The translations under genes and the position numbers were made by a program. The notes under the pieces are model-generated. The model worked only from the letters and a program-made list of their open reading frames with translations, searched no databases and was not told the DNA's origin. From the IMG/VR virus record IMGVR_UViG_3300042564_004221, positions 35,790 to 99,789 of that record: 64,000 bases of DNA; one strand, written 5' to 3'. Numbering within the stretch: the first letter of the stretch is position 1; every line of letters begins with the position of its first letter. The DNA is from a virus. This document shows positions 1-64,000 of this stretch, piece after piece.

Positions 1-316
1 GTGTTCGTGTATTTGTAGGTGTAATACTTGGAGTAACCGTATTAGTTGGAGTAATAGTTGGTGTTGGTGTTGGTGTTTTAGTTGGAGTTGGTGTAACACA
101 AGCCAAGTTTATCGTAACACCACTTAACATTTGTGTTTTTGTTTGAGCCGAATAATAGATTGTTTCATCCAAATAAACATTAAACGGACCAATGGCAGTT
201 GAATTAGATGTTAACTTAACAAGATATGTAGAACACCCGCTTACGGTTACTTGCTGTTCTATCGCAGCATCACACCCCTCATAAATATTTGTAACGGTTA
301 TTACGTATGTTAACAT
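1..316 (-). CDS. Pro/Thr-tailed probable virion surface protein (partial, C-terminus outside window)
   Basis: The reading frame opens at ATG 316-314 and is still open at base 1, so the C-terminus is missing. About 73 residues form a small, probably beta-rich head with Cys residues (EGCDAA, SGCSTY, NLACV). This is followed by a low-complexity tail in which Thr is about every second residue (PTPTKTPTPTPTITPTNTV). The same tail type ends the proteins at 664-3006 and 62644-62940. The N-terminus resembles the 90-aa product at 381-653 in length, Cys placement and beta-strand pattern. A TATTTATT motif lies just upstream. I infer a decoration or fibre-tip protein; no specific family was recognised. 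Confidence 0.7.
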   Translation of the reverse strand, partial: MLTYVITVTNIYEGCDAAIEQQVTVSGCSTYLVKLTSNSTAIGPFNVYLDETIYYSAQTKTQMLSGVTINLACVTPTPTKTPTPTPTITPTNTVTPSITPTNTRT

Positions 317-331
317 CTAAAGTATTTTTCT

Positions 332-339
332 AATAAATA
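332..339 (-). promoter_or_regulatory. Putative late promoter core (TATTTATT)
   Basis: The coding-strand motif TATTTATT lies 15 nt before the ATG of the left-edge gene. It matches the motif found before about 17 transcription units in this window. Confidence 0.45.
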
Positions 340-380
340 CCTTAACACATTGATTTTACCATAAAAATGGGGTTATTTAA

Positions 381-653
381 TTAAACCTCCTCAACTATGA
401 TTTGAAATGCACAACCATAGGTACATTCTAATATTTTAGTTGTTTCACAACCCTCAGAAGATACGACCTTTATCATTATTTCAGGTGCGGTGTCAAATAT
501 CTCAGGAATTGTTGAATTAAATGATTGTGAGGGGGGCACGGGACCAGGATTTATCGTACCAACTAATGTTTCATAATTACCAAAAATATTTGACACATAA
601 ACACTCATTGGATAGGTACATCCCGATATTGCTTCTATTCTTACTTGTATCAT
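381..653 (-). CDS. Small hypothetical protein with two-Cys beta head
   Basis: A 90-aa protein starting MIQVRIEAISGC. It contains several Cys residues (SGCTYP, EGCETT, ECTYGC), alternating hydrophobic strands and no membrane segment. It resembles the head domain of the Pro/Thr-tailed protein to its left but lacks a Pro/Thr tail. It lies 10 nt beyond the end of the SprB-repeat gene on the same strand, so the two are probably co-transcribed. Role unknown; the neighbourhood suggests a small virion accessory protein. Confidence 0.6.
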   Translation of the reverse strand: MIQVRIEAISGCTYPMSVYVSNIFGNYETLVGTINPGPVPPSQSFNSTIPEIFDTAPEIMIKVVSSEGCETTKILECTYGCAFQIIVEEV

Positions 654-663
654 TATAAAAATA

Positions 664-3006
664 TTATGAAGGAGTCATAGTTGGAGTTGGAGTTTTAGTT
701 GGAGTTACGGTAGGAGTTGCAGTTTTGGTTGGTGTAATGCTTGGTGTCACGGTATTTGTAGGTGTAATACTTGGAGTAACTGTATTAGTAGGAGTAACAG
801 TTGGAGTAACTGTATTAGTAGGAGTTGTGGTTGGCGTAGGAGTTGTGGTTGGGGTAGGTGTTGGTAATTCACAAGATAAACACATTATATCATAAACAAT
901 CGTTAATTCAACAACAATTTCTTGCCCATTTAATGTTGTGTCTCCAGCTCTAGTACTAACTTTTATTTGATTACTTACTGAATCGAAGGACACTCCCCCA
1001 ACACCAGGAACTGTTAACAATAAATCTTTAACCGTATCATAATATAAGTTATCGCTTGGTGCCGATACTAATGATGTGGATGTAAAGAAATTTTGACTTG
1101 TAGTTAAATTCAACGGGTTAACCGAAACCTTAACGCCAAATACCGCAGAAAGTAAATCACAATTTACTTTATCAATTGTTAAATCATTAAACCCTTCATT
1201 TAACATTTGAAGTAATCCATATTTTGTTTGTGATTGAATTGTAAATTGTTCACCACCCATCACATAGGTTTGATATGACACATTAAGAGCACTACAATCT
1301 ATAATTGTACTTCTTGTTAAAATACAACCATCGTCAGCAACAACAGTTAAACTGTATGTCCCTGCGGTCAATCCTGTAACTTGAATTTGTTGTGGATTAT
1401 TAGGAACATTGTCTGACCAATAAAATTCAAATGGTGGTGTTCCTGTTGAAATTAATGCGGTTAACAACCCATCGGAACCTTCTCCACAAGAAGTATTATA
1501 TAATGAAAAATCTAATGGTTCACTTGTGTCAACATAAACTTGTGTCGTTTGAGTACATCCTGTGGCATCGGTAACTGTTATAGTGTGTTGTCCCCAAGAT
1601 ACATTTGTAAATGTAACTGCAGATAATGAAGTGTCAAAAATATCTTGAGTGGCATCTAATGAATAATAGTAAGGAGGTTGTCCACCATCACTTTTTGTAA
1701 CTATAATTGTACCATTAGCTTGATTACAAGTTGTTCCTGTAACCTCAGTTGAAATTGTGTATGTATCTGTCGCAAATAAACTGATTTCTTCTATAAACGA
1801 ACATCCTGAGGCATCTTGAATCGCAACGCTATAAGTTCCTGTTGATAAATTATTAAATAATTGAGACGATTGTGAAGTTGCTATGTTAGAAGTATTTCCA
1901 TTAGGATATATTAAGGTGTATAAATATGGTGAAGTTCCTCCCGCTAAAGACACTAAAATAGAACCGTCGCTACTTGAGCATGTTGAACCCTGACTTGAGA
2001 TTACTACTGACGCAACACCTAACGGAGTTAATAAAGTTACACTAGCATTTAAAGTACAAAAAGCACAATCCGTAACTAAAAAGTTATAATTACCTGAAGA
2101 TAATCCACTAATTGTCCAAGATGTCGATTCTTGTATCGTAAAATTTCCTGTAGAGGCAGAATAATAATAAGGTGCCGTTCCACCTGTAATTTGTATTGTT
2201 ATTGAACCGTCCGCGGCAAAACAAGATGGTTGAACCACAGTAAAGACTCCAAGTCCAATTGGGGAAACATCTGTTACTGTCGCACCTTGACTAGCAACAC
2301 AACCAAAATTATCAGTAACTTGAACTGAATAATTTCCAGCGGTTAACCCTGTAATAAGTGGAGTTGTTTGTCCATTACTCCATAAATAAGTAAATGGCTG
2401 TGTTCCTGTAACACCTGTTATTCCAATTCTTCCCACAGGTGTACCACCACAACTTGAATTTGGTACCACTTGAATACCAAAACTAAGTGGTGTTGAATCC
2501 TCGATTATAAAATTTTGACTTTCTCCTGAACATCCTCCCAAATCTTCAGCAGTCATATAATATGTTCCCGCAGTTAAACTACCAAAAATAACATTTGATG
2601 TGTTTGTAACTGCTGATGTGATATAACTTCCATTACCCGAATATAAATAAAAGTTTGTTGAGGAATAATCTGAAGTAGATGTTCCTGTCACTATACCGTT
2701 ATCTAAACCGCAAGTGGTACTTTGAACATTTAAAATACTAACACAAATACCTGAAGATATTGGTATGTTAACATAGAATTGTTGGTTTGTTGGTAAGGTA
2801 CTATCATTAACTAAAACACCATACGTCCCCGCACTTAAAGATGTTCTAACAGATGGTAATATTGTTACAACATCTGAACCTAAATTTGGTACTTGCCAAT
2901 CAATAGTATATGGTGGAGTTCCTCCATACGCTAATATGGATGCACTCCCCGCCGATAGTGATAAACAATCACCTGTTATTGATATGGTATAATTAAATGC
3001 TGACAT
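664..3006 (-). CDS. SprB-repeat protein with mucin-like Pro/Thr tail; probable tail fibre/adhesin
   Basis: A 780-aa protein. Residues 1 to about 570 hold seven tandem SprB-type units, each with a C..(D/N)G start, a G(G)T.P(Y/F) turn, an L(T/S)(A/S)G.Y segment and a VTD..GC end. A clear unit reads TQPFTYLWSNGQTTPLITGL. Residues about 570-710 form an unassigned domain. The last ~68 residues are Thr/Pro repeats (TPTNTVTPSITPT). SprB repeats are known from surface adhesins of gliding Bacteroidota. In a phage tail operon this suggests a fibre or receptor-contact protein that mimics host adhesin folds. No signal peptide or type IX sorting domain is visible, so it is more likely a virion protein than a secreted one. 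Its ATG overlaps the upstream stop (TAATG), which implies translational coupling. Confidence 0.75.
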   Translation of the reverse strand: MSAFNYTISITGDCLSLSAGSASILAYGGTPPYTIDWQVPNLGSDVVTILPSVRTSLSAGTYGVLVNDSTLPTNQQFYVNIPISSGICVSILNVQSTTCGLDNGIVTGTSTSDYSSTNFYLYSGNGSYITSAVTNTSNVIFGSLTAGTYYMTAEDLGGCSGESQNFIIEDSTPLSFGIQVVPNSSCGGTPVGRIGITGVTGTQPFTYLWSNGQTTPLITGLTAGNYSVQVTDNFGCVASQGATVTDVSPIGLGVFTVVQPSCFAADGSITIQITGGTAPYYYSASTGNFTIQESTSWTISGLSSGNYNFLVTDCAFCTLNASVTLLTPLGVASVVISSQGSTCSSSDGSILVSLAGGTSPYLYTLIYPNGNTSNIATSQSSQLFNNLSTGTYSVAIQDASGCSFIEEISLFATDTYTISTEVTGTTCNQANGTIIVTKSDGGQPPYYYSLDATQDIFDTSLSAVTFTNVSWGQHTITVTDATGCTQTTQVYVDTSEPLDFSLYNTSCGEGSDGLLTALISTGTPPFEFYWSDNVPNNPQQIQVTGLTAGTYSLTVVADDGCILTRSTIIDCSALNVSYQTYVMGGEQFTIQSQTKYGLLQMLNEGFNDLTIDKVNCDLLSAVFGVKVSVNPLNLTTSQNFFTSTSLVSAPSDNLYYDTVKDLLLTVPGVGGVSFDSVSNQIKVSTRAGDTTLNGQEIVVELTIVYDIMCLSCELPTPTPTTTPTPTTTPTNTVTPTVTPTNTVTPSITPTNTVTPSITPTKTATPTVTPTKTPTPTMTPS
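680..866 (-). repeat. Degenerate tandem repeat encoding the Thr/Pro tail
   Basis: GT-rich 6-18 nt units (GGAGTT, GGTGTA, GTATTAGTAGGAGT on the plus strand) repeat through the 3' end of the SprB-repeat gene. They encode TPTxTxTP periods. Repeats of this kind readily change length by slippage or recombination. Confidence 0.7.
752..780. repeat. 29-bp perfect direct repeat shared with positions 9-37
   Basis: Positions 9-37 and 752-780 are identical over 29 bp in the same orientation, and the match resumes after one mismatch (GTATTA). Both copies lie in the Thr/Pro-tail coding part of separate genes 0.7 kb apart. Recombination between them would join one gene's head to the other's tail and delete the intervening sequence. 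Confidence 0.8.
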
Positions 3007-5990
3007 TATTCGGTACAGTTGATACTAATATTTATTCCTACGTTTAACAAAACAGTATCCGCAACATTTTGAGTTAAACAAGCCAAGTTAGATATAGTTA
3101 ATGTATTACCATTTTGGAAATATGTATACCCATAATTATATAATTGTGGTAAATAATTTTCTAAAGCATCATTCCATTGATTACTAGTTGGAACATCACT
3201 CATACCATAACCAGTATAAAATAACTGATTAATAATTTCTTCACCACCAATAGTCAAATTTACATACCAATCAGTTCCTACTGAATTTTGACTACATTGA
3301 CTTAGAGTTAAACCACTTTGAGCTAACATATTGTTAATTCTATTAACAAGAATACTACTAAAATTTGATACGGTTATATCACCATTAAACCAAGGATATA
3401 TGTTAAAAACTGCGGACTCACTGTTACAGGTATAATCAAATATATTTGATATAATATAACACGATTCAACGGGAACAGGTACAAATTGACATCCTCTTTG
3501 TCTTCTATAAACAAATTTTTGTTTGTGGAAGATTGAGTTTTCTAATCTGACACCACCATTCCAAATTGTCGTTGCAGGAATCATTTGTTCCACCAACTTG
3601 GTCCAATATGGTCCAATACCATTAACATAATCTATTAATTTTTGATAGGTGTATTTGTTGTTCGGTAATCCTACAGTTTGTTCTGATTCGATATACTTCC
3701 AAAAGATTGATTGTAATGTTGGATATCCTCCAGTTTTACCATCACTAATGTATTGTCTATTTCTTGTATTAATCATGTTTTCCCAAAACGTTTGAGAAAA
3801 TTCAAAGAAAGTTTTTTTCTTTGGTTCAGGATTAATGTATGTCCAATCAACTCCACCAGGAACAGGATAACCGACAGTTAAACCTGATTCAGGAATTGGG
3901 TAATCGTATTGTCTTGATTGTTCCCAAACGTCATAAACAAGTCCTTGGGCGGGATTTAAAAATAAATCAATATTCTTAACGTTTAAAACTAGTTTTTCAT
4001 TATCAACAAAATAATAAGCATTGTAATCTCCTTGAGTTGAAACTCTAAGTTTGTCATCAGTTGATAACCAAGATTTATTATTATCAACTACTTTTTGTAG
4101 TTTAAATCCTTCATTCATATACGGAAAATCTCTATATCTGTTAAGATAAGTTTGACCATATGTAAAAGGAGTTAATTGAGTTTGGATATCATAATTTTGT
4201 CCTGTATAAACATTACCTGTTAATTGTACCTCATCAGGACTTCTATGTTGTGGTGTTGTTTCATACCAACCCGCACCTATTTGGAAGAAGTATGTTTCAG
4301 TATTTACAGGTGCCTTAGGGTAACCTTCAGCGTCCATCGGATAATCTTCTAATCTAATACTAACATCTTGATAAGTCGCGGTTGATGTAAACGCGCTATA
4401 TATTCGTCCCTTAATTTTATATGTATCACCAGGTAAATAACTTGGAACTCTATCCTCATAAGTACCTCCTGATATTTGAGCCCATTGGGTATAGAATTGG
4501 TCAAGGTTAATTTTTTGGTCTGCCAAGTAAATGTGTTCATTATATTCAATTAATGAATCAGGTGCCCCGATTAATCTTAATAAGAACTCAATGGACCTTC
4601 TTGTTCCTTTTGATTTAAAAAGATAAGAAGCATTAAGAATTAAGTTTCTATAGTAAGCATAATTTAATTCTGTTGGTGTAAGAGCCCTTGCATATCCAGG
4701 ATATGTAGGAGTTGATGTATTACCAAAAACAGAACTTAAGAAATCTTCATTGGTTATTGGTGAAAAGTTTGACGACCATCCTAAAGTCCTTGCCAAGTTA
4801 ACCAACAATTCAGATGGTATATCATTTGAAGGGTTATAGTTAACCGAATTCATATACGCCAATCCATCAATAAATTGTTTTATTTGGTCAAAACTTCTAC
4901 CATAGATTTGGAATATTTTTTCAACTTTTTGACCCAAAGTATCAAACTCTTTCAACGAATCTGTTACTAAAAATCTTGAAATTAAATTTGTTTTAAACGA
5001 ATCTAAATTAACTGAAATTTCTTGAATTTGTTCCAAATAAGCATCAAACAAAAATGAACTAATATCTAAATTCCAAGGACCTTGTTTTGGCCAAGTAACT
5101 CGTTTATATTCGGTATATGTTTGACCATATTCATTTTGTTGTGGAACTTGAAATATTGCAGTATATTCGGGTCTAACTAATCTATTAAGTAAAAATTGCT
5201 CAATTTCGTCAAACGATTCTTGGAATATCTTATCAACAATAAAGTCATTTGGTCTGATTTGATAATCGTCATTAATTGTTGTTGCAGTTGTACCAAATGG
5301 TGCTCCTGAAACATAAAATTGAACATAACCTGAAGATAAAGTATTTGAAGGTGAAAAAGAAACTACCTTAAAAATATCATCATTAATACTAACACAATAA
5401 TCTAAGTATGTGTTGTATAAATTTCTATATGGTGATACGGTGATTTCTCTAATTGACAAGTTAGTTGCCGCACTAATTGAATAATCAATATCAAACGGAT
5501 TATTTATCCTATCAACATTTACTTTAAAGTAAGTTTCGTCATTTTGAGCGTCGTATACTATGTCGTATGCGGTATTACCTGTTACATAATCATCATTATT
5601 AAACACAACATCTAAGGATGCTGGAAAATAATTAACAATTTTAGTGATGGACACGCTAAATCTTTTAGAAAGAGAGCCATACATTGAAAAGTTAAGGACC
5701 TGAGAAATATCATAGTTAGGGTAAACCCTAAATTGGGTGGCAAGAATTCTTCTACTCTCAATCAAATCATCAATACCCATCATTTCTAATGACATTGGTT
5801 CAGAGAACGCACCAACATTAAAAGTTCTGTTTACCTTTTCTGTTACACCAGTTGTAAATTCAAAATTACCTTGCGTAAGTCCTCCACCCTCAACAGTTTG
5901 TAATCCTACAATATTGTCAGAGAAGGTACCCGCACCATTACCTGGTCTTGGAGGGTAAAAGTATTTAGTATTTTTGGTTTCTACCGCCAT
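3006..5990 (-). CDS. Tail/baseplate protein with P2 gpI-like segment
   Basis: A 994-aa protein. Around residues 390-510 it has the pattern of phage tail protein I and related baseplate proteins: a helical stretch (LLVNLARTLGWSSNF) followed by YYRNLILNASYLFKSKGT and RRSIEFLLRLIGAPDSLI. The N-terminal ~380 residues are beta-rich with a probable coiled stretch (DAYLEQIQEISVNL). The C-terminal third contains several Cys and Asn/Tyr-rich strands, as in fibre-attachment proteins. It is joined to both neighbours by TAATG overlaps. Probable role: a wedge or periphery component connecting the baseplate to fibres. The gpI likeness is by motif only. Confidence 0.6.
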   Translation of the reverse strand: MAVETKNTKYFYPPRPGNGAGTFSDNIVGLQTVEGGGLTQGNFEFTTGVTEKVNRTFNVGAFSEPMSLEMMGIDDLIESRRILATQFRVYPNYDISQVLNFSMYGSLSKRFSVSITKIVNYFPASLDVVFNNDDYVTGNTAYDIVYDAQNDETYFKVNVDRINNPFDIDYSISAATNLSIREITVSPYRNLYNTYLDYCVSINDDIFKVVSFSPSNTLSSGYVQFYVSGAPFGTTATTINDDYQIRPNDFIVDKIFQESFDEIEQFLLNRLVRPEYTAIFQVPQQNEYGQTYTEYKRVTWPKQGPWNLDISSFLFDAYLEQIQEISVNLDSFKTNLISRFLVTDSLKEFDTLGQKVEKIFQIYGRSFDQIKQFIDGLAYMNSVNYNPSNDIPSELLVNLARTLGWSSNFSPITNEDFLSSVFGNTSTPTYPGYARALTPTELNYAYYRNLILNASYLFKSKGTRRSIEFLLRLIGAPDSLIEYNEHIYLADQKINLDQFYTQWAQISGGTYEDRVPSYLPGDTYKIKGRIYSAFTSTATYQDVSIRLEDYPMDAEGYPKAPVNTETYFFQIGAGWYETTPQHRSPDEVQLTGNVYTGQNYDIQTQLTPFTYGQTYLNRYRDFPYMNEGFKLQKVVDNNKSWLSTDDKLRVSTQGDYNAYYFVDNEKLVLNVKNIDLFLNPAQGLVYDVWEQSRQYDYPIPESGLTVGYPVPGGVDWTYINPEPKKKTFFEFSQTFWENMINTRNRQYISDGKTGGYPTLQSIFWKYIESEQTVGLPNNKYTYQKLIDYVNGIGPYWTKLVEQMIPATTIWNGGVRLENSIFHKQKFVYRRQRGCQFVPVPVESCYIISNIFDYTCNSESAVFNIYPWFNGDITVSNFSSILVNRINNMLAQSGLTLSQCSQNSVGTDWYVNLTIGGEEIINQLFYTGYGMSDVPTSNQWNDALENYLPQLYNYGYTYFQNGNTLTISNLACLTQNVADTVLLNVGINISINCTE

Positions 5991-6898
5991 TAGGTTGTTA
6001 TTGTTGTAAAGTTTTTACTAAAATCAATGTTATTTCCTCTACTTTGTCTAACCTCATATAATAGAGCATTAAATTGGTCTCTGATTTCATATAGGTTGTA
6101 TTGTCTATAGATGTTATTTTGAGTATCGTAAATTGTATAGATACCGTCATCAATAGATTTTGTTTGATTACCATAAAGAGCAATTGCAAGAGATGATACA
6201 TCATATTCAACCATTTCTATTTCTAAAGTAACAGGATTAAAAAACGTATTACTGATTATAATATTTTGATTTGGTTGACCAATAAATGGAGTCGCATTTG
6301 GCTTATTTGTTGGTGAAGACGAAGGTGATAAAGTTAAGAATATTAAATTTGAATTACCGTCAACATATCTATATCTTATTGATTTTTGAGTTGTGTTTAC
6401 TTCATTACTTACAACAGGTTCACAAAAGAAAGACGATGTAACTACCCTAAAAAAGTTAGGTATTTTTGACCCATCAGGATTTAAATACTCAATTCTAAAA
6501 CCAACTAATCCTTGAGGGACAAATTTATTTTGAAATTGTACTGGTACATTAGTTATATCAATTATAATACCTTTAACATTTGGTAATGCACTTAACACAC
6601 CGCAATCAGTAATTTTGGTTCTGATTTGAGCGGGTCTCAAATATAAAGTATAGATACCAAGAGCGTTGAACTGTTGTGCAGGTAGTGTTAAATTATATAA
6701 TCCACCAATAATCTCAACGTTCGCATTTCCACCTGTCTCAGTGTTATTGAAATAAGGTTTTAATATTGTTTGTGCGTCAAGTTCTGTTAGAATAAAGTTA
6801 TCCGTAACATCTCTTGATGCTGTGTAGTTCATTATTATCTGAACATCTTCAGGACTAACGTCCGAAGGTCTTATTGTTCCATATGAGCCGATTGCCAT
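5990..6898 (-). CDS. Hypothetical baseplate/tail protein
   Basis: A 302-aa, mostly beta-rich protein (MAIGSYGTIRPSDV) with no family recognised. It begins a unit headed by CTATTTATAA and an A-rich leader without a Shine-Dalgarno sequence. Its stop overlaps the ATG of the gpI-like gene (TAATG). Position among tail-periphery genes and lack of signal peptide or membrane segments favour a structural role. Confidence 0.6.
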   Translation of the reverse strand: MAIGSYGTIRPSDVSPEDVQIIMNYTASRDVTDNFILTELDAQTILKPYFNNTETGGNANVEIIGGLYNLTLPAQQFNALGIYTLYLRPAQIRTKITDCGVLSALPNVKGIIIDITNVPVQFQNKFVPQGLVGFRIEYLNPDGSKIPNFFRVVTSSFFCEPVVSNEVNTTQKSIRYRYVDGNSNLIFLTLSPSSSPTNKPNATPFIGQPNQNIIISNTFFNPVTLEIEMVEYDVSSLAIALYGNQTKSIDDGIYTIYDTQNNIYRQYNLYEIRDQFNALLYEVRQSRGNNIDFSKNFTTITT

Positions 6899-6910
6899 TT
6901 GTTTTTATTT

Positions 6911-6918
6911 TATAAATA
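6911..6918 (-). promoter_or_regulatory. Putative late promoter core (TATTTATA)
   Basis: AACTATTTATAAAATA on the coding strand, 12 nt upstream of the ATG at 6898. A good match to the window-wide motif. Confidence 0.55.
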
Positions 6919-6920
6919 GT

Positions 6921-8030
6921 TTAGTTCTTTTTTTCAACGTTAAAAAATCCATATCCGTAATTAATCATATCACCAAGATTATCAACTTCACCCAATCTTT
7001 GTATTCTTTCGTAGGCTGAGTTTTTACCTCTCTCAACATAAATGTTCGTTTGTACTTGTGCCTGGTCAATAACTTTAAGTAATGCTTCATCTTTTGTGAT
7101 TGGCGTTTGAGTTAAATTATTTTGAGTAAATCCTGAAGATTGTTCAAAAAATAAAGTTATTCCTGTTATATAATCATAATAATTTACGTCATTAATTGTA
7201 TATGCCGTGAAAATTGGATTCATGTCAGTAATCGCTCCCCATATTCTTCCGTTTTTAATTACAGGTACTCCTACCACATATTTTACAGAACCATACAACG
7301 CCAAATCAGTGACACTTGATTTTGTTATTCCTGATATAGTATAAGGTACCGTAACATAATTAAAAGATGTTTGAGCGGAAACTTCATTAACCGCATCACC
7401 TGAGAATATATAGTCGTAACTTACGGGTGTTTTAACCCAATTACCTCCCGAAGGAATAAAAAATGCTTCGCCATTAGGGTTGTTTATAACAACATTCGAA
7501 TAAGGTGTTGTAATCGTCTTTGTAACTCTTGTAACACCCCAAGGATTTGTTTGCTCTAACGAAATATTATAAGTTCTGTTTGCAACAGGATATGTATGAC
7601 TTAATGAATTTGGTACGTAAGTAGTAATTGTTTGTTTTGGAGAACCATCACCCCAATCCACTTTATATGCTGACAAATCAAGGAATTTTTGAAATTCACT
7701 CGATGTGTTATAAATGTTATAAGTATATGGGTTTGATGTGGTCGATGAAAATATGAAATTAGCAACAACATCCTTCTGTAATACTGCACCATCAAATGGA
7801 CTATAGTATCCAACATCAATTGCGGTTTGTCTGATTAATATTGGAATGGTTAAACCTGTTAACAATGAGGTTCCGTTAGGACCTGATGTCACTACCTCAG
7901 TCATCGCAGAGTAAACCCCTACCGTTTGTCCTGAATAAGTCGAACTAACATCTTGTCCTTGTAAATTAACCGTAAAGATATCCCCTTTAATTGTTTGGGG
8001 TGATATTATAATATTATAAAAATCTTCCAT
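6921..8030 (-). CDS. PKD-domain tail-periphery protein
   Basis: A 369-aa protein. Residues about 120-180 carry a PKD-like Ig fold: YKVDWGDGSP, then LSHTYPVANRTYNISL. The WGDGS and HTY signatures are diagnostic. The flanking N- and C-terminal segments are beta-rich with no recognised family. It starts by TAATG overlap with the upstream 282-aa gene. PKD domains in phage particles usually act as rigid spacers or carbohydrate-contacting modules. A fibre or wedge-periphery role is inferred. Confidence 0.65.
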   Translation of the reverse strand: MEDFYNIIISPQTIKGDIFTVNLQGQDVSSTYSGQTVGVYSAMTEVVTSGPNGTSLLTGLTIPILIRQTAIDVGYYSPFDGAVLQKDVVANFIFSSTTSNPYTYNIYNTSSEFQKFLDLSAYKVDWGDGSPKQTITTYVPNSLSHTYPVANRTYNISLEQTNPWGVTRVTKTITTPYSNVVINNPNGEAFFIPSGGNWVKTPVSYDYIFSGDAVNEVSAQTSFNYVTVPYTISGITKSSVTDLALYGSVKYVVGVPVIKNGRIWGAITDMNPIFTAYTINDVNYYDYITGITLFFEQSSGFTQNNLTQTPITKDEALLKVIDQAQVQTNIYVERGKNSAYERIQRLGEVDNLGDMINYGYGFFNVEKKN

Positions 8031-8878
8031 TATTTTGGATTAACGTATTCATACCATTTTATGGGTACCGTTACCCCAGCCCTTTGATTAAGACCATTTT
8101 GACTATAAGCATTCTGATACGGGTTCATATTAAACACTTGGTAGTTGTGTTTCTCGTAATCCAACTTAACTCTATAATAGAAACATTTTGTATTATCAAA
8201 AGTGTATTTATCTCCTATTAATGACGATTGTGGTATATTCATCATTTTAACAAAATAACCTTTTTTAGCATCATAGAATTTAGCCGCCATAAAGAATGTG
8301 TCAATGTCCAAGAAATTTCTTTTCTTTAACCAATAAACAAAGAATCCTTCTTTATCCCCAACATAATCCAATACAAAATAAGGTTTTTTAATCTTAACAG
8401 GTGTTCGTTGCATTAACGCGTCCATTGTTAAACCCTGTTGTGTCGGGATTATAATTGTTATGTAGTTTTTTTGTCTTTTTTCGTCCACATTGTCGTAGAA
8501 ATCCAATTTGAAAAATGAATTAGAAAAGTTGTTTGTGTAATAATAAATCTCATCAGTTGTGAAACCTTCCATTTGATAGTTACACCCCCAACTTGTTGAT
8601 GCACTTAAAGAACCTCCCGAATAAAAATTAAATTCATATTGGATGTCTGTAATTTCATCATATTGATGTGTTGCAGTATTAAAGAATGTATATGGAGCAT
8701 TTGGAAATCTATCAACTTCAAAATCTCCACCAATTCCAACAACTTGTTCTATGATGTTTGCCTCATATTCTTCAATACTTTGGTCCAATCCCAAGTAATC
8801 CCAAGTTAATTGTACGGGTATTGTTATTTCTCTGTCAACAAACCCTTCTTGTCTTATTTGTATCTTATTCACATCCAT
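8030..8878 (-). CDS. Hypothetical tail/baseplate protein
   Basis: A 282-aa protein beginning MDVNKIQIRQEGFVDREI. It is rich in aromatic and Asn residues and beta strands, with no recognised family and no membrane segment. Its start overlaps the end of the 561-aa gene by 14 nt, and its stop overlaps the PKD gene start. It is thus embedded in a coupled structural operon. Confidence 0.6.
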   Translation of the reverse strand: MDVNKIQIRQEGFVDREITIPVQLTWDYLGLDQSIEEYEANIIEQVVGIGGDFEVDRFPNAPYTFFNTATHQYDEITDIQYEFNFYSGGSLSASTSWGCNYQMEGFTTDEIYYYTNNFSNSFFKLDFYDNVDEKRQKNYITIIIPTQQGLTMDALMQRTPVKIKKPYFVLDYVGDKEGFFVYWLKKRNFLDIDTFFMAAKFYDAKKGYFVKMMNIPQSSLIGDKYTFDNTKCFYYRVKLDYEKHNYQVFNMNPYQNAYSQNGLNQRAGVTVPIKWYEYVNPK

Positions 8879-10550
8879 CTATTAAAGGTTTTACAGGGTA
8901 ACTAACTCCAAGTAATGCAGAGTTATAGTTTATTCCTTCAGGGATTAATCTAAATTGAACTTCCTTAAATGGGTATTGAGCCCTATTAAGAAATGGATAA
9001 TCTACACCCCTGTCCAAATTATCAATAAACCCATAACTGTATATATCTCTCCATCTGAATTGTTGGTCAGAATTTGAGAAATAAGAGTAAGCAGGTACAT
9101 TATCCACAAATTGAATATCTCCTGTCTCAATGTAGTCAGAGAATACTCTAACTGTCATTGATGTGTGGGGCTCATAATAAAAACCAGGTGCGTTCGTATC
9201 TGAAGTTGAAGTTGTTTGGAAAATATCTTGATTATATTTTATCTTTTGATAATAAGGTGCCACAACTCTTTCTGTTTGGTCGTAGTCATTCCACTCACAA
9301 AAATCACCGTCAATAGTATCACCCGACATTAGATTTTGGTTATAATAAAATGTTTTGGAAGACAATGTATATGCCGATGTTTTGATATTTGTATTTGATT
9401 TTAAATTAGTACCATCCCACCAATAATTTGCAGTACTAGTTAAATTAAACTCCCAACCTTGTTTTAACCCAATACCATTGTTTGGTTTGTTGAAGTATCC
9501 TGTATAACCCTTATTGATTATGGTTAAAAACAATTCGCTAACAGGTCTTTTTTGGTTATCAATTACATCATTAAGATTTAAATCATAATTCACCGTAATG
9601 TTATAAGAATTACTACTTGTTTTTTGAGAAACTCTTGAAACTCTGTTGGGTGTAATTGAACTAAATTCAAATTGTCTTTCTTCAGGAAATACATTTTTTT
9701 CAAACGCATTTTTTGTCATAATACAATCTTCAAGATTTGTTATAATCTTATGTTCTCTGACGTAGTATTTTGACGTAGTTTCTAAAATATTATCAGGATT
9801 GGTAACTCTTTTGAAAGTACCTGTCACATTATTTGCAAAAGTTGCCCCAGAATAACCAACATTAAAAAGGTTAAAAATATAGACATCACTACCAAAATTA
9901 TCATTACCTAATGAATAAACTTGGAATAACTTAATATTGTTATAATTAATCGACAATTCGACATATTCTCCCACAGATAAACCGTGTGGTGATATACATT
10001 GGAAACTTATAACATTGTTTCCGTTTTGAACATTATTTTTAATGTAAAATGGAATTCCTTGATTTGCATACCAAGTTAAACTTGTACCATTTAATGTATA
10101 TGATAATTGTTTATCGTAATTGTTTTTATGAGGATAACTAACGTAATAAGTCCAATTGTATGTGTAAGCGCTTTTGGCTCGATAAGTAATGTGTTGGTCA
10201 CTTACATCGGGTCTATAAAAATCAAATTCATAGTATTGTGGAAACCCTTTCCATATCTTATTATCCATTGACGCTATTTGGTCTGCATAATATAACGTGT
10301 TTACAAATGGAGTATAATTAGTAGTTCCAGTATAGGTATTGGCATAAAAATAATTAACCTTAAATGTTGGTCTAAAAATGTTGTTTAACTGTCTTTCATC
10401 ATCGTAGATTTGAGCTAAACTAATACTTTGACTTCTATCATATTCGGTAATTTGTTGACTTTGTTGTTCTAAAGACAATGAAATTTCTTGGTCAACCGCT
10501 GGTGCTGACTTATACTCTAAACCACTTGGTATAATTGTATATTTATTCAC
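8865..10550 (-). CDS. Hypothetical large tail/baseplate protein
   Basis: A 561-aa, Asn/Tyr-rich beta protein (MNKYTIIPSGLEYKSAPA). There is a Gln/Ser-rich stretch near residues 25-45 (SLSLEQQSQQITEYD). No domain is recognised. It overlaps the 1709-aa gene by 8 nt upstream and the 282-aa gene by 14 nt downstream, so it is almost certainly made together with them. A virion role is inferred from context. Confidence 0.6.
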   Translation of the reverse strand: MNKYTIIPSGLEYKSAPAVDQEISLSLEQQSQQITEYDRSQSISLAQIYDDERQLNNIFRPTFKVNYFYANTYTGTTNYTPFVNTLYYADQIASMDNKIWKGFPQYYEFDFYRPDVSDQHITYRAKSAYTYNWTYYVSYPHKNNYDKQLSYTLNGTSLTWYANQGIPFYIKNNVQNGNNVISFQCISPHGLSVGEYVELSINYNNIKLFQVYSLGNDNFGSDVYIFNLFNVGYSGATFANNVTGTFKRVTNPDNILETTSKYYVREHKIITNLEDCIMTKNAFEKNVFPEERQFEFSSITPNRVSRVSQKTSSNSYNITVNYDLNLNDVIDNQKRPVSELFLTIINKGYTGYFNKPNNGIGLKQGWEFNLTSTANYWWDGTNLKSNTNIKTSAYTLSSKTFYYNQNLMSGDTIDGDFCEWNDYDQTERVVAPYYQKIKYNQDIFQTTSTSDTNAPGFYYEPHTSMTVRVFSDYIETGDIQFVDNVPAYSYFSNSDQQFRWRDIYSYGFIDNLDRGVDYPFLNRAQYPFKEVQFRLIPEGINYNSALLGVSYPVKPLIDGCE

Positions 10551-13500
10551 TTATTGAGTATTTTGTTTTGAATTTATCTAACGCACTTTCACCTTTCATA
10601 ATACCAAAATAAAATTGGAATGGAGCTCCAACAATAAATTTAGCAGATTTTGTACCTGTTGCACTATACTTACCTGTTACAGGGTCAACACTAAAGATAT
10701 ACCCTCTTTTATTTAAATCATCTTTATCGGGACTTGTACTTAAGTTTTCACTTATAAAATAACTTGGTGTTGCTCCAGGTATTTCAGTTCTATCCAATGA
10801 CTGGTATTTTTTACCCTGAACAATATCCGCTTCCTCTGTTGCCCAACTATTATATTGACTACCAAATATTGTATTATTAGTAACACCAGTATTTAACCCC
10901 CATTGATAGAACGGCACAACTTGTGATTTAATACCATATGGATACGGGTAGTATCCAACATCATTATTACCTCTAAAATTAATTCTTCCTGGTGTTAAAA
11001 AATCTTTAGTTTGTAAATTTTGTGTTGTTGATGAGAACCACACAGCCATAACAGGGTTATCTGCGGTACCTAAAATACTTGTTGGGGGTGATGAGTCATA
11101 ATATTCGGGTGAGAAATTAATATTCCCAATTTCACTATTAATTGACAATAACTGAGCAAAATCACCATCGACTCTTCTAAGAGCAAAATCACTTTTACGT
11201 CCAGGTCTTGAGAATAATTGGTTAACTGAGTTATCACCTACCGATAAAATCTGTGCAAGAAAACTTTCATCCGTTATTCTTGATATTACAAATAGGTTTA
11301 CAAGGTCTGAAGTATCTCCATAACTTGTAGAATCAATGTCAGGGATAATATATGCTCTTGTTGAGGGGTCAAATGAAAGTTCCGAATAAAAACTATCTTT
11401 ATATCCTAAATTTGCAATTGTGGTGGGGAACATTAAATTAACCTTGTTAACTGATGTTGGTTCATTTGTTCTTCTACCAACAAATTTACTATCAGACATA
11501 CGATATGGACTACTTCTGTAATAAAAATTAGTTGTCTTATCATCAAAATAGGATAAGTGATTGCAGAATATTGGTGTTTTTGGTTTGTTTTGTTTATCAT
11601 AAAAAGTGTCAACCTGTAATGGAAACATATATAGGGAACCATTAACCCAATTATTTGTAAATGTTTGAGATAATACTCCTCTACATAAAGCATAAAAGAA
11701 TCTAAATCTATAACTCCATTCTAAAAAGTTTTTTAAGTCCTTACCTAAATCTAATAGTGGTTTGTTCACAAACACATAACAACCTAATTCAATGTTATCG
11801 GAATCCGAACATCCAGGTTTAATCCCAAAATCTTTTCCAAACCCAGTGTAACATTTTAATCCAACCATTTTTTCACAACTAAAACTTTCTAACACAGTTT
11901 CTGCGTTTGGTAAACCCTCAAGTTCTGCGGTAACAATAGAAGCCCCTGTACTGGCACCGTTAACCGATACATTAGTACCATCCTCACTTAATAGATAAGT
12001 TTGAAATCCAAGATTTTGTTGTAGTAACGGTTGAGAAGCGGAACCGTCTTGGAAATAATCTGATGATGGTAATCTATCAGTCCTCATAACATTAAGAGTT
12101 TTAGTACTAATAGTCATACCCGTTTTAGTTGGTAATGAGGGCGTGTAAGAATAATCAGTTGGGAAAATATCAGAATAGTAGCTTGAACTTCCGTCCCTAT
12201 TTTTTGGTGCAAGGTCAAAATTAATATAAACACCGTTCCCTGATAAATCTTCAGATGAGTCATAGTAAGCATTTCCCGTTCCTTGAGCCGCTTGGTTAGC
12301 TCCTTGTGATACTAAACATTTAACCCCGCCAAGAGTAGTTGTAGTAAAATATGTTGAGCTAGGAAGATTACCATCCAAAACACCATAATACCTAACAGCG
12401 TTGGTTGAAAATGCGGAAAATTGTAATCCAGGAATTTGAGAATTATTAATACCCGCCTCAAAAAAGTGAGATGGTGTGAATATAGCACTTTGACCTGATT
12501 GGAAGTTTTGTACAGATATACCACCAGATGGTACAATTTGAATTGGTGTATTAATCCTTGTTGATGCCGTAAAAGTAACATCACTATTAGTTGTAAATCC
12601 AAATAACGCTCCAACGCCGTATTCATTATTATATAATGGTGAATATGGGTCTACACCTCTTTGTAATATTGTTACATATTGATTGTCAAAATTTTCAAAA
12701 CAATTTTTATAAGGCACTGAGTTTGATAACGTTTTGGTAACAGATAATAATGTTTCTTTATAATTTAAAGTAACCAAAATATTACCATCTAATATACTTG
12801 GGAATGTCTCAGTGCCTGGACTTGGATTAGTAAGATTAAAATATTCTGTTATGGTAAGTGCCGTTAATACTTGGAAATACTCGATATCTAAAGGATATTT
12901 ATACCTTTGGCATGTTGGGCCAAGATTGGTTACAGTATACACTGCGGTTCCTCCTGTGGTTGATATGTCAATACAATCATTATCAACTATTGTATGTGAA
13001 CCTGTAGTAATATATGTTAATGTTTTTGTTTCACCAAAACAAGTATTGTAAGTTGTCGTACCAGTACTTATAATATTTATGGTTAAACTAGCAACACATT
13101 GAGATTCTCCATCTCCAACTGAACCACCATTTAACCTATATGATTGTGTTAGTTGAGTATGTTGTCCATTAGATATTGATGTACTAGCGCCGCTCACTGT
13201 AATTGTACCTCCTGTTGGTAACAGTGCTTTTCCTTGTATCCCCCTAACCACTCCTGCAAATTTAGTTTCACCTGTCCATAGATAATTAACATCCTGACTA
13301 AGTGTAGGACTAACAAATGTTAATAATTGACCTGCCTCATATTTTTCACTATAAACAACTGTTAAGGTATTATCTGTATGTTTTTTACCAATATTAGAAG
13401 AGTAATCAAAAGTAACATCAATCTGATTAACCCCATCAAAATATTTTTTACGAGTGTTAAATACGTTAATTCTTTCACTTAAAGTTAACCCTGAAGTATA

Positions 13501-15672
13501 AGCCCATATGCGTCTAAAAGAACCATCTGCACTATATATCTTAGATTTTGTAGATTTAAAAGTACTCCTATTATTTATTGGATTATTTCTACTTCCTACC
13601 GCCTCACTAACTGCGGTTGTTGCAACAGTTTTACTATCTCTATTCTCTTCTTCTTTATCTGCACCTGTTTTATTAAAGTCACCACCAAAATTAAAAGTAT
13701 CAAATAATTTTTGAGAATACTTACCACTATCACTAAATTGAGTTATTGTAGAACTTGCTGGTGATGAAATACCATCTTCAACCGTCTCTTCAGGTGTACA
13801 TTCACAAGCTTGACAATCAGGATAAGTCATCATAGATAATTTAAATCTTCCAAATTTTTGTTTCACTATTTTCTTAAAATTAAGAATTAATAATGTTGCT
13901 CCAGTCCCGTATAATAAAGTTTGTGCAATAAAACCCGCAATCATACCTGCGGTCGCACCAAAAACTGCGGTACCTGCAATCGCACCTGCTGTTAAATATC
14001 CATAATTAACTGCGTTATATGTAAAATTTAAAATTAAATATGCTAAAATTAATACCGCAAAATTATTCCATAAAAACACAAGAAAATGATATGCTATTAA
14101 CAATATTGGTCCAACTATTGACAGTATTTGAAATACAATTGAAAATAAAAAGAAGATAAAATCAAAATTTCTAAATCCTTCGTTTACAGGAAATTTATTA
14201 ATTGTTGAATCACAATCTTGACTGTCAATTTCTTTAATACCTACAAATCTACCTCTAGCACCTTTTTTATATTCATCAATTAATAATGATGGAGTATATA
14301 CTTTATTAAAATCAAACTGATAAAAAGTATCATCACAGTTAATTACTTCATTTAATCTATTATAATATTCATTTCCAGATGTTTTACTAAATCCGTCTGT
14401 ATATCCACTCCAAGCCAATCCAAAATAATACGAACTTGATAATTGGTTCTTAGCGGTTGCATTCCCTTTCAATGGGTCATCTGAAGAATTTGCCCAACCA
14501 TATTCTTTAACATTTGGTAATAGATAATAAGGTCGTCTTGTTTGCTGAGTTAAGGTTGCAGGTTGTTGCCATTTAACCTTAAATCTATACTTGGACTTAG
14601 TTGGGATACCAATAGTTGGGTCATAAGAAATTACTCTGTCACCAAATTCATTTGTTATATAATAATCCAAATTCATTGGTAGTTCGGTTAACCATGTACC
14701 TGAACCATCAATAATATTACCCGACTGTTCTAATTGATATTGTTCTAACACTGGATTACCTTCATCATCTTGGTAGATTGTTTGTCGTATTGCTAATATT
14801 TGCCCAGGTCCTGTTGTTAATTGACATAGGTTACCCATATTATCACGAGGTTTACAACCCCTCCTTACTCTAAAGGAATCTTCAGTTGAATATATTGAAC
14901 CCATGAAAGTTGCCGTAGGTTGTATATCAACATTTGCACTATCTCTTAAATCAAAATCAACACGATTGATGGCAATATCACATAATTCAGGGTCACCCCA
15001 AAGCGGAGAAACTTCTAAATTCTTAACAACATTAATAATCTGTGGTAACGAATTCAAATCATTAGAACTTCTAAATCTATTTCCTGCAACTTGAGTTTCT
15101 GTTGCAAGTCCCATTCTAATTAAATCTTGTGGAGTTAATGAAAACTCACCAATATCTGATAAGTCAACATCCATAACTAAAGTGTGGTCACCTTGTGGTA
15201 CCCCCATTATCATATAGTCACCACTATCGTTTGTCTTTACAGTAAACTTATAGTATTTGTCGTATATTTCTACTGCGGTCGCTCCTGTTAGATTGTCTAA
15301 TCTTGTTGGTAATGTGCCTGTTGCCGCGTGAGCTGAATATGATTGTTCGTAAGGAAGTAAATTATATCTAAACCCATCTTCATTTTTATCATTTGGTGAT
15401 TTGTATGGATAGATACTTGAAATTATTGGGTTTGATTCATCAATAGAACTTATTGGTATGAAGATTGAAACTCTTGCATTTGGTAATCCAAATCCGTTGT
15501 TTGCTGTAACTCTTCCTACAACCACACCATACTGTGCACAACTTTTAATATACACATCCTCTTGTTGAATCTTTAATGATAAAATCTCTAAAAATTCATA
15601 CTCTTGGTCTAGTTGGATATTAATGGTTTTATTAATACCTAATTCTGTTCTTATTCTATACGATTGACCCAT
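10543..15672 (-). CDS. Giant baseplate-associated protein with transthyretin-like N-domain and membrane-segment cluster
   Basis: A 1709-aa protein. Residues about 45-180 look like a carboxypeptidase-regulatory/transthyretin-like beta sandwich (VVVGRVTANNGFGLPNARVS, then FTVKTNDSGDYMIMGVPQGD). Residues about 500-600 contain several consecutive strongly hydrophobic segments (FFLFSIVFQILSIVGPILLI, LILAYLILNF, and a Gly/Ala-rich AGAIAGTAVFGATAGMIAGF). A Cys cluster follows (CQACECT). The rest is beta-rich. It lies just downstream of gp6, where T4 has gp7, so a wedge role is plausible. Membrane segments are odd for a wedge protein and suggest insertion into the host envelope during DNA delivery. 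Confidence 0.6.
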   Translation of the reverse strand: MGQSYRIRTELGINKTINIQLDQEYEFLEILSLKIQQEDVYIKSCAQYGVVVGRVTANNGFGLPNARVSIFIPISSIDESNPIISSIYPYKSPNDKNEDGFRYNLLPYEQSYSAHAATGTLPTRLDNLTGATAVEIYDKYYKFTVKTNDSGDYMIMGVPQGDHTLVMDVDLSDIGEFSLTPQDLIRMGLATETQVAGNRFRSSNDLNSLPQIINVVKNLEVSPLWGDPELCDIAINRVDFDLRDSANVDIQPTATFMGSIYSTEDSFRVRRGCKPRDNMGNLCQLTTGPGQILAIRQTIYQDDEGNPVLEQYQLEQSGNIIDGSGTWLTELPMNLDYYITNEFGDRVISYDPTIGIPTKSKYRFKVKWQQPATLTQQTRRPYYLLPNVKEYGWANSSDDPLKGNATAKNQLSSSYYFGLAWSGYTDGFSKTSGNEYYNRLNEVINCDDTFYQFDFNKVYTPSLLIDEYKKGARGRFVGIKEIDSQDCDSTINKFPVNEGFRNFDFIFFLFSIVFQILSIVGPILLIAYHFLVFLWNNFAVLILAYLILNFTYNAVNYGYLTAGAIAGTAVFGATAGMIAGFIAQTLLYGTGATLLILNFKKIVKQKFGRFKLSMMTYPDCQACECTPEETVEDGISSPASSTITQFSDSGKYSQKLFDTFNFGGDFNKTGADKEEENRDSKTVATTAVSEAVGSRNNPINNRSTFKSTKSKIYSADGSFRRIWAYTSGLTLSERINVFNTRKKYFDGVNQIDVTFDYSSNIGKKHTDNTLTVVYSEKYEAGQLLTFVSPTLSQDVNYLWTGETKFAGVVRGIQGKALLPTGGTITVSGASTSISNGQHTQLTQSYRLNGGSVGDGESQCVASLTINIISTGTTTYNTCFGETKTLTYITTGSHTIVDNDCIDISTTGGTAVYTVTNLGPTCQRYKYPLDIEYFQVLTALTITEYFNLTNPSPGTETFPSILDGNILVTLNYKETLLSVTKTLSNSVPYKNCFENFDNQYVTILQRGVDPYSPLYNNEYGVGALFGFTTNSDVTFTASTRINTPIQIVPSGGISVQNFQSGQSAIFTPSHFFEAGINNSQIPGLQFSAFSTNAVRYYGVLDGNLPSSTYFTTTTLGGVKCLVSQGANQAAQGTGNAYYDSSEDLSGNGVYINFDLAPKNRDGSSSYYSDIFPTDYSYTPSLPTKTGMTISTKTLNVMRTDRLPSSDYFQDGSASQPLLQQNLGFQTYLLSEDGTNVSVNGASTGASIVTAELEGLPNAETVLESFSCEKMVGLKCYTGFGKDFGIKPGCSDSDNIELGCYVFVNKPLLDLGKDLKNFLEWSYRFRFFYALCRGVLSQTFTNNWVNGSLYMFPLQVDTFYDKQNKPKTPIFCNHLSYFDDKTTNFYYRSSPYRMSDSKFVGRRTNEPTSVNKVNLMFPTTIANLGYKDSFYSELSFDPSTRAYIIPDIDSTSYGDTSDLVNLFVISRITDESFLAQILSVGDNSVNQLFSRPGRKSDFALRRVDGDFAQLLSINSEIGNINFSPEYYDSSPPTSILGTADNPVMAVWFSSTTQNLQTKDFLTPGRINFRGNNDVGYYPYPYGIKSQVVPFYQWGLNTGVTNNTIFGSQYNSWATEEADIVQGKKYQSLDRTEIPGATPSYFISENLSTSPDKDDLNKRGYIFSVDPVTGKYSATGTKSAKFIVGAPFQFYFGIMKGESALDKFKTKYSISE

Positions 15673-15687
15673 CAGTTTCCTTTAGTT

Positions 15688-15695
15688 TATAAATA
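15688..15695 (-). promoter_or_regulatory. Putative late promoter core (TATTTATA)
   Basis: AACTATTTATAAACTAAAGG lies upstream of ATG 15672, with an AAAGGAAAC element close to the start. A short inverted repeat (TGTGGA...TCCACA) sits just upstream and could end the gp6 transcript. Confidence 0.55.
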
Positions 15696-15763
15696 GTTTA
15701 TGTGGAATTTTTAAAGTATCCACACCATTAAATAATAACCTAAAGAAAAATAAAATAAACTTG

Positions 15764-17602
15764 TTATGAAAAAGTAATAGATTGGAAATTCTTAACCGAA
15801 ACTCTGATATCCTTATTTGGGTATCTAATCTGATAAACTTGCGATGGTTGAGCAAAGATGGTATCATCAACAGGTCCAATTAATTTTGTTTCAGGGTTTG
15901 AATATGTCATCGATGTTTCTGCAGACGAATATTGTCCACCAACTTCATTAAACGTATCAATATTAGACACCGTTAACACACCATTTGTATTTTGTATTAA
16001 ACTTCTAATTTCAGATAGATAAACATTTTGTCCTAATTGTCTTGTTTGAGGATTCAAGTATGCAGATACTTTATCAACAACACTTGAGATTACTTGTCCT
16101 GAATTCTGAGCAGAATCTAATACAATTGAAATGTCCATACTTAAGTCAATAACTTCAGCACTGAAGATTGAAATATAATCATTCATCATTCTATAGTTAG
16201 ACAAATAATTTGCAATGTTCTGTTTTAACGTGTTTGAAACTATGTTAGTTAATTTACCTGAAGTATCATAAGATAATATTTGAATTAGAATTTTGTTGTC
16301 ATTTTCAGTGATTGAAACTTTAGCAGGTGCTCCAAACTGAGCTGGCATGTTTCTAATTAATGATTCATAATCCTGAACAGTAACCGCTCTTTTTTGTGCT
16401 GCAAAGTTGAATGAAACATAGTTTCTAATTTCTTCTAAGGAAGGAATACCCGCACCACCAACCGCAGCGGTTACGTTAACACATCTTAATGAATTAACAA
16501 CCGCAGAGTTTGTTGTCTCTGATGGTCCATTAACAAAGAATGAAACAGTACCAAGGGAATTAATTACATTTGTTCCTAAGTTTGTTGCCAAACCACCACC
16601 AACTCTATATTGGATAAAGAGTGTTGAGTTTGGAGTTAATGTTGAACCTAATGAAAGGTTATTTGAATATTTTTGTAAATCTAATGTAGTACCTAAAGTT
16701 GTGAATTGATTTAATTGGTCTTGAGCGGTATTTGTACCTCCACCGAATGTCATCTTCTTAAATCCTTCAGGTGTATATTCAGTTATAAATCTAGTTTGTG
16801 TTTGAATGTATTTACCAACTTTAATACCAGGTTGGTCCGAAACTTTAGTTGGGTCTTCAATAAAAACTCTGTCCTCTGCCAATGCATCAACCTCATACCA
16901 TTTATTGTCTAACCCTAAAAATTCAGAAACTGATGGAGTGTTTGTATAATTCGTACCATTCTTTAATAAGACACTTGTAATACCTAAAACATTTTTTTCA
17001 GGTAAAAATAACTCAAAGAAAGGTTTAACATCGTTAGCATTAATTACTTTTTTGAAAACTTTGGTAATACCATTAACAACAAGTTCTCGTTTTGTAATAG
17101 TATAATTAATTAATATGTTATTCGCATTAAAATTTGGAATCTTTAGTCTATTTGGGAATCCTTGAGAATTGTATGGTGAGGCAAAATCAATGTCATATAC
17201 ATTCTCAAATACGATACCAGCTCCGACAACTTGTGAACCTCTCGATAAGGTACCAAGATATCTTTCATCTTCTTTATCACCAAACGCAGGAACTGTAATT
17301 GAAAAATCAACTAAAGATACTGATGGTCTTTGACCTGGTAACTTTAATCCATAAGTTCTGGCTATATTATATATTGATGACCTTTGTTGTGCATATTGTA
17401 ATACAGTTTCCTGAATACTTCTATCAATATTGTAGTGTAGATTATCCGCAACCGCAGCATTTAAATCAAGGAATACCGAGAATACTGAAGCATCATTAAA
17501 ATCTTGAATTAACTCAGGATAATAAGTTTTGGCGTAGTTTAAGAGTTCAGTTCTTATTGACTGATAATCTCTGGTTGTATATGATATTCTATTATTTGCC
17601 AT
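15764..17602 (-). CDS. gp6: Baseplate wedge protein, T4 gp6 / P2 gpJ family
   Basis: A 612-aa protein. The N-terminus (SYTTRDYQSIRTELLNYAK, then DLNAAVADNLHYNIDRSIQE) is the hallmark of gp6/gpJ wedge proteins. The C-terminal half (SLEEIRNYVSFNFAAQKRAV, then VQDYESLIRNMP) is the conserved gpJ core. The length is close to T4 gp6 (660 aa). It lies 5 nt downstream of the gp25 gene on the same strand, as the two proteins form the inner wedge. Confidence 0.9.
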   Translation of the reverse strand: MANNRISYTTRDYQSIRTELLNYAKTYYPELIQDFNDASVFSVFLDLNAAVADNLHYNIDRSIQETVLQYAQQRSSIYNIARTYGLKLPGQRPSVSLVDFSITVPAFGDKEDERYLGTLSRGSQVVGAGIVFENVYDIDFASPYNSQGFPNRLKIPNFNANNILINYTITKRELVVNGITKVFKKVINANDVKPFFELFLPEKNVLGITSVLLKNGTNYTNTPSVSEFLGLDNKWYEVDALAEDRVFIEDPTKVSDQPGIKVGKYIQTQTRFITEYTPEGFKKMTFGGGTNTAQDQLNQFTTLGTTLDLQKYSNNLSLGSTLTPNSTLFIQYRVGGGLATNLGTNVINSLGTVSFFVNGPSETTNSAVVNSLRCVNVTAAVGGAGIPSLEEIRNYVSFNFAAQKRAVTVQDYESLIRNMPAQFGAPAKVSITENDNKILIQILSYDTSGKLTNIVSNTLKQNIANYLSNYRMMNDYISIFSAEVIDLSMDISIVLDSAQNSGQVISSVVDKVSAYLNPQTRQLGQNVYLSEIRSLIQNTNGVLTVSNIDTFNEVGGQYSSAETSMTYSNPETKLIGPVDDTIFAQPSQVYQIRYPNKDIRVSVKNFQSITFS

Positions 17603-17607
17603 TTATA

Positions 17608-18078
17608 TTAAATATTAATAATTATAAAATCACTTTGACCAAAGGTTGAACCATTGGTTGAGTAATCTAATCTTATTTTTGCTGTGTATTCGGAGGTTCC
17701 TTTACCAGGAAATCTATAAATTGAAGATTGGTTTGTTCCCGCAGTATTTTGTCCTGTTGCTATATCCGCCTCTTCTTGTGGGTCTGCAGGAGTTATACTC
17801 AAACTATTAACTAACAAGTTTGGCATAAAGTTCTCAATAGCATCTCTAATGTCAGATTCAATTGCATTAAAAGTTAATCCGTCAAAAGGTTCAAAAAGGA
17901 ATTCGTATAATCTTGTACCAAATTGTGGTAAAAAATATCTCGAACCTTTTCTTGTTAATAACAAATGAATTAAATCCGCTTTAATTTCTTGAGCTTGAAA
18001 TTCTGTTAATTCTAAGTAATCCCCTCTTCTTGAATCTCTGAAGGGAAAATTAATACCGTATGTAGTTCCATTAGCCAT
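17608..18078 (-). CDS. gp25: Baseplate wedge protein, T4 gp25 / GPW family
   Basis: A 156-aa protein of the lysozyme-like gp25/W family (no enzymatic role is expected). It contains INFPFRDSRRGDYLELTE, then IKADLIHLLLTRKGSRYFLP, then FGTRLYEFLFEPFD. I chose ATG 18078 (MANGTTYG); an in-frame TTG lies two codons earlier. The start overlaps the end of the CCGNGC gene by 8 nt. It forms the wedge core with gp6. Confidence 0.88.
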   Translation of the reverse strand: MANGTTYGINFPFRDSRRGDYLELTEFQAQEIKADLIHLLLTRKGSRYFLPQFGTRLYEFLFEPFDGLTFNAIESDIRDAIENFMPNLLVNSLSITPADPQEEADIATGQNTAGTNQSSIYRFPGKGTSEYTAKIRLDYSTNGSTFGQSDFIIINI

Positions 18079-18292
18079 TACCAATAAATATAGTAGTATT
18101 TCCTTTTATGTGAACTGGAGTATATGGACAATTTTTACATCCATTCCCGCAACAACTACCTCTCTTAATATGGTATGACTCAGTCATAACTACTTTACCA
18201 TCTTCAAAATAAAAATCAGTTGGTTCATGATTACTTGCCATAATTTTTTTAACACGTTCTTGGTTAATCCAATCTTCAGTATTTTTTATCAT
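18071..18292 (-). CDS. DUF5522-like small CCGNGCxxCPY protein
   Basis: A 73-aa protein with the core VVMTESYHIKRGSCCGNGCK followed by NCPY. I recognise this as the DUF5522-type motif typical of short Bacteroidota proteins, where conserved Cys probably bind metal. Function unknown. It sits between the ribonucleotide reductase and gp25 and has its own terminator/promoter junction upstream. The ATG at 18292 follows TATTTATA directly; a second ATG (MASNHEPT) lies 17 codons in and could be the ancestral start. Probably captured from a host. Confidence 0.75.
   Translation of the reverse strand: MIKNTEDWINQERVKKIMASNHEPTDFYFEDGKVVMTESYHIKRGSCCGNGCKNCPYTPVHIKGNTTIFIGNG
18083..18090 (-). promoter_or_regulatory. 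Possible late promoter core (TATTTATT) for gp25
   Basis: CTATATTTATTGGTAATG lies inside the last codons of the CCGNGC gene, 4 nt before the gp25 ATG. It may be a coincidence of coding sequence. Confidence 0.3.
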
Positions 18293-18299
18293 AGTATTA

Positions 18300-18307
18300 T
18301 ATAAATA
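18300..18307 (-). promoter_or_regulatory. Putative late promoter core (TATTTATA)
   Basis: TTTTATTTATATAATACTATG: the motif begins right after the T-tract of the RNR terminator and ends 7 nt before the ATG at 18292. Confidence 0.55.
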
Positions 18308-18337
18308 AAAAAGGAATATGTGTTTTTTACATATTCC
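18307..18337 (-). terminator. Rho-independent terminator after the RNR gene
   Basis: A perfect 9-bp stem, GGAATATGT/ACATATTCC, with a 7-nt loop, followed on the minus strand by six T. It lies 26 nt beyond the RNR stop. Confidence 0.85.
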
Positions 18338-18362
18338 CTTAATTATTAAGATTTATTTTTAA

Positions 18363-20222
18363 TTATTTGATTTCGCACGCTCCACCTGAACAAGCCAACT
18401 CACCACTTAAATCAGTTTCGTCAGTTAGTTCAACAACTTTTGACAAATCAATTGAGTGAAGTTTTGAGAATAATCTTTCAAATTCTTCTTTAGTACAATC
18501 GGTAAAAGGTGCTTGAACGTAACTTCCGTTATCATATGGAAGTACAGATAGTCCATTATAAAAATCTCTGTTATCCCAAAACCACTCGCCAGCTAAATCC
18601 CAATCTTCAGGTTTTAAACTAATTGTTGCAGATACGTTATGACTATTTGAACCACTTCTGTGTCCAGGTTTAACCCATTCTTGTGTAATTTTTTTAACAC
18701 GCTCTAATAATTGGAATGGACTTTCAGTTCTTAAAATTGCCCCCTCAGGTGCTTTTTGTGGTACCGAAATAACCGCTGTATCGTGTGGACGGAAAAATTC
18801 ATCCTCAACTAATTCAGGGTGATTGTTTAATAAATAACTGTAAATTGATTCGTTTTTACCTACACGGATTCTACGGATGTAATAATCGTTGTGCCAAGCG
18901 TGAATACCTGATGAAGTTCCTAAAGTTAATGAGGTTGTTCCTGCAGGTTTTACAGTTGTTGTACGAGCCGATTTATTAATACCAATTATCTCAGCAACTC
19001 TTGAATTTTCTTCTTTAACAACTTTCGCAGCTTCTTTCATATCATAACCCAAGACAACACCTGAACCAATACCTGTCATAGATACACCGATTAAAGCGTC
19101 TTTCTCAGTTGTTCTTTTCCAAATATCACGAAGGTAATGGAAGTTAGTATAACCCGCCTGTAATGTTCCGATGAACGCTGCCGCTTTAACACGAGCGTTT
19201 AAATCTTCTTGTGAATCAATGTCAGAAACATTTACCTCACATAAGTTACAGAATTGATTTGGTCTTAATGCGATTTCACAACAAGGGTTTGTTCCCCAAT
19301 CTTTATCGTTAGTGAAATAGATACCAGGTTCACCTGCTCCTGAAGCCTCAACACGTTTCCATAAATCCATAAAGAAATCTTTAGTGATTTTATGTCTAAC
19401 CAATGCCGCTGAGTTGTTTGCTCTACCTCTTTGTGGATTTTGTTCCCACCATGCTCCTGACTTACAAGAAATCATCTCTTGGTCATCTGCACTGAATAAT
19501 GAAATAAGTGCCGCTCTACGAATACCACCTGCTAACACCGCATCTGCAATATGACAAACCATATCGTGAACTTCAATCGGGGTTAATTTATCATCATCCT
19601 CTTTTGAATCCAACATAGTGGTTAACTTATAGATACAATCTTTCAATGGTTGAGGACCTGGTGCTTTACCACCTGAAGTTACAAGTTGAGCTCCTTTTGG
19701 TCTAATGTCTGAATAATCAAACACAATTGTTGATGACGCTTTACCGAAGTAAGATTTCATTAATACTTTAATTGCGTCTGCCCATCCTTCAATAGAGTCA
19801 CCGATTAAAAATCTTGTGGTATATTTTGGATTTGGTTTTCTAATTTCAGGTAATTTTTCTACGTGATGTTTTTGAACTGAATAACCAACACCTGTTCCTC
19901 CTAATAGTAAGAACATTGACTCAGAGAATGCATCCAAGTGGTCGATAGGTAGATAAGCACAATTGTAGATTCTGTTTGGAGAAATTTCAATTGGTTTACC
20001 ACCAAATTGCATTGACCTCATTGAGGGTAATACTTTTTTATCATATACCATTTTGTATACTTCTGTAATCTCATCTTTCAATGATGGGTATTTTTTAATA
20101 TGCATGTTCATATTACGGGTTACCAATTCTTCCCACGTTTCGCGTCTGTTTAATTCTGGTACGAACTTAGCGTACTTCATATAAACTGTTAAATCTGACA
20201 ATATCTGTTGTGATGCGTCCAT
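18363..20222 (-). CDS. nrdJ: Class II (adenosylcobalamin-dependent) ribonucleotide reductase
   Basis: A 619-aa enzyme that reduces ribonucleotides to deoxyribonucleotides for phage DNA synthesis. Visible features: the reducing Cys in NRIYNCAYLP (C88); the active-site Asn-x-Cys-x-Glu in GTNPCCEIAL (about residue 314) followed by FCNLCEVNVSD; a glycine-rich LLGGTGVGYSVQ loop; and a C-terminal redox tail ACSGGACEIK. Length and motifs fit monomeric class II enzymes of the Lactobacillus RTPR type. I infer that it uses B12 and needs no NrdB partner; none is seen here. The upstream gene is the helicase (27-nt gap), and a strong terminator follows. Confidence 0.85.
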   Translation of the reverse strand: MDASQQILSDLTVYMKYAKFVPELNRRETWEELVTRNMNMHIKKYPSLKDEITEVYKMVYDKKVLPSMRSMQFGGKPIEISPNRIYNCAYLPIDHLDAFSESMFLLLGGTGVGYSVQKHHVEKLPEIRKPNPKYTTRFLIGDSIEGWADAIKVLMKSYFGKASSTIVFDYSDIRPKGAQLVTSGGKAPGPQPLKDCIYKLTTMLDSKEDDDKLTPIEVHDMVCHIADAVLAGGIRRAALISLFSADDQEMISCKSGAWWEQNPQRGRANNSAALVRHKITKDFFMDLWKRVEASGAGEPGIYFTNDKDWGTNPCCEIALRPNQFCNLCEVNVSDIDSQEDLNARVKAAAFIGTLQAGYTNFHYLRDIWKRTTEKDALIGVSMTGIGSGVVLGYDMKEAAKVVKEENSRVAEIIGINKSARTTTVKPAGTTSLTLGTSSGIHAWHNDYYIRRIRVGKNESIYSYLLNNHPELVEDEFFRPHDTAVISVPQKAPEGAILRTESPFQLLERVKKITQEWVKPGHRSGSNSHNVSATISLKPEDWDLAGEWFWDNRDFYNGLSVLPYDNGSYVQAPFTDCTKEEFERLFSKLHSIDLSKVVELTDETDLSGELACSGGACEIK

Positions 20223-20249
20223 AATTTTTTCTTCTTTGTTTATTTAATT

Positions 20250-21632
20250 TTATATTGTTGTTTTATTATCTTCTCTTTGTTTTCTCTTCTCTAATAGTTC
20301 TTTAACCCTATCTCTTTTTCTCTCTTCTTGTTGTTCTTCAAATCCTAAGAATGTTACAGATGACTCTGTGTCTATCTCAAGTAATTCGTTGTTAAACTTA
20401 CAATTTTCAAATACCACACCATCTTTACCGATACGTGATTTTGTGATTGCTATTGTTGCCAAGTTCATTTCTTTCTGTTGTAATGTCTTAGCCACTGTAA
20501 TGATAACGTGTCCTACTTGTGCCTTTTTAATTGAACCTCCCATTTGGTCTGTGGTTACAACCTCAGAAGAGATTGATGACCTGTTACCTTGTGTTGCTGT
20601 CCAACCAACTAATGATAGTTCGTGACACATCGCCTCAAAACCTCTCATCACCGAACCCTCAGCCTTCCACTCATCCTTACTTGAACTTTCAGGAACCACA
20701 CAATCTATGTAATCCAAAAGAACCAAGTCAATTTTAGTACCATCAGCAATCATTTTTCTAATTTGATTTTTGATTTGACTCATAGTTACAGTATCTGATG
20801 GAAGTTTCTTAAGAATTAATTCATTCTTCATTGTTTCCTTAATCTCAGTAATTTTGCCCATCACCGCTTCTTTGTTTTGAACCAAGTTATCTGGTTCAAT
20901 ACCAGTCCAAAGTGTGAAGTGTTTACGTTGTATAATCTTTGGATTGTCCTCAAAAAAGATTTGAAGAACATTGTATCCAAGATTAAATGCCGTGTTTGCT
21001 ATCTTAGTTAAGATTGTTGTTTTACCAACTCCAGTGGGTGCTAAGATAACACCAATTTCTCCCTTTGCCAAACCACCTTTTAATAATCTGTCAATTCCTG
21101 CGATTCCAATTGGAATTGGGTGTCTAAAGTCCTCATCAAGAACTGTATCTAAGTTGGAGAATATGTCTGTTGTTCCTGTATCTCTCTCCCCAACTTGTAA
21201 TGCTTCTCGAACAAGTCCTTCAACCTTATCGTAAGATTCGAAATCCCCTTCAGTTATAATCTTTTGTGCTTTATCCATAGCCTTTTGAAGTTCTTGTTGT
21301 TTACAGAACTTCAAAGCCTTTTCCTGAACGAACTGAGTTCCTTCAAATGGTGCGTCTTTAATTTGTTTAATGGTGTCAAGAACGATTTTAGCAACCAATT
21401 CTTGTGAGATTTCAGACTTTACAATCTGTTCAAGGGTGTCAAAGTTAGGTGTAGATTGATACTTCGAGTGATACTCCTTTGTCATCTGTAAGATGATTTT
21501 AAAATACTTATTGTCAAAATAAACACTCTCAATAACATCCATAATTGATGTTGAAAATTCTTTGTCGACAATAAGTTGGTTTAAAAGTTGTATCTGAAAT
21601 GTGTTCCCTAAGTAATCAAAATTTTTATTCAT
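20250..21632 (-). CDS. gp41: Replicative DnaB-like helicase (T4 gp41-like)
   Basis: A 460-aa protein. The N-terminal ~150 residues are helical, as in the DnaB N-domain. The C-terminal RecA-like ATPase has Walker A APTGVGKTT (residues 198-206), Walker B LVLLDYIDCV and a sensor-like GWTATQGNRSS, all typical of DnaB/gp41 hexamers. It unwinds DNA 5'-3' at the fork and recruits primase. No primase gene is visible in this window. It lies between the FEN/small-protein pair and the RNR gene in one replication run. Confidence 0.88.
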   Translation of the reverse strand: MNKNFDYLGNTFQIQLLNQLIVDKEFSTSIMDVIESVYFDNKYFKIILQMTKEYHSKYQSTPNFDTLEQIVKSEISQELVAKIVLDTIKQIKDAPFEGTQFVQEKALKFCKQQELQKAMDKAQKIITEGDFESYDKVEGLVREALQVGERDTGTTDIFSNLDTVLDEDFRHPIPIGIAGIDRLLKGGLAKGEIGVILAPTGVGKTTILTKIANTAFNLGYNVLQIFFEDNPKIIQRKHFTLWTGIEPDNLVQNKEAVMGKITEIKETMKNELILKKLPSDTVTMSQIKNQIRKMIADGTKIDLVLLDYIDCVVPESSSKDEWKAEGSVMRGFEAMCHELSLVGWTATQGNRSSISSEVVTTDQMGGSIKKAQVGHVIITVAKTLQQKEMNLATIAITKSRIGKDGVVFENCKFNNELLEIDTESSVTFLGFEEQQEERKRDRVKELLEKRKQREDNKTTI

Positions 21633-21670
21633 AAATCGTTTTTGTAGTCCCTTGTTTTATTAAATATAAC

Positions 21671-22120
21671 TTAGTTCAACTCAAATCCCAAATATTCAAA
21701 ACTTAATTCTTCCTCGGAAAAAATGTCAGTTAAATCTCTCAAAACATCTTTCAAAAATGGTCGTACATCAACGGTATAACGAACTTTGGGTGGATATAAT
21801 TTTCCATCAAAATATCTATGACAAATTGTCTGCTCTCCAATTCTGATGTGAATATTGAAGTGTTCGCTACCTTCAGTGAATGATGTCTCCATTAGGGTTG
21901 GGTCGTTCATAATCGCGTCTTGGTTATCTGACATATAGATAACGGTTTTCATCTTAAGATGATGTTGGAGTTGCTCCTTTAGTTGTTTAATGTAGTAGTA
22001 CAACTCTAACGAGTTTTTTGCGTTTGGGTTGAATCCTCTAACATTAAAAAACCTTTGAACTACGATGTTGTCATTCAACGTAAGTAAGAATTCCATTTTG
22101 GTACTGTCTTGCTCTCTCAT
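21671..22120 (-). CDS. Hypothetical replication-linked protein
   Basis: A 149-aa protein starting MREQDSTKMEFLLTLND. I chose ATG 22120, 2 nt after the nuclease stop; a longer frame starting at TTG 22192 would overlap the nuclease by 70 nt. The sequence is mixed alpha/beta with repeated charged strands (NIVVQRFFNVRGF, FNIHIRIGEQTICHRYFDGK). No family recognised. Its place between FEN nuclease and helicase suggests a role in replication or nucleotide supply. Confidence 0.65.
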   Translation of the reverse strand: MREQDSTKMEFLLTLNDNIVVQRFFNVRGFNPNAKNSLELYYYIKQLKEQLQHHLKMKTVIYMSDNQDAIMNDPTLMETSFTEGSEHFNIHIRIGEQTICHRYFDGKLYPPKVRYTVDVRPFLKDVLRDLTDIFSEEELSFEYLGFELN

Positions 22121-22122
22121 AT

Positions 22123-23121
22123 TTATTTTTTGTTTGTATTTCTTTTTTCTTTTCTTGTTAATTTTAGGAATGGTGTTAGGAAACTTACCCAAGCATCATC
22201 GTTCTTGGGTAGATACTTAAAGAGACCATCCTCCATCATCATTCTCATTAAGTTTTTGTAACCCCTATCGGTGGGGTCTATTGTATCGTTTAATATCTGT
22301 GTTACTAACTCTTTTCCTTCTTCGGTTATTAACGGATTAGATAGGTCAACAATCTTCTTATTTGTACTATAGAACTCTTCACCAAGTATAGACAATTTCG
22401 TCTTACCTGTCAAAATATTATTTAAAACTTTAATAGGTTTTTTTTGTGGAATTTTTCCTGCGATATCCAATAATTCTTCGATAGTGCAAGGTTTCTCCTG
22501 AACTTGGGGGAAATATTTAACCAATGTTTTTTCACCAAGTCCCTCAATACCAATAATATTATCTCCTTTATCACCTGTGAATACCTTTGTTAATAACACA
22601 TTGTAATGTGGAATTTTAACTTTGTTAATAACGATGTTATCTCCGTTTTTAAAGTATTCTTTTGTGTTTGGTGCATAGATGGTTACATTATCCGAGATAA
22701 GCTGTGTAAGGTCCTTATCTGCGGAAAATATGATGATTTTTTCATCGACCGCAATCTTGCAATAATGCGCAATCAAATCATCCGCCTCATTATTCGCCAT
22801 TTCAACTTGACGAACAAATATTTCTTCCAAATATTGTTTAACTCTTGATTGTTGATACAAATATGATTCATACTTGTATTCGTTCATATCCAATGTTCGG
22901 TTTGCCTTATACTGTGGATATAAACTTTTTCTAACGGATGAATTAGAATCACCGTCCCAAAATACCACTACCTTATCGTGGTTGTGTTCTTCAAGGAATT
23001 TGCGGAGTATATTCACAAAGTGAAATACTCCACCCACATGAGCTCCGTCGTTATACACGTCTTTGGCTCCGTGGAATCCTATCTTGAATAAGTTGTTTCC
23101 GTCAACTAATAATGTTTTAAT
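22123..23121 (-). CDS. rnh: FEN-family 5'-3' nuclease / RNase H with apparent AUU start
   Basis: Removes RNA primers and 5' flaps. Acidic motifs seen: LLVDGNNLFKIG at the N-terminus, VVFWDGDSNSSVRKSLYPQY, ANNEADDLIAHYC, IIFSADKDLTQLI and VFTGDKGDNIIGIEGLGEKT (helix-hairpin-helix). The LLVDGNN segment, which carries the first metal-binding Asp, is encoded upstream of the first ATG or GTG: the first conventional start is GTG at 23058. The frame is open back to a TAA at 23136-23134 with no ATG, GTG or TTG in between. ATT at 23121, seven codons before the metal-binding Asp, is the best start, giving about 332 aa. It follows uvsX by 30 nt. Confidence 0.8.
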   Translation of the reverse strand: MKTLLVDGNNLFKIGFHGAKDVYNDGAHVGGVFHFVNILRKFLEEHNHDKVVVFWDGDSNSSVRKSLYPQYKANRTLDMNEYKYESYLYQQSRVKQYLEEIFVRQVEMANNEADDLIAHYCKIAVDEKIIIFSADKDLTQLISDNVTIYAPNTKEYFKNGDNIVINKVKIPHYNVLLTKVFTGDKGDNIIGIEGLGEKTLVKYFPQVQEKPCTIEELLDIAGKIPQKKPIKVLNNILTGKTKLSILGEEFYSTNKKIVDLSNPLITEEGKELVTQILNDTIDPTDRGYKNLMRMMMEDGLFKYLPKNDDAWVSFLTPFLKLTRKEKRNTNKK

Positions 23122-23151
23122 GTCTCTTGTGTTTTATAGTGTGAATACTTC

Positions 23152-24156
23152 TCAATCCTCTTTCTCTTCTTTCAATTCAAAATCTAAAGATGCAATACCA
23201 AGAATATCTTTCCAATAGTCAGCATGTTCTTTTTTATAAGCCTCAATAGATATCTTTTCTTCTGCAGCTTCTTTACCCGCCAAGAACCCGTGTGGTGTTA
23301 CAATTATCTTACCATCTTCATAACCCAATCCATTAATGTGATTCTTCATCACAGAAATTTTAGTTCTAATTGCAAATTTAACACTTCTTTTGTCTTTTGT
23401 TGCAGTAATTTTGTTAGTTCCTGCACCTTTTTGGTTACCGAATAAGAATACCAAAGATGAGTTTAACCAAATTGCCTCACCACCTTTAGCTTTAATCTTA
23501 GGTTGTCCAAATGGATTATCAGGTAATTCAACCCAAGGTTGGTTGACAATAACCAAAGTGTTTTCGTATTTTGAATCTGATTTACGAGAACCTGAAATAC
23601 GTTGGTTGATACCCATACCAATTTTGTCTGCCAATACAGATGCGTTGTGTTGCTTTCCACCTTTACCATCAAATGTCATCTTACAAGGAACTGAACCAAC
23701 AGAATCCCATAAGAACAATAAACTATAATCCAACTCACCTTTTTCTTGCGCATCTAACAAACTATTAATATAGTCGGTGATTTGCTCAATATAATTGAAG
23801 TTGTTATTAAAGATGTAGAATCCGTCCCAATCAACTTCTCCTGTTGCTTCATCAACAACTTCTTCACAGTCAAAACCCATAAGTTTTGCGTGTTCAAAAG
23901 ACCATTTTTGTTCAGTAATAATGAACACAGGTAGAATACCTTTCTTTTGAGCATCAACCGCAGATTTAACCAATGCGGTAGTTTTTCCTGTATCTGAGTG
24001 ACCCAAGAACATATTTAAATGTCCAATCGCAGGACCAGGTACTCCAACCGCATCTAAGAAATCAGGACCTAAGTCAAAAAATCTTTGGGGTTTGTATTTT
24101 GCTGAGGTAGAGAATTTTTTCTTTACCAAGCTGAAATCATTTTTTTTAATTGCCAT
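23152..24156 (-). CDS. uvsX: UvsX/RecA-like recombinase
   Basis: A 334-aa strand-exchange ATPase for recombination-dependent replication and repair. Walker A is GHSDTGKTT (residues 52-60). The catalytic Glu is in VFIITEQKWSFEHAK. Walker B is SLLFLWDSVGSVPCK. The DNA-binding loop 2 region is near the NTLVIVNQPWVELP segment. Length matches T4 UvsX (391) and short phage RecA proteins. It lies between the SSB gene and the FEN nuclease. The strong hairpin upstream means its expression depends on read-through or on a weak promoter I could not identify. Confidence 0.88.
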   Translation of the reverse strand: MAIKKNDFSLVKKKFSTSAKYKPQRFFDLGPDFLDAVGVPGPAIGHLNMFLGHSDTGKTTALVKSAVDAQKKGILPVFIITEQKWSFEHAKLMGFDCEEVVDEATGEVDWDGFYIFNNNFNYIEQITDYINSLLDAQEKGELDYSLLFLWDSVGSVPCKMTFDGKGGKQHNASVLADKIGMGINQRISGSRKSDSKYENTLVIVNQPWVELPDNPFGQPKIKAKGGEAIWLNSSLVFLFGNQKGAGTNKITATKDKRSVKFAIRTKISVMKNHINGLGYEDGKIIVTPHGFLAGKEAAEEKISIEAYKKEHADYWKDILGIASLDFELKEEKED

Positions 24157-24175
24157 ATTTTTTTTTAGTTAAAAA

Positions 24176-24215
24176 GAAAAAGCTTGGACACTTTACCTAA
24201 GTGAATGTCCAAGCT
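24176..24215 (-). terminator. Rho-independent terminator between SSB and uvsX
   Basis: A perfect 10-bp stem, AGCTTGGACA/TGTCCAAGCT (24181-24215), followed on the minus strand by TTTTTCTTTTT. The loop holds a second small pairing (TTCACTTAGGTAAAG). It ends the SSB transcript and probably lets only part of transcription enter uvsX. Confidence 0.85.
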
Positions 24216-24225
24216 CATTATATAA

Positions 24226-25086
24226 TTAGAACGGTAAGTCAGAGTCAACTTCATCATTTGCCTGAGAGTCAACAATATCTATTTTAGTTTCAGATTTTTT
24301 AGACCCACCCATTGAAGTTGTTGATTCAGTGTCATTACCATATACATAACCACCCTTATCATTATCCCATTTTGGAGTTTCTCCACGAGCGATAGCCTCA
24401 AGATAATCAACAGGTTTTTTAGAATAAACATCTAACCAAGTTAATTCATCTTCAACCCAAGCTTTAGACTGAGCAGCTTCTGCGTGTACAGGACCTTGGT
24501 CTTCATACATAATTGTAGACACACTTGTGTAATCTTTACCTGCGTTTGTTTTAGATTTTGTTAACTCAATGATTAAGTCACGTCCTTTTTCAGGGTCGGT
24601 AACATCACCTTTGTTTCTCCAAATTGGAATGATTTTATCTAAGATACCATCATTCTTATAATTGTGTTTGAATCTCCAAAACTTCGGACCATCTTCTTCG
24701 TGGTCTCTGTCAATAACCTTAACAATATAAAACTTACGAGATTTATATTGTTTAGCCAATTCTTTGTCTGACTCTTTGCCAGTTGACATCAATTCTTCAT
24801 AAACCTCATTTAATGGAGAACGCTCGTTGTCATTCTTTGCTGGGTCATAGAATTTTTGCCATTGTCCACCTACTTGAATTTCGTGGTACCATGCTTCTTT
24901 AAATGGTGAAGAACCATCTTGTGTTGGTAGGATACGTATTTTACGTTGTCCTGATTTCTCTTTGTCTCCAAGGATACAAGCGAAATACTTTTTCATTCTT
25001 TCGTCTTGCGACATTTTGCTTTGGGCCCCGCCCCCTTGTTGTGCTTTTTCGTACTGTGCCAATACGGCGTCTAATGAACTCATCAT
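24226..25086 (-). CDS. gp32: Single-stranded DNA-binding protein, T4 gp32-like
   Basis: A 286-aa protein. The N-terminal segment (LDAVLAQYEKAQQGGGAQSK) resembles the gp32 cooperativity region. The core contains KIRILPTQDGSSPFKEAWYH and KFYIVKVIDRDHEEDGPKFW, a gp32-style OB fold, though the Zn Cys cluster is not obvious. The C-terminus is acidic and ends DSDLPF, as in bacterial SSB tips that bind partner proteins. It coats ssDNA for polymerase and UvsX. It has its own strong promoter and terminators on both sides, consistent with the high level needed for an SSB. Confidence 0.85.
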   Translation of the reverse strand: MMSSLDAVLAQYEKAQQGGGAQSKMSQDERMKKYFACILGDKEKSGQRKIRILPTQDGSSPFKEAWYHEIQVGGQWQKFYDPAKNDNERSPLNEVYEELMSTGKESDKELAKQYKSRKFYIVKVIDRDHEEDGPKFWRFKHNYKNDGILDKIIPIWRNKGDVTDPEKGRDLIIELTKSKTNAGKDYTSVSTIMYEDQGPVHAEAAQSKAWVEDELTWLDVYSKKPVDYLEAIARGETPKWDNDKGGYVYGNDTESTTSMGGSKKSETKIDIVDSQANDEVDSDLPF

Positions 25087-25123
25087 ATTTTATTTAAATT
25101 TTAATTTGTTGGTTTGTTGTATA

Positions 25124-25152
25124 ATTATAATCTAGTTTTGGGTGTTTGTCAA
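25124..25152 (-). promoter_or_regulatory. Consensus sigma-70 type promoter for the SSB gene
   Basis: On the minus strand: TTGACA (25152-25147), a 17-nt spacer, TATAAT (25129-25124). Both hexamers match the E. coli consensus exactly. The -10 ends 37 nt before the start codon. Probably an early promoter. Confidence 0.75.
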
Positions 25153-25180
25153 ATAAAAAAACCACCTTTTTAGGGTGGTT
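25153..25180 (-). terminator. Rho-independent terminator after the 220-aa gene
   Basis: A stem of AACCACC/GGTGGTT with a short loop, followed by a run of seven T on the minus strand. It directly abuts the -35 element of the SSB promoter, insulating the late block from the early gene. Confidence 0.85.
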
Positions 25181-25202
25181 CTTATTAATATGTTAAATAA
25201 TA

Positions 25203-25865
25203 TTATTTATATCTTAACTCATCTTTTTGTCCACTTCCTTGGAAGGAGCCCTTGATATCGTTAACATTTATGTCAGTCACATCCTGTGGAGTTAAAACAT
25301 AATCATTTTTTCCCGTCTTTTCCATCTCATCTTTTTTATCATCAAAAAATTGTGATAATTTTTGATTAAATGGATATGAATCATAGCTTCTTAACTCTAA
25401 TTTTTCTTGAGGTGTTTTCTCTCTATACTTTTCAATCTTGTTTTCAAGAGCGTTAAGTTTGTTCATAATAGCATCCATCTCACCTAATCTTGATTCCAAT
25501 TTAGTCAATTGTCCAAATAAGTTATCAAAATAATCATCTTGTTTTTTCTCAATATTTTTTTGAGAATCTACCAATTCAGTAATGTCTAATTCTTCAGAAC
25601 CACTTTCAGTACCACCTTCTTCAGATTTTCCGTCATCATCAATCTTTTCAACATCAGGGTCATTATCAACATCTATTGGTGTTGGTGCTCCGCCTGGTGC
25701 TGGAGGTGGTGGTGGGGTTGCTAATGCATCTGCAGGGGGTGGCGGGGGTGCTGCTCCTTCTTCAGGGGCCAACGCAGCCAAGTCATCACCAGCCTGTTCT
25801 CTGATATAATTATTGATACTTTTGTATCTTTGAATTTCACTTAATATTTTTTTATCTAAACTCAT
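25203..25865 (-). CDS. Acidic Pro/Ala-rich coiled-coil protein, probable virion/assembly factor
   Basis: A 220-aa protein in three parts. Residues 1-25 are a basic helix. Residues 28-65 are Pro/Ala-rich (PPPPPADALATPPPPPAP). Then comes a very acidic linker (about 66-95), a predicted coiled coil (about 97-150, LTKLESRLGEMDAIMNKLNA) and a mixed tail. No family recognised. It ends the main late operon, just before a terminator. The layout resembles scaffold or chaperone-like proteins, but this is only a guess. Confidence 0.6.
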   Translation of the reverse strand: MSLDKKILSEIQRYKSINNYIREQAGDDLAALAPEEGAAPPPPPADALATPPPPPAPGGAPTPIDVDNDPDVEKIDDDGKSEEGGTESGSEELDITELVDSQKNIEKKQDDYFDNLFGQLTKLESRLGEMDAIMNKLNALENKIEKYREKTPQEKLELRSYDSYPFNQKLSQFFDDKKDEMEKTGKNDYVLTPQDVTDINVNDIKGSFQGSGQKDELRYK

Positions 25866-25869
25866 TGTA

Positions 25870-26094
25870 TTATCCGTTTAATAATTGTTTAATTCCTCTA
25901 GATGTTTCTACTCTAACTTTTCTATTGGCAGTTGTTTGTTGACCAGCTCTTTCGATAAGACCGTCTCTTTCTCTTACAGTATAACAATCTCCAGTATCTA
26001 AATCACAAACTTGTTTAGTTCCGTCTCCGTTGTCTTCTTCTGAAAATCTAACTGATTTTCCAAGATAGTTATCTAATGTTGTTTTTAAGCTCAT
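25870..26094 (-). CDS. Small hypothetical phage protein
   Basis: A 74-aa soluble protein (MSLKTTLDNYLGKSVRFS) with a Cys pair in KQVCDLDTGDCYTVRERDG. It lies 4 nt upstream of the 220-aa gene and is preceded by a TATTTATA motif. The N-terminal MSLK/MSLD starts of the two genes look alike. Function unknown. Confidence 0.65.
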   Translation of the reverse strand: MSLKTTLDNYLGKSVRFSEEDNGDGTKQVCDLDTGDCYTVRERDGLIERAGQQTTANRKVRVETSRGIKQLLNG

Positions 26095-26107
26095 AAAAAT
26101 CTTTTTA

Positions 26108-26115
26108 TATAAATA
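26108..26115 (-). promoter_or_regulatory. Putative late promoter core (TATTTATA)
   Basis: CGTATATTTATATAAAAAG on the minus strand, 13 nt before ATG 26094, in the 56-nt gap after the hub-like gene. Confidence 0.55.
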
Positions 26116-26150
26116 TACGATTTAAGTGAATGTTATTCCTAATTACTAAA

Positions 26151-29100
26151 TTATATAAATTTAAAATTAAAAGTTTGTGGTACGTTTTGCGGGTTTAAAG
26201 TTTTATTTGTAGGAACTGCGGTAACTATAAATTGAATATCGACCGTTTGACCATCTTTAAGAAAATTGGTTTTAAATTCAGGAACTGGATTATTAATTAA
26301 TATATCGGCAACATCGTTACGGGTTATTGTGAATACGTTACCAGAAACATAATTTGAGATTACTAACGGTACACTTCTATTTATTGTTTCTCTTCTAACA
26401 TTATTTACAATAGAAGTATCAAAAACCGCAACAATCATATCAACATTTTGTTCTAATGTCCAAGTATTAAGTGCAGCCGCTTGAGGATTCACACTAACAG
26501 TTAATTTACCAGTTAAATCTCTTATTAATATTTCTGTTTCTCCTATTAACGTAACAGGTCCTGTTTGTTGTGGTTGAGTATTTGTGTTTTTTGAGTTTTT
26601 TGGTACAGGTGTTACTTGTGCTGGGTCATAGGTGAAAAGGGTCACACTTCTTCCAATTCCATTTACTCCACTAACAATTATAAGATTTTTTTGAGCATTA
26701 GTTAATCCATTATTAGTATATGGAACAACGACATTTAAGTTAGTTGAACTATTAACAGTTATGCCAGTAGTTGTCAATACGTTATTAATTGTAATTCCTG
26801 TGATATTTTCAAAATCCACACCCGTTATTGTTAATATTGTACCACTCACACCTGTTAATGGTGATATGGTTAATATCCTTGGAGGTAAACAATTTGATGA
26901 TTGATTAACCGTATTTAATTGTTGTTGAATTGTTTGACTATTTCTCGTAGTTTGAGTTTTTAATTGCCCTGCAGAATCTACGTTTAACCCCGCATCTCCC
27001 GCAGACTTAAATCCTTTATCAAACGTTGATTGTAATTTAGTATATTCACTAATGTGTGAGTCAAAATAATCTTCACTAACATTAGAAACAGGCCAATAAC
27101 ACACATAATATTTAGTAAGGCCTAATCCTGTTGTCGTATTATATACTCTATCAACATTTGAAGATAATTTTGAAATCATAAAATCAAAGAATTTTCCTAT
27201 GTTATCAAAATTGGCAACAGGTTGTGATGTAGGTTTATCAGTTGAATTTGATATATTTACACAAGAGTATTTTTTATTACTAAAATAATTACTATTTGTC
27301 CCATAATCTGTGGTTAGTGTTATATTCGCGTAGTTATTGTTATAACCATAGAATTTACCAGTATTAAATGTCTTAGCGTAACATATTAAATAAATAAGAA
27401 CTTGTAATTGTGGATTAAGTGTTTTCTTTTGAAGTTCAGTAACAAATTCAGTTTGATTTATACTTGTCGTTACCGATGATTGAGCATCTCCCCAAGTTTC
27501 ATAAGCAACCGCTAAATTACTACTACAAGAATTTTGTGCGGCTGCGGTACTATCACCAACCTGACTAACGTATTTAGATTTATTAACATTAGTAATTGCC
27601 TTGGCAGTTACAGAATCTTTTCTATTTTTAATAATTGCCTCTACTTTAGTTAATAAATTTTGATTTATACTTTGTAAAAAACTATCAATTGATGGTAAGT
27701 TATAAATACCTTGTCTAACACCACCAAATGTTGTTTGGAATGAACCAGGAGTAATGACATGACTAACATCAGTAATAAAATAAGGCCCATTAAACATCGG
27801 AACGTGTCTAAGATTAAAATACATTGTTGGCTGTAATAAAGCATTACCCAAACAACTAACTTGACAAGTATAACTTCTTTGTTTGTATAAATTATATAAA
27901 CTTACGTTTTGAGTTGCAACATTTCTACCGTTAGCTTGGTCAACCATATTTAATTGTGTCTGAATTGTCTCTGAAGTAGCCTTACCACTTTCCATTCCAA
28001 CTTGGAATGAATAGAACACTCCTTGGTTTCTATTTCCAATATCAACATTAAAACCAACACATTTATTTGAAACCGCCCAATCTTTTTTAGTCGTTTGGTC
28101 TTCAATTAATGGGTTATCAGACGCTCTTCTTAATTCAAATGCATCATCTCTAAATCTTGAATTTCCTTTTGGTAAATCTAAATGTGTGGATGGTTGTCCC
28201 ACATAAAAACAAATCATCTTAGGGCTTGAATTTCTATAATCAACATTTAAAAATGTCCCCCACATATTGTCGGCAAACTCTAATTGACCATTAGCTTGTG
28301 GTATGGTAGTACCATCAACATCTTGTATATTATAAAAATTAACATATGCAGGTAATGGCATCACATTAAATTTATTTTTAATCAAAAACCCACTCATAAA
28401 TGTGAATACACTCATTTCCATATTAAGTGAATTTTCATTTAATATGTTTTTAAAATCAAAAATATCAACAATAATTGTATCCCCAATATTTCTTGACGCT
28501 CTGTCTAAGAACATAATATCTTCAAATAGTGTTTTGGTTGTATAGTCAGAACCCGCAACCCATTTGTCATTTAACGCTTTAAATACCTCATAATTTTCAA
28601 CCTTACTTTGTTGTCCATCAATAACTGTTTGAATAGTTCTTTCAGGTAATTGTTGTTGGTCGGGTAAATCACGTCTAATATTAGTTAATAATCCATTTAA
28701 AATAATATTTTGAAAATCAGTAGTTAACCCCAAATAAGTTTGGAGATTAGTTCCAAATTCCACACTTGTTAAGGTTGGCGAATATAACTTTTGTGTTGCA
28801 AACATTTTAATTAATGGTGCACATAACACAACGTTAGCCTCAGTAAACTCAATATTACTGTCAATGAAGAAATCTGTTATATATGAACCTGAATCTGTAT
28901 ATTGTAAATTTGTGATGGTTGAGAACCCTACTTCAGTTTCCAAAGCTCTCCACGCAACAGTATTATTTGATTTAGAAGTTGCAACACTTGTTGTGTTTAA
29001 TATTGACGGTAAACTATTTTTAATATAAGGGTTAAAAAATATTGGACTGTCAATCGCATTATTTCCACCAACATGAACTATATATGATGCCATAACCCTT

Positions 29101-32100
29101 CTATTATAATCCGCTGGGTTACCATATTTCAAAATAACATCATACTCCATAAAAGATTTTACGGTATTTGAAAATGTTATTAATTGTGTTTGACCAACAC
29201 TATTGAAATATTGTTCATTTGTTAATGAACCATCATTACTATTAATCTCCATTAAATTTCGAAACAAATATTGGAAGTTTTTAAAAAACACATTTGGGTC
29301 TGCTGGCGATACACCAACAGGAACTATAATTTGCGGTCCTAAATCAATATTAGAAATTGGTTTACAGAAATTTAAAAATTCTTGTTCAAGTTTATCTAAA
29401 ATACTTTTATCAAAAACCGAAAAGATTTCTTCAATATTAGAATAATCATTATCTATCTTTAATTTAAACGCCGATTGTTGTGTTGTTCCAGTTGTAATTT
29501 TATTTACATAGGAGTCTGGTTGTGGTTTTGATATTTGAGTATTATTAAAGTATCCATAATTCGATGCTGCCCATAATAATCTAACAGAACCGTTATAAAT
29601 TGAGGGGTTATCCATAAATGGACATACCGATGTTCCATTATTTAAACATTCACTTATCACTTGGTTAATTTGAGTTCCAAATGAAGGAACAACATAATAT
29701 GTTAGACTTGTTGTATTGTTACTTGGAGTACAAGCGGCAGAATTAGTTGTTAAATCAGCAACACCGTTAGGTAAAACAACAGACCATGTTTGAATATTTA
29801 AATCTTCAGTTGTTGTCGTGGTACCAACCGTGGTACTTGAAACTGCACTCACGTTTGAGGTAGGGAAGTTAAATACTTTTACGCCGCCATCAACACTCGC
29901 CTGTATTTCAGAATCGGTATACCCACTATACAAATCATAACCATTATAAAATACGTTAAAATCATTAATTACTTTAGGGTAAAAACCTGTTTGTATTTTT
30001 GTAATATCATTTGATTTGTTTTGTAATGTTATTTCGTTAGGTAATACTCCATCAAATTTAAAAGTATATGTTTTTGTATCTGAACTTAGAATTGGGTCAA
30101 AGTTTGTTTTATAATCAAAATCTTTCCAAACAGAATCTAAAATATCTACATTGGTATTTTTATAAGTTTTATATCTATGCCAAATAGAACCCATCTTTAA
30201 AACCCAAGCAAATGGCATCTTATGAATAGCACCAAACTTCTTAAAACAAGACGCAATATAATCCAAATCACTTGAAGCTGCGTTGGTTTTATATTTTTCC
30301 CTTAATGTTGCTAACGGTAATGAATTAATAAAAAGGTACGCTGCTTGTGTATAGGGGTAAGGGTCGTTTTTTCTCCAATTATAAACCCCATTTTGTATTG
30401 CATTAACAAAATAAGGTGTATTCAACATTGAGGTTGTTGTTTCAGTTTCAATTATTTTATTTGGTGATAGATAATTTACATATCCTTCGGTTGGTACAAA
30501 AGATGTTGGGTCTTTTCTTGTATTATAAAAAGCATCTAATTCAAAAGAGTTGGTTATTTCGTTACTTGGATTAGAAACTTTTAAATAAGAAAAATTAGTA
30601 ACTGGTCTATTTTTAGTATAATCGTAAATGCTGTTAAAGTTGGCAATAACATTCCTATCCTCAAAAACTGTTAATACATTAGTTGTATTGTACACTGAGT
30701 TGTTAGTACTACTATTACTATCACTCATATTATTTGAAACCCAAGTTGGATTAGTAAACGGATATGTATCTATAATAATTGGGTCGTTTGGTGCGTTTTT
30801 GACTAATTGTAATAATCCGTCTGACTTTGCACTTGTCTGAGGTTCTTTACCTAAATCACTTAAACTTAAAATATTAAAAGAATTTTCTGTTAAATTTTTA
30901 ATATATGGTGTAACATAAAAATCTTTAATATAATCTTGATAAGCCCTACCCGTTCCTTGATTAGATATGTTCTCTAAAAAAACTGAATAGTTTTGGGCGG
31001 TAATATTATAATTCTTAAGTTTTAATGTTAAAAATGGTGAACTAACACCTAAGCTAGTAATAATATTATTTGTTTCTGCACTAATAATTAAATTAGATAG
31101 TTGGTCCAACTGATTTGCATTACCCCTAATAAATCCAGAATAGTTTGAACTTAAGAATTGTCTTTCCCATATCTCATAGAAAAATTTAATCTCTTCTTTA
31201 TTAGCATACGCAATTCCTTCTGAAGGATATTCAATTGCATTAAAATTAATAATGTTGGTAGTATTTTGACTATCAATTGGCGATTGAGCTAAAGGTGGAT
31301 TAAACTTTTGAGTTAGACCTCTCATATATTCCTCAACAAATTCAACTTCAGGCCACTTATCATAAAGATAACCTTTTGTGACATCAACATTACGAGGGTC
31401 GGCAATATATCTTAATTGAAATCTACCCTTTTTATCTTCAGGGGTTTCAACAAAAAATTGAGGCCAAGGATAAACAGGTATCTTACTATTAACTAAACCT
31501 TGATTTTCATTTTCCGATTTCTCAGAAATATTAACTTTATCTAAAGAATCCGTACCTTGTGCTGATGAGACGTTATCTAAGATTGCCAGTTGTCTTATAG
31601 GGTCATATCTTACATTCCAAGCCTTTGTGTGAACTTCATCTAATAAACGAATAAATCCTTCAGCTGAAGCCATAATTACCGCACACATATTTCTTACAGT
31701 TGGTATAAATCCAAGACCAGATGCCGAATCTTCAAGTTTTCTCGCCAAATCTGCAGATAATGTAGTTTCATATTCTGATAATTTTCTATTTGCCTCTGTT
31801 TCCATATTGGAAATTAAAGTTTTAAAAGTTTCAAAAATATATGCGGACGGCATAATAACATTTATCTTAGTATTTTCAGTACTACTATCGGATACTTCCT
31901 TTACAAGACTAGGTCTAAAAATCTGTTTAAAATATTTGTCAATAGACTGTATGTCCGCGGTTGTTGGCAACAATATACCTGTTTGAGACGTTGTTGTTTT
32001 TTCTACATCAATCTCTGTAAACGATACATCTTTAATCATAGTATTATATGTTATACTATTTTTGATTGGTGTTTGACCTAAATTACCTAAGGTTGGGTTT

Positions 32101-33410
32101 GAAGCCAATAGACTATTAAATTCTGTAACATAAGCATTTAAAAAACTAACCCCTTCTTCTCTTTTTGTCGGATTATCAATAAACTCTTGTTTAAACATAT
32201 AAACCTCTTGACCACCACCTTTAAGTATTATTGGTTTTGGATTCATATAAATGTTAAACCAAGACTTGGGATTACCATATACTTCGTTAAAGTAATTTTT
32301 TAGTGTTTCTTTATAAACCCTAATATTTGTCAATGGTTCAACATTAGCTTTGGGATATGTTTCGGCAATTGACTGCTCAAAAGTTTGAAGTTTACTCATC
32401 AATTGAGCTAATGTTAATTCTGGAAAATTAGGACTAATTAATCCTTTAGCCTTATATTCACTATAAACTTCGGCAATTTTTTGATATCCTCTTTCAGTTA
32501 CTAACTCCGATGAAACATTATCGTTTGATATAGTAGACTGATTTCCTGATGCTTGGTCTATCAAATTCAATTGGGTTTGTATGGTTGGGCTTCCACCGCC
32601 TTCAGGTGATGTTGGAGATTTGGAAATATTAAATGTGGTACTATACATGTGAGGAGCAGCAAGTAAATTACCCATTGAAATCTCATTTAAAATATTAAAT
32701 TTATATCCAACAAACTCTAATTCAATTTGGTAATTACCACTAAATGTATTAAATCTTGCATTAAATTTTGTAAGATTTAATTGATATCTAATTGCTTGAC
32801 CATAATAACCTTTTAACGTTAAATAAAAAGGACAATAAGGTAAGTTAAAAAATGCAGAATATGGTGAGTTATCTCCAAGTTGAAATAATGCTCTACCTTG
32901 TACGTCTTCTAACGATATTGACACACTTGGAATAAATGAAGTATTTGTTTTTACATTAATACTTGTAATACCTAATAAACCATTGTCCGTCGCTTTTTCA
33001 CCAGGGTCAGTAAGACTCATTTTTGAGTACGGACTAGTATTATCATTAGTGTTGATAATTTCTTCTTGCATTTGGTTTACCCCCAAACCATTCTTTGCTC
33101 CCTTACCTGTTAACTCATCATAATACCCTGTTGTTAAATGCGTTTCTTCTGTAGGTCTTAAAAAATTCATTTTAGCAACCGATATAGTTCTAATTCTATC
33201 TTGAGTGGTACCACCAACAGATAACTTAGTTCTTGGTATAACTTCCGCTTCTAAATTGGCAAACATAACCAATTTTTCATGGTCAACTAATCTTTCCCTA
33301 ATATTTCCAAAGGCATCAATAGTTTTGTTGGGGTCAACTACAATAATGTTATTATAATCAAATTCCACTAATATGTTACCACTGTTGTCTCCTTGTACGT
33401 TACCTGCCAT
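26151..33410 (-). CDS. Giant baseplate hub/tail-tip-like protein (2419 aa) with IPT/TIG domain
   Basis: The N-terminal part (about 60-270) has a hub-like beta architecture (SVSISLEDVQGRALFQL, FYLTLKGYYGQAIRYQLNLT). Near residue 1850 is a gpD/gp27-type segment (YFNLRHVPMFNGPYFITDVS). Residues about 1960-2080 recall a muramidase-like fold (FYGYNNNYANITL), but I see no clear catalytic Glu. Residues about 2175-2265 form an IPT/TIG Ig domain (PRILTISPLTGVSGTILTIT). A 12-residue motif, TIQTQLNxxDQA, recurs near 277, 1820 and 2163. It overlaps the gp53-like gene by 11 nt. It is probably the central hub or tail tip, much enlarged compared with T4 gp27/gp5. Confidence 0.65.
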   Translation of the reverse strand: MAGNVQGDNSGNILVEFDYNNIIVVDPNKTIDAFGNIRERLVDHEKLVMFANLEAEVIPRTKLSVGGTTQDRIRTISVAKMNFLRPTEETHLTTGYYDELTGKGAKNGLGVNQMQEEIINTNDNTSPYSKMSLTDPGEKATDNGLLGITSINVKTNTSFIPSVSISLEDVQGRALFQLGDNSPYSAFFNLPYCPFYLTLKGYYGQAIRYQLNLTKFNARFNTFSGNYQIELEFVGYKFNILNEISMGNLLAAPHMYSTTFNISKSPTSPEGGGSPTIQTQLNLIDQASGNQSTISNDNVSSELVTERGYQKIAEVYSEYKAKGLISPNFPELTLAQLMSKLQTFEQSIAETYPKANVEPLTNIRVYKETLKNYFNEVYGNPKSWFNIYMNPKPIILKGGGQEVYMFKQEFIDNPTKREEGVSFLNAYVTEFNSLLASNPTLGNLGQTPIKNSITYNTMIKDVSFTEIDVEKTTTSQTGILLPTTADIQSIDKYFKQIFRPSLVKEVSDSSTENTKINVIMPSAYIFETFKTLISNMETEANRKLSEYETTLSADLARKLEDSASGLGFIPTVRNMCAVIMASAEGFIRLLDEVHTKAWNVRYDPIRQLAILDNVSSAQGTDSLDKVNISEKSENENQGLVNSKIPVYPWPQFFVETPEDKKGRFQLRYIADPRNVDVTKGYLYDKWPEVEFVEEYMRGLTQKFNPPLAQSPIDSQNTTNIINFNAIEYPSEGIAYANKEEIKFFYEIWERQFLSSNYSGFIRGNANQLDQLSNLIISAETNNIITSLGVSSPFLTLKLKNYNITAQNYSVFLENISNQGTGRAYQDYIKDFYVTPYIKNLTENSFNILSLSDLGKEPQTSAKSDGLLQLVKNAPNDPIIIDTYPFTNPTWVSNNMSDSNSSTNNSVYNTTNVLTVFEDRNVIANFNSIYDYTKNRPVTNFSYLKVSNPSNEITNSFELDAFYNTRKDPTSFVPTEGYVNYLSPNKIIETETTTSMLNTPYFVNAIQNGVYNWRKNDPYPYTQAAYLFINSLPLATLREKYKTNAASSDLDYIASCFKKFGAIHKMPFAWVLKMGSIWHRYKTYKNTNVDILDSVWKDFDYKTNFDPILSSDTKTYTFKFDGVLPNEITLQNKSNDITKIQTGFYPKVINDFNVFYNGYDLYSGYTDSEIQASVDGGVKVFNFPTSNVSAVSSTTVGTTTTTEDLNIQTWSVVLPNGVADLTTNSAACTPSNNTTSLTYYVVPSFGTQINQVISECLNNGTSVCPFMDNPSIYNGSVRLLWAASNYGYFNNTQISKPQPDSYVNKITTGTTQQSAFKLKIDNDYSNIEEIFSVFDKSILDKLEQEFLNFCKPISNIDLGPQIIVPVGVSPADPNVFFKNFQYLFRNLMEINSNDGSLTNEQYFNSVGQTQLITFSNTVKSFMEYDVILKYGNPADYNRRVMASYIVHVGGNNAIDSPIFFNPYIKNSLPSILNTTSVATSKSNNTVAWRALETEVGFSTITNLQYTDSGSYITDFFIDSNIEFTEANVVLCAPLIKMFATQKLYSPTLTSVEFGTNLQTYLGLTTDFQNIILNGLLTNIRRDLPDQQQLPERTIQTVIDGQQSKVENYEVFKALNDKWVAGSDYTTKTLFEDIMFLDRASRNIGDTIIVDIFDFKNILNENSLNMEMSVFTFMSGFLIKNKFNVMPLPAYVNFYNIQDVDGTTIPQANGQLEFADNMWGTFLNVDYRNSSPKMICFYVGQPSTHLDLPKGNSRFRDDAFELRRASDNPLIEDQTTKKDWAVSNKCVGFNVDIGNRNQGVFYSFQVGMESGKATSETIQTQLNMVDQANGRNVATQNVSLYNLYKQRSYTCQVSCLGNALLQPTMYFNLRHVPMFNGPYFITDVSHVITPGSFQTTFGGVRQGIYNLPSIDSFLQSINQNLLTKVEAIIKNRKDSVTAKAITNVNKSKYVSQVGDSTAAAQNSCSSNLAVAYETWGDAQSSVTTSINQTEFVTELQKKTLNPQLQVLIYLICYAKTFNTGKFYGYNNNYANITLTTDYGTNSNYFSNKKYSCVNISNSTDKPTSQPVANFDNIGKFFDFMISKLSSNVDRVYNTTTGLGLTKYYVCYWPVSNVSEDYFDSHISEYTKLQSTFDKGFKSAGDAGLNVDSAGQLKTQTTRNSQTIQQQLNTVNQSSNCLPPRILTISPLTGVSGTILTITGVDFENITGITINNVLTTTGITVNSSTNLNVVVPYTNNGLTNAQKNLIIVSGVNGIGRSVTLFTYDPAQVTPVPKNSKNTNTQPQQTGPVTLIGETEILIRDLTGKLTVSVNPQAAALNTWTLEQNVDMIVAVFDTSIVNNVRRETINRSVPLVISNYVSGNVFTITRNDVADILINNPVPEFKTNFLKDGQTVDIQFIVTAVPTNKTLNPQNVPQTFNFKFI

Positions 33411-33723
33411 AATAATAGAAATAGTTTGTTAAAGATGTTTTATAATCTTGTAATGAAGGTAGTAGAGGATAAGGAATAATCAATACCGCACCATCATATA
33501 TGTTATTCTCTAAACCTCCAAATTCGGGGTTTGCTTGTAATATTAACCATCCAAAATAAGGTGAGTTGTAGAACTCTTGAGAAACAACATCTAATCTACT
33601 TCTAGCAACTTTATAGATATAAGTTTTGTCAGTTGTTTTTTGTGGTAATTGTACAAAAGGTACTACAGTTTGTTCACCGTTAATTAAGAAGTCACTATAT
33701 CTATTCCAATATTGATATGCCAT
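33400..33723 (-). CDS. gp53: Baseplate wedge protein, T4 gp53-like (LysM-type)
   Basis: A 107-aa protein with the gp53/LysM-like pattern: YKVARSRLDVVSQEFYNSP, YFGWLILQANPEFGG, DGAVLIIPYPL. In T4, gp53 joins wedges around the hub. It is coupled by TAATG to the 1680-aa gene and overlaps the hub-like gene, matching its role between wedge and hub. It is shorter than T4 gp53 (196 aa), with only the LysM-like core. Confidence 0.8.
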   Translation of the reverse strand: MAYQYWNRYSDFLINGEQTVVPFVQLPQKTTDKTYIYKVARSRLDVVSQEFYNSPYFGWLILQANPEFGGLENNIYDGAVLIIPYPLLPSLQDYKTSLTNYFYYYGR

Positions 33724-36700
33724 TAGTTAAGTTTTGCTTTAGATATGAATACGTCTGTAGAATTTTCATCGTTCCACGTTTTATTGTTTGTATTTTGGTT
33801 TGCCGTGGCACCTAAACCTTTTATTAATTTTTGTTGTGAGTCGGTATTTGCACCTACAGTAGTATAAGTAAAGGTTCTTTTCTTTTTAAGAGTAAATGGA
33901 GTGTATTTTAAGAAAGTTTTTAATCTATCTTTTTCCATAACATTCTCAATGAAATCTTTAGTAATCGCATTCTCTTCATCGAATACGGGTTTAACCGCTA
34001 CCCTATCTTTATTACCGTCTTTCCAATATTCATCAAACTTTTTACTAATATATTTATTGTCAGCTTTATTAAATAAATCTGAATTGTCAATAACATTTTT
34101 AATTAATGCATCTTTAAATGTCGCATATTTTGTGGCGTCAGTAATATTGTCTGAAATAATCATGTAAACTCTTCTAAAAATACGACCTTTATTAGTATCA
34201 CCAAATAATGAGTTTTTACTAAACGGTATAAAAACATCTTTAGTTTTAACGGTATTTGGTTCTTTAAAAACTAAGGTTCCTGTAAATCCAGTTCCTTTGT
34301 AAACAAAACTAGTTGCACTCCAAATAATTGTATTAAAATCGGTTATACCACTACTAATTACGCCAACATCATTCTTAAGTTCATCAAAAGTATTTGTTAC
34401 TCCTTCAGAACTTGGGTTAACTTCTGTAGTTCCTGATATAAGATAAGAAACCACTTTACCATCTTTTATTTGATATCCATCGGTTCCTGTACCAGGATAT
34501 GCTGGTACCGTATATGTTATAGTATTTACCCTTCCAATATATCCTATATAACTTTGTTGAACGGCAACCATACCATTTGCAATGTTAGTTACCGCATTTT
34601 GAAATACACTTTTTTTATTTTTAACAAAATTTAAATAATTATCTTTAACTTGGTTAATCAGACGATTTGTAAAATCATTTTTATTTTCTTTTAGAAACTC
34701 AATAAACCCTTCATTTTCATTTTCAATATCCTCAATTAATTGAGTGAATATTTCATCAGTTCTTTTTTCTAAATTATATGGTTTACCAAATAAAACTGTA
34801 TCGGTTGCTTTAGTTTGTAAAAACTCACCATCTTGATACGTTCTTTCCATCATCCATTGTTGACGAACCGCATTATTATATTGACTTAAAGCTTCTTTGT
34901 TTTTATTAACAACATTGGTAAAATATGTTTGAGTCTCTTCAACAACTTTATCCATGAATATATTATAGTTAATCGTACCTGTTTGACTAGTACCACTTGC
35001 AATATTGCTTGTAACGGCACCAATTGTCGAATTATTATTTTGACCATTTTGAACCGCCGCCTGATTTAAAGTTGGAGGTTGAACACCATTTTCAATTGCA
35101 TATTTTAAGAAATCTTTGTCAATTACTTTATAACTTAAATCTGTTGCATCAGCCCTATCATCATACATTTCAGTGTTTGCATAATAATTAAACGTTAACG
35201 CATTTTGTAATCTGTCCACAGATTCTTTTAATCCACTACCTCCAACAAAATCAAAAGATAAAGTTACGTTAGCAATCATTGGTTGTACACCAATACCTTC
35301 AGGGTTAAGGTCTAAATCCTCGTATGCTAAAGTTAATCCTTTTGGGATAATTTTTGTATTATAAAAATCTCCAACCCTTAGAACTAATACGGGTGGTGCC
35401 CCAAATGATGTGTTTGTTGCGTTTTCATAATCATTAGTTATTTTACCATTAACCGTTTTAACCGTAGGTATTGTATCACCAGGTCTCATACATTGTTGTA
35501 AGAAAGTTAATCTTGAATTAAGACCTTCAGGTGTGATTGAATGGAATGCTGGTTGAAAGAATTTTAACTTATCTCTAAGGTTATCATAAACCATAGGAGT
35601 GTCTTGTTTAATTGTTTCAAAATAATCACATTCTGATAATAATGACCTTAAAACTCGTTTACTAATATTATCTCTACTAACAACTTGAGTTTCAAGGGTG
35701 TTTTGCGTTTCTGTGGTTGTAACAACTGTACCAACTAACTTAGGTGGTATTATTGGGGCAGGAGGACTATAAAAATCAATCGTATCAATAAAGGCTCTTC
35801 TACATGCCATTGCATTTGTTGTATATATCTCTTTACTCTTTTTTTGACTATCACTATCAGTACAAGTTACAACTTTTTTTGGAAAGAATTCCGTTGTTTT
35901 AGTATCATATGATAATGGTTGAGCACTTTCACCTAAAGCACCACCAACTTTAACTATTAATCTTTGTGGTGTACCTGTAACATATTTAGTTAATTTTGTA
36001 TTACCTGTTATAAATGTAATTGCAGAATCAATTCTTCTTCCAGATAACGCTATATTATATTCGTTTGTCGCAGCAGCAGATGCATTAGCATTAATTACAA
36101 TTGTAATTATTCCTGTAAGGTTATTAGTAAGTTGTTTATCTATTTCATCTATTAATTCCCCAAACTTTTTTTTGTTTGGAATTATAACACTATCAAAAAA
36201 TGATGTTGTCTGTTCTGCAGTATTAGGAGATTGGTCTTTATAATATGTTTTTGTTTGTTCGCTAACATATATGTCATAAAGACTGTCATAATCCACGCTA
36301 GTTTTTGCTGGAATATCGTTGTCAAAATAAAGTCCCATTTGTTCATAACCATTAAAGATTGTATTAATAGACTCACCATCACTTGATACTTGGGCGGAAT
36401 TATCTAACCCTTTAAGACTATATTCTATTTGTTCTTTAGTTAGTTCTTTTGAAGTTATTGCTTGTTGTAGTTGAAATAAATCATTTGGACTAATTGTGTA
36501 ATATTTTTTAGCAAGTTCATATAAATCGTATTTTCTACATCCTGCAAAGAATGATTCTAAAATACTATCAATTCTAACTTTATTTGTTTCATTACCCAAT
36601 ACTTTATTAACAATTACATTCAAGACAGATGGATGGTCAACCACTATTTTCCAAGTTAAACTACCTGACCTACTTGTATTTTTATAAGTATAAATTGGCT

Positions 36701-38765
36701 CTGGCCTTCCAATAAAATCACTTTGATTCCAATTGGGGGTTACAGTTTCGCTAAAAACTAATCCGTATGGTGGGAACCACATAACTCTACCGCCATTAGG
36801 TCCTCTTTCACAAACAGGTAAATCAGATACCGCAAAACCAGGCGTGTTTGAGGTTACCCAAGCTAAATTCTCAATTGAGAACATATATTTTTTAGCGTAA
36901 GCGGTATCATAACTTCCAATTAAATTGGTTGAATCTTGTCCTCCTTCTTGTTTGTTTGGTGCAATATTAAGGTTATATGTTTTATCTAATACTGAATATG
37001 AGAATCTTCTACCTTCTGTAACAACTCCATCTTGTTTTTGTAAGTCATTATATTGTAAATAAGGAGTATCTTTAGCAAATACTCTACAATATTCAGTTCC
37101 AACTTCTTGTCCAATAGAACCAACATAACTTAATACTCTTGAACCTTTGGTTATTTCTTTATAACCATCGTGGAATACTTTACTAACTTGGTCAATTGCA
37201 TTACCAACGTGTTGTAATCTTTTACCTCCTTCAGGTTGACTATTAATAATTCTTTGAGTATCATCTAAGATTGAACCTTCTTTAAAAGTTCTTTCAGTTG
37301 ACTCTGTTGTATTGTATGATGATGGTTTAAAATCAGAATCTTCTCCAGTAATTTCTCCACCAACACCTACCTTCTTTCCTGCATTACCTTTGTATTTTGG
37401 TGAAACCCATGTGAAACCACCTTCAATACCACCACCATTACTATAGGTAGGACCATTAGCACCTAAACGAATATCCTTACTTGGACCTTCATATAATTGA
37501 GCTAATTCGTGTGGACCATAAACAGGTGATTGTTGTTCATTACCAAACGCATCAACAGGTAATGCTCTACTTGGAGAGAATACTCTTGACGGGTCAGATG
37601 ATATTGAACCAACATAAAAATTAGAATTATTTGTACTTGTACCAACAATTGCTCCACCTAATCTATCAAGTAATGTTCTATCATAATCAGGTTTGTATTT
37701 GTTGTAATTTATGTTTTTCCATAAAATAGATTTTTGACCTTGACCTGTATTATTATAAAATATTTGAGAACCTGTCTTACCCGCACCTAATAATTTATTT
37801 ACGAAATTACCTACAGCTGAAAGCGGATTAGCCAACAAAGATTGTTGTATTGTCGTTGGTGAAGGAGGATTAATATTAGGGTCAAAATATGAACCAGGTA
37901 TTAATGAAAACGGAATAACACTACCACCTAATCTAAGTAAGAAGTCGGCGGATGCGGTTATTGGATTTGAAGGTACTGTAATCTGATAGTTAGGTTCGAT
38001 TAACGGAACCCTACCTGTTAAAATGTTAGTAACATTAGTACTACTATTAACATTTAATATATTTGCTCGTCCAAGTGTTCGTCTTAATGTTTCTCTACCA
38101 ATTCTATCTTCAAATTCTTTTTTAAGTGTCTTTGCACCTAATCTTGCTATAAAGGAATCACTACTTAATAATCCATTACTACCCGTTGGGTCTGGATTTA
38201 ATAAAATTGATAATGGAGTATATGATGAAGAATTAAATGTTGTTGGGTAAGGTTGGGAAGTATATAAATTTCTTGTACCTCCAGGAATTGAATTTGAAAC
38301 TACGTCTAATTGGTCAAAAAATATACCAGCATCTAAATCTATTAAATTAGCATTTGAACCTTGACTACCAATTGGACCATAAACATTAAGACCTAAATAT
38401 GGACGAACGTTATTACCCCATCCAACAAATGCTGACCTGTTAGCTTGGTTTATAATATAGGCATCTTGTTGACCTGGTCCATATTCACCTTGATTTGAAA
38501 ATGCGTTAGTTAATCCATTTGGGTCTGGAACTTGTTTAAATCCCCCATCCGAACCCCATCTATTTAATGGATATAAACCATTTGCAAATGTTGGGTTATC
38601 TATTAATCCATCAGGACTATCAATAACCGCTAAGTCGGATTGAATTACCTCATATGTGATTGGGGGCGTAGCTTTATATGGAGATTTAGCATATGGTACC
38701 AAATTTCTTGTTATAAGTTTTTTTCTAAAAACTTCGCTGCTAATATAATCTAACGGACTTGCCAT
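33723..38765 (-). CDS. Large tail/baseplate protein with OmpA-like domain (1680 aa)
   Basis: No single family recognised over the whole length. Residues about 630-720 hold a baseplate-type beta segment (GRVMWFPPYGLVFSETVTPN, FIGRPEPIYTYKNTSRSGSL). Residues about 870-990 resemble an OmpA C-terminal peptidoglycan-binding fold (ITIVINANASAAATNEYNIA, LSGRRIDSAITFI). The C-terminal third is helical and charged. It lies between the tape measure and gp53 genes, fitting a hub or central spike-proximal component. An OmpA-like fold could touch peptidoglycan during penetration; this is inference. Confidence 0.6.
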   Translation of the reverse strand: MASPLDYISSEVFRKKLITRNLVPYAKSPYKATPPITYEVIQSDLAVIDSPDGLIDNPTFANGLYPLNRWGSDGGFKQVPDPNGLTNAFSNQGEYGPGQQDAYIINQANRSAFVGWGNNVRPYLGLNVYGPIGSQGSNANLIDLDAGIFFDQLDVVSNSIPGGTRNLYTSQPYPTTFNSSSYTPLSILLNPDPTGSNGLLSSDSFIARLGAKTLKKEFEDRIGRETLRRTLGRANILNVNSSTNVTNILTGRVPLIEPNYQITVPSNPITASADFLLRLGGSVIPFSLIPGSYFDPNINPPSPTTIQQSLLANPLSAVGNFVNKLLGAGKTGSQIFYNNTGQGQKSILWKNINYNKYKPDYDRTLLDRLGGAIVGTSTNNSNFYVGSISSDPSRVFSPSRALPVDAFGNEQQSPVYGPHELAQLYEGPSKDIRLGANGPTYSNGGGIEGGFTWVSPKYKGNAGKKVGVGGEITGEDSDFKPSSYNTTESTERTFKEGSILDDTQRIINSQPEGGKRLQHVGNAIDQVSKVFHDGYKEITKGSRVLSYVGSIGQEVGTEYCRVFAKDTPYLQYNDLQKQDGVVTEGRRFSYSVLDKTYNLNIAPNKQEGGQDSTNLIGSYDTAYAKKYMFSIENLAWVTSNTPGFAVSDLPVCERGPNGGRVMWFPPYGLVFSETVTPNWNQSDFIGRPEPIYTYKNTSRSGSLTWKIVVDHPSVLNVIVNKVLGNETNKVRIDSILESFFAGCRKYDLYELAKKYYTISPNDLFQLQQAITSKELTKEQIEYSLKGLDNSAQVSSDGESINTIFNGYEQMGLYFDNDIPAKTSVDYDSLYDIYVSEQTKTYYKDQSPNTAEQTTSFFDSVIIPNKKKFGELIDEIDKQLTNNLTGIITIVINANASAAATNEYNIALSGRRIDSAITFITGNTKLTKYVTGTPQRLIVKVGGALGESAQPLSYDTKTTEFFPKKVVTCTDSDSQKKSKEIYTTNAMACRRAFIDTIDFYSPPAPIIPPKLVGTVVTTTETQNTLETQVVSRDNISKRVLRSLLSECDYFETIKQDTPMVYDNLRDKLKFFQPAFHSITPEGLNSRLTFLQQCMRPGDTIPTVKTVNGKITNDYENATNTSFGAPPVLVLRVGDFYNTKIIPKGLTLAYEDLDLNPEGIGVQPMIANVTLSFDFVGGSGLKESVDRLQNALTFNYYANTEMYDDRADATDLSYKVIDKDFLKYAIENGVQPPTLNQAAVQNGQNNNSTIGAVTSNIASGTSQTGTINYNIFMDKVVEETQTYFTNVVNKNKEALSQYNNAVRQQWMMERTYQDGEFLQTKATDTVLFGKPYNLEKRTDEIFTQLIEDIENENEGFIEFLKENKNDFTNRLINQVKDNYLNFVKNKKSVFQNAVTNIANGMVAVQQSYIGYIGRVNTITYTVPAYPGTGTDGYQIKDGKVVSYLISGTTEVNPSSEGVTNTFDELKNDVGVISSGITDFNTIIWSATSFVYKGTGFTGTLVFKEPNTVKTKDVFIPFSKNSLFGDTNKGRIFRRVYMIISDNITDATKYATFKDALIKNVIDNSDLFNKADNKYISKKFDEYWKDGNKDRVAVKPVFDEENAITKDFIENVMEKDRLKTFLKYTPFTLKKKRTFTYTTVGANTDSQQKLIKGLGATANQNTNNKTWNDENSTDVFISKAKLN

Positions 38766-38777
38766 TTATGTTTTATC

Positions 38778-38785
38778 TATAAATA
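38778..38785 (-). promoter_or_regulatory. Putative late promoter core (TATTTATA)
   Basis: The element ATCTATTTATAGAT (itself an inverted repeat) lies 12 nt before ATG 38765. Confidence 0.55.
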
Positions 38786-38812
38786 GATTGATGACTTTTT
38801 TTTATGAATTAT

Positions 38813-40642
38813 TTATTTTTGTTCTAAGGCCTTTGCAGTATCTTCGTAATATTTGTAAATCATTTTTTTAAAAGCAGGAGTTTCAAAATATTCAGTAAAT
38901 TGTTGTTGACTAACTCCAGCAGGTGCTTCAACCTTAATAGTAATAGTTCCACCAAAATCAATTTGAGAATTAACACTTTTTGAATTACTTGTTGTTGGTT
39001 CAGAACTATTAGGTTTATTTGACTTAAATACACTTTCATAAGATATTGGTTCAATTTTTCCTGTATTAGATTTGGTTGTTTCAACCTTTGAATTTACACT
39101 ATCTATTGAATCCACAATCTCTTTAGCCATTTCTCTATATTCTTTTTCGATACCACTTGTTCCTGTAACTTTTTTTGCACTTTTTTCAATCATATCTTTA
39201 AGAGTTTCTAAACCTTTTGAACCTAATCCAGTTGCTTTATCTTTAATATCCTTTTCAATTGATTCTAATTTCTTAGTAAAAGTCGCATTATCAATTTTAC
39301 CACTATCTTTTGATATGTATAAATCACGTATTTTATCAATACCTGCAGTTAATGTTTCTGCAATTTTTTTACTTTCAGGTACTTTACTATTAATTGCACC
39401 TGAAATTGATGTTGCGATTCTTCCTGCTCCTCTAACATTACCTTCAATATATTTTGAAGACGCAACACCGAAGGTTCCTTTAGCTGCAATTGATTTTACA
39501 TCCGCAACAAGTATATCTAAATCCGCCAATTGACTTCTTTGAATATCTTCAACTGTTTTTGGAGCATCTCTTTGTTGTTTAATTAATTCATCAAATTCTT
39601 CTTGATTAAGGTTTTGTAGTTCTTTTGTAACACCATCTTTCAATTCCACTTCATATTTACCACCTTTACCCATTTTGGCAATATTTGCTAAATATTGTTT
39701 ATCTTCCTCATTTTCAAACTTTAATCCCGCCATACTAACATCAGATAATCTTTTATCTAATTCTGCAGCTGCTAATCCCATTTTACTCATTTCCTTAGCA
39801 CTAACACCTGTTTGGTCTTCCATCGCTTTTAAGGTTAAAACGCCTTGTGGATTTATTTTAAATGAATTTGTTTCCTCGTCAAAATATGTAAATTGTTTTG
39901 CAACTTCAGATAAACTTGTTTGTAATCCAGATGGGTCATTAATTGAGGCATTCATTAAAGCAAATGGGTCAGTTAAATTACCAACTGAAACACCTAATCT
40001 TTGAAATGCCGCTGCCGTCTCAATTGCCCCTTCAGGGTCTAAAACTTTATCTGCTAAAGTAAAAGTTTGTTGCATATCAAACCTTAACATAGATGCTTGA
40101 GCCGCCATCTTAGTTAAACCAGCGACACCTCCTTCAAATTGAAAACGATTCATTTGACCCATATTATAGGTAACATCTTTCATTACCGTATTAGCATTCA
40201 TTCCAACACTTCTAATATAGTCAATTGAAGTTTCTATATTTGGTCCAATTTGAGATGTTTCATACCCTACGTCAGCAAAGTTACTAACTAAATCTCTTGC
40301 ACTTGTACCCAATATTTTGGAAGATGCGTATAGTTTACTAACTTGTTCTTCAGTTGCAATAACATTTCTTCTTGAACCTTCAGCAATACCCGCAATTGTT
40401 TCAGAAACGTTACCAATTTCCCCTCCTAATCTAAGAACACCAGCTGCTGCGTTTGCCACAGCTCTGTCCATTTCTTGTAGTCTTGTCTTCCCATCAACAA
40501 ATGCCCGATTAAGTGAATCGGCCTGTGTAATCATATCATCCAATGATTTTATTATCTTCTCAATTGGGCTAGTCCAACTGTCTAATTCACTTTTGAGTTT
40601 ATTAGCAGAATCGGCTGAGTCGTCTAAACTTAATTGCTCCAT
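38813..40642 (-). CDS. Tape measure protein (T4 gp29-like position)
   Basis: A 609-aa, largely helical protein with a central Ala/Gly-rich, weakly hydrophobic section (VANAAAGVLRLGGEIGNVSE) and heptad-like stretches, typical of tail tape measures. It follows the gp26/gp51-like chaperone genes, as tape measure genes usually do. The C-terminal ~60 residues form a separate small domain (GTITIKVEAPAGVSQQQFTE). At about 0.15 nm per residue it would set a tail of roughly 90 nm. Sequence similarity to gp29 cannot be confirmed by eye. Confidence 0.7.
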   Translation of the reverse strand: MEQLSLDDSADSANKLKSELDSWTSPIEKIIKSLDDMITQADSLNRAFVDGKTRLQEMDRAVANAAAGVLRLGGEIGNVSETIAGIAEGSRRNVIATEEQVSKLYASSKILGTSARDLVSNFADVGYETSQIGPNIETSIDYIRSVGMNANTVMKDVTYNMGQMNRFQFEGGVAGLTKMAAQASMLRFDMQQTFTLADKVLDPEGAIETAAAFQRLGVSVGNLTDPFALMNASINDPSGLQTSLSEVAKQFTYFDEETNSFKINPQGVLTLKAMEDQTGVSAKEMSKMGLAAAELDKRLSDVSMAGLKFENEEDKQYLANIAKMGKGGKYEVELKDGVTKELQNLNQEEFDELIKQQRDAPKTVEDIQRSQLADLDILVADVKSIAAKGTFGVASSKYIEGNVRGAGRIATSISGAINSKVPESKKIAETLTAGIDKIRDLYISKDSGKIDNATFTKKLESIEKDIKDKATGLGSKGLETLKDMIEKSAKKVTGTSGIEKEYREMAKEIVDSIDSVNSKVETTKSNTGKIEPISYESVFKSNKPNSSEPTTSNSKSVNSQIDFGGTITIKVEAPAGVSQQQFTEYFETPAFKKMIYKYYEDTAKALEQK

Positions 40643-40659
40643 ATTATTTTAGGTTTCTA

Positions 40660-40667
40660 TATAAATA
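40660..40667 (-). promoter_or_regulatory. Putative late promoter core (TATTTATA)
   Basis: TTCTATTTATATAGAA directly abuts the hairpin at 40669-40696 and lies 17 nt before ATG 40642 of the tape measure gene. Confidence 0.55.
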
Positions 40668-40668
40668 G

Positions 40669-40696
40669 AAGAAGGACTATTTTTTTAGTCCTTCTT
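40669..40696 (-). terminator. Strong hairpin between gp51-like and tape measure genes
   Basis: A perfect 11-bp stem, AAGAAGGACTA/TAGTCCTTCTT, with a six-base A loop on the minus strand. It overlaps the stop codon of the gp51-like frame. It lacks a following T-run, so it may be an attenuator or mRNA-end stabiliser rather than a full terminator. Confidence 0.55.
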
Positions 40697-40864
40697 ATTG
40701 TCTTCAATCCATTTATCAAGTAAATATTTTCTAATAAAAATAGGCATTCTTTCAAAATCTTGATATGTTATTTTCATTAATGTGTTCAGGTAGTAAAATT
40801 CATCTACCTGTCCCTTTCTATAATCAGAAGAAAGGGCGAAAAAAGTCCACCCCGAATCCAACAT
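40685..40864 (-). CDS. gp51-like tail/baseplate assembly factor overlapping gp26-like gene
   Basis: A 59-aa frame (MLDSGWTFFALSSDYRKG..., then ITYQDFERMPIFIRKYLLDK, WIEDNKKD). The pattern of a short helix, a (M/L)P turn, then (R/K)(R/K)-hydrophobic resembles gp51 and the T domain of gpG-GT chaperones. It starts at ATG 40864 inside the gp26-like gene, which ends at 40824, giving a 41-nt overlap. The overlap contains a CTTTTTTCG run, so a +1 or -2 frameshift could instead yield a fused product. It sits just before the tape measure gene, where tail chaperones lie. Confidence 0.6.
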   Translation of the reverse strand: MLDSGWTFFALSSDYRKGQVDEFYYLNTLMKITYQDFERMPIFIRKYLLDKWIEDNKKD

Positions 40865-41567
40865 TTACTGTTAGACGTTCTCCTGACGGGGCTTGTAAAG
40901 TTTTAGTCATATCTAATCTTGGTTCATTTTCATTCATAAAATTTCTAATAAATTTTGAATCTGAAATTGGCATTGATTCAACAAATTTTGCAATCTTTGC
41001 CTTATCAGTTGACCCATCAACCTCAACAATCTCTCTTTCCATTCTCCAAGTAATTTTTGGAACAACTCTACCTGCAGGGTATGAATCGGCTAATTTACTA
41101 ATTGATAAAATTTCGCCATAATTTAAAGGTTTTATTTTAATAGTCGATTGTGATTTTGGTAAAATAACCGTAAAAGTTCCATCTTCATTTGGTTGTTGAC
41201 CATTAACAATACTTAATTGGTCTAACATTACTGAAGTTTTAAATGGTTTTTTAGTTCCAGGGTCAGTCAAATTTAAGGACATTTCAGGTCCAAACGCTGT
41301 ATTTCTTAAAAAAATTAAGATTGCTTCAACATCACCTTCAATAAGTTCTTCAACTTTAATATCAGGTTCATAAATTTTTGCACGTAATAAATTAAGTGTT
41401 AAATCACTACCACCGCCCATTAGAATGTTTTCATCTGAAGCAGTTAAATATCCTACTTTAATTGATTTTTTTTTGTTTTTGTAGAAAATACCTTGAGATG
41501 GTAAAGGTACCACATCATGTGGTAATGTAAAATTTTGTTGACCGTAGTCTATTGATTGTGTTTCCAT
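40824..41567 (-). CDS. T4 gp26-like baseplate/tail assembly protein
   Basis: A 247-aa protein with PLPSQGIFYKNKKKSIKVGY, then LTASDENILMGGG and LNLTDPGTKKPFKTSVML. These match my memory of the T4 gp26-type baseplate protein family, which works with gp51 and the tail/hub assembly pathway. The C-terminus ends GVDFFRPFF and overlaps the gp51-like frame. A terminator lies just upstream (41572-41609), and no TATTTATA is visible between it and the ATG. Confidence 0.65.
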   Translation of the reverse strand: METQSIDYGQQNFTLPHDVVPLPSQGIFYKNKKKSIKVGYLTASDENILMGGGSDLTLNLLRAKIYEPDIKVEELIEGDVEAILIFLRNTAFGPEMSLNLTDPGTKKPFKTSVMLDQLSIVNGQQPNEDGTFTVILPKSQSTIKIKPLNYGEILSISKLADSYPAGRVVPKITWRMEREIVEVDGSTDKAKIAKFVESMPISDSKFIRNFMNENEPRLDMTKTLQAPSGERLTVNVGFGVDFFRPFF

Positions 41568-41571
41568 ATAT

Positions 41572-41609
41572 AAAAAAATTAACCGTAAAGTTTATTGCTC
41601 TACGGTTAA
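41572..41609 (-). terminator. Rho-independent terminator after the tail tube gene
   Basis: A perfect 9-bp stem, TTAACCGTA/TACGGTTAA, followed on the minus strand by seven T. It lies 32 nt beyond the tube stop. It probably keeps tube and sheath mRNA much more abundant than downstream assembly factors. Confidence 0.85.
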
Positions 41610-41641
41610 ATATAATTGTATGTGAAAATTCGTAAATAGTA

Positions 41642-42130
41642 TTAGTAAACCAATACACATCTGTCCATACGAAGTGAACAAGTAATTTCCGCTAAAGCAT
41701 CATCACTATATCCTAAAGAACCAAAGTTAACGTCAGTTAAGAATGTTCCATAAAGAATCCATTTCTCAACAACAACACCAGTTGGGTCTAACATTTCAAG
41801 GTCAATATCTTTCTTATAACCAGCAGCATAACCCATACGACCTGTAACTGATTCAGCGTGTAAACGAACCCATTCCATAAGAGCTTGAGCGGCAGATGGT
41901 CCAATAGGGTCTCTAAATTTGACACTAATTGGGTCCCAATTAAATCTACCTGCAACGAATGTAGACGTGTTTAAAAATTGTATTTCAGTTGAACCAATTT
42001 TAATTGCTGGTCTTGAAGCTGTCTCCACAAACCATTCGTTAATTCCTAAACTTGATGGAAACCTTAATATAAACCTATTTTTTCTTTTTGGTTCGTAAGG
42101 TATCGGCATTTTCATTAATAAATCAGCCAT
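41642..42130 (-). CDS. gp19: Tail tube protein, T4 gp19 family
   Basis: A 162-aa protein, the same length as T4 gp19 (163). It has the conserved N-terminal KRKNRFILRFPSSLGI, central FNWDPISVKFRDPIGPSAAQ and C-terminal VNFGSLGYSDDALAEITCSL, all typical of contractile tail tube subunits. It forms the inner tube polymerised on the baseplate. It is followed at once by a strong terminator and preceded by TATTTATA with a long A-rich leader. Confidence 0.92.
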   Translation of the reverse strand: MADLLMKMPIPYEPKRKNRFILRFPSSLGINEWFVETASRPAIKIGSTEIQFLNTSTFVAGRFNWDPISVKFRDPIGPSAAQALMEWVRLHAESVTGRMGYAAGYKKDIDLEMLDPTGVVVEKWILYGTFLTDVNFGSLGYSDDALAEITCSLRMDRCVLVY

Positions 42131-42172
42131 GTTATTTTAATTTTTTTTTGTATTTTTTAATTGTTTATATTC

Positions 42173-42180
42173 TATAAATA
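42173..42180 (-). promoter_or_regulatory. Putative late promoter core (TATTTATA)
   Basis: GATATATTTATAGAATA on the minus strand, 42 nt before the tube ATG. This is one of the longer leaders; the leader is nearly all A and T. Confidence 0.5.
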
Positions 42181-42232
42181 TATCCTTGTTAAAAAGTTTT
42201 TCTATTTACTTTTTTTTTAACTGGATTATTCT

Positions 42233-43096
42233 TTACTTATATTCTTTTTTTATTCCAGATGCAGTAGAATAAGTCTTAACTAGATTATCTGGTTTATCTT
42301 TAAAATGTTTACTCATTACTTCTACATTTCTAATATCATCATCTGAAAATCCAATACTAGGTTGCTCTGGTATAAAATTATTTGAAATTTCATTTTTAAT
42401 AAATGCTCTCTTATTAATAATTCCTGACATAGCCTTAATATAAGAAACAAATTCTTCCATTGCTTTAACTTTTAATTCTTCAGGATTCGCAGCACTTCCT
42501 TGTCCAAAAATAACTGGATGATACTTATTAAGTTCTAAGTATGATTTAATTAGTTCGTCATCACTCATATCTTCCTCACCGACAAACGACCTATACTTTT
42601 TAAGATTTTTAATTAGTTCGTCTTTATCTATCCCATTATATCCACTAATAATGTAATTGTAAACGGCTTGTTTTAAAGTTTCGGGATTATGACCTCTTGC
42701 AGTTATAATTGAAAAGATTGAACCATTATTAATTGCTTCTCTGAAATCTGCAAATGCAGGACCTTCTTTTGCTCTCATAGCATCAATTAAAAAATCTTTA
42801 TCTCCACCTGTTCTAAAGTTTCTAAACGGGTCTTCAGCATAACCTACAATTGTTTCTCCTTGATATTTAAAAGGTTGTTTACCTAAATCGTGTCTGTATT
42901 TTGAAAAATCATCGGTACTCATACCCATTTCTTCTCCATCTTCAGTTTTAATCATAATCTTGGTTGGCATGTGAACAATGTTATCATCCCAATCAAATGC
43001 ATAGTATTTCATATCTGGAGTTCCGTCTCCTTTAAATCCTTCGTTAAGTTGTCTTTTCATACTTTGGCTATTAGGGGGTACTTTATGTACCCCCAT
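42233..43096 (-). CDS. HAD-superfamily phosphatase-like protein
   Basis: A 287-aa protein. HAD motif I is YYAFDWDDNIVHMPTK (DxD nucleophile and acid). Motif II is FSIITARGH (Thr). Motif IV is SIGFSDDDIRNVEV. A central ~80-residue insert forms a cap. All catalytic elements appear present, so phosphohydrolase or phosphotransferase activity on an unknown substrate is likely. It lies between sheath and tube genes, 9 nt after the sheath stop. T4 has no HAD gene here. The substrate cannot be read from the sequence. Confidence 0.75.
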   Translation of the reverse strand: MGVHKVPPNSQSMKRQLNEGFKGDGTPDMKYYAFDWDDNIVHMPTKIMIKTEDGEEMGMSTDDFSKYRHDLGKQPFKYQGETIVGYAEDPFRNFRTGGDKDFLIDAMRAKEGPAFADFREAINNGSIFSIITARGHNPETLKQAVYNYIISGYNGIDKDELIKNLKKYRSFVGEEDMSDDELIKSYLELNKYHPVIFGQGSAANPEELKVKAMEEFVSYIKAMSGIINKRAFIKNEISNNFIPEQPSIGFSDDDIRNVEVMSKHFKDKPDNLVKTYSTASGIKKEYK

Positions 43097-43105
43097 AATT
43101 TATTA

Positions 43106-46100
43106 TTAGATATTTTCAAACGAAGCACCTGTTGGTGTAATGAAGAACTCAATATCAATGAATTCTAACGCCTTCGTTGGTTTTAAGTAGATTTTACCCA
43201 CTAATCTGTTTGCATCTAAATCTTCAGGTGTTGAAGATACGGTTACACGGAAATCGTATAAACCTCTATCTCTTCTAATTGAATCTAAGATTGGGTTAAC
43301 ACTATCTAAGAATTGTTGTCTAACGACTTGGTCGTTTTGTTCAAACAATAATCTAATTGCTACCGCTGAAATTAACTTACGAGCTTGAAGTAATAATCTT
43401 CTTACGTTCAATCTGTTAAGTGCTGTGTCAGCGACTTGTAATGTTTTATTACCCCAAATTACTGTTCCAACATCAGAGAAAGTTGCGATAGGGTTAAGTC
43501 TACCTTGATACAATGTATCTCTATCAGTTTGAGTTAGTTTTTGTCTAGCTTTGATTGAATTTACAAGACCTCTTGTGTAACCCGCAGATGCGAACCAAGG
43601 GAATGCAATGTTATCAGTCAATGCTAAGTTTCTACAAACCTCACCTGTTGGTGGTAAATAGATTTGAGTATTGTTAACGGTATCTCTTGTTAAAATCCAA
43701 GGATAGTAAGTAGCTGTATAGTTAGAGTCAATTCCTGTATTATCCAAATTATCAACCGCTTCTTGTGAGTAGATGATATCTAAAGGATTAGTTGAATCAG
43801 GAGTAAACATGTTATAGTCAGGAGTTGTTGCAATGTAAACTGAGTCAGCTCTTGAGTATTGTACCATGTCTATCGCTTCTTCTACTAAGTTTGAGTTATT
43901 AACATAATCAATCGCACTTGTAGCAAACACGTTAATGTTTGTTGCTTCAGGGTTTGCGAATGTTAATATACCAAGTAAGTAAGCATAGTAATCGGTGTTT
44001 GCAAAATCTTGTGTGTTGTTTTGAACCACAATTCTTTTGAATAAACCGTCACCTGTTGCGGTTGGGTATCTTGATGATGGTGCCGCCCCCGCTAAGTAAC
44101 CTGATGAACCCAATTGGAATCTGTCTTCGTTAGTTCTCCATTCTCTGTAGATGTCCCATCCGTCAAATCCACCAGCAAAACATACTGTATATTTTCTTGA
44201 GTAGATGAAATAATAAGGGTTTTCTTGAGTTGATGGGTCTTCTCTGAATTCAGCAACACCACATTCGAACGCTGTTTCACCACTTGACATAGAAGTATTT
44301 GCAATTGTTACAACAGTTGCTCCTGAGTCCATGTGGAAACCTTTACTTAATACATTCCAAGGTTGACCTTCAGCCAAAGGATTTGAAATCCATCCTGCTG
44401 GTGTTTGTTTACCTTTATAAGTTAAGAATGATTCATCAATACCATATTGACTTGAAAAACCTAAATAACTTCTTCTAACAATATCTCCTGCCGATTCAAC
44501 TGTTCCTCCACCTGCGTTTGAACCGAATGGTGGGTTACTAATAACTTCACCAGGGTAGAAGTATTTTGTTTTAAATTTAGGATATGGTGATGGATACACG
44601 TTATAATCTTGATATTCTCTTTGAGTGTAACCATAGAATCCACAAGGTAGTGCATCTACAGGATAGTTGTCAGACAATTGAATCATTACATATTTCGATA
44701 TCAACGCAAATTCACCATCCGCAGAACCGATTTTTTTAGCCACAAAATTGTTAGAAGCTGGGTCCATGTTACAATTTGTGAATTTTTCAATAACCACTGG
44801 ATTAGTATCTGTATCAAAGAAATTTCTTACAAACACATCAAATGACATACTATTATATGATAAATTAGCAATTGAAACTTTAACTTCAGTATTTGCCGCA
44901 TCACCATCAGAAATTGAAATGAATTTGAATAAGTTATAAACTTTATTACCTCTTAATTCTGAAACTAAATAAGGTGTTTCAGGTGATTGATATTTTTCTA
45001 AATTGTATGCAATTGATGAAGTGTTTTCACTTCTAGCACTTGGTAATGCAATTAAAGTAGAATTTAATCCACGAATATAACCTTGATTATATGCGTAATT
45101 TAAAGAACTTTGATACGTTTCTTCAACATAAATAGGAACTTCAAATCTTGATTTACCAAAATTATCAACACCCAAAACTTTAGTAATGTACTTAGCACTT
45201 GATGCTAATAACGAAGTTTCAAGTTGGAATGTATCTCCGTCTTTTGTAATACCTGATAATGCAAATTGTTCATATGGTGATTGAGTAATACCTGAATATT
45301 GACCTGTCGAAAGTAAAGTTAAATCAGTTAAACCACTTACTTGATAAATTTGTCCGTGATTCTCACTTGATGAACTGTTAGTGTAAAGTGAAATACCTCT
45401 TGAACGAACAGTTGCAACAACCATATTATTAAAATCTGTATATGCAGTACCTGTAAACGTATATGAATTACCAATTACACTACCTGAAAAATTACCAACA
45501 GTATCACCTGTTAATGTGTTTATAGTATAGTAGAACGAATATCCAGTATATGCATTACCTGATGAAATATCAAAATTAGCGTAATACCAAGAGTCGTTCG
45601 ATGCCGCACTCAAATCATTTGCTTCATAATTATTTTCACATCCGTATGGACTGTTATCAACAGGATACGACGCAACAACACTATTATAAGTGCTTTGAGG
45701 TATTGAACCATAAATAACTGCAGTAGTTGCAGATGTGGTTGTGGTGTTAAAAATTGCACTTAAATAAGTGTTAAAATCATTTTGTAATGTAGATGTTGAA
45801 CCATCTTGTAATCTATACAACACATTTAAATTTGCAGTTACATTAGCAGGTAAATTATTTGTATTTGTAAATGTTACTGTTCCTCCTGTTGTTCCTGTAA
45901 ATGTTGCGGTAAACGAAGTACCTGAAGATGGGTCACCAATTGTTGTTGGGTCTACGTTAGCTATTAATGACAAACTCCAAGATGGACCCGCATCATATCC
46001 TGATAATCCCAATACTCTTGTAACAAACAATTGATTTGATTGTTGTAAATATGATTTAGCAATGTATGCCGCTTCATATTTAGGGATTTGAGTATTATAA

Positions 46101-46309
46101 AACTTAACGGGTTCTGTTCCCCCGAAATAAGCTTGAAATTCATCATAGTTTGTTATGAATACTGGTTCAAACGCTGGTCCTTTTAGTGTCTCACCAACAA
46201 GACCTAATGTCGTTACACCCACGCTTTGGGCTACGAAAGATAAGTCGGTTTCTGATGTGTATACGCCTGGTGATACGAATACTTTTTGATTTGCTTGTGC
46301 TGTTGCCAT
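43106..46309 (-). CDS. gp18: Tail sheath protein, T4 gp18 family
   Basis: A 1067-aa protein, long compared with T4 gp18 (659). The N-terminus VSPGVYTSETDLSFVAQ and VGETLKGPAFEPVFITNYDE is the classic sheath start. The C-terminal core (VADTALNRLNVRRLLLQARK, then DYFR-like LYDFRVTVSSTPEDLDANRL and GKIYLKPTKALEFIDIEF) is the sheath polymerisation domain. The extra length lies in beta-rich insertions about residues 110-480, probably exposed on the sheath surface. A TATTTATC motif and long leader lie upstream. Confidence 0.95.
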   Translation of the reverse strand: MATAQANQKVFVSPGVYTSETDLSFVAQSVGVTTLGLVGETLKGPAFEPVFITNYDEFQAYFGGTEPVKFYNTQIPKYEAAYIAKSYLQQSNQLFVTRVLGLSGYDAGPSWSLSLIANVDPTTIGDPSSGTSFTATFTGTTGGTVTFTNTNNLPANVTANLNVLYRLQDGSTSTLQNDFNTYLSAIFNTTTTSATTAVIYGSIPQSTYNSVVASYPVDNSPYGCENNYEANDLSAASNDSWYYANFDISSGNAYTGYSFYYTINTLTGDTVGNFSGSVIGNSYTFTGTAYTDFNNMVVATVRSRGISLYTNSSSSENHGQIYQVSGLTDLTLLSTGQYSGITQSPYEQFALSGITKDGDTFQLETSLLASSAKYITKVLGVDNFGKSRFEVPIYVEETYQSSLNYAYNQGYIRGLNSTLIALPSARSENTSSIAYNLEKYQSPETPYLVSELRGNKVYNLFKFISISDGDAANTEVKVSIANLSYNSMSFDVFVRNFFDTDTNPVVIEKFTNCNMDPASNNFVAKKIGSADGEFALISKYVMIQLSDNYPVDALPCGFYGYTQREYQDYNVYPSPYPKFKTKYFYPGEVISNPPFGSNAGGGTVESAGDIVRRSYLGFSSQYGIDESFLTYKGKQTPAGWISNPLAEGQPWNVLSKGFHMDSGATVVTIANTSMSSGETAFECGVAEFREDPSTQENPYYFIYSRKYTVCFAGGFDGWDIYREWRTNEDRFQLGSSGYLAGAAPSSRYPTATGDGLFKRIVVQNNTQDFANTDYYAYLLGILTFANPEATNINVFATSAIDYVNNSNLVEEAIDMVQYSRADSVYIATTPDYNMFTPDSTNPLDIIYSQEAVDNLDNTGIDSNYTATYYPWILTRDTVNNTQIYLPPTGEVCRNLALTDNIAFPWFASAGYTRGLVNSIKARQKLTQTDRDTLYQGRLNPIATFSDVGTVIWGNKTLQVADTALNRLNVRRLLLQARKLISAVAIRLLFEQNDQVVRQQFLDSVNPILDSIRRDRGLYDFRVTVSSTPEDLDANRLVGKIYLKPTKALEFIDIEFFITPTGASFENI

Positions 46310-46341
46310 TATTAAATTATTCTGTTACAATTTATTTTATA

Positions 46342-46349
46342 GATAAATA
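46342..46349 (-). promoter_or_regulatory. Putative late promoter core (TATTTATC)
   Basis: GAATATTTATCTATAAAATA, 32 nt before the sheath ATG. Confidence 0.45.
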
Positions 46350-46386
46350 TTCATTATTTTATGAAAAAACTTTACTTTTGGTGAAG

Positions 46387-46394
46387 TATTTATA
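46387..46394 (+). promoter_or_regulatory. Putative late promoter core (TATTTATA) for RHH gene
   Basis: GAAGTATTTATAAACGG on the plus strand, 34 nt before ATG 46429 and immediately upstream of the palindrome at 46398. Confidence 0.5.
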
Positions 46395-46397
46395 AAC

Positions 46398-46416
46398 GGT
46401 AGGAATTAATTCTACC
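46398..46416 (+). promoter_or_regulatory. Palindrome and T6 run before RHH gene: operator or attenuator
   Basis: GGTAGGAATTAATTCTACC is a 19-nt near-perfect inverted repeat followed by TTTTTT. It could be an autoregulatory operator for the RHH protein or a leader terminator. Confidence 0.5.
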
Positions 46417-46428
46417 TTTTTTCATACT

Positions 46429-46590
46429 ATGAAAACAAAGAAAGAAATCAAGAACATTAAAATATCCCCTGAATCACACGATATACTGAAAAAGTACTGT
46501 GAGAAGAGGGGAATCAAGATTTATAAGTTTTTGGAAAATTTAATTATAGAAAAGTGTAAAGAGAAGAAAGATATCTACGGGGAAGATTAA
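46429..46590 (+). CDS. Small ribbon-helix-helix-like DNA-binding protein
   Basis: A 53-aa protein, MKTKKEIKNIKISPESHD, then ILKKYCEKRGIKIYKFLENL. The pattern of a basic strand followed by two helices is that of Arc/MetJ-type (RHH) repressors. It is encoded on the plus strand between sheath and gp15-like genes, and its stop overlaps the convergent gp15-like stop by 3 nt. A palindrome lies between promoter motif and ATG, suggesting self-control. A second RHH protein of similar size is at 57332-57484. Confidence 0.7.
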   Translation: MKTKKEIKNIKISPESHDILKKYCEKRGIKIYKFLENLIIEKCKEKKDIYGED

Positions 46591-47630
46591 ACTAATTGGT
46601 TTTCAAACAAAATGTTTGCTTGTTGAGTATTATCCGTTTTTGTAATTTCTATTCTTAAAACATCATTTGTTGTTATTTGAATTACTTGAATATCACTACC
46701 ATAGTAATCACCATTAATATACACATCAAAGGTGTTAACATTATCCAATGACACAACATTCATATTGGCGGTATAATCAATTACGTCTGTTAATATTGTA
46801 TTACCCGAAACAAATAGATAGTTATTCTCAAACTCGTTAGGATTTTCAGGATATTTTTTTCTTACTTGTTTTCTTGTTGTTGTATCTATCTCAATTAATT
46901 GAGTAATTCTTTGGATGGCGGGTTTAACCTCAAACTCATCTTCATCAATTAGATATCCTAACATTGTAAAATCATAATTCTGAACGTAATATTTTCTTGC
47001 CTCCATTGTCATTTGAGATTCATCGGAAACATTGTCCATTACAATTGGAACATATTGACCTTTAATAAAAGTATATGCTTGTCTTGATGAGAATTTTTGC
47101 ATAACAATCTTATTTAATTGATTGAGCTCTCTCATTCTATTACAAATGATTTTCACACTATATTTTATATCAACAGGAACTGGTTGTGGAATTGTGTAGA
47201 TGTCCATACCCTGTTCATTTCCGTTCCAAGTAGGAACCGATGCATAATAAAATTGTTTTCTATTTGGTATTGTATATTGAAGTGATGGGTTTGTACCATA
47301 TTTAACTTCAGGACTTCTAACAACTGTGATAAATGGCGGGGATGGATTATAATCCAAGTCCACAAATTTCCATGATTCTAAATATTGTGACCAGTTCTGA
47401 GTTGTAATAATAATATCCAACATTGGAACTATTTTTCCTGCGGTCACAACTTCTAATTCAGTTTTAACAAAATCTAGCATACCCCTATCCAAATCGGCAT
47501 GTAATACTGACTTAGGTAGATATGTTCCATCTTCCCTAATATAGTCCAAAAGTTGTTCTCTACGAGCAGACAATTCTTTTCTTGGAACTAATGGTAATGT
47601 TTTTTTAACTATTGTTTTTGGTAATGCCAT
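46587..47630 (-). CDS. Tail terminator / sheath stabiliser, T4 gp15-like
   Basis: A 347-aa protein. Visible gp15-like features: PPFITVVRSPEVKYGTNP, then VPVDIKYSVKIICNRMREL, NQLNKIVMQKFSSRQAY, and YDFTMLGYLIDEDEFEVKP, the ring-forming terminator fold. The C-terminal ~90 residues are an extra beta domain. It precedes the sheath gene in transcription order, as gp15 does in T4-like genomes. It caps the tube and sheath so the tail can join the head. Confidence 0.6.
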   Translation of the reverse strand: MALPKTIVKKTLPLVPRKELSARREQLLDYIREDGTYLPKSVLHADLDRGMLDFVKTELEVVTAGKIVPMLDIIITTQNWSQYLESWKFVDLDYNPSPPFITVVRSPEVKYGTNPSLQYTIPNRKQFYYASVPTWNGNEQGMDIYTIPQPVPVDIKYSVKIICNRMRELNQLNKIVMQKFSSRQAYTFIKGQYVPIVMDNVSDESQMTMEARKYYVQNYDFTMLGYLIDEDEFEVKPAIQRITQLIEIDTTTRKQVRKKYPENPNEFENNYLFVSGNTILTDVIDYTANMNVVSLDNVNTFDVYINGDYYGSDIQVIQITTNDVLRIEITKTDNTQQANILFENQLV

Positions 47631-47634
47631 TATC

Positions 47635-47997
47635 TTATTCTATTAGAAATACTTTATCTTTTAAGTTAATCATATCAATTTCTTTGGCATGAAAAACAGG
47701 TTCTCCGTTATTTTTAAATACGAATGAATCGTATTTGTAAGGGTCGTAAGTTATAATTTCATTTGAAGATGGTGTTGGAATGTCTTTAGAATAACGTTCA
47801 GAGTATTCTATTAATTCTCCAATGACAAATGCGTGAACGTTTTTTCTCTTTTCACTTCTAACTTTTTCTTTTCCGCCTTGTCTAACTCTAAACTCAACGT
47901 CTTTTAGTTTAACATAATCGGCATACATAATCACTTTACTGTTATGTGTAACAGAAAAGGTATGTTTGTTTAAATTATAATATACTTTTACTTTCAT
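47635..47997 (-). CDS. Conserved small phage protein
   Basis: A 120-aa protein with VYYNLNKHTFSVTHNSKVIM and EKRKNVHAFVIGEL. This KRKNVHAFV pattern is one I recall from many unrelated phage genomes, without a known function. It is coupled between the 141-aa and gp15-like genes (0- and 4-nt gaps). Confidence 0.65.
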   Translation of the reverse strand: MKVKVYYNLNKHTFSVTHNSKVIMYADYVKLKDVEFRVRQGGKEKVRSEKRKNVHAFVIGELIEYSERYSKDIPTPSSNEIITYDPYKYDSFVFKNNGEPVFHAKEIDMINLKDKVFLIE

Positions 47998-48423
47998 TTA
48001 TCTATCTACTTTTGTCCATGTTTTAACATAAACTGAAACATCTAATGGAACTCCGTATCTTGTTATATCAACATTAAATACGTCTCTTAAGTACATTATA
48101 ATATTACGTCTAATAATATTTTCATTATCTTTGGGTATTTGATTGAAATAAAATACCAATTCAATATTATCTATTGAAAAATTTTCCATACCATAATGGA
48201 CGGAACCATCTTTATTTACCTCAATCTTATGAAGGTCATTTTTATAAGTTGATTCAAAAAAATTAACTATTGATGGTAATAATTTTTCAATCTTTTTCTT
48301 ATTAGATTTAATTTCTTCAATTATATCTTCTGTAGAATCTTCTTCTTTCCCTTTTTGTTTTTTTTCCTGTAAAACTTTACGAATTAAATCTCTCATATTA
48401 TAATCCTCTAAATTCGTTTTCAC
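47998..48423 (-). CDS. Hypothetical neck-region protein
   Basis: A 141-aa protein. The N-terminal ~60 residues are highly charged and helical (KEKKQKGKEEDSTEDIIEEI). The C-terminal ~80 residues are alpha/beta (NIELVFYFNQIPKDNEN, then IRRNIIMYLRDVFNVDI). The C-terminal part resembles the 102-aa product at 48912-49220 in strand-helix-strand layout, so the two may be paralogues. It overlaps the gp14-like gene by 26 nt. Confidence 0.6.
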   Translation of the reverse strand: MKTNLEDYNMRDLIRKVLQEKKQKGKEEDSTEDIIEEIKSNKKKIEKLLPSIVNFFESTYKNDLHKIEVNKDGSVHYGMENFSIDNIELVFYFNQIPKDNENIIRRNIIMYLRDVFNVDITRYGVPLDVSVYVKTWTKVDR

Positions 48424-48910
48424 TTACGTAAGTTGCAACAATTGTTCTATAGAATGGTTTGTAACCAGCATAGGTATGTTTGTTATCGGACCTCACATAT
48501 CCGTCATCACTAACCGCATAATATCTAACTCTGTCCTCAGATTCATAATAACCAAGATAATCACCCATAAATATTTCAACACCCAATTCATCAAGTTGTT
48601 TTTGATAAAGTGAAAATCTCATATTACCTGGCTCTTGTTGTTCAACTTTAGAATTACCCAAAAATTTATTGGTTGGAGCCATAACTTGGACAAGTCCTTT
48701 TAATTCTACGGGTGCCAAGAATTGTATTCCGTCTTCTAAAACCTCACCATAAACTGCATCGGTTTTTGTTTTATATCTATCAATACGATATAATATAACG
48801 GTGAAATTCATATCACCCTCTAACCATTCTTCACCCATTCCGATGTCTAAATTGTAATCTTCAGCTCCGAAGAACTTACCTAATCTTGTAATTGGAACTA
48901 ATTTTTGCAT
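48398..48910 (-). CDS. Neck protein, T4 gp14-like (tentative)
   Basis: A 170-aa protein. EIFMGDYLGYYESEDRVRYY and HTYAGYKPFYRTIVATYV resemble the beta-rich core of gp14-type head-completion proteins, though the protein is shorter than T4 gp14 (256 aa). It lies upstream of the gp15-like gene in the same operon, as in T4. It would bind the connector-gp13 ring. The match is from remembered pattern only. Confidence 0.5.
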   Translation of the reverse strand: MQKLVPITRLGKFFGAEDYNLDIGMGEEWLEGDMNFTVILYRIDRYKTKTDAVYGEVLEDGIQFLAPVELKGLVQVMAPTNKFLGNSKVEQQEPGNMRFSLYQKQLDELGVEIFMGDYLGYYESEDRVRYYAVSDDGYVRSDNKHTYAGYKPFYRTIVATYVSENEFRGL

Positions 48911-48911
48911 A

Positions 48912-49220
48912 TTACTTTTCTTTTTGTTTATTATAGTATGATTCAGATGATATACCTGTCGAATTAATTATCACATCAGCATTAAAATAACTTTTAATTG
49001 AGTATCTAATCTCATTATTCCATTTCAACCTATTATCTATAGTAGATGTATTTAGATAAATGCTATCATCAGGAACAATATATTTTATGTCCATATAAAA
49101 TTCATCTTCTCTAATTCCCAACGGGGTTAAACGAAACTTAATGTCTAAAACCCCCTTAGGTTTAATCACACTAGTAAATTTATTAATTGCGTTGGTTAAT
49201 TCTTCTTCCGACATATTCAT
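48912..49220 (-). CDS. Hypothetical neck-region protein
   Basis: A 102-aa protein beginning MNMSEEELTNAINKF. It is the first gene of the sheath/neck operon and follows a TATTTATC motif by 5 nt. Its core (FYMDIKYIVPDDS, then WNNEIRYSIKSYFNADVIIN) shares its layout with the C-terminal half of the 141-aa product two genes on. Function unknown. Confidence 0.6.
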   Translation of the reverse strand: MNMSEEELTNAINKFTSVIKPKGVLDIKFRLTPLGIREDEFYMDIKYIVPDDSIYLNTSTIDNRLKWNNEIRYSIKSYFNADVIINSTGISSESYYNKQKEK

Positions 49221-49225
49221 ATATT

Positions 49226-49233
49226 GATAAATA
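49226..49233 (-). promoter_or_regulatory. Putative late promoter core (TATTTATC)
   Basis: AAGTATTTATCAATATATG: the motif ends 5 nt before ATG 49220. It is in the 56-nt divergent gap facing the SNF2 gene; no matching motif is seen on the plus strand. Confidence 0.5.
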
Positions 49234-49276
49234 CTTTATTTTTACTTATATTTAAAGCAAACTTTTATTAAAAAGA

Positions 49277-51028
49277 ATGGAGATAAGTTTAGAGTCAAGA
49301 GCAATGATAATTCTTGAAACTTACGAGGGTGGTAATAACCATATTTTGGAGTTAAAACGTAAATCACAGATTAACAAAAAATTCTACCCAACAAGAAGTC
49401 AATCAGAATATATTATATCGTTCCACGATAAGCAACCAAAGGTTGCAAGAAAGTGGGTAATCCTTGATGCCTACTTCGCTCAGAAATTAGCTGACGATAA
49501 ATTATACACCGAAATACCCGATAAGATTTGGGTTGAAAAACTTTTGGCGGATAAAGAAAAGGCTTACCATATTTGGGGTAAAGTTTTTGACACAGAAGAA
49601 TTACACGATTTTTGGTTACCAAAAGCGGCAATCATTAAAGACAACTCAGTCAAAGATGTTGTAATTGATTATTCGAAATATTCTAATCGTCCCCCACTTG
49701 AACATCAAAAAGAAGCAATCCAAAAATTAGTAGAAAACAAAAAGTTCATCTTGGCAGATGATATGGGATTGGGTAAAACCACATCTACGATTATTGCAGC
49801 ATTAGAGACAGGAGCTAAAAAAGTTTTAATCATTTGTCCTGCAACTTTAAAGATTAATTGGAAACGTGAGATTGAAAACTATTCGGACAAACCAATCTAC
49901 ATTGCTGAAGGTAAAAATTTTAACACCGATGCTGATTTTGTCATTACAAACTACGATATCATTAAAAACTTCCACGACCCTAAAAAGAAAGATGATTCAC
50001 AAATTCTTTTATCTAAATTTGATTTAGTTATTGTTGATGAAGCACACTATATTAAGAACGCTACAGCTCAAAGAACAAAACTAATCAACGACATTGTTAA
50101 GAATATTGATAGGATTTGGTTGTTAACTGGTACACCAATGACATCAAGACCAATAGATTATTTTAACTTGTTAAGTATTATTGATTCTCCCGTCGCCCGT
50201 AATTGGATGGCTTACGCAATTAGATATTGTCAAGGGTATCAATTTAATGTTGGTGGAAGAAAAATTTGGAATGTCACAGGAGCGTCAAACTTAGAAGAAT
50301 TGAGAGACCGAACTTTAGGTTTAACATTAAGAAGATTAAAAGAAAATGTCCTTGATTTACCTGACAAGATAATCACACCCGTTTACTTAAGATTAAAGTC
50401 AAAAGAGTATGAAGAAGTTATGGGTGAGTACTACGATTGGTATGACAAAAACCCTGAAGAGTCAAAATCGTTAACAGTCCAATTTTCAAAATTAACTAAA
50501 GTTAGACAAATAATTGCCGATGAAAAAATTACTCAAACAATTGAACTTGCCGAAAACATATTAGAACAAGATAAGAAAGTTATTATTTTTTGTAATTTTA
50601 CCGATTCATTAAATAAGATTGCCGAACATTTTGGAAAAGCGGCGGTTAAGCTAAATGGAGCGATGTCAAAACCTGAAAAACAATATTCTGTTGACCAATT
50701 CCAAGAGAACCCAAAGATTAAAGTTTTTGTTGGAAACATTAAAGCAGCTGGTGTCGGGATTACATTAACGGCAGCAGAAGCGGTTATTATGAACGACTTA
50801 TCATTTTTACCTTCGGACCATGCACAGTCAGAAGATAGGGCATATCGTTACGGTCAAAAAAATAATGTTTTGGTTTATTATCCAATATTTGAAAACACAA
50901 TTGAAGGTATTATCTACGACATCCTAAACAACAAAAAACAAGTTATTGCAACAGTGATGGGAGACAACTTAAACCCCGCAGATGCCGCAGAAGAAATTCT
51001 ACAAAGAATTAATAAGTTGAGACATTAA
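49277..51028 (+). CDS. SNF2-family (SMARCAL1-like) DNA helicase/translocase
   Basis: A 583-aa protein. An N-terminal ~130-residue accessory domain is followed by a complete SNF2 motor: Walker A ADDMGLGKTTS (residues 160-170), DEAH box LVIVDEAHYIKN (about 250), motif III LLTGTPMTSRP, motif V GVGITLTAAEAVIMND and motif VI SEDRAYRYGQ (about 518). By analogy with T4 UvsW it could remodel forks and recombination intermediates. It starts the plus-strand run with SOD-fusion and gp13-like genes. Confidence 0.85.
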   Translation: MEISLESRAMIILETYEGGNNHILELKRKSQINKKFYPTRSQSEYIISFHDKQPKVARKWVILDAYFAQKLADDKLYTEIPDKIWVEKLLADKEKAYHIWGKVFDTEELHDFWLPKAAIIKDNSVKDVVIDYSKYSNRPPLEHQKEAIQKLVENKKFILADDMGLGKTTSTIIAALETGAKKVLIICPATLKINWKREIENYSDKPIYIAEGKNFNTDADFVITNYDIIKNFHDPKKKDDSQILLSKFDLVIVDEAHYIKNATAQRTKLINDIVKNIDRIWLLTGTPMTSRPIDYFNLLSIIDSPVARNWMAYAIRYCQGYQFNVGGRKIWNVTGASNLEELRDRTLGLTLRRLKENVLDLPDKIITPVYLRLKSKEYEEVMGEYYDWYDKNPEESKSLTVQFSKLTKVRQIIADEKITQTIELAENILEQDKKVIIFCNFTDSLNKIAEHFGKAAVKLNGAMSKPEKQYSVDQFQENPKIKVFVGNIKAAGVGITLTAAEAVIMNDLSFLPSDHAQSEDRAYRYGQKNNVLVYYPIFENTIEGIIYDILNNKKQVIATVMGDNLNPADAAEEILQRINKLRH

Positions 51029-51036
51029 TCAACAAC

Positions 51037-51063
51037 GGATTATTTATATACAACTGATAATCC
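51037..51063 (+). promoter_or_regulatory. Late promoter core inside a 7-bp inverted repeat before SOD-fusion gene
   Basis: TATTTATA (51041-51048) lies within an inverted repeat, GGATTAT...ATAATCC, that ends 6 nt before ATG 51070. The repeat may be an operator or leader hairpin controlling this gene. Confidence 0.5.
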
Positions 51064-51069
51064 AGAATA

Positions 51070-52608
51070 ATGAAAAAAACACAAGAAAAAATTCAACAAC
51101 TTGAAAAACAAATTCTCACAGAACAAGCGAATCAAGAGAAAGAGTTGTTGATTACAGAAATGAAAAGAATTGGAATAGAGAAATTACCTTATTCCTACGC
51201 AGCCCTCAAACAATTTATTAATGCAGAGACAATGGACATCCATTATAATATGCATTATAAAGGTTATGTTAAAAAACTAAATGACGCTTTAGCAAAGAAA
51301 AAATACGGGGATTTAGATTTAGAAAAAATAATTAAAACCATTGGTCGTTTTGATAAAACAATAAGAAACAACGCGGGTGGAGCGTTTAATCACGCATTGT
51401 TTTGGAATATGTTAACACCAACACCAAAAAAATTGGAGGGTGACCTTTACAAGAAGATTACAAAACAATGGGGAACTTTCTCAGGGTTTAAAAAAGAATT
51501 TGAAAAGATTGCAAAAGACAGATTTGGTTCAGGTTGGGTATGGTTAGTTTTAACTGCAAAAAATACACTTAAAATTATGTCAACTCCAAACCAAGATAAT
51601 CCGTTGATGAATGTTATTCAAGGCGGTGGATTTCCGTTATTAGGTTTGGACTTATGGGAACATGCTTATTATTTGAAGTATCGAAATAAAAGAGACGAAT
51701 ACATTAAAAACTTTTGGAAAGTTGTTAATTGGGATTTTGTTACTAAAATGTATGAAATGAAAACTGAAACAAAATTAAATGAATCGGTTAATCTACAGAA
51801 TATTATCACCGAATCCACACACGTTAGATTTTGTGATGCTCAAGAAGTGAAAGCATATAAGGACTTAATTAATGATTCAAAAACAAAAAAAATATATCAA
51901 GAGGGTATTACCAAGGTCTTAAGAAAAGTTTTTAATCAATTTTGGGTTGAGGGTAATTCAAAAGAAATGTCAGGTTTCTATGGTGTGGAAACAAGAGAAG
52001 GTAGGTCTGTATTAAATAATCTTAATACAAACTTTAATACATTTTGTCTATTAGTTAGGGCGGTTAATAAAGAAATTATGAGAATTAATAGACCCGAAAA
52101 AATCTTTAAATTTTATGATAAAGAAAAAAGAACGGCTAAAGAAGTTAATAGATTTATAACTGCATTAGATTTTTTCAGTAAAGAAATTTTTACAAAAAGG
52201 AATGACGATTTTATTAACATCATTAAAGTACTTAAGAAATTATGGGATAGAGGTCAAAAATCTGAAGATGATGTTTATGTTAAAATTGAAGAATACTTTA
52301 AAGGAAATGCCAAAGTAACTAAGATTGGTGGTCACGGACAAAAAGAAGACGCATTAAAGGGTATAGATTTGATTGTTAATTTGGGGGGTATTCTACATAC
52401 ATCTCAAGTTAAACCATTCTCAAGTTTTGTAAAAACAGAAGAAATTATTGAAATGTTGGATACAGGAAACGTTAAACACTATAGTGTTGATTGGTTAATA
52501 TTCATCAACCCAAAGACAAATAATGTTATGATTTTTGAAAACAAACCTATTAGTGAAAAAAACCAATACGTTTTTAAACTTGAATCGTTATTATACGAAA
52601 TAAAATAA
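51070..52608 (+). CDS. Mn-type superoxide dismutase fused to PD-(D/E)XK-like domain
   Basis: A 512-aa protein. Residues 1-35 are a charged helix. Residues about 36-228 are a full Fe/Mn SOD with all four metal ligands: H58 (MDIHYNMHYKGY), H108 (NNAGGAFNHALFW), D194 and H198 (GLDLWEHAYYLKY), plus gateway Y66 and the Mn-type Gln175 (TPNQDNPLM). Residues about 240-512 are a second domain; GIDLIV (D433), HTSQVKP (Q446, K448) and an upstream VKIEEYF helix fit a PD-(D/E)XK-like core, by pattern only. SOD dismutates superoxide; the partner may bind or cut DNA. It sits between the SNF2 helicase and gp13-like genes. I recall no fusion of this kind. Confidence 0.85.
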   Translation: MKKTQEKIQQLEKQILTEQANQEKELLITEMKRIGIEKLPYSYAALKQFINAETMDIHYNMHYKGYVKKLNDALAKKKYGDLDLEKIIKTIGRFDKTIRNNAGGAFNHALFWNMLTPTPKKLEGDLYKKITKQWGTFSGFKKEFEKIAKDRFGSGWVWLVLTAKNTLKIMSTPNQDNPLMNVIQGGGFPLLGLDLWEHAYYLKYRNKRDEYIKNFWKVVNWDFVTKMYEMKTETKLNESVNLQNIITESTHVRFCDAQEVKAYKDLINDSKTKKIYQEGITKVLRKVFNQFWVEGNSKEMSGFYGVETREGRSVLNNLNTNFNTFCLLVRAVNKEIMRINRPEKIFKFYDKEKRTAKEVNRFITALDFFSKEIFTKRNDDFINIIKVLKKLWDRGQKSEDDVYVKIEEYFKGNAKVTKIGGHGQKEDALKGIDLIVNLGGILHTSQVKPFSSFVKTEEIIEMLDTGNVKHYSVDWLIFINPKTNNVMIFENKPISEKNQYVFKLESLLYEIK

Positions 52609-52614
52609 TCAATA

Positions 52615-52622
52615 TATTTATT
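52615..52622 (+). promoter_or_regulatory. Putative late promoter core (TATTTATT)
   Basis: AATATATTTATTAGATATG: the motif ends 4 nt before ATG 52627. Confidence 0.5.
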
Positions 52623-52626
52623 AGAT

Positions 52627-53751
52627 ATGCCAGTTATTCCAGAACCTGAAAGAAGTAAAATTTATACAAGGATTAAACACCTGTTAGGTGCTCCTTTAAG
52701 AAGTGTTGAAATTGAAGATGAAATGATGGATTCTTTGATGGAACTCTCTATTCAAGATTATGAACAATATGTTTTAAATTGGTTGATTGATAGTCAATGG
52801 GTTAACTTAGTTAACTTAAATATGACTGAAAAATCTGTTGCCAATGCGTTAATTACAAGAACAATGGATTTTGAGCAACAATTTGCATACTCATATTCTA
52901 AAATTGTTGGACTTCAAGCTCAAGGTCCTTGGGTGTTAAAAAAAGATTATATCATTCTTGAACAAAACAAACAAAACTATGAAATCCCTGCAGGGCGTGA
53001 CATCAATGAGGTGTTATGGTTTAGTAATCAACCTTTTACCGCATTTGGTATAGGCGGATTCGGTGGTATGGGTGGTGGAGCAGGTTTAGGGGCAAGTGAA
53101 GCAGGTTTCGCCCAAATGGGTAATCAAGGTTCTTATTTTATGATGTCAGGTTTTGACTATCTAATAAGAATGCAAGAAGCAAACATTTTAAATAGAATTC
53201 TTGGTGGTTCCTTAACTTATAGAATAACTGCATTACCTGATGGTAAAAAAGATTTACAACTTTACAATGCACCTGGTAGTCGTTTTAGTTGGAGTAATTA
53301 TAATTCATATGTTGGTAAAGCGGTTTGGTATTGGTATTACGAAACAACTCCTGATAGTAGGGCAGACTGTTTAAAAAATAATCCTGATGTTATTAAATTA
53401 CCATCGGATGTTCCGTTAGAAGAACTTACTTGGTCGGATTTAAATGTACCAGGACAACAATGGGTAAGAAGATGGTTCACAGCGTATGTAAAAGAAACAT
53501 TAGCAAGAGTAAGAGGTAAGTATAGTGGTAATTTAAAGACACCAGACTCTGAGCTTACAATGGACTATACAAGTTTATTAACTGAAGCTAAAGATGAAAA
53601 GACAAAATTAATGGAAGAACTTACAGGTGCTGAAGGTTGGTTAACAAGATTAAGACCTGAAAAAGTTATGGAAAGAGAAGCATTACTTGCAGAGAATTTG
53701 AACAAACAAATGAAGTTCAGAGCAATGCCTCGTCAAATATACGTAATATAA
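52627..53751 (+). CDS. Neck/head-completion protein, T4 gp13-like (tentative)
   Basis: A 374-aa protein. The pattern fits gp13-type neck proteins of large T4-like phages: VLWFSNQPFTAF, a Gly-rich patch (FGGMGGGAGLGASEAGF), YLIRMQEANILNRILGGSLT, DLQLYNAPGSRFSW, WVRRWFTAYVKETLARVRG-KY, and an acidic helix EEL near the end. It would form the ring between portal and gp14. It is on the plus strand, away from the gp14/15-like genes. Confidence 0.55.
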   Translation: MPVIPEPERSKIYTRIKHLLGAPLRSVEIEDEMMDSLMELSIQDYEQYVLNWLIDSQWVNLVNLNMTEKSVANALITRTMDFEQQFAYSYSKIVGLQAQGPWVLKKDYIILEQNKQNYEIPAGRDINEVLWFSNQPFTAFGIGGFGGMGGGAGLGASEAGFAQMGNQGSYFMMSGFDYLIRMQEANILNRILGGSLTYRITALPDGKKDLQLYNAPGSRFSWSNYNSYVGKAVWYWYYETTPDSRADCLKNNPDVIKLPSDVPLEELTWSDLNVPGQQWVRRWFTAYVKETLARVRGKYSGNLKTPDSELTMDYTSLLTEAKDEKTKLMEELTGAEGWLTRLRPEKVMEREALLAENLNKQMKFRAMPRQIYVI

Positions 53752-53754
53752 TAT

Positions 53755-54090
53755 ATGTCAATAATAAGAACAGTACCCTCAACAAGGTTAATTAACGGAC
53801 AAATATTGGAAACATCTGAAATGGCAATCATTTCAGAAACAGAATACAAAACAAATGGTGAAGATTGTATCATTGTAAGAAATGTATTAAAATCCACCAT
53901 TACTTTAAATTCACATACTACTGACCATATTGTAATAAAATCAATGACTAATGTCACAATAAAACCTGATATTGGTAAAATCGACGAAGACTATGATGAA
54001 ATCGTTGCGGATAGATACACTTGTATTGAATTTAGATTTTGTGCTGGTAATTGGTATGTAATATCATCAGACGGTCTCAAGAACGCCTAA
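53755..54090 (+). CDS. Small conserved phage protein, probable virion component
   Basis: A 111-aa beta-rich protein: VRNVLKSTITLNSHTTDH, VTIKPDIGKIDEDYDEI, then FCAGNWYVISSDGLK. I recall similar short proteins in other large phages beside head/neck genes, without known function. It starts 3 nt after the gp13-like stop. Its 3' end overlaps the convergent polymerase gene by 24 nt. Confidence 0.65.
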   Translation: MSIIRTVPSTRLINGQILETSEMAIISETEYKTNGEDCIIVRNVLKSTITLNSHTTDHIVIKSMTNVTIKPDIGKIDEDYDEIVADRYTCIEFRFCAGNWYVISSDGLKNA

Positions 54091-56826
54091 TTTTTCTTCC
54101 CAACCCTCTTCAGCTAATTCATACATATAGTCAGGTTTTAAACCTCTCTTACCCCAATACGACATTTCAGCGTCAGTAATTGTTAATACATCCTCCAATT
54201 TATCTTGGTCTGAATCTTCAAATGGCATTCCATTTATTAACTCACATTGTGCCGTAGTAAATAAACCCCTATCTTCAGGAACATTAACGATTAACGCTTC
54301 CCTCACTTCACTCTTGAAACAAACCAATAATGGTTCAATTCTTTTATTGAATGTGGTAATTGCTCTTGGAACATTATAATCACCCGTTAAGTTGGGGTCA
54401 TTATCCAAAATGTCTTTATCTAACATATAACAATTAATTTGAACTCCATCACCTTTCTTTTGAACATCTCCGTGAGATGCTCTAAGTCCATTGTTAACAT
54501 ACATAATAACATCACCCAAACTCACATTTAGATTGTTTTGTAATGCAAGTTCCATGTGAGCCATTCTACTCATACTATTACCTGACTTAGTTTTCTCACT
54601 TAAACGTTTCTTATAATCTTCCATACTTAATTTAACTTTAGCTCTTTGAGCAATCTTACTTAACGGAATTTGTTTATCAAAAATTCTTTGTATGTATTCA
54701 TAATAATATTCCACAAATGATTTACCGTCACCTTCAAGTAACATCTTAATACCTTTATCCAAGAACTCCTCAATATACAATGGAAGTTTCTTTGACTTGA
54801 TACTATTACCTGTTAGTTTGATTTTACCTTTAGCATCCATAACCGCGTAGTTCTTACGAGCCAAGTTAATACAAGACGGCCAAACACCATCGGTATCAAG
54901 TGCCATCTCACCTCTCATAAAGATATCGTTATACTCTGCAACATCGGCTTCAGGTCCGTAATATTCTTTACCTAACTTAACCTTCCAATTTAAACCACGA
55001 CCAACATATACCCTATCCTTTGCATCTGGCGGAGTTGAGAAGTTCACACCATCCGTATCCATAACCAATGGAACATATCCTTTGGTCATAAAGAATTTAA
55101 TCATTTGACGAAGATATTGTCTACCAGTACAAGTAATCTGTTCTCCCATATACATATCACCCCAAGCATATACCTGCGGGGCAGATAACGCACCGAACAT
55201 ACTATTGATAAAGATTTTAATCGGTAATTGTTTATTACCATATGACTCAGATTTCTTTTTATCTATTTCGTAATATTCCTCGGCAAGTTGTTTGTATTTG
55301 ATACGGGTATCACGGAACCACTTTAACATTCCTTTCATTGCTCCTGTTACATCACAATCAGGAAATACATCGTGTACAAGCTGAATGGAGGGGTATAGAG
55401 ACGAAAAGTCCAACTTAAGAACGTCTTTAGAGTAACCAACCTTAAGTAGTCGTGAGAGACCTCCTACGAAGTCAGTCTTATCTTGTTTTGCAGGAATAGC
55501 TAAACCATTTTTATATGACCAAGCTAGCATCAACATCTTCCATAATGTTGCGGTTCCCATTGTTGAAACCCTTTCGTATGTTGTTGGAATCATCGCGGCC
55601 AACAAAAACGAACCTTGATTGAACTCTTGGTCAACCTTTAGGGTTTCATCTAAGTCATCGTCAAGATACATCTCAACCAATTTATCACCACCAATCTTTG
55701 AATAAACATCCAATCGTTTACCACAAGCCTCATCAATAGTAACATCAGCGCCTACCTTCTTATAGTTACCATTTTTAGTATTTAACCAAAAATCTTCTTT
55801 CTTAGTGTAGAATGGTCCAATATCTAAGTGGTCAATGTAAACTCGGTCAGGTGCTTCAGCGTTAATATATTTGGTAATGTATTTCAAACCAGCACCTTTA
55901 ATACTTGAATTGATTGCTTGTGCTCTACGAACCGCATGGATAATATCAATTACATTATAACCCCAAATTGAAGTCTGAGTAAATTTCTCAACCTCGTTTG
56001 CAAGTTTTAACATACTATCTTTTCGTGTGAATGAATGGTTGGGGTGCAATGACTTACAAATCTTCTTTGGGTCAATCTTTAGTATTCTACATCTTTCAAA
56101 TATCCAATGCCAGTCAAAGTTCGCTGAATTGTATCCACCAATAATACTTGGTTTCAATTCGTCAATCACTCGGAAAAATTCAATAATCGCGTTCTTCTCT
56201 TCGGCTTCGTCCACACACTCAATAACTCTGTGATAACCTTTATTGGTTTTAATTCCAATCATAAAGATACGACCGTCTGCAGGTTCAAGAGCGGTCGTCT
56301 CTAAGTCATATACAAGTCTGGTTACCTCGTTATAGTTTTCAAATCCTTTAAATAATCTTTTTTCTTTTGAGATAAGGTATTGCTCAACAGGTGGAAGAAT
56401 CATCACCAATCCTTTTGTTTTCTCACCCCAAGGGTCACAACCACCATCTCTAAAGAACTGAATGAGTTCTCTATAACCTTTTAAAGATTTAACCATAAAG
56501 GTCATACCTTTTTCTAATCTTTCGTTTCCGTGTGTTTCTAATTTGTCAATTACAATTCCATGCTTTGTCATAGCCTCCTTTTGTGCTGACTTGGAATTTT
56601 TATAAAAGTTGATTCCGTGTAAGTCACCTACCCAAGCGAATGGTGTAAACGTATCCTTACGGATTTCTTTTCCCTTACCAGGAATCTCTTTAATTTTGTA
56701 AATGGAGTTGGATGCGTAGTCAAATTCTATTGCTACGATAAATTCTTCGGGGTCATTCCCATGCAAGAACGATTCAATTTCTTCGTTAGATATCATATGT
56801 TGTATAGTTGGTTTATTAGCTTTCAC
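54067..56826 (-). CDS. gp43: Family B DNA polymerase, T4 gp43-like
   Basis: A 919-aa polymerase (T4 gp43: 898). Exo I is RLVYDLETTAL (D174, E176). Exo II is IIGGYNSANFDWHW. Polymerase motif A is LDFSSLYPSIQL (about 472), motif B is IFINSMFGALSA (about 535) and motif C is VMDTDGVNFS (about 592). Motif C has DTDG where most relatives have DTDS; both metal-binding Asp are kept. The GTG start at 56826 sits in a hairpin; ATG 56796 (MISNEEIE) is an alternative. It replicates the phage genome with the helicase, SSB and clamp proteins; no clamp gene is seen here. Confidence 0.93.
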   Translation of the reverse strand: MKANKPTIQHMISNEEIESFLHGNDPEEFIVAIEFDYASNSIYKIKEIPGKGKEIRKDTFTPFAWVGDLHGINFYKNSKSAQKEAMTKHGIVIDKLETHGNERLEKGMTFMVKSLKGYRELIQFFRDGGCDPWGEKTKGLVMILPPVEQYLISKEKRLFKGFENYNEVTRLVYDLETTALEPADGRIFMIGIKTNKGYHRVIECVDEAEEKNAIIEFFRVIDELKPSIIGGYNSANFDWHWIFERCRILKIDPKKICKSLHPNHSFTRKDSMLKLANEVEKFTQTSIWGYNVIDIIHAVRRAQAINSSIKGAGLKYITKYINAEAPDRVYIDHLDIGPFYTKKEDFWLNTKNGNYKKVGADVTIDEACGKRLDVYSKIGGDKLVEMYLDDDLDETLKVDQEFNQGSFLLAAMIPTTYERVSTMGTATLWKMLMLAWSYKNGLAIPAKQDKTDFVGGLSRLLKVGYSKDVLKLDFSSLYPSIQLVHDVFPDCDVTGAMKGMLKWFRDTRIKYKQLAEEYYEIDKKKSESYGNKQLPIKIFINSMFGALSAPQVYAWGDMYMGEQITCTGRQYLRQMIKFFMTKGYVPLVMDTDGVNFSTPPDAKDRVYVGRGLNWKVKLGKEYYGPEADVAEYNDIFMRGEMALDTDGVWPSCINLARKNYAVMDAKGKIKLTGNSIKSKKLPLYIEEFLDKGIKMLLEGDGKSFVEYYYEYIQRIFDKQIPLSKIAQRAKVKLSMEDYKKRLSEKTKSGNSMSRMAHMELALQNNLNVSLGDVIMYVNNGLRASHGDVQKKGDGVQINCYMLDKDILDNDPNLTGDYNVPRAITTFNKRIEPLLVCFKSEVREALIVNVPEDRGLFTTAQCELINGMPFEDSDQDKLEDVLTITDAEMSYWGKRGLKPDYMYELAEEGWEEKLGVLETV

Positions 56827-56838
56827 ACTATCGTGAAA
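56821..56838 (-). promoter_or_regulatory. Hairpin over the polymerase start: possible translational operator
   Basis: TTTCAC-GATAGT-GTGAAA: a 6-bp stem with a 6-nt loop whose 3' arm contains the GTG start. AGAAGG lies just upstream. T4 gp43 represses its own translation through such a hairpin; the analogy is inferred. Confidence 0.45.
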
Positions 56839-56854
56839 TTTACCTTCTATGTTA

Positions 56855-56882
56855 AATATAATCTAAAAAACTGAATAATCAA
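56855..56882 (-). promoter_or_regulatory. Possible sigma-70-like promoter for DNA polymerase
   Basis: TTGATT (56882-56877), a 16-nt spacer, TATATT (56860-56855). It shares the TAGATTATA core with the SSB promoter. Moderate match only. Confidence 0.4.
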
Positions 56883-56883
56883 A

Positions 56884-57261
56884 TTAGCAGCAAGCTGTTT
56901 CCGCAATGAAACTTGGTTGTATATTTATGTATAGTTCTTCTCTGATTGGAAGAATTAAATTACCCTCGTCATTTTTAATCAAAAATTGGGCATTGTATCT
57001 ACCAGGAGTATTTGTATCTCTTGAAGTAAATTTAAAGTAAATGTAATATTCAGGTGTTGAACCTACAGGTAAAATTAAAGGTACAATACTACAAGGTGCT
57101 GAAACTATTTTAGGAATTCCCGTTTCAACATCTATCATTGTAAAATAGATTGTAGAAACCTCTAAGTCCTGCATTAGTTCTAAATAACCTGCGCGTCCAT
57201 CCTTTAGCACTTGCATTTTAAGAACAGGTAGTGTTGCGTTTTGTTTTATGAAGAATTCCAT
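56884..57261 (-). CDS. Conserved hypothetical phage protein
   Basis: A 125-aa protein (FFIKQNATLPVLKMQVLKDG, STIYFTMIDVETGIPKI, PEYYIYFKFTSRDTNTPGRY). An Ig-like beta fold is likely. I recall close patterns in other large phages without known function; a virion accessory role is possible. It ends in a Cys pair (ETACC). It follows TATTTATT closely and lies just upstream of the polymerase. Confidence 0.6.
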   Translation of the reverse strand: MEFFIKQNATLPVLKMQVLKDGRAGYLELMQDLEVSTIYFTMIDVETGIPKIVSAPCSIVPLILPVGSTPEYYIYFKFTSRDTNTPGRYNAQFLIKNDEGNLILPIREELYINIQPSFIAETACC

Positions 57262-57264
57262 AAC

Positions 57265-57272
57265 AATAAATA
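57265..57272 (-). promoter_or_regulatory. Putative late promoter core (TATTTATT)
   Basis: CAATATATTTATTGTTATG: the motif ends 3 nt before ATG 57261. Confidence 0.5.
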
Positions 57273-57319
57273 TATTGTAAATTTGTTTTATAGAGTATAA
57301 CTTTTCATACTTTACGAGA

Positions 57320-57327
57320 TATTTATA
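57320..57327 (+). promoter_or_regulatory. Putative late promoter core (TATTTATA)
   Basis: GAGATATTTATAGTATATG: the motif ends 4 nt before ATG 57332 of the RHH gene. With the minus-strand copy at 57265 this makes a divergent pair. Confidence 0.5.
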
Positions 57328-57331
57328 GTAT

Positions 57332-57484
57332 ATGAAACCAAGAAAAAAAGAAGAAGATAAAAAAATTAAATTTGCGATTAGTTTAGACCCTAAATTATTT
57401 AAACGAATGGAAGATGATATTACTAATAAATCAGGGCTTATTGAAAAATTACTTAGAGAACACTATGGAAAAAAAGATTTGTAG
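57332..57484 (+). CDS. Small ribbon-helix-helix-like DNA-binding protein
   Basis: A 50-aa protein, MKPRKKEEDKKIKFAISLDP then KLFKRMEDDITNKSGLIEKL. The basic head, strand (KFAISLD) and two helices fit an RHH repressor. Its 3' end overlaps the HNH gene by 20 nt in another frame, so the two are translated as a pair. It may regulate the HNH gene or the divergent 125-aa gene. Confidence 0.7.
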   Translation: MKPRKKEEDKKIKFAISLDPKLFKRMEDDITNKSGLIEKLLREHYGKKDL

Positions 57485-58010
57485 TAAATGTAAGATTGAA
57501 AAAGATGTTTGTGAGTTTAATACCCGAAAAAATAGAAAAGGTATTATAATTTTAAGAGGATATTGTAAAAAATGCCATACAATTATGTCGGTTAATTTTA
57601 GTTTAAAAAACCCTAAAAAAACCAAACAATATAGAGATACTTGGTACAAGAATAACTCTAAAATTTTAGTAGAAAAAAATAAAAAAAGGAGAAATTCTGA
57701 TTTATTATATAAATTAAGAATTGGAATTAGAACAAGATTAAAAATGACATTAAAGAATAATTCTTTCAAGGGTAAAACTATTGAAATATTAGGTATGGAT
57801 ATTAATTCATTTAAGATTTATATTGAATCTAAATTTTTAAATGGAATGTCTTGGGATAATTATGGATTAAATGGATGGCATATAGACCATATAATTCCAT
57901 TGTGTTCCGCAAAAACTGAAGAAGAATTTTATAAACTTTGCCATTATACTAATCTTCAACCACTATGGGCTAAAGATAATTGGAAAAAAAGTAATAAAAT
58001 ATTGAATTAA
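57465..58010 (+). CDS. HNH endonuclease with N-terminal zinc-ribbon
   Basis: A 181-aa protein. The N-terminal Cys pairs (KICSKCKIEKDV, GYCKKCHT) form a probable zinc ribbon. The C-terminal HNH core reads GWHIDHIIPLCSAKTEEEFY then LCHYTNLQPLWAKDNWKKSN, with catalytic HIDH and N residues present. I chose ATG 57465; an upstream in-frame start would run through the RHH gene. Free-standing HNH genes of this type are often homing endonucleases in large phages. The very low GC and location near the polymerase gene fit a mobile insertion. Confidence 0.85.
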   Translation: MEKKICSKCKIEKDVCEFNTRKNRKGIIILRGYCKKCHTIMSVNFSLKNPKKTKQYRDTWYKNNSKILVEKNKKRRNSDLLYKLRIGIRTRLKMTLKNNSFKGKTIEILGMDINSFKIYIESKFLNGMSWDNYGLNGWHIDHIIPLCSAKTEEEFYKLCHYTNLQPLWAKDNWKKSNKILN

Positions 58011-59683
58011 CTTTCTTTACGTAATTCGGCAGAATAAAACTCAAAACGGTCATGTTCTGTTGGGGTTAACAACAAAAGTCCTGAATTAATGTTTCCTTTA
58101 ACAGTTTCTTGATAACAATACGACATAAGAGTTTGTTCAAAGGGATGTGCCCACTTAGTCTCTAAATAACATTTATAATTTCCGTTTTTAGTTAAAATAA
58201 TTGGCCAATTACATAAATAAATTTCACCATCAATATACGATAATCCTTGGTGTGTTTTTATGGATTTGAATTTGGTTCTTGGAGCATTTGGGTCTAAACC
58301 TTGTACAGGTAATGATGGTTTTTCGGGAAATAACTCCCTTCTTTTGTCTTGAGGCAAGTTGTACCAACTCCACTGCGTACCATTATCACCATAAAATTCA
58401 GTATAATTTAACTTTAAAAAATCAAAATTTTCTTGTTTCATTATTGATAGTGTTTTTGAATATAAGTTAGGAACAAACCTATTAAAACCATTTTTACATA
58501 CTTCACCTTTTTTAGGGTAAAATGACATATCATCTTCAAACCAATAATAGAAATCTAAACCTGTCTCATCAAAATGTTCCGCAACAAATACTCTACCACC
58601 AACAATTCCAATATTATCTTTCTTAATATGTTCAAAACCATATTCTTCACAAAGTTCTTGATATCTTGGTGTTGTTGATAAATCAGTTGAATTATCTAAT
58701 AAAAACTTTTTTGGTTTAATAATAAAATCTTTATCGTATTCTAACATTGATTGTATTAGTGTTTCAAATTGATTTGGACTATTAAATGTAATAACATATA
58801 ATCCCACCTTATTAGTATCCAAATTATTAAGTATAACTTCTTTAGTACCTTCCGACTTAACAACTAGTTCATCATTCTTTAAATCCTCAAAAAACTTACC
58901 AAATAAACCATTTGACTCAATCTCAAAGTAGTTAATCAAATCTGAGTGGGTATAACACATAATACTAAAAATTGATTCTTCAGTACCCATATATCCACTT
59001 TCTAATGTTGTCTTTAGGAAATTATAATAAATTCCGTTGATATCACTTATTGTGTGTTTTGGTCCACCAAAGAATCCTCCTCTTGCAACTTTATCTACTT
59101 TAGCACCTGCAATTGAGTTCATTTTATTAATTTCAAATCCGTGTATTTCGGTATTTGCTTCGTATGGAAAACAAACAAACGAAAACTTTGAAATGTATTT
59201 TGGTAATTTTTCTAATACCTTATCATGAGTAAAATATCCAGGATGAACAGTATTAGTTAATCCCGCATCAATCCAAAACATCATCTCTGAATTGAATTGG
59301 TCCATAATTCTGGCATCATTTAGTAAAAACATTTTAGACATTACTAAAGGATTATACATATCCAATTTTGCTTGAGTTGATTCAGGTAACCATCCCGCAA
59401 GATTATACCATTCAGGATTATTTCTTATTTCTTGAATTTTATTATAAAAGTCATTATTTTTAAACCAGTCTTGACTACGAGCAATGAATTGAGTGTTTTC
59501 GCGACTTCTTCTTTCAAATACAAAAGATTCTAAATCGGAATCACCAAAAATAATCATTGGGTTCTCAACTTGTAATAGTTGTTCAAATTTATCTAAATAA
59601 TGTTGAAATGAACGAGACCAACCTTCAGTTAGTTTATCTCTTTTAATGTTCCAAAGTCCTGTGACTAATGTTATTTTACTCAT
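58007..59683 (-). CDS. Two-domain glycosyltransferase-like protein: HtrL/YibB-like plus GT-A
   Basis: A 558-aa protein. Residues 1 to about 290 follow the HtrL/YibB pattern (ITLVTGLWNIKRDK, EMMFWIDAGLTN with D139, ARGGFFGGPKH). Residues about 305-550 look like a GT-A glycosyltransferase: VGLYVITFNSPNQFETLI, then a DxD-type acidic motif, YYWFEDDMSFYPK (about 383). A fusion of two sugar-transfer modules is inferred. It is last in a four-gene coupled operon (8-nt overlap with the previous gene). Acceptor unknown. Confidence 0.7.
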   Translation of the reverse strand: MSKITLVTGLWNIKRDKLTEGWSRSFQHYLDKFEQLLQVENPMIIFGDSDLESFVFERRSRENTQFIARSQDWFKNNDFYNKIQEIRNNPEWYNLAGWLPESTQAKLDMYNPLVMSKMFLLNDARIMDQFNSEMMFWIDAGLTNTVHPGYFTHDKVLEKLPKYISKFSFVCFPYEANTEIHGFEINKMNSIAGAKVDKVARGGFFGGPKHTISDINGIYYNFLKTTLESGYMGTEESIFSIMCYTHSDLINYFEIESNGLFGKFFEDLKNDELVVKSEGTKEVILNNLDTNKVGLYVITFNSPNQFETLIQSMLEYDKDFIIKPKKFLLDNSTDLSTTPRYQELCEEYGFEHIKKDNIGIVGGRVFVAEHFDETGLDFYYWFEDDMSFYPKKGEVCKNGFNRFVPNLYSKTLSIMKQENFDFLKLNYTEFYGDNGTQWSWYNLPQDKRRELFPEKPSLPVQGLDPNAPRTKFKSIKTHQGLSYIDGEIYLCNWPIILTKNGNYKCYLETKWAHPFEQTLMSYCYQETVKGNINSGLLLLTPTEHDRFEFYSAELRKES

Positions 59684-60566
59684 ATGTCCTATTTATTTCT
59701 TCTAAAATTTTATAAAAACTTTTATTTATTCTTGTATGTTCGGCCATATCTGTACCAGCAACCCTTTCATCTTCATGCCACCAAATATCAAAGTGTTTAC
59801 GCTCAAATAATTCTTTATGGTTATAATACATTAATGTCATAACACTTTCTTCATGAGGTAAACCCTTATCTTCGGTAATAACATTTTTGGTATAATCTTC
59901 AAACAAAGTTACAATTTCATCCCACTTATCTTTATGACCACCAAATAAACCACCAATAATATGAATACCTCTTTCCCAATTCGAATACCATTTAGGGTCT
60001 AATGTACCCGACCAATAATTTCTGTCATTTTCTTTACCGATAATTAAAAATTTATCACCTGTATCTTCTATTAAATTTGTTAGAAAATTATTATTAAATA
60101 ATGTTGATTCGTAATATCTTTGTTCGGGATGAGTACCAACTAAATACTTGTTAGGGATTAATCCACAATGTGATAATCCTGCATCAATCCAGTAATAATA
60201 ATCATAAGACTTATCTTCATTCCACCACCAATGAAATTTACTATATTGAACCTCAATACATCTATCGGATTTTTTAGTCGTTTCAATATCTTTATGTTGA
60301 TTTATTAAATCCTTAAATTTTGTATTGGAAATATCAAATACTTGAAGTTTTAATTTATCTGGTGACACATTATGTATTTCATAAAAAAACGTAATTAATG
60401 ATGGTAATTCCCTATCCGATGTATAACATAGAAAATCGGCATCTGTAATTTTTAAAAGGGATAATAAACTATACCTATAATGACCTCCTCTACCGACTCT
60501 ACCACCAAATTCGGTACCGTTCAAATCACTATAAATTGACGTAATAAATTTAACTTTAGTTGTCAT
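59676..60566 (-). CDS. HtrL/YibB-like glycosyltransferase-type protein
   Basis: A 296-aa protein with VKFITSIYSDLNGTEFG, YYYWIDAGLSHCGLIPNK (D128) and HIIGGLFGGHKDKWDEI, the pattern shared with the N-domain of the next gene. HtrL/YibB proteins sit in surface-sugar gene clusters and are thought to be GT-A-like. It overlaps its neighbours by 11 and 8 nt. The two HtrL-like copies probably arose by duplication. Confidence 0.7.
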   Translation of the reverse strand: MTTKVKFITSIYSDLNGTEFGGRVGRGGHYRYSLLSLLKITDADFLCYTSDRELPSLITFFYEIHNVSPDKLKLQVFDISNTKFKDLINQHKDIETTKKSDRCIEVQYSKFHWWWNEDKSYDYYYWIDAGLSHCGLIPNKYLVGTHPEQRYYESTLFNNNFLTNLIEDTGDKFLIIGKENDRNYWSGTLDPKWYSNWERGIHIIGGLFGGHKDKWDEIVTLFEDYTKNVITEDKGLPHEESVMTLMYYNHKELFERKHFDIWWHEDERVAGTDMAEHTRINKSFYKILEEINRTYE

Positions 60567-61290
60567 AATTAAAATTTTTGTGTTGATTGTTAATTTTTAA
60601 TTCATTGGTTAGTGTTCCGTTTAAATATCCTGAAGGTATTTTACAAGGACTATATAAATTCCAATTATATGTTTGAGTATAAAAATTATTATAATCTCCG
60701 TGTGACACATCAGACCAATTACTCATTTGAGGTGCTATTGGTAGTAACGGCACATAACTTTGTTTAATTGATATGACAAATTGTGAAATGTATTCATCAA
60801 TTGCATAATAACCCAAATTCTCAGGTTTTTCTATTTCTAATACATTATCATAAATTGATTTATGATAAATAATCATATTTGTTGCATAAATACCTCTATG
60901 GTGTTCCTCTTTTGGTGGGAGATTTGTTATATCTAAAAATAATGGTTGTGTTTCACTACGATTAACAGGTCTGTTTAGTGTTGGTGCCAAATTTATAATT
61001 CCAAACTCAAAATCACCCGATTCGGTTTCAATCTTATTTATTAAATCTTTGGAATAAGGTAAGAAGGTACAATCATCCTCAATAACCATAACCGATTCAT
61101 ATCCTCTCTCCTTTGCAATTTTTATAACCTCAACGTGAGATAAAGTACACCCCCCATGATTATTTAAATCAATTGCCTTAAATAATTCATATTCCCAACC
61201 AATATACTCCATTTCTTTTTTAATGTGTTCTAATCTATCAGGTCTCCTTTCAAGATTCACAACAAATTTTGGGATGTTTGTAATATTCAT
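60556..61290 (-). CDS. Glycosyltransferase family 25
   Basis: A 244-aa protein. GT25 signatures: FVVNLERRPDRLEHI (residues 9-23), GGCTLSHVEVIKIAKERGYE and the acidic motif VMVIEDDCTFLP (E71-D72-D73). GT25 enzymes add galactose or related sugars to lipopolysaccharide or to hydroxylysine in collagen. Its ATG overlaps the upstream stop (TAATG), so it is coupled to the GT60-like gene. The sugar and acceptor cannot be told from sequence. Confidence 0.85.
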   Translation of the reverse strand: MNITNIPKFVVNLERRPDRLEHIKKEMEYIGWEYELFKAIDLNNHGGCTLSHVEVIKIAKERGYESVMVIEDDCTFLPYSKDLINKIETESGDFEFGIINLAPTLNRPVNRSETQPLFLDITNLPPKEEHHRGIYATNMIIYHKSIYDNVLEIEKPENLGYYAIDEYISQFVISIKQSYVPLLPIAPQMSNWSDVSHGDYNNFYTQTYNWNLYSPCKIPSGYLNGTLTNELKINNQHKNFNYDN

Positions 61291-62558
61291 TAGCTAACCA
61301 TATTGTGACTTAATTGTCCTGTTATTCTATCACACCATCCTTTTGATTCTGAGAACGGCCAAACAACCCAATGAGTTGGCATTTCATCTGTTTGAAATTC
61401 TCTCCATACCTTGCAATAGTTATCAGGGTCTCTCATAAATCCAGCAATCTCATTTTTGTCTGCATCTTTACGGAATAAAGTTTTATCATCTTTACCGTGG
61501 AAGGCAACAACCCAAAACTCATAATCTGTTTCAGGAACCTGTGAATATCCAATATCAATACAATGTTTGAACATCATACAGAAACTATCTTTCCATTCTT
61601 TTTCAGTTTCAAAGTTATATGGATTTGGTGGGTAGTTCTTATCTAAAGTATATTTGTCAATTGCTCGTTTTTCAAAAAGAATACCCGAATACTTTTCATA
61701 ATCGGTTAAAGTTCTAACAGGACCAAAACCATAAGGACCATCGTGTCCTTCTTGTTTTTCACCATCCATACCAAATAACTTTCTATTTGTTAGGTGAGAG
61801 TGATTATTCTTTTGTCCCCAATCTTTATCAATATCCCATTGTTTTGTTCGACCTTTACGAGTATATTCGTGATAAAATATTGGAATATGTGGATGGAATA
61901 GGTCATAACCCCAAGTGTAAGCCCTAACCGCAATCGAAATCTCTTCTCCGTGAAAATAATATTCATTATTATGTTGAACTTCAGTTGAGAACTGTCCTAA
62001 TGTAAAACAGAAGTGAGCGGAATAAAATCTTGCTGTTACAGGTTTTTTAAGGTCCTTCCATCCTGGTATTGTTTCAGGTAAGAAGAACACCGCACCTTCA
62101 GGAATGAATCTATCAAAGACCATTCTCCAAGCGTCAGGAGCTCTTCCTGCTGGGTCATTATCAGGGTCAAAAGAAGGTACGTAACCTGTTAATAGAGGTT
62201 TTTTATATCCGTCTTTCTGTAACCCTTTTATCATTTTAATAAGAATAACATCCCAATCCTTAATAGTTCTCATATGACTATCAATTTGAAGGGTATATTC
62301 TTCACCTTTATAAAGTTGTTGAGTTAAGTTTCTTGCCCAACAAACACCTTTAGAATCCGTATGTGGAATATCTAAAATTCTAAATCTTTTATCATCTCTC
62401 CATTCATCAACATTATCAAAACCGTCTTCTGGATTAAATTGTCTTGCAATTGCAAATACAAGATTTTTTGGATATTTAGCATTCTCCAACATATCTTTAA
62501 TTGTTGGAACTAATTGTGGGTCACAAAATGATGCAATTTGGATAAATATTTTACTCAT
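61290..62558 (-). CDS. GlcNAc-transferase-like protein (PF11397 / GT60-like)
   Basis: A 422-aa protein. IFIQIASFCDPQLVPTIKDM (residues 4-23), GVCWARNLTQQLYKGEEY, the metal-binding QIDSHMR (D93, H95) and YFHGEEISIAVRAYTWGYDL are the hallmarks of the PF11397 family. Known GT60 members transfer alpha-GlcNAc to hydroxyproline of Skp1 or to Thr of trypanosome mucins. The first gene of the glycosyltransferase operon, 85 nt from the Pro/Thr-tailed gene. I infer that it could modify Thr-rich tails of phage proteins; modification of DNA or host glycans is the alternative. Confidence 0.75.
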   Translation of the reverse strand: MSKIFIQIASFCDPQLVPTIKDMLENAKYPKNLVFAIARQFNPEDGFDNVDEWRDDKRFRILDIPHTDSKGVCWARNLTQQLYKGEEYTLQIDSHMRTIKDWDVILIKMIKGLQKDGYKKPLLTGYVPSFDPDNDPAGRAPDAWRMVFDRFIPEGAVFFLPETIPGWKDLKKPVTARFYSAHFCFTLGQFSTEVQHNNEYYFHGEEISIAVRAYTWGYDLFHPHIPIFYHEYTRKGRTKQWDIDKDWGQKNNHSHLTNRKLFGMDGEKQEGHDGPYGFGPVRTLTDYEKYSGILFEKRAIDKYTLDKNYPPNPYNFETEKEWKDSFCMMFKHCIDIGYSQVPETDYEFWVVAFHGKDDKTLFRKDADKNEIAGFMRDPDNYCKVWREFQTDEMPTHWVVWPFSESKGWCDRITGQLSHNMVS

Positions 62559-62580
62559 GATAGTATGTTTGTTTTGTAAA

Positions 62581-62613
62581 AAATAAAAAACCCTCCATAA
62601 AAATGAAGGGTTT
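62581..62613 (-). terminator. Rho-independent terminator after the Pro/Thr-tailed gene
   Basis: An 11-bp stem (AAACCCTTCAT/ATGGAGGGTTT with one G-T pair) followed on the minus strand by TTTTTTATTTTTT. It separates the Pro/Thr-tail gene from the glycosyltransferase operon. No clear promoter is visible in the 22 nt before the latter. Confidence 0.85.
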
Positions 62614-62643
62614 ATTGAAATATATGTGCAAGTTTTTGTTGTA

Positions 62644-62940
62644 TTATGGACGTGTTGGAGTTGGGGTTGGAGTTGTGGTTGAAGTTACTGTTGGGGTTGG
62701 GGTTACTGCTGCGGTTGGGGAAGGCGTTGGTGTTATTGGATACACTCCATCATTAACTAATACAACACTACTAACATATAATGGTGCTATTGAATATGTA
62801 TCATTTATTAACCAAATATTTTTGGTTTGATTTTGTGTTAATTCAACTTGGTATTCCCACATTGCATCATCACATCTTCTATAATTAAAGTTCACTATCG
62901 TTGAACCCGTATTCGTTAAAGTATATTTACTACATGCCAT
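62644..62940 (-). CDS. Pro/Thr-tailed small protein, candidate glycosylation acceptor
   Basis: A 98-aa protein. Residues 1 to about 67 are a small beta head (MACSKYTLTNTGSTIVNFNY, CDDAMWEYQVELTQNQ). The last ~31 residues are Thr/Pro-rich (ITPTPSPTAAVTPTPTVTS). The tail type matches the proteins at 1-316 and 664-3006. It lies directly upstream of the GT60-like gene on the same strand. No signal peptide is seen. Probably a virion surface protein. Confidence 0.7.
   Translation of the reverse strand: MACSKYTLTNTGSTIVNFNYRRCDDAMWEYQVELTQNQTKNIWLINDTYSIAPLYVSSVVLVNDGVYPITPTPSPTAAVTPTPTVTSTTTPTPTPTRP
62649..62735 (-). repeat. GT-rich repeat encoding Thr/Pro tail
   Basis: Degenerate GGAGTT/GGGGTT hexamers, of the same type as at 680-866 and at the left edge. 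They encode the TPTP tail and could exchange with those sites by recombination. Confidence 0.6.
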
Positions 62941-62960
62941 AATTTTAAATGTTTTTTATA

Positions 62961-62968
62961 TAAATATC
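62961..62968 (-). promoter_or_regulatory. Putative late promoter core (TATTTATA)
   Basis: GATGATATTTATATAAAAAAC, 20 nt before ATG 62940. The rest of the 122-nt gap is AT-rich with no other clear signal. Confidence 0.55.
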
Positions 62969-63062
62969 ATCATTTTTGAAAATAAATTATATTTTTTTAT
63001 ATAGTTGTCGATTGTGATAATATTAAGAAGGTTAACATAATTTGTTTATAAACTATGATAGA

Positions 63063-64000
63063 TTATAATCCAAAACGACCTTTTAGTGCGTTATAGTTTT
63101 GTGTCACTTCAGCAGGTGATAATACCTTATTTGTGTAGAAAAAACAATTATATATAGCACCATTAAAAAGGTTAAGGGAAGGTGAATTATCTAATTTTAA
63201 TTGAGCTGTTTGACTTGTGTGTTGAACCGTTGAGCTTGTATTAATTGCTACTTGAGTTCCGTTTTCATATATAATTGACGTACTTGTATTAGGGTTATAT
63301 GTACAAGTTATGTTATATATTTGACCAACTACAGGGGCGACATTCCAATCTAATCTTTCACTAAGACCTGTTTCCCATCCAAACGAACTAGTCGTAAATG
63401 TAAGATTGATAAAATTAGAACCATTAAATGAAAATAATCCACCGTTAGTTTCGATAGAAGAAATTTCAAACCACATACTTAAAGAATATCCTTGAGGATA
63501 ACTTAATGTTATTGATGTAGATTGTGCGGTATCGTTAACTCCATCAAAATAAACTCCACCACCATTTGTACCACTATATACAGGTCCACCTAATAAAGCT
63601 AAGTCATATTCATTCCCACTCAAATCAGACCAAGTGGTTCCTGTTCTTGGATAAGACGGAACAAACCCACCATCCCACATTGCGGTTAGTCCACTAGTGA
63701 CAATATCTGGATAGTTAATATTGGTAACCATATAAGTAGAATTATCATTAAAATAATTCAATGCGTCGTAAATGGTGTTAATACCTGTTCCACCATATTG
63801 TGTTGCGATAGTTATTAATTCACTATCGTTTGACGCAAGTCTAATAGAAGGACCCTGAGAAGATTTTTGAGCGTAAACGGTATAACCATTTGAAGGAGGA
63901 CTTATACCATTCCAAAAACCTGTTGTAACAGTTGGTCCATAGTCTACAGACGTACTAACACCAATAAGAAAATCATTCTTTTTAAGGGTTCCTATTGAGA
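63063..64000 (-). CDS. LamG/concanavalin-like lectin-domain tail protein (partial, N-terminus outside window)
   Basis: The frame is open to the right edge; at least 311 residues are present. The C-terminal ~200 residues form a LamG-like jelly roll: LTAMWDGGFVPSYPRTGTTW, SDLSGNEYDLALLGGP, GGVYFDGVNDTAQSTS, LSMWFEISS and a final YNCFFYTNKVLSPAEVTQNY. This fold is common in phage fibres and binds sugars. The upstream part (SIGTLKKNDFLIGVSTSVDY) is also beta-rich. An apparent start at 63761 is only a TTG codon within the frame. Confidence 0.75.
   Translation of the reverse strand, partial: SIGTLKKNDFLIGVSTSVDYGPTVTTGFWNGISPPSNGYTVYAQKSSQGPSIRLASNDSELITIATQYGGTGINTIYDALNYFNDNSTYMVTNINYPDIVTSGLTAMWDGGFVPSYPRTGTTWSDLSGNEYDLALLGGPVYSGTNGGGVYFDGVNDTAQSTSITLSYPQGYSLSMWFEISSIETNGGLFSFNGSNFINLTFTTSSFGWETGLSERLDWNVAPVVGQIYNITCTYNPNTSTSIIYENGTQVAINTSSTVQHTSQTAQLKLDNSPSLNLFNGAIYNCFFYTNKVLSPAEVTQNYNALKGRFGL

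Follow-up and report, generated by a model that had tools for sequence, protein, structure and literature searches.

A viral superoxide dismutase fused to a predicted PD-(D/E)XK-type nuclease: a candidate head-packaged precursor with putative prohead-protease sites

The T4 prohead protease gp21 is described as cleaving after L/I-X-E (PMC9026906), and it is reported to trim the Alt protein at both ends, at ITE-6 and LTE-619 (PMC5694885). Staphylococcal nuclease has been packed in T4 heads via a targeting sequence, and according to PMC3012670 it cuts only on addition of calcium. In PBCV-1, a superoxide dismutase (SOD) is described as a late gene product that is packaged in the virion (PMC7019647), while SOD genes of freshwater phages have been published and read as protection against reactive oxygen species (ROS; PMC6802176). 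In the present work, we examine a viral gene that joins an SOD to a second, nuclease-type domain. The first-pass annotation of this DNA knew of no described system with this architecture, and our literature search likewise turned up no account of the fusion, of the putative cut sites or of the exchanged nuclease; the word "superoxide" is absent from the accessible text of the jumbo-phage papers PMC7824862 and PMC6892783.

The gene lies in a stretch of 64,000 nucleotides, called the window in the following. The open reading frame (ORF) and both of its neighbours were found as first annotated, and the relevant features are (a downward arrow marks a putative cut):

49277-51028, + strand: SNF2-type helicase gene, upstream of the fusion gene
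51037-51063, + strand: inverted repeat GGATTAT/ATAATCC enclosing TTATTTATA (51040-51048), a late-promoter-like motif
51070-52608, + strand: putative SOD-nuclease precursor gene, 512 aa, ATG start
51070-51159, + strand: residues 1-30, N-terminal extension, candidate propeptide or capsid-targeting segment
51148-51162, + strand: residues 27-31, LITE↓M, candidate prohead-protease site 1
51178-51756, + strand: residues 37-229, Mn/Fe superoxide dismutase domain (Pfam, solved SODs, alignment)
51760-51819, + strand: residues 231-250, linker with candidate sites 2 (LNE238↓S) and 3 (ITE248↓S), and cassette border
51820-52209, + strand: residues 251-380, helical region of the C-terminal half (confident helices in the model)
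52222-52605, + strand: residues 385-512, predicted PD-(D/E)XK-type core with E399, D427, D433, Q446 and K448
52627-53751, + strand: head-tail adaptor (Ad2) or neck-like gene, downstream of the fusion gene (phrog_211, E 1.4e-10)

When viral contigs were scanned with the protein, 371 of 372 pattern-matched stretches were confirmed to hold a relative, although some of these may be SOD-only. These many homologous loci rule out a chance ORF or an assembly chimera. The best 80 of the 371 are all full-length fusions, on contigs of up to 321 kb, and a mixed C-terminal alignment, used as the query of another scan, gave at least 472 confirmed stretches among the 600 matches listed. The same fusion, for which a search of metagenomic phages had been proposed, is thus readily found, and we aligned 144 distinct fusion proteins of 497-517 aa from public viral contigs; we left out fusion ORFs cut off by a contig end and those shorter than 480 or longer than 530 aa, for instance L197 with 478 aa. 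A regular-expression census of the fetched loci (best 80 per scan) counted 405 SOD ORFs that match the nuclease expression as well and three full-length SOD ORFs that do not (L314, L428 and L430; 509-511 aa), while no ORF there matched the nuclease expression alone.

Relatives were also sought in other collections. Among INPHARED records, 29 match the SOD part, none of them over 80% of the query, and the C-terminal half retrieves just three, with E values of 2-5. In genome_contigs, 73 stretches fit two peptide patterns that reach close relatives only, and none was confirmed. BFVD, on the other hand, holds a 501-aa protein, A0A6J5L953, named "superoxide dismutase [uncultured Caudovirales phage]". 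Its structure model agrees with ours of the C-terminal half at an E value of 1.7e-13, and the protein is probably a deposited member of the family. A 1113-aa marine phage protein in the same database, A0A8D9CCA0, has the C-terminal domain in common.

It can also be mentioned that an ORF that looks by eye like an HNH endonuclease (window 57414-58010, + strand) ends in LWAKDNWKKSN, and that in four relatives (L003, L151, L260 and L292) the DNA directly preceding the fusion gene resembles, again by eye, this ending. The neighbourhood of the fusion gene may therefore be a place where HNH-like ORFs insert.

The SOD half is recognized by Pfam as Sod_Fe_N on residues 37-115 (E 1.5e-21) and Sod_Fe_C on residues 124-226 (E 9.7e-40), both above cut-off. 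The closest solved structures are MnSODs, with that of Sphingobacterium sp. T2 (6gsc, E 6e-56) as the top PDB match. The matches to solved SODs start only at residue 32-38, and the preceding extension is thus foreign to ordinary SODs. The residues singled out in the first-pass annotation, H58, H108, D194, H198, Y66 and Q175, are the four metal ligands and the active-site Tyr and Gln. All six are present in 144/144 distinct aligned homologues, and a loss of metal ligands in relatives, for which we checked, was seen in none of them. In the full-length structure model, the SOD part folded poorly, with most of residues 23-120 and 170-249 at a pLDDT below 50, and the model is therefore no evidence on the SOD structure; Foldseek nevertheless placed SODs at the top of its matches. 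Judged by the retained residues, the SOD half is apparently intact.

For the C-terminal half (residues 231-512), sequence searches in Pfam, PHROGs, PADLOC and the PDB returned nothing credible. An AlphaFold2 model of residues 251-512, based on 30 aligned rows, has a mean pLDDT of 84 and confident helices. With the full-length model, rows 1-29 of the VIA-align output all align to residues 385-512 (best Z 6.4, rmsd 3.0-3.6 over 93-105 residues), and they comprise I-Ssp6803I, Hjc and other Holliday resolvases, NhoI/Eco15I, SPARDA, PvuII, RecU/PrfA, DpnI and HhaI, all of which we take to belong to one superfamily, the restriction-endonuclease-like or PD-(D/E)XK proteins. The domain alone gives SPARDA first (Z 6.5, rmsd 4.1, 106 aligned), followed by Hjc, NhoI and I-Ssp6803I. 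It is important to note that these scores are middling, and that Z values below 8 may mirror just a common arrangement. Foldseek with the C-terminal half puts I-Ssp6803I first (E 0.019, probability 0.99). RNase III, which appears there from rank 3 (E 0.029, probability at most 0.41) and has a Z of 2.4, was given no weight. Residues 251-380 are barely covered by structural matches.

What speaks most for the assignment of the core is that the fold matches agree with invariant D..QxK residues. E399, G423, D427, G431, D433, Q446 and K448 are found in 144/144 aligned homologues, none of which lacks D433, Q446 or K448, and structure prediction gave nuclease-type folds as the nearest ones. The evidence is thus strongly suggestive of a PD-(D/E)XK fold with a D..QxK active site, as the first-pass annotation had proposed. 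It had also remarked on a Gln in place of the usual Glu. This need not be a defect; it fits an active enzyme, since the SPARDA nuclease DREN is described as employing D41, Q60 and K62, of which D and Q bind the magnesium (PMC12205087). In many members, the C-terminal half is down to 24-43% identity to P0001, while their SODs are 81-92% identical, and the invariance of both catalytic sets despite this divergence argues for two working enzymes.

Clustering at 45% identity separates three C-terminal types, with 68, 66 and 10 of the 144 proteins, and 42 of 10,296 pairs combine SODs that are at least 95% alike with C-terminal halves below 45%; in the extreme pair, the SODs are identical and the nuclease halves 27% alike. 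In the pairs L321/L310 (likewise L320/L304), L348/L014 and L383/L248, the gene starts of the last two loci being inferred from their matches, the DNA similarity ends 724-732 bases into the gene, at codon ~241-244 and between E238 and E248, and it returns at, or just past, the stop codon. The exchange pairs cover two type combinations, third with second and, as deduced from identities, second with first. Read from these alignments, the whole nuclease is swapped at once, and the swapped piece begins within the putative cut linker. Interchangeable cargo should behave in this way, whereas an ordinary assembly enzyme should not. The exchange had gone unnoticed in the first-pass annotation.

The linker itself stands out in the alignment. 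Within residues 231-250, K235, L236, E238 and E248 are nearly constant amid varying neighbours. Only ten Glu residues are conserved at 95% or more across the 144-member family, and four of them, E197, E30, E238 and E248, have L, I or M two positions before. E197 sits in the SOD core, E30 lies just ahead of the SOD, and E238 and E248 lie between SOD and nuclease. The P2 residue is free at the last three, with six kinds at E30, eight at E238 and nine at E248. The residue after E238 is S in 131, T in 12 and N in one of the 144 proteins; after E248 it is S in 59, G in 56, A in 17, F in eight, D in two and others in two, which makes S, G or A in 132/144. At LITE↓M, where E30 is kept in at least 95% and M31 in 144/144, the sequence adjoins an otherwise conserved stretch, and this is the weakest of the three candidate sites.

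The neighbouring genes served as a control, which weakens the significance of (L/I)-x-E sites at the candidate propeptide and domain borders. L, I or M stands two before the Glu in 10/28 conserved Glu of the helicase and in 7/21 of the neck protein, and six or more P2 kinds are seen in 0/10 and 1/7 of these, respectively, both control proteins being better conserved overall than the fusion protein. The (L/I/M)xE pattern alone is weak evidence because it is common among the conserved Glu of these genes, and only the junction position together with the free P2 appears to set the sites of the SOD gene apart. The two halves had originally been described as tethered. The fusion stands, while its permanence is doubtful: the tether is perhaps only transient, because the linker retains two prohead-protease-type sites.

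The gene belongs to large phages related to T4, and components for such processing are encoded by its relatives. An S77 prohead protease was found in 10/11 relatives searched, nine above cut-off, and a gp23-type capsid family in 10/11; the relative without both is a 94-kb fragment. By-eye inspection of the window's own 99.8-kb fragment found no capsid or protease gene. In the capsid protein of the relatives, (F/H)LINE↓A aligns with T4 FLTE↓A in 5/5, and a scaffold-like protein bearing three to nine (L/I)xE(S/A/G) sites is present in 4/5 stretches.

We now turn to the region upstream of the gene. The first-pass annotation had seen a promoter motif inside an inverted repeat, and this arrangement is real, with the arms GGATTAT at 51037-51043 and ATAATCC at 51057-51063. 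Among 104 distinct 70-nt upstream stretches, TTATTTAT is kept in 101; the arms are perfect and co-varying in 64 (GGATTAT/ATAATCC in 52, GAGTTAT/ATAACTC in 11 and GGGTTAT/ATAACCC in one) and imperfect in 37. In the 321-kb relative, WTATTTAT starts 8-32 nt upstream of 52/330 ORFs, compared to about 1.6 expected, and the genes bearing it include those for the prohead protease, the neck and the SOD. For sheath- and tube-like genes, named by eye, it lies farther upstream, at -41 and -42. We read this type of motif as the late promoter of these phages.

In the same 321-kb relative, 21/390 ORFs start with a double LxE tag, for example KIVRLTESDLxRLVKKVLKEQ, where interior windows or shuffles give an expectation of two to three. 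These are candidate capsid-targeting tags. The association between N-terminal tag and late motif in this relative is not significant (Fisher p 0.12).

A few further observations concern such tags and the surroundings of the gene. At about 183-232 kb of the 321-kb relative (G003, L278-L281) there is a cluster of small genes, many with a late-type motif, in which the tag quoted above, MNLNENISRVKELMG and MKYLITESQYNFLLEQ recur at the N-terminus, marking candidate head-packaged proteins. A 455-aa ORF of this relative (L278:7481-8848, - strand), which is not among the 21 tagged ORFs, has the tag-like start MRDLIKKLLREE and a GETAEKNF..GVD..QVK stretch with a weak similarity to the nuclease core (E 0.002 over the searched ORFs); it is possibly a second tagged nuclease. 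In the window, a small protein at 47998-48423 (- strand) has an internal start, MRDLIRKVLQEKK, similar to that tag-like start. A 287-aa protein at 42233-43096 (- strand) is HAD-like by eye, with no Pfam match at E 0.5, and has RQLNE↓G near its start as a possible processing site. Four successive ORFs that by eye resemble glycosyltransferases lie at 58007-62558 (- strand) among phage tail-type genes.

In summary, the sequences themselves show two catalytic sets and a conserved pattern of putative cut sites, a late-type motif, an exchange of cassettes and, in relatives, genes for the protease and a gp23-type capsid protein. In the explanation that we favor, with a probability of roughly 55%, the protein is a late head-packaged precursor that is split by the prohead protease into SOD and nuclease. 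The precursor would be expressed late and packed into the prohead, where the phage's T4 gp21-type protease would cut at (L/I)-x-E, once behind E30 and again behind E238, E248 or both. The mature SOD, of Mn type, and the D..QxK PD-(D/E)XK nuclease would then be separate proteins within the head, and both would be delivered along with the DNA. Superoxide near packaged or entering DNA would be removed by the SOD; the targets of the exchanged nuclease would be the DNA of certain hosts or rivals, or else the ends of the phage's own DNA. Packaging, cleavage, enzyme activities and targets are all steps that we infer. The virion head is suggested as the site because the late-type motif, the adjacency to the neck gene and the cut sites point there. 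For the earlier proposals of protecting replicating DNA or sensing redox stress, we found no specific support.

A nuclease packed alongside the phage DNA needs control. Neither half is implausible in a head, since the PBCV-1 SOD and the T4-packed staphylococcal nuclease are precedents. A more detailed version of the head-packaged precursor, in which a constant SOD would serve as the carrier targeted to the head, and the virion-borne nuclease as a weapon that comes in three kinds and is swapped by recombination at the cut linker, is tentative, and we would rate its chances as somewhat below even.

An alternative is a cytoplasmic bifunctional enzyme that is never packaged, in which the SOD lowers superoxide in the infected cell and the tethered nuclease processes DNA in the course of recombination, repair or the breakdown of host DNA. 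This reading is in line with the intact catalytic sites of both halves, with the place of the gene after a helicase gene, and with freshwater phages, whose SOD genes are listed among ROS-defence genes with a proposed role in host protection (PMC6802176). As it leaves the conserved (L/I)xE in a variable linker, the late-type motif and the place before the neck gene unexplained, we consider this option unlikely.

The place before the neck gene suggests another option, namely that the nuclease half is a head-completion nuclease like T4 gp4, trimming portal DNA before tail joining, with the SOD as a passenger or a protector of DNA ends. T4 gp4 is described as an REase-type DNase needed for packaging and morphogenesis (PMC7824862). 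A scan with the neck gene, independent of SOD and nuclease, gave at least 598 confirmed loci among the 600 matches listed, and in 80/80 of the best of these the fusion gene is immediately upstream. Moreover, no convincing separate gp4 was found in 12 records, where the one phrog_218 hit was weak and interrupted by an internal stop (E 0.0096) and PF08722 gave 0/12; this absence says little, given that the records are mostly fragments and that neither search picked up the control genomes. The C-terminal half, on the other hand, matches neither phrog_218 nor the TnsA-like PF08722, and an essential assembly enzyme is not expected to be a cassette exchanged among near relatives, which makes a gp4-like role distinctly unlikely. 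In Flavobacterium phage immuto, the gene before the head-completion/neck gene is by eye not nuclease-like. Finally, a head or neck structural protein using inactive enzyme folds as scaffolding only would agree with the adjoining neck gene and the late-type motif, but is highly improbable given that both catalytic sets are invariant in proteins whose C-terminal halves are otherwise at 24-43% identity.

If the head-packaged precursor is correct, this would, within the literature searched, be the first virion-borne phage SOD and the first two-enzyme head precursor of such a kind. Phages would then arm their heads with redox protection and DNA-cutting enzymes via one cleavable precursor, and the SOD genes of freshwater phages would have a new reason. 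The exchanged nuclease cassettes hint at host- or rival-specific targets, and the tags on other genes of the related phage could list further head-packaged proteins. The conserved sites render the cleavage directly testable.

Compared to the bacterial Mn/Fe SODs, the fusion protein has the whole domain and all the named metal and active-site residues in common, and adds an N-terminal extension of ~30 residues and a nuclease-type C-terminal domain of 260 residues. The deposited A0A6J5L953 fits in name and length, but it stands under the SOD name only, with its second domain undescribed there. The SOD of PBCV-1 differs in being a Cu/Zn enzyme of an algal virus, without a nuclease, and its fold is unrelated to that of the Mn/Fe enzymes. 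SPARDA DREN and I-Ssp6803I have the PD-(D/E)XK fold predicted here, and DREN also shares the D, Q and K; there is no sequence-level match to either, their partners are different, and both are described as tetrameric. T4 gp4 is likewise a REase-type nuclease, tied to head completion, but it belongs to a TnsA-like family with no sequence match to the C-terminal half. Closest in kind are the head-packaged processed proteins of T4, Alt and IPI-III, with which the present system has in common the (L/I)xE at propeptide borders, a co-encoded S77 protease and gp23-type capsid, and a variable cargo. In our case the putative cargo would be an SOD and a nuclease, with the candidate sites placed between two enzymes.
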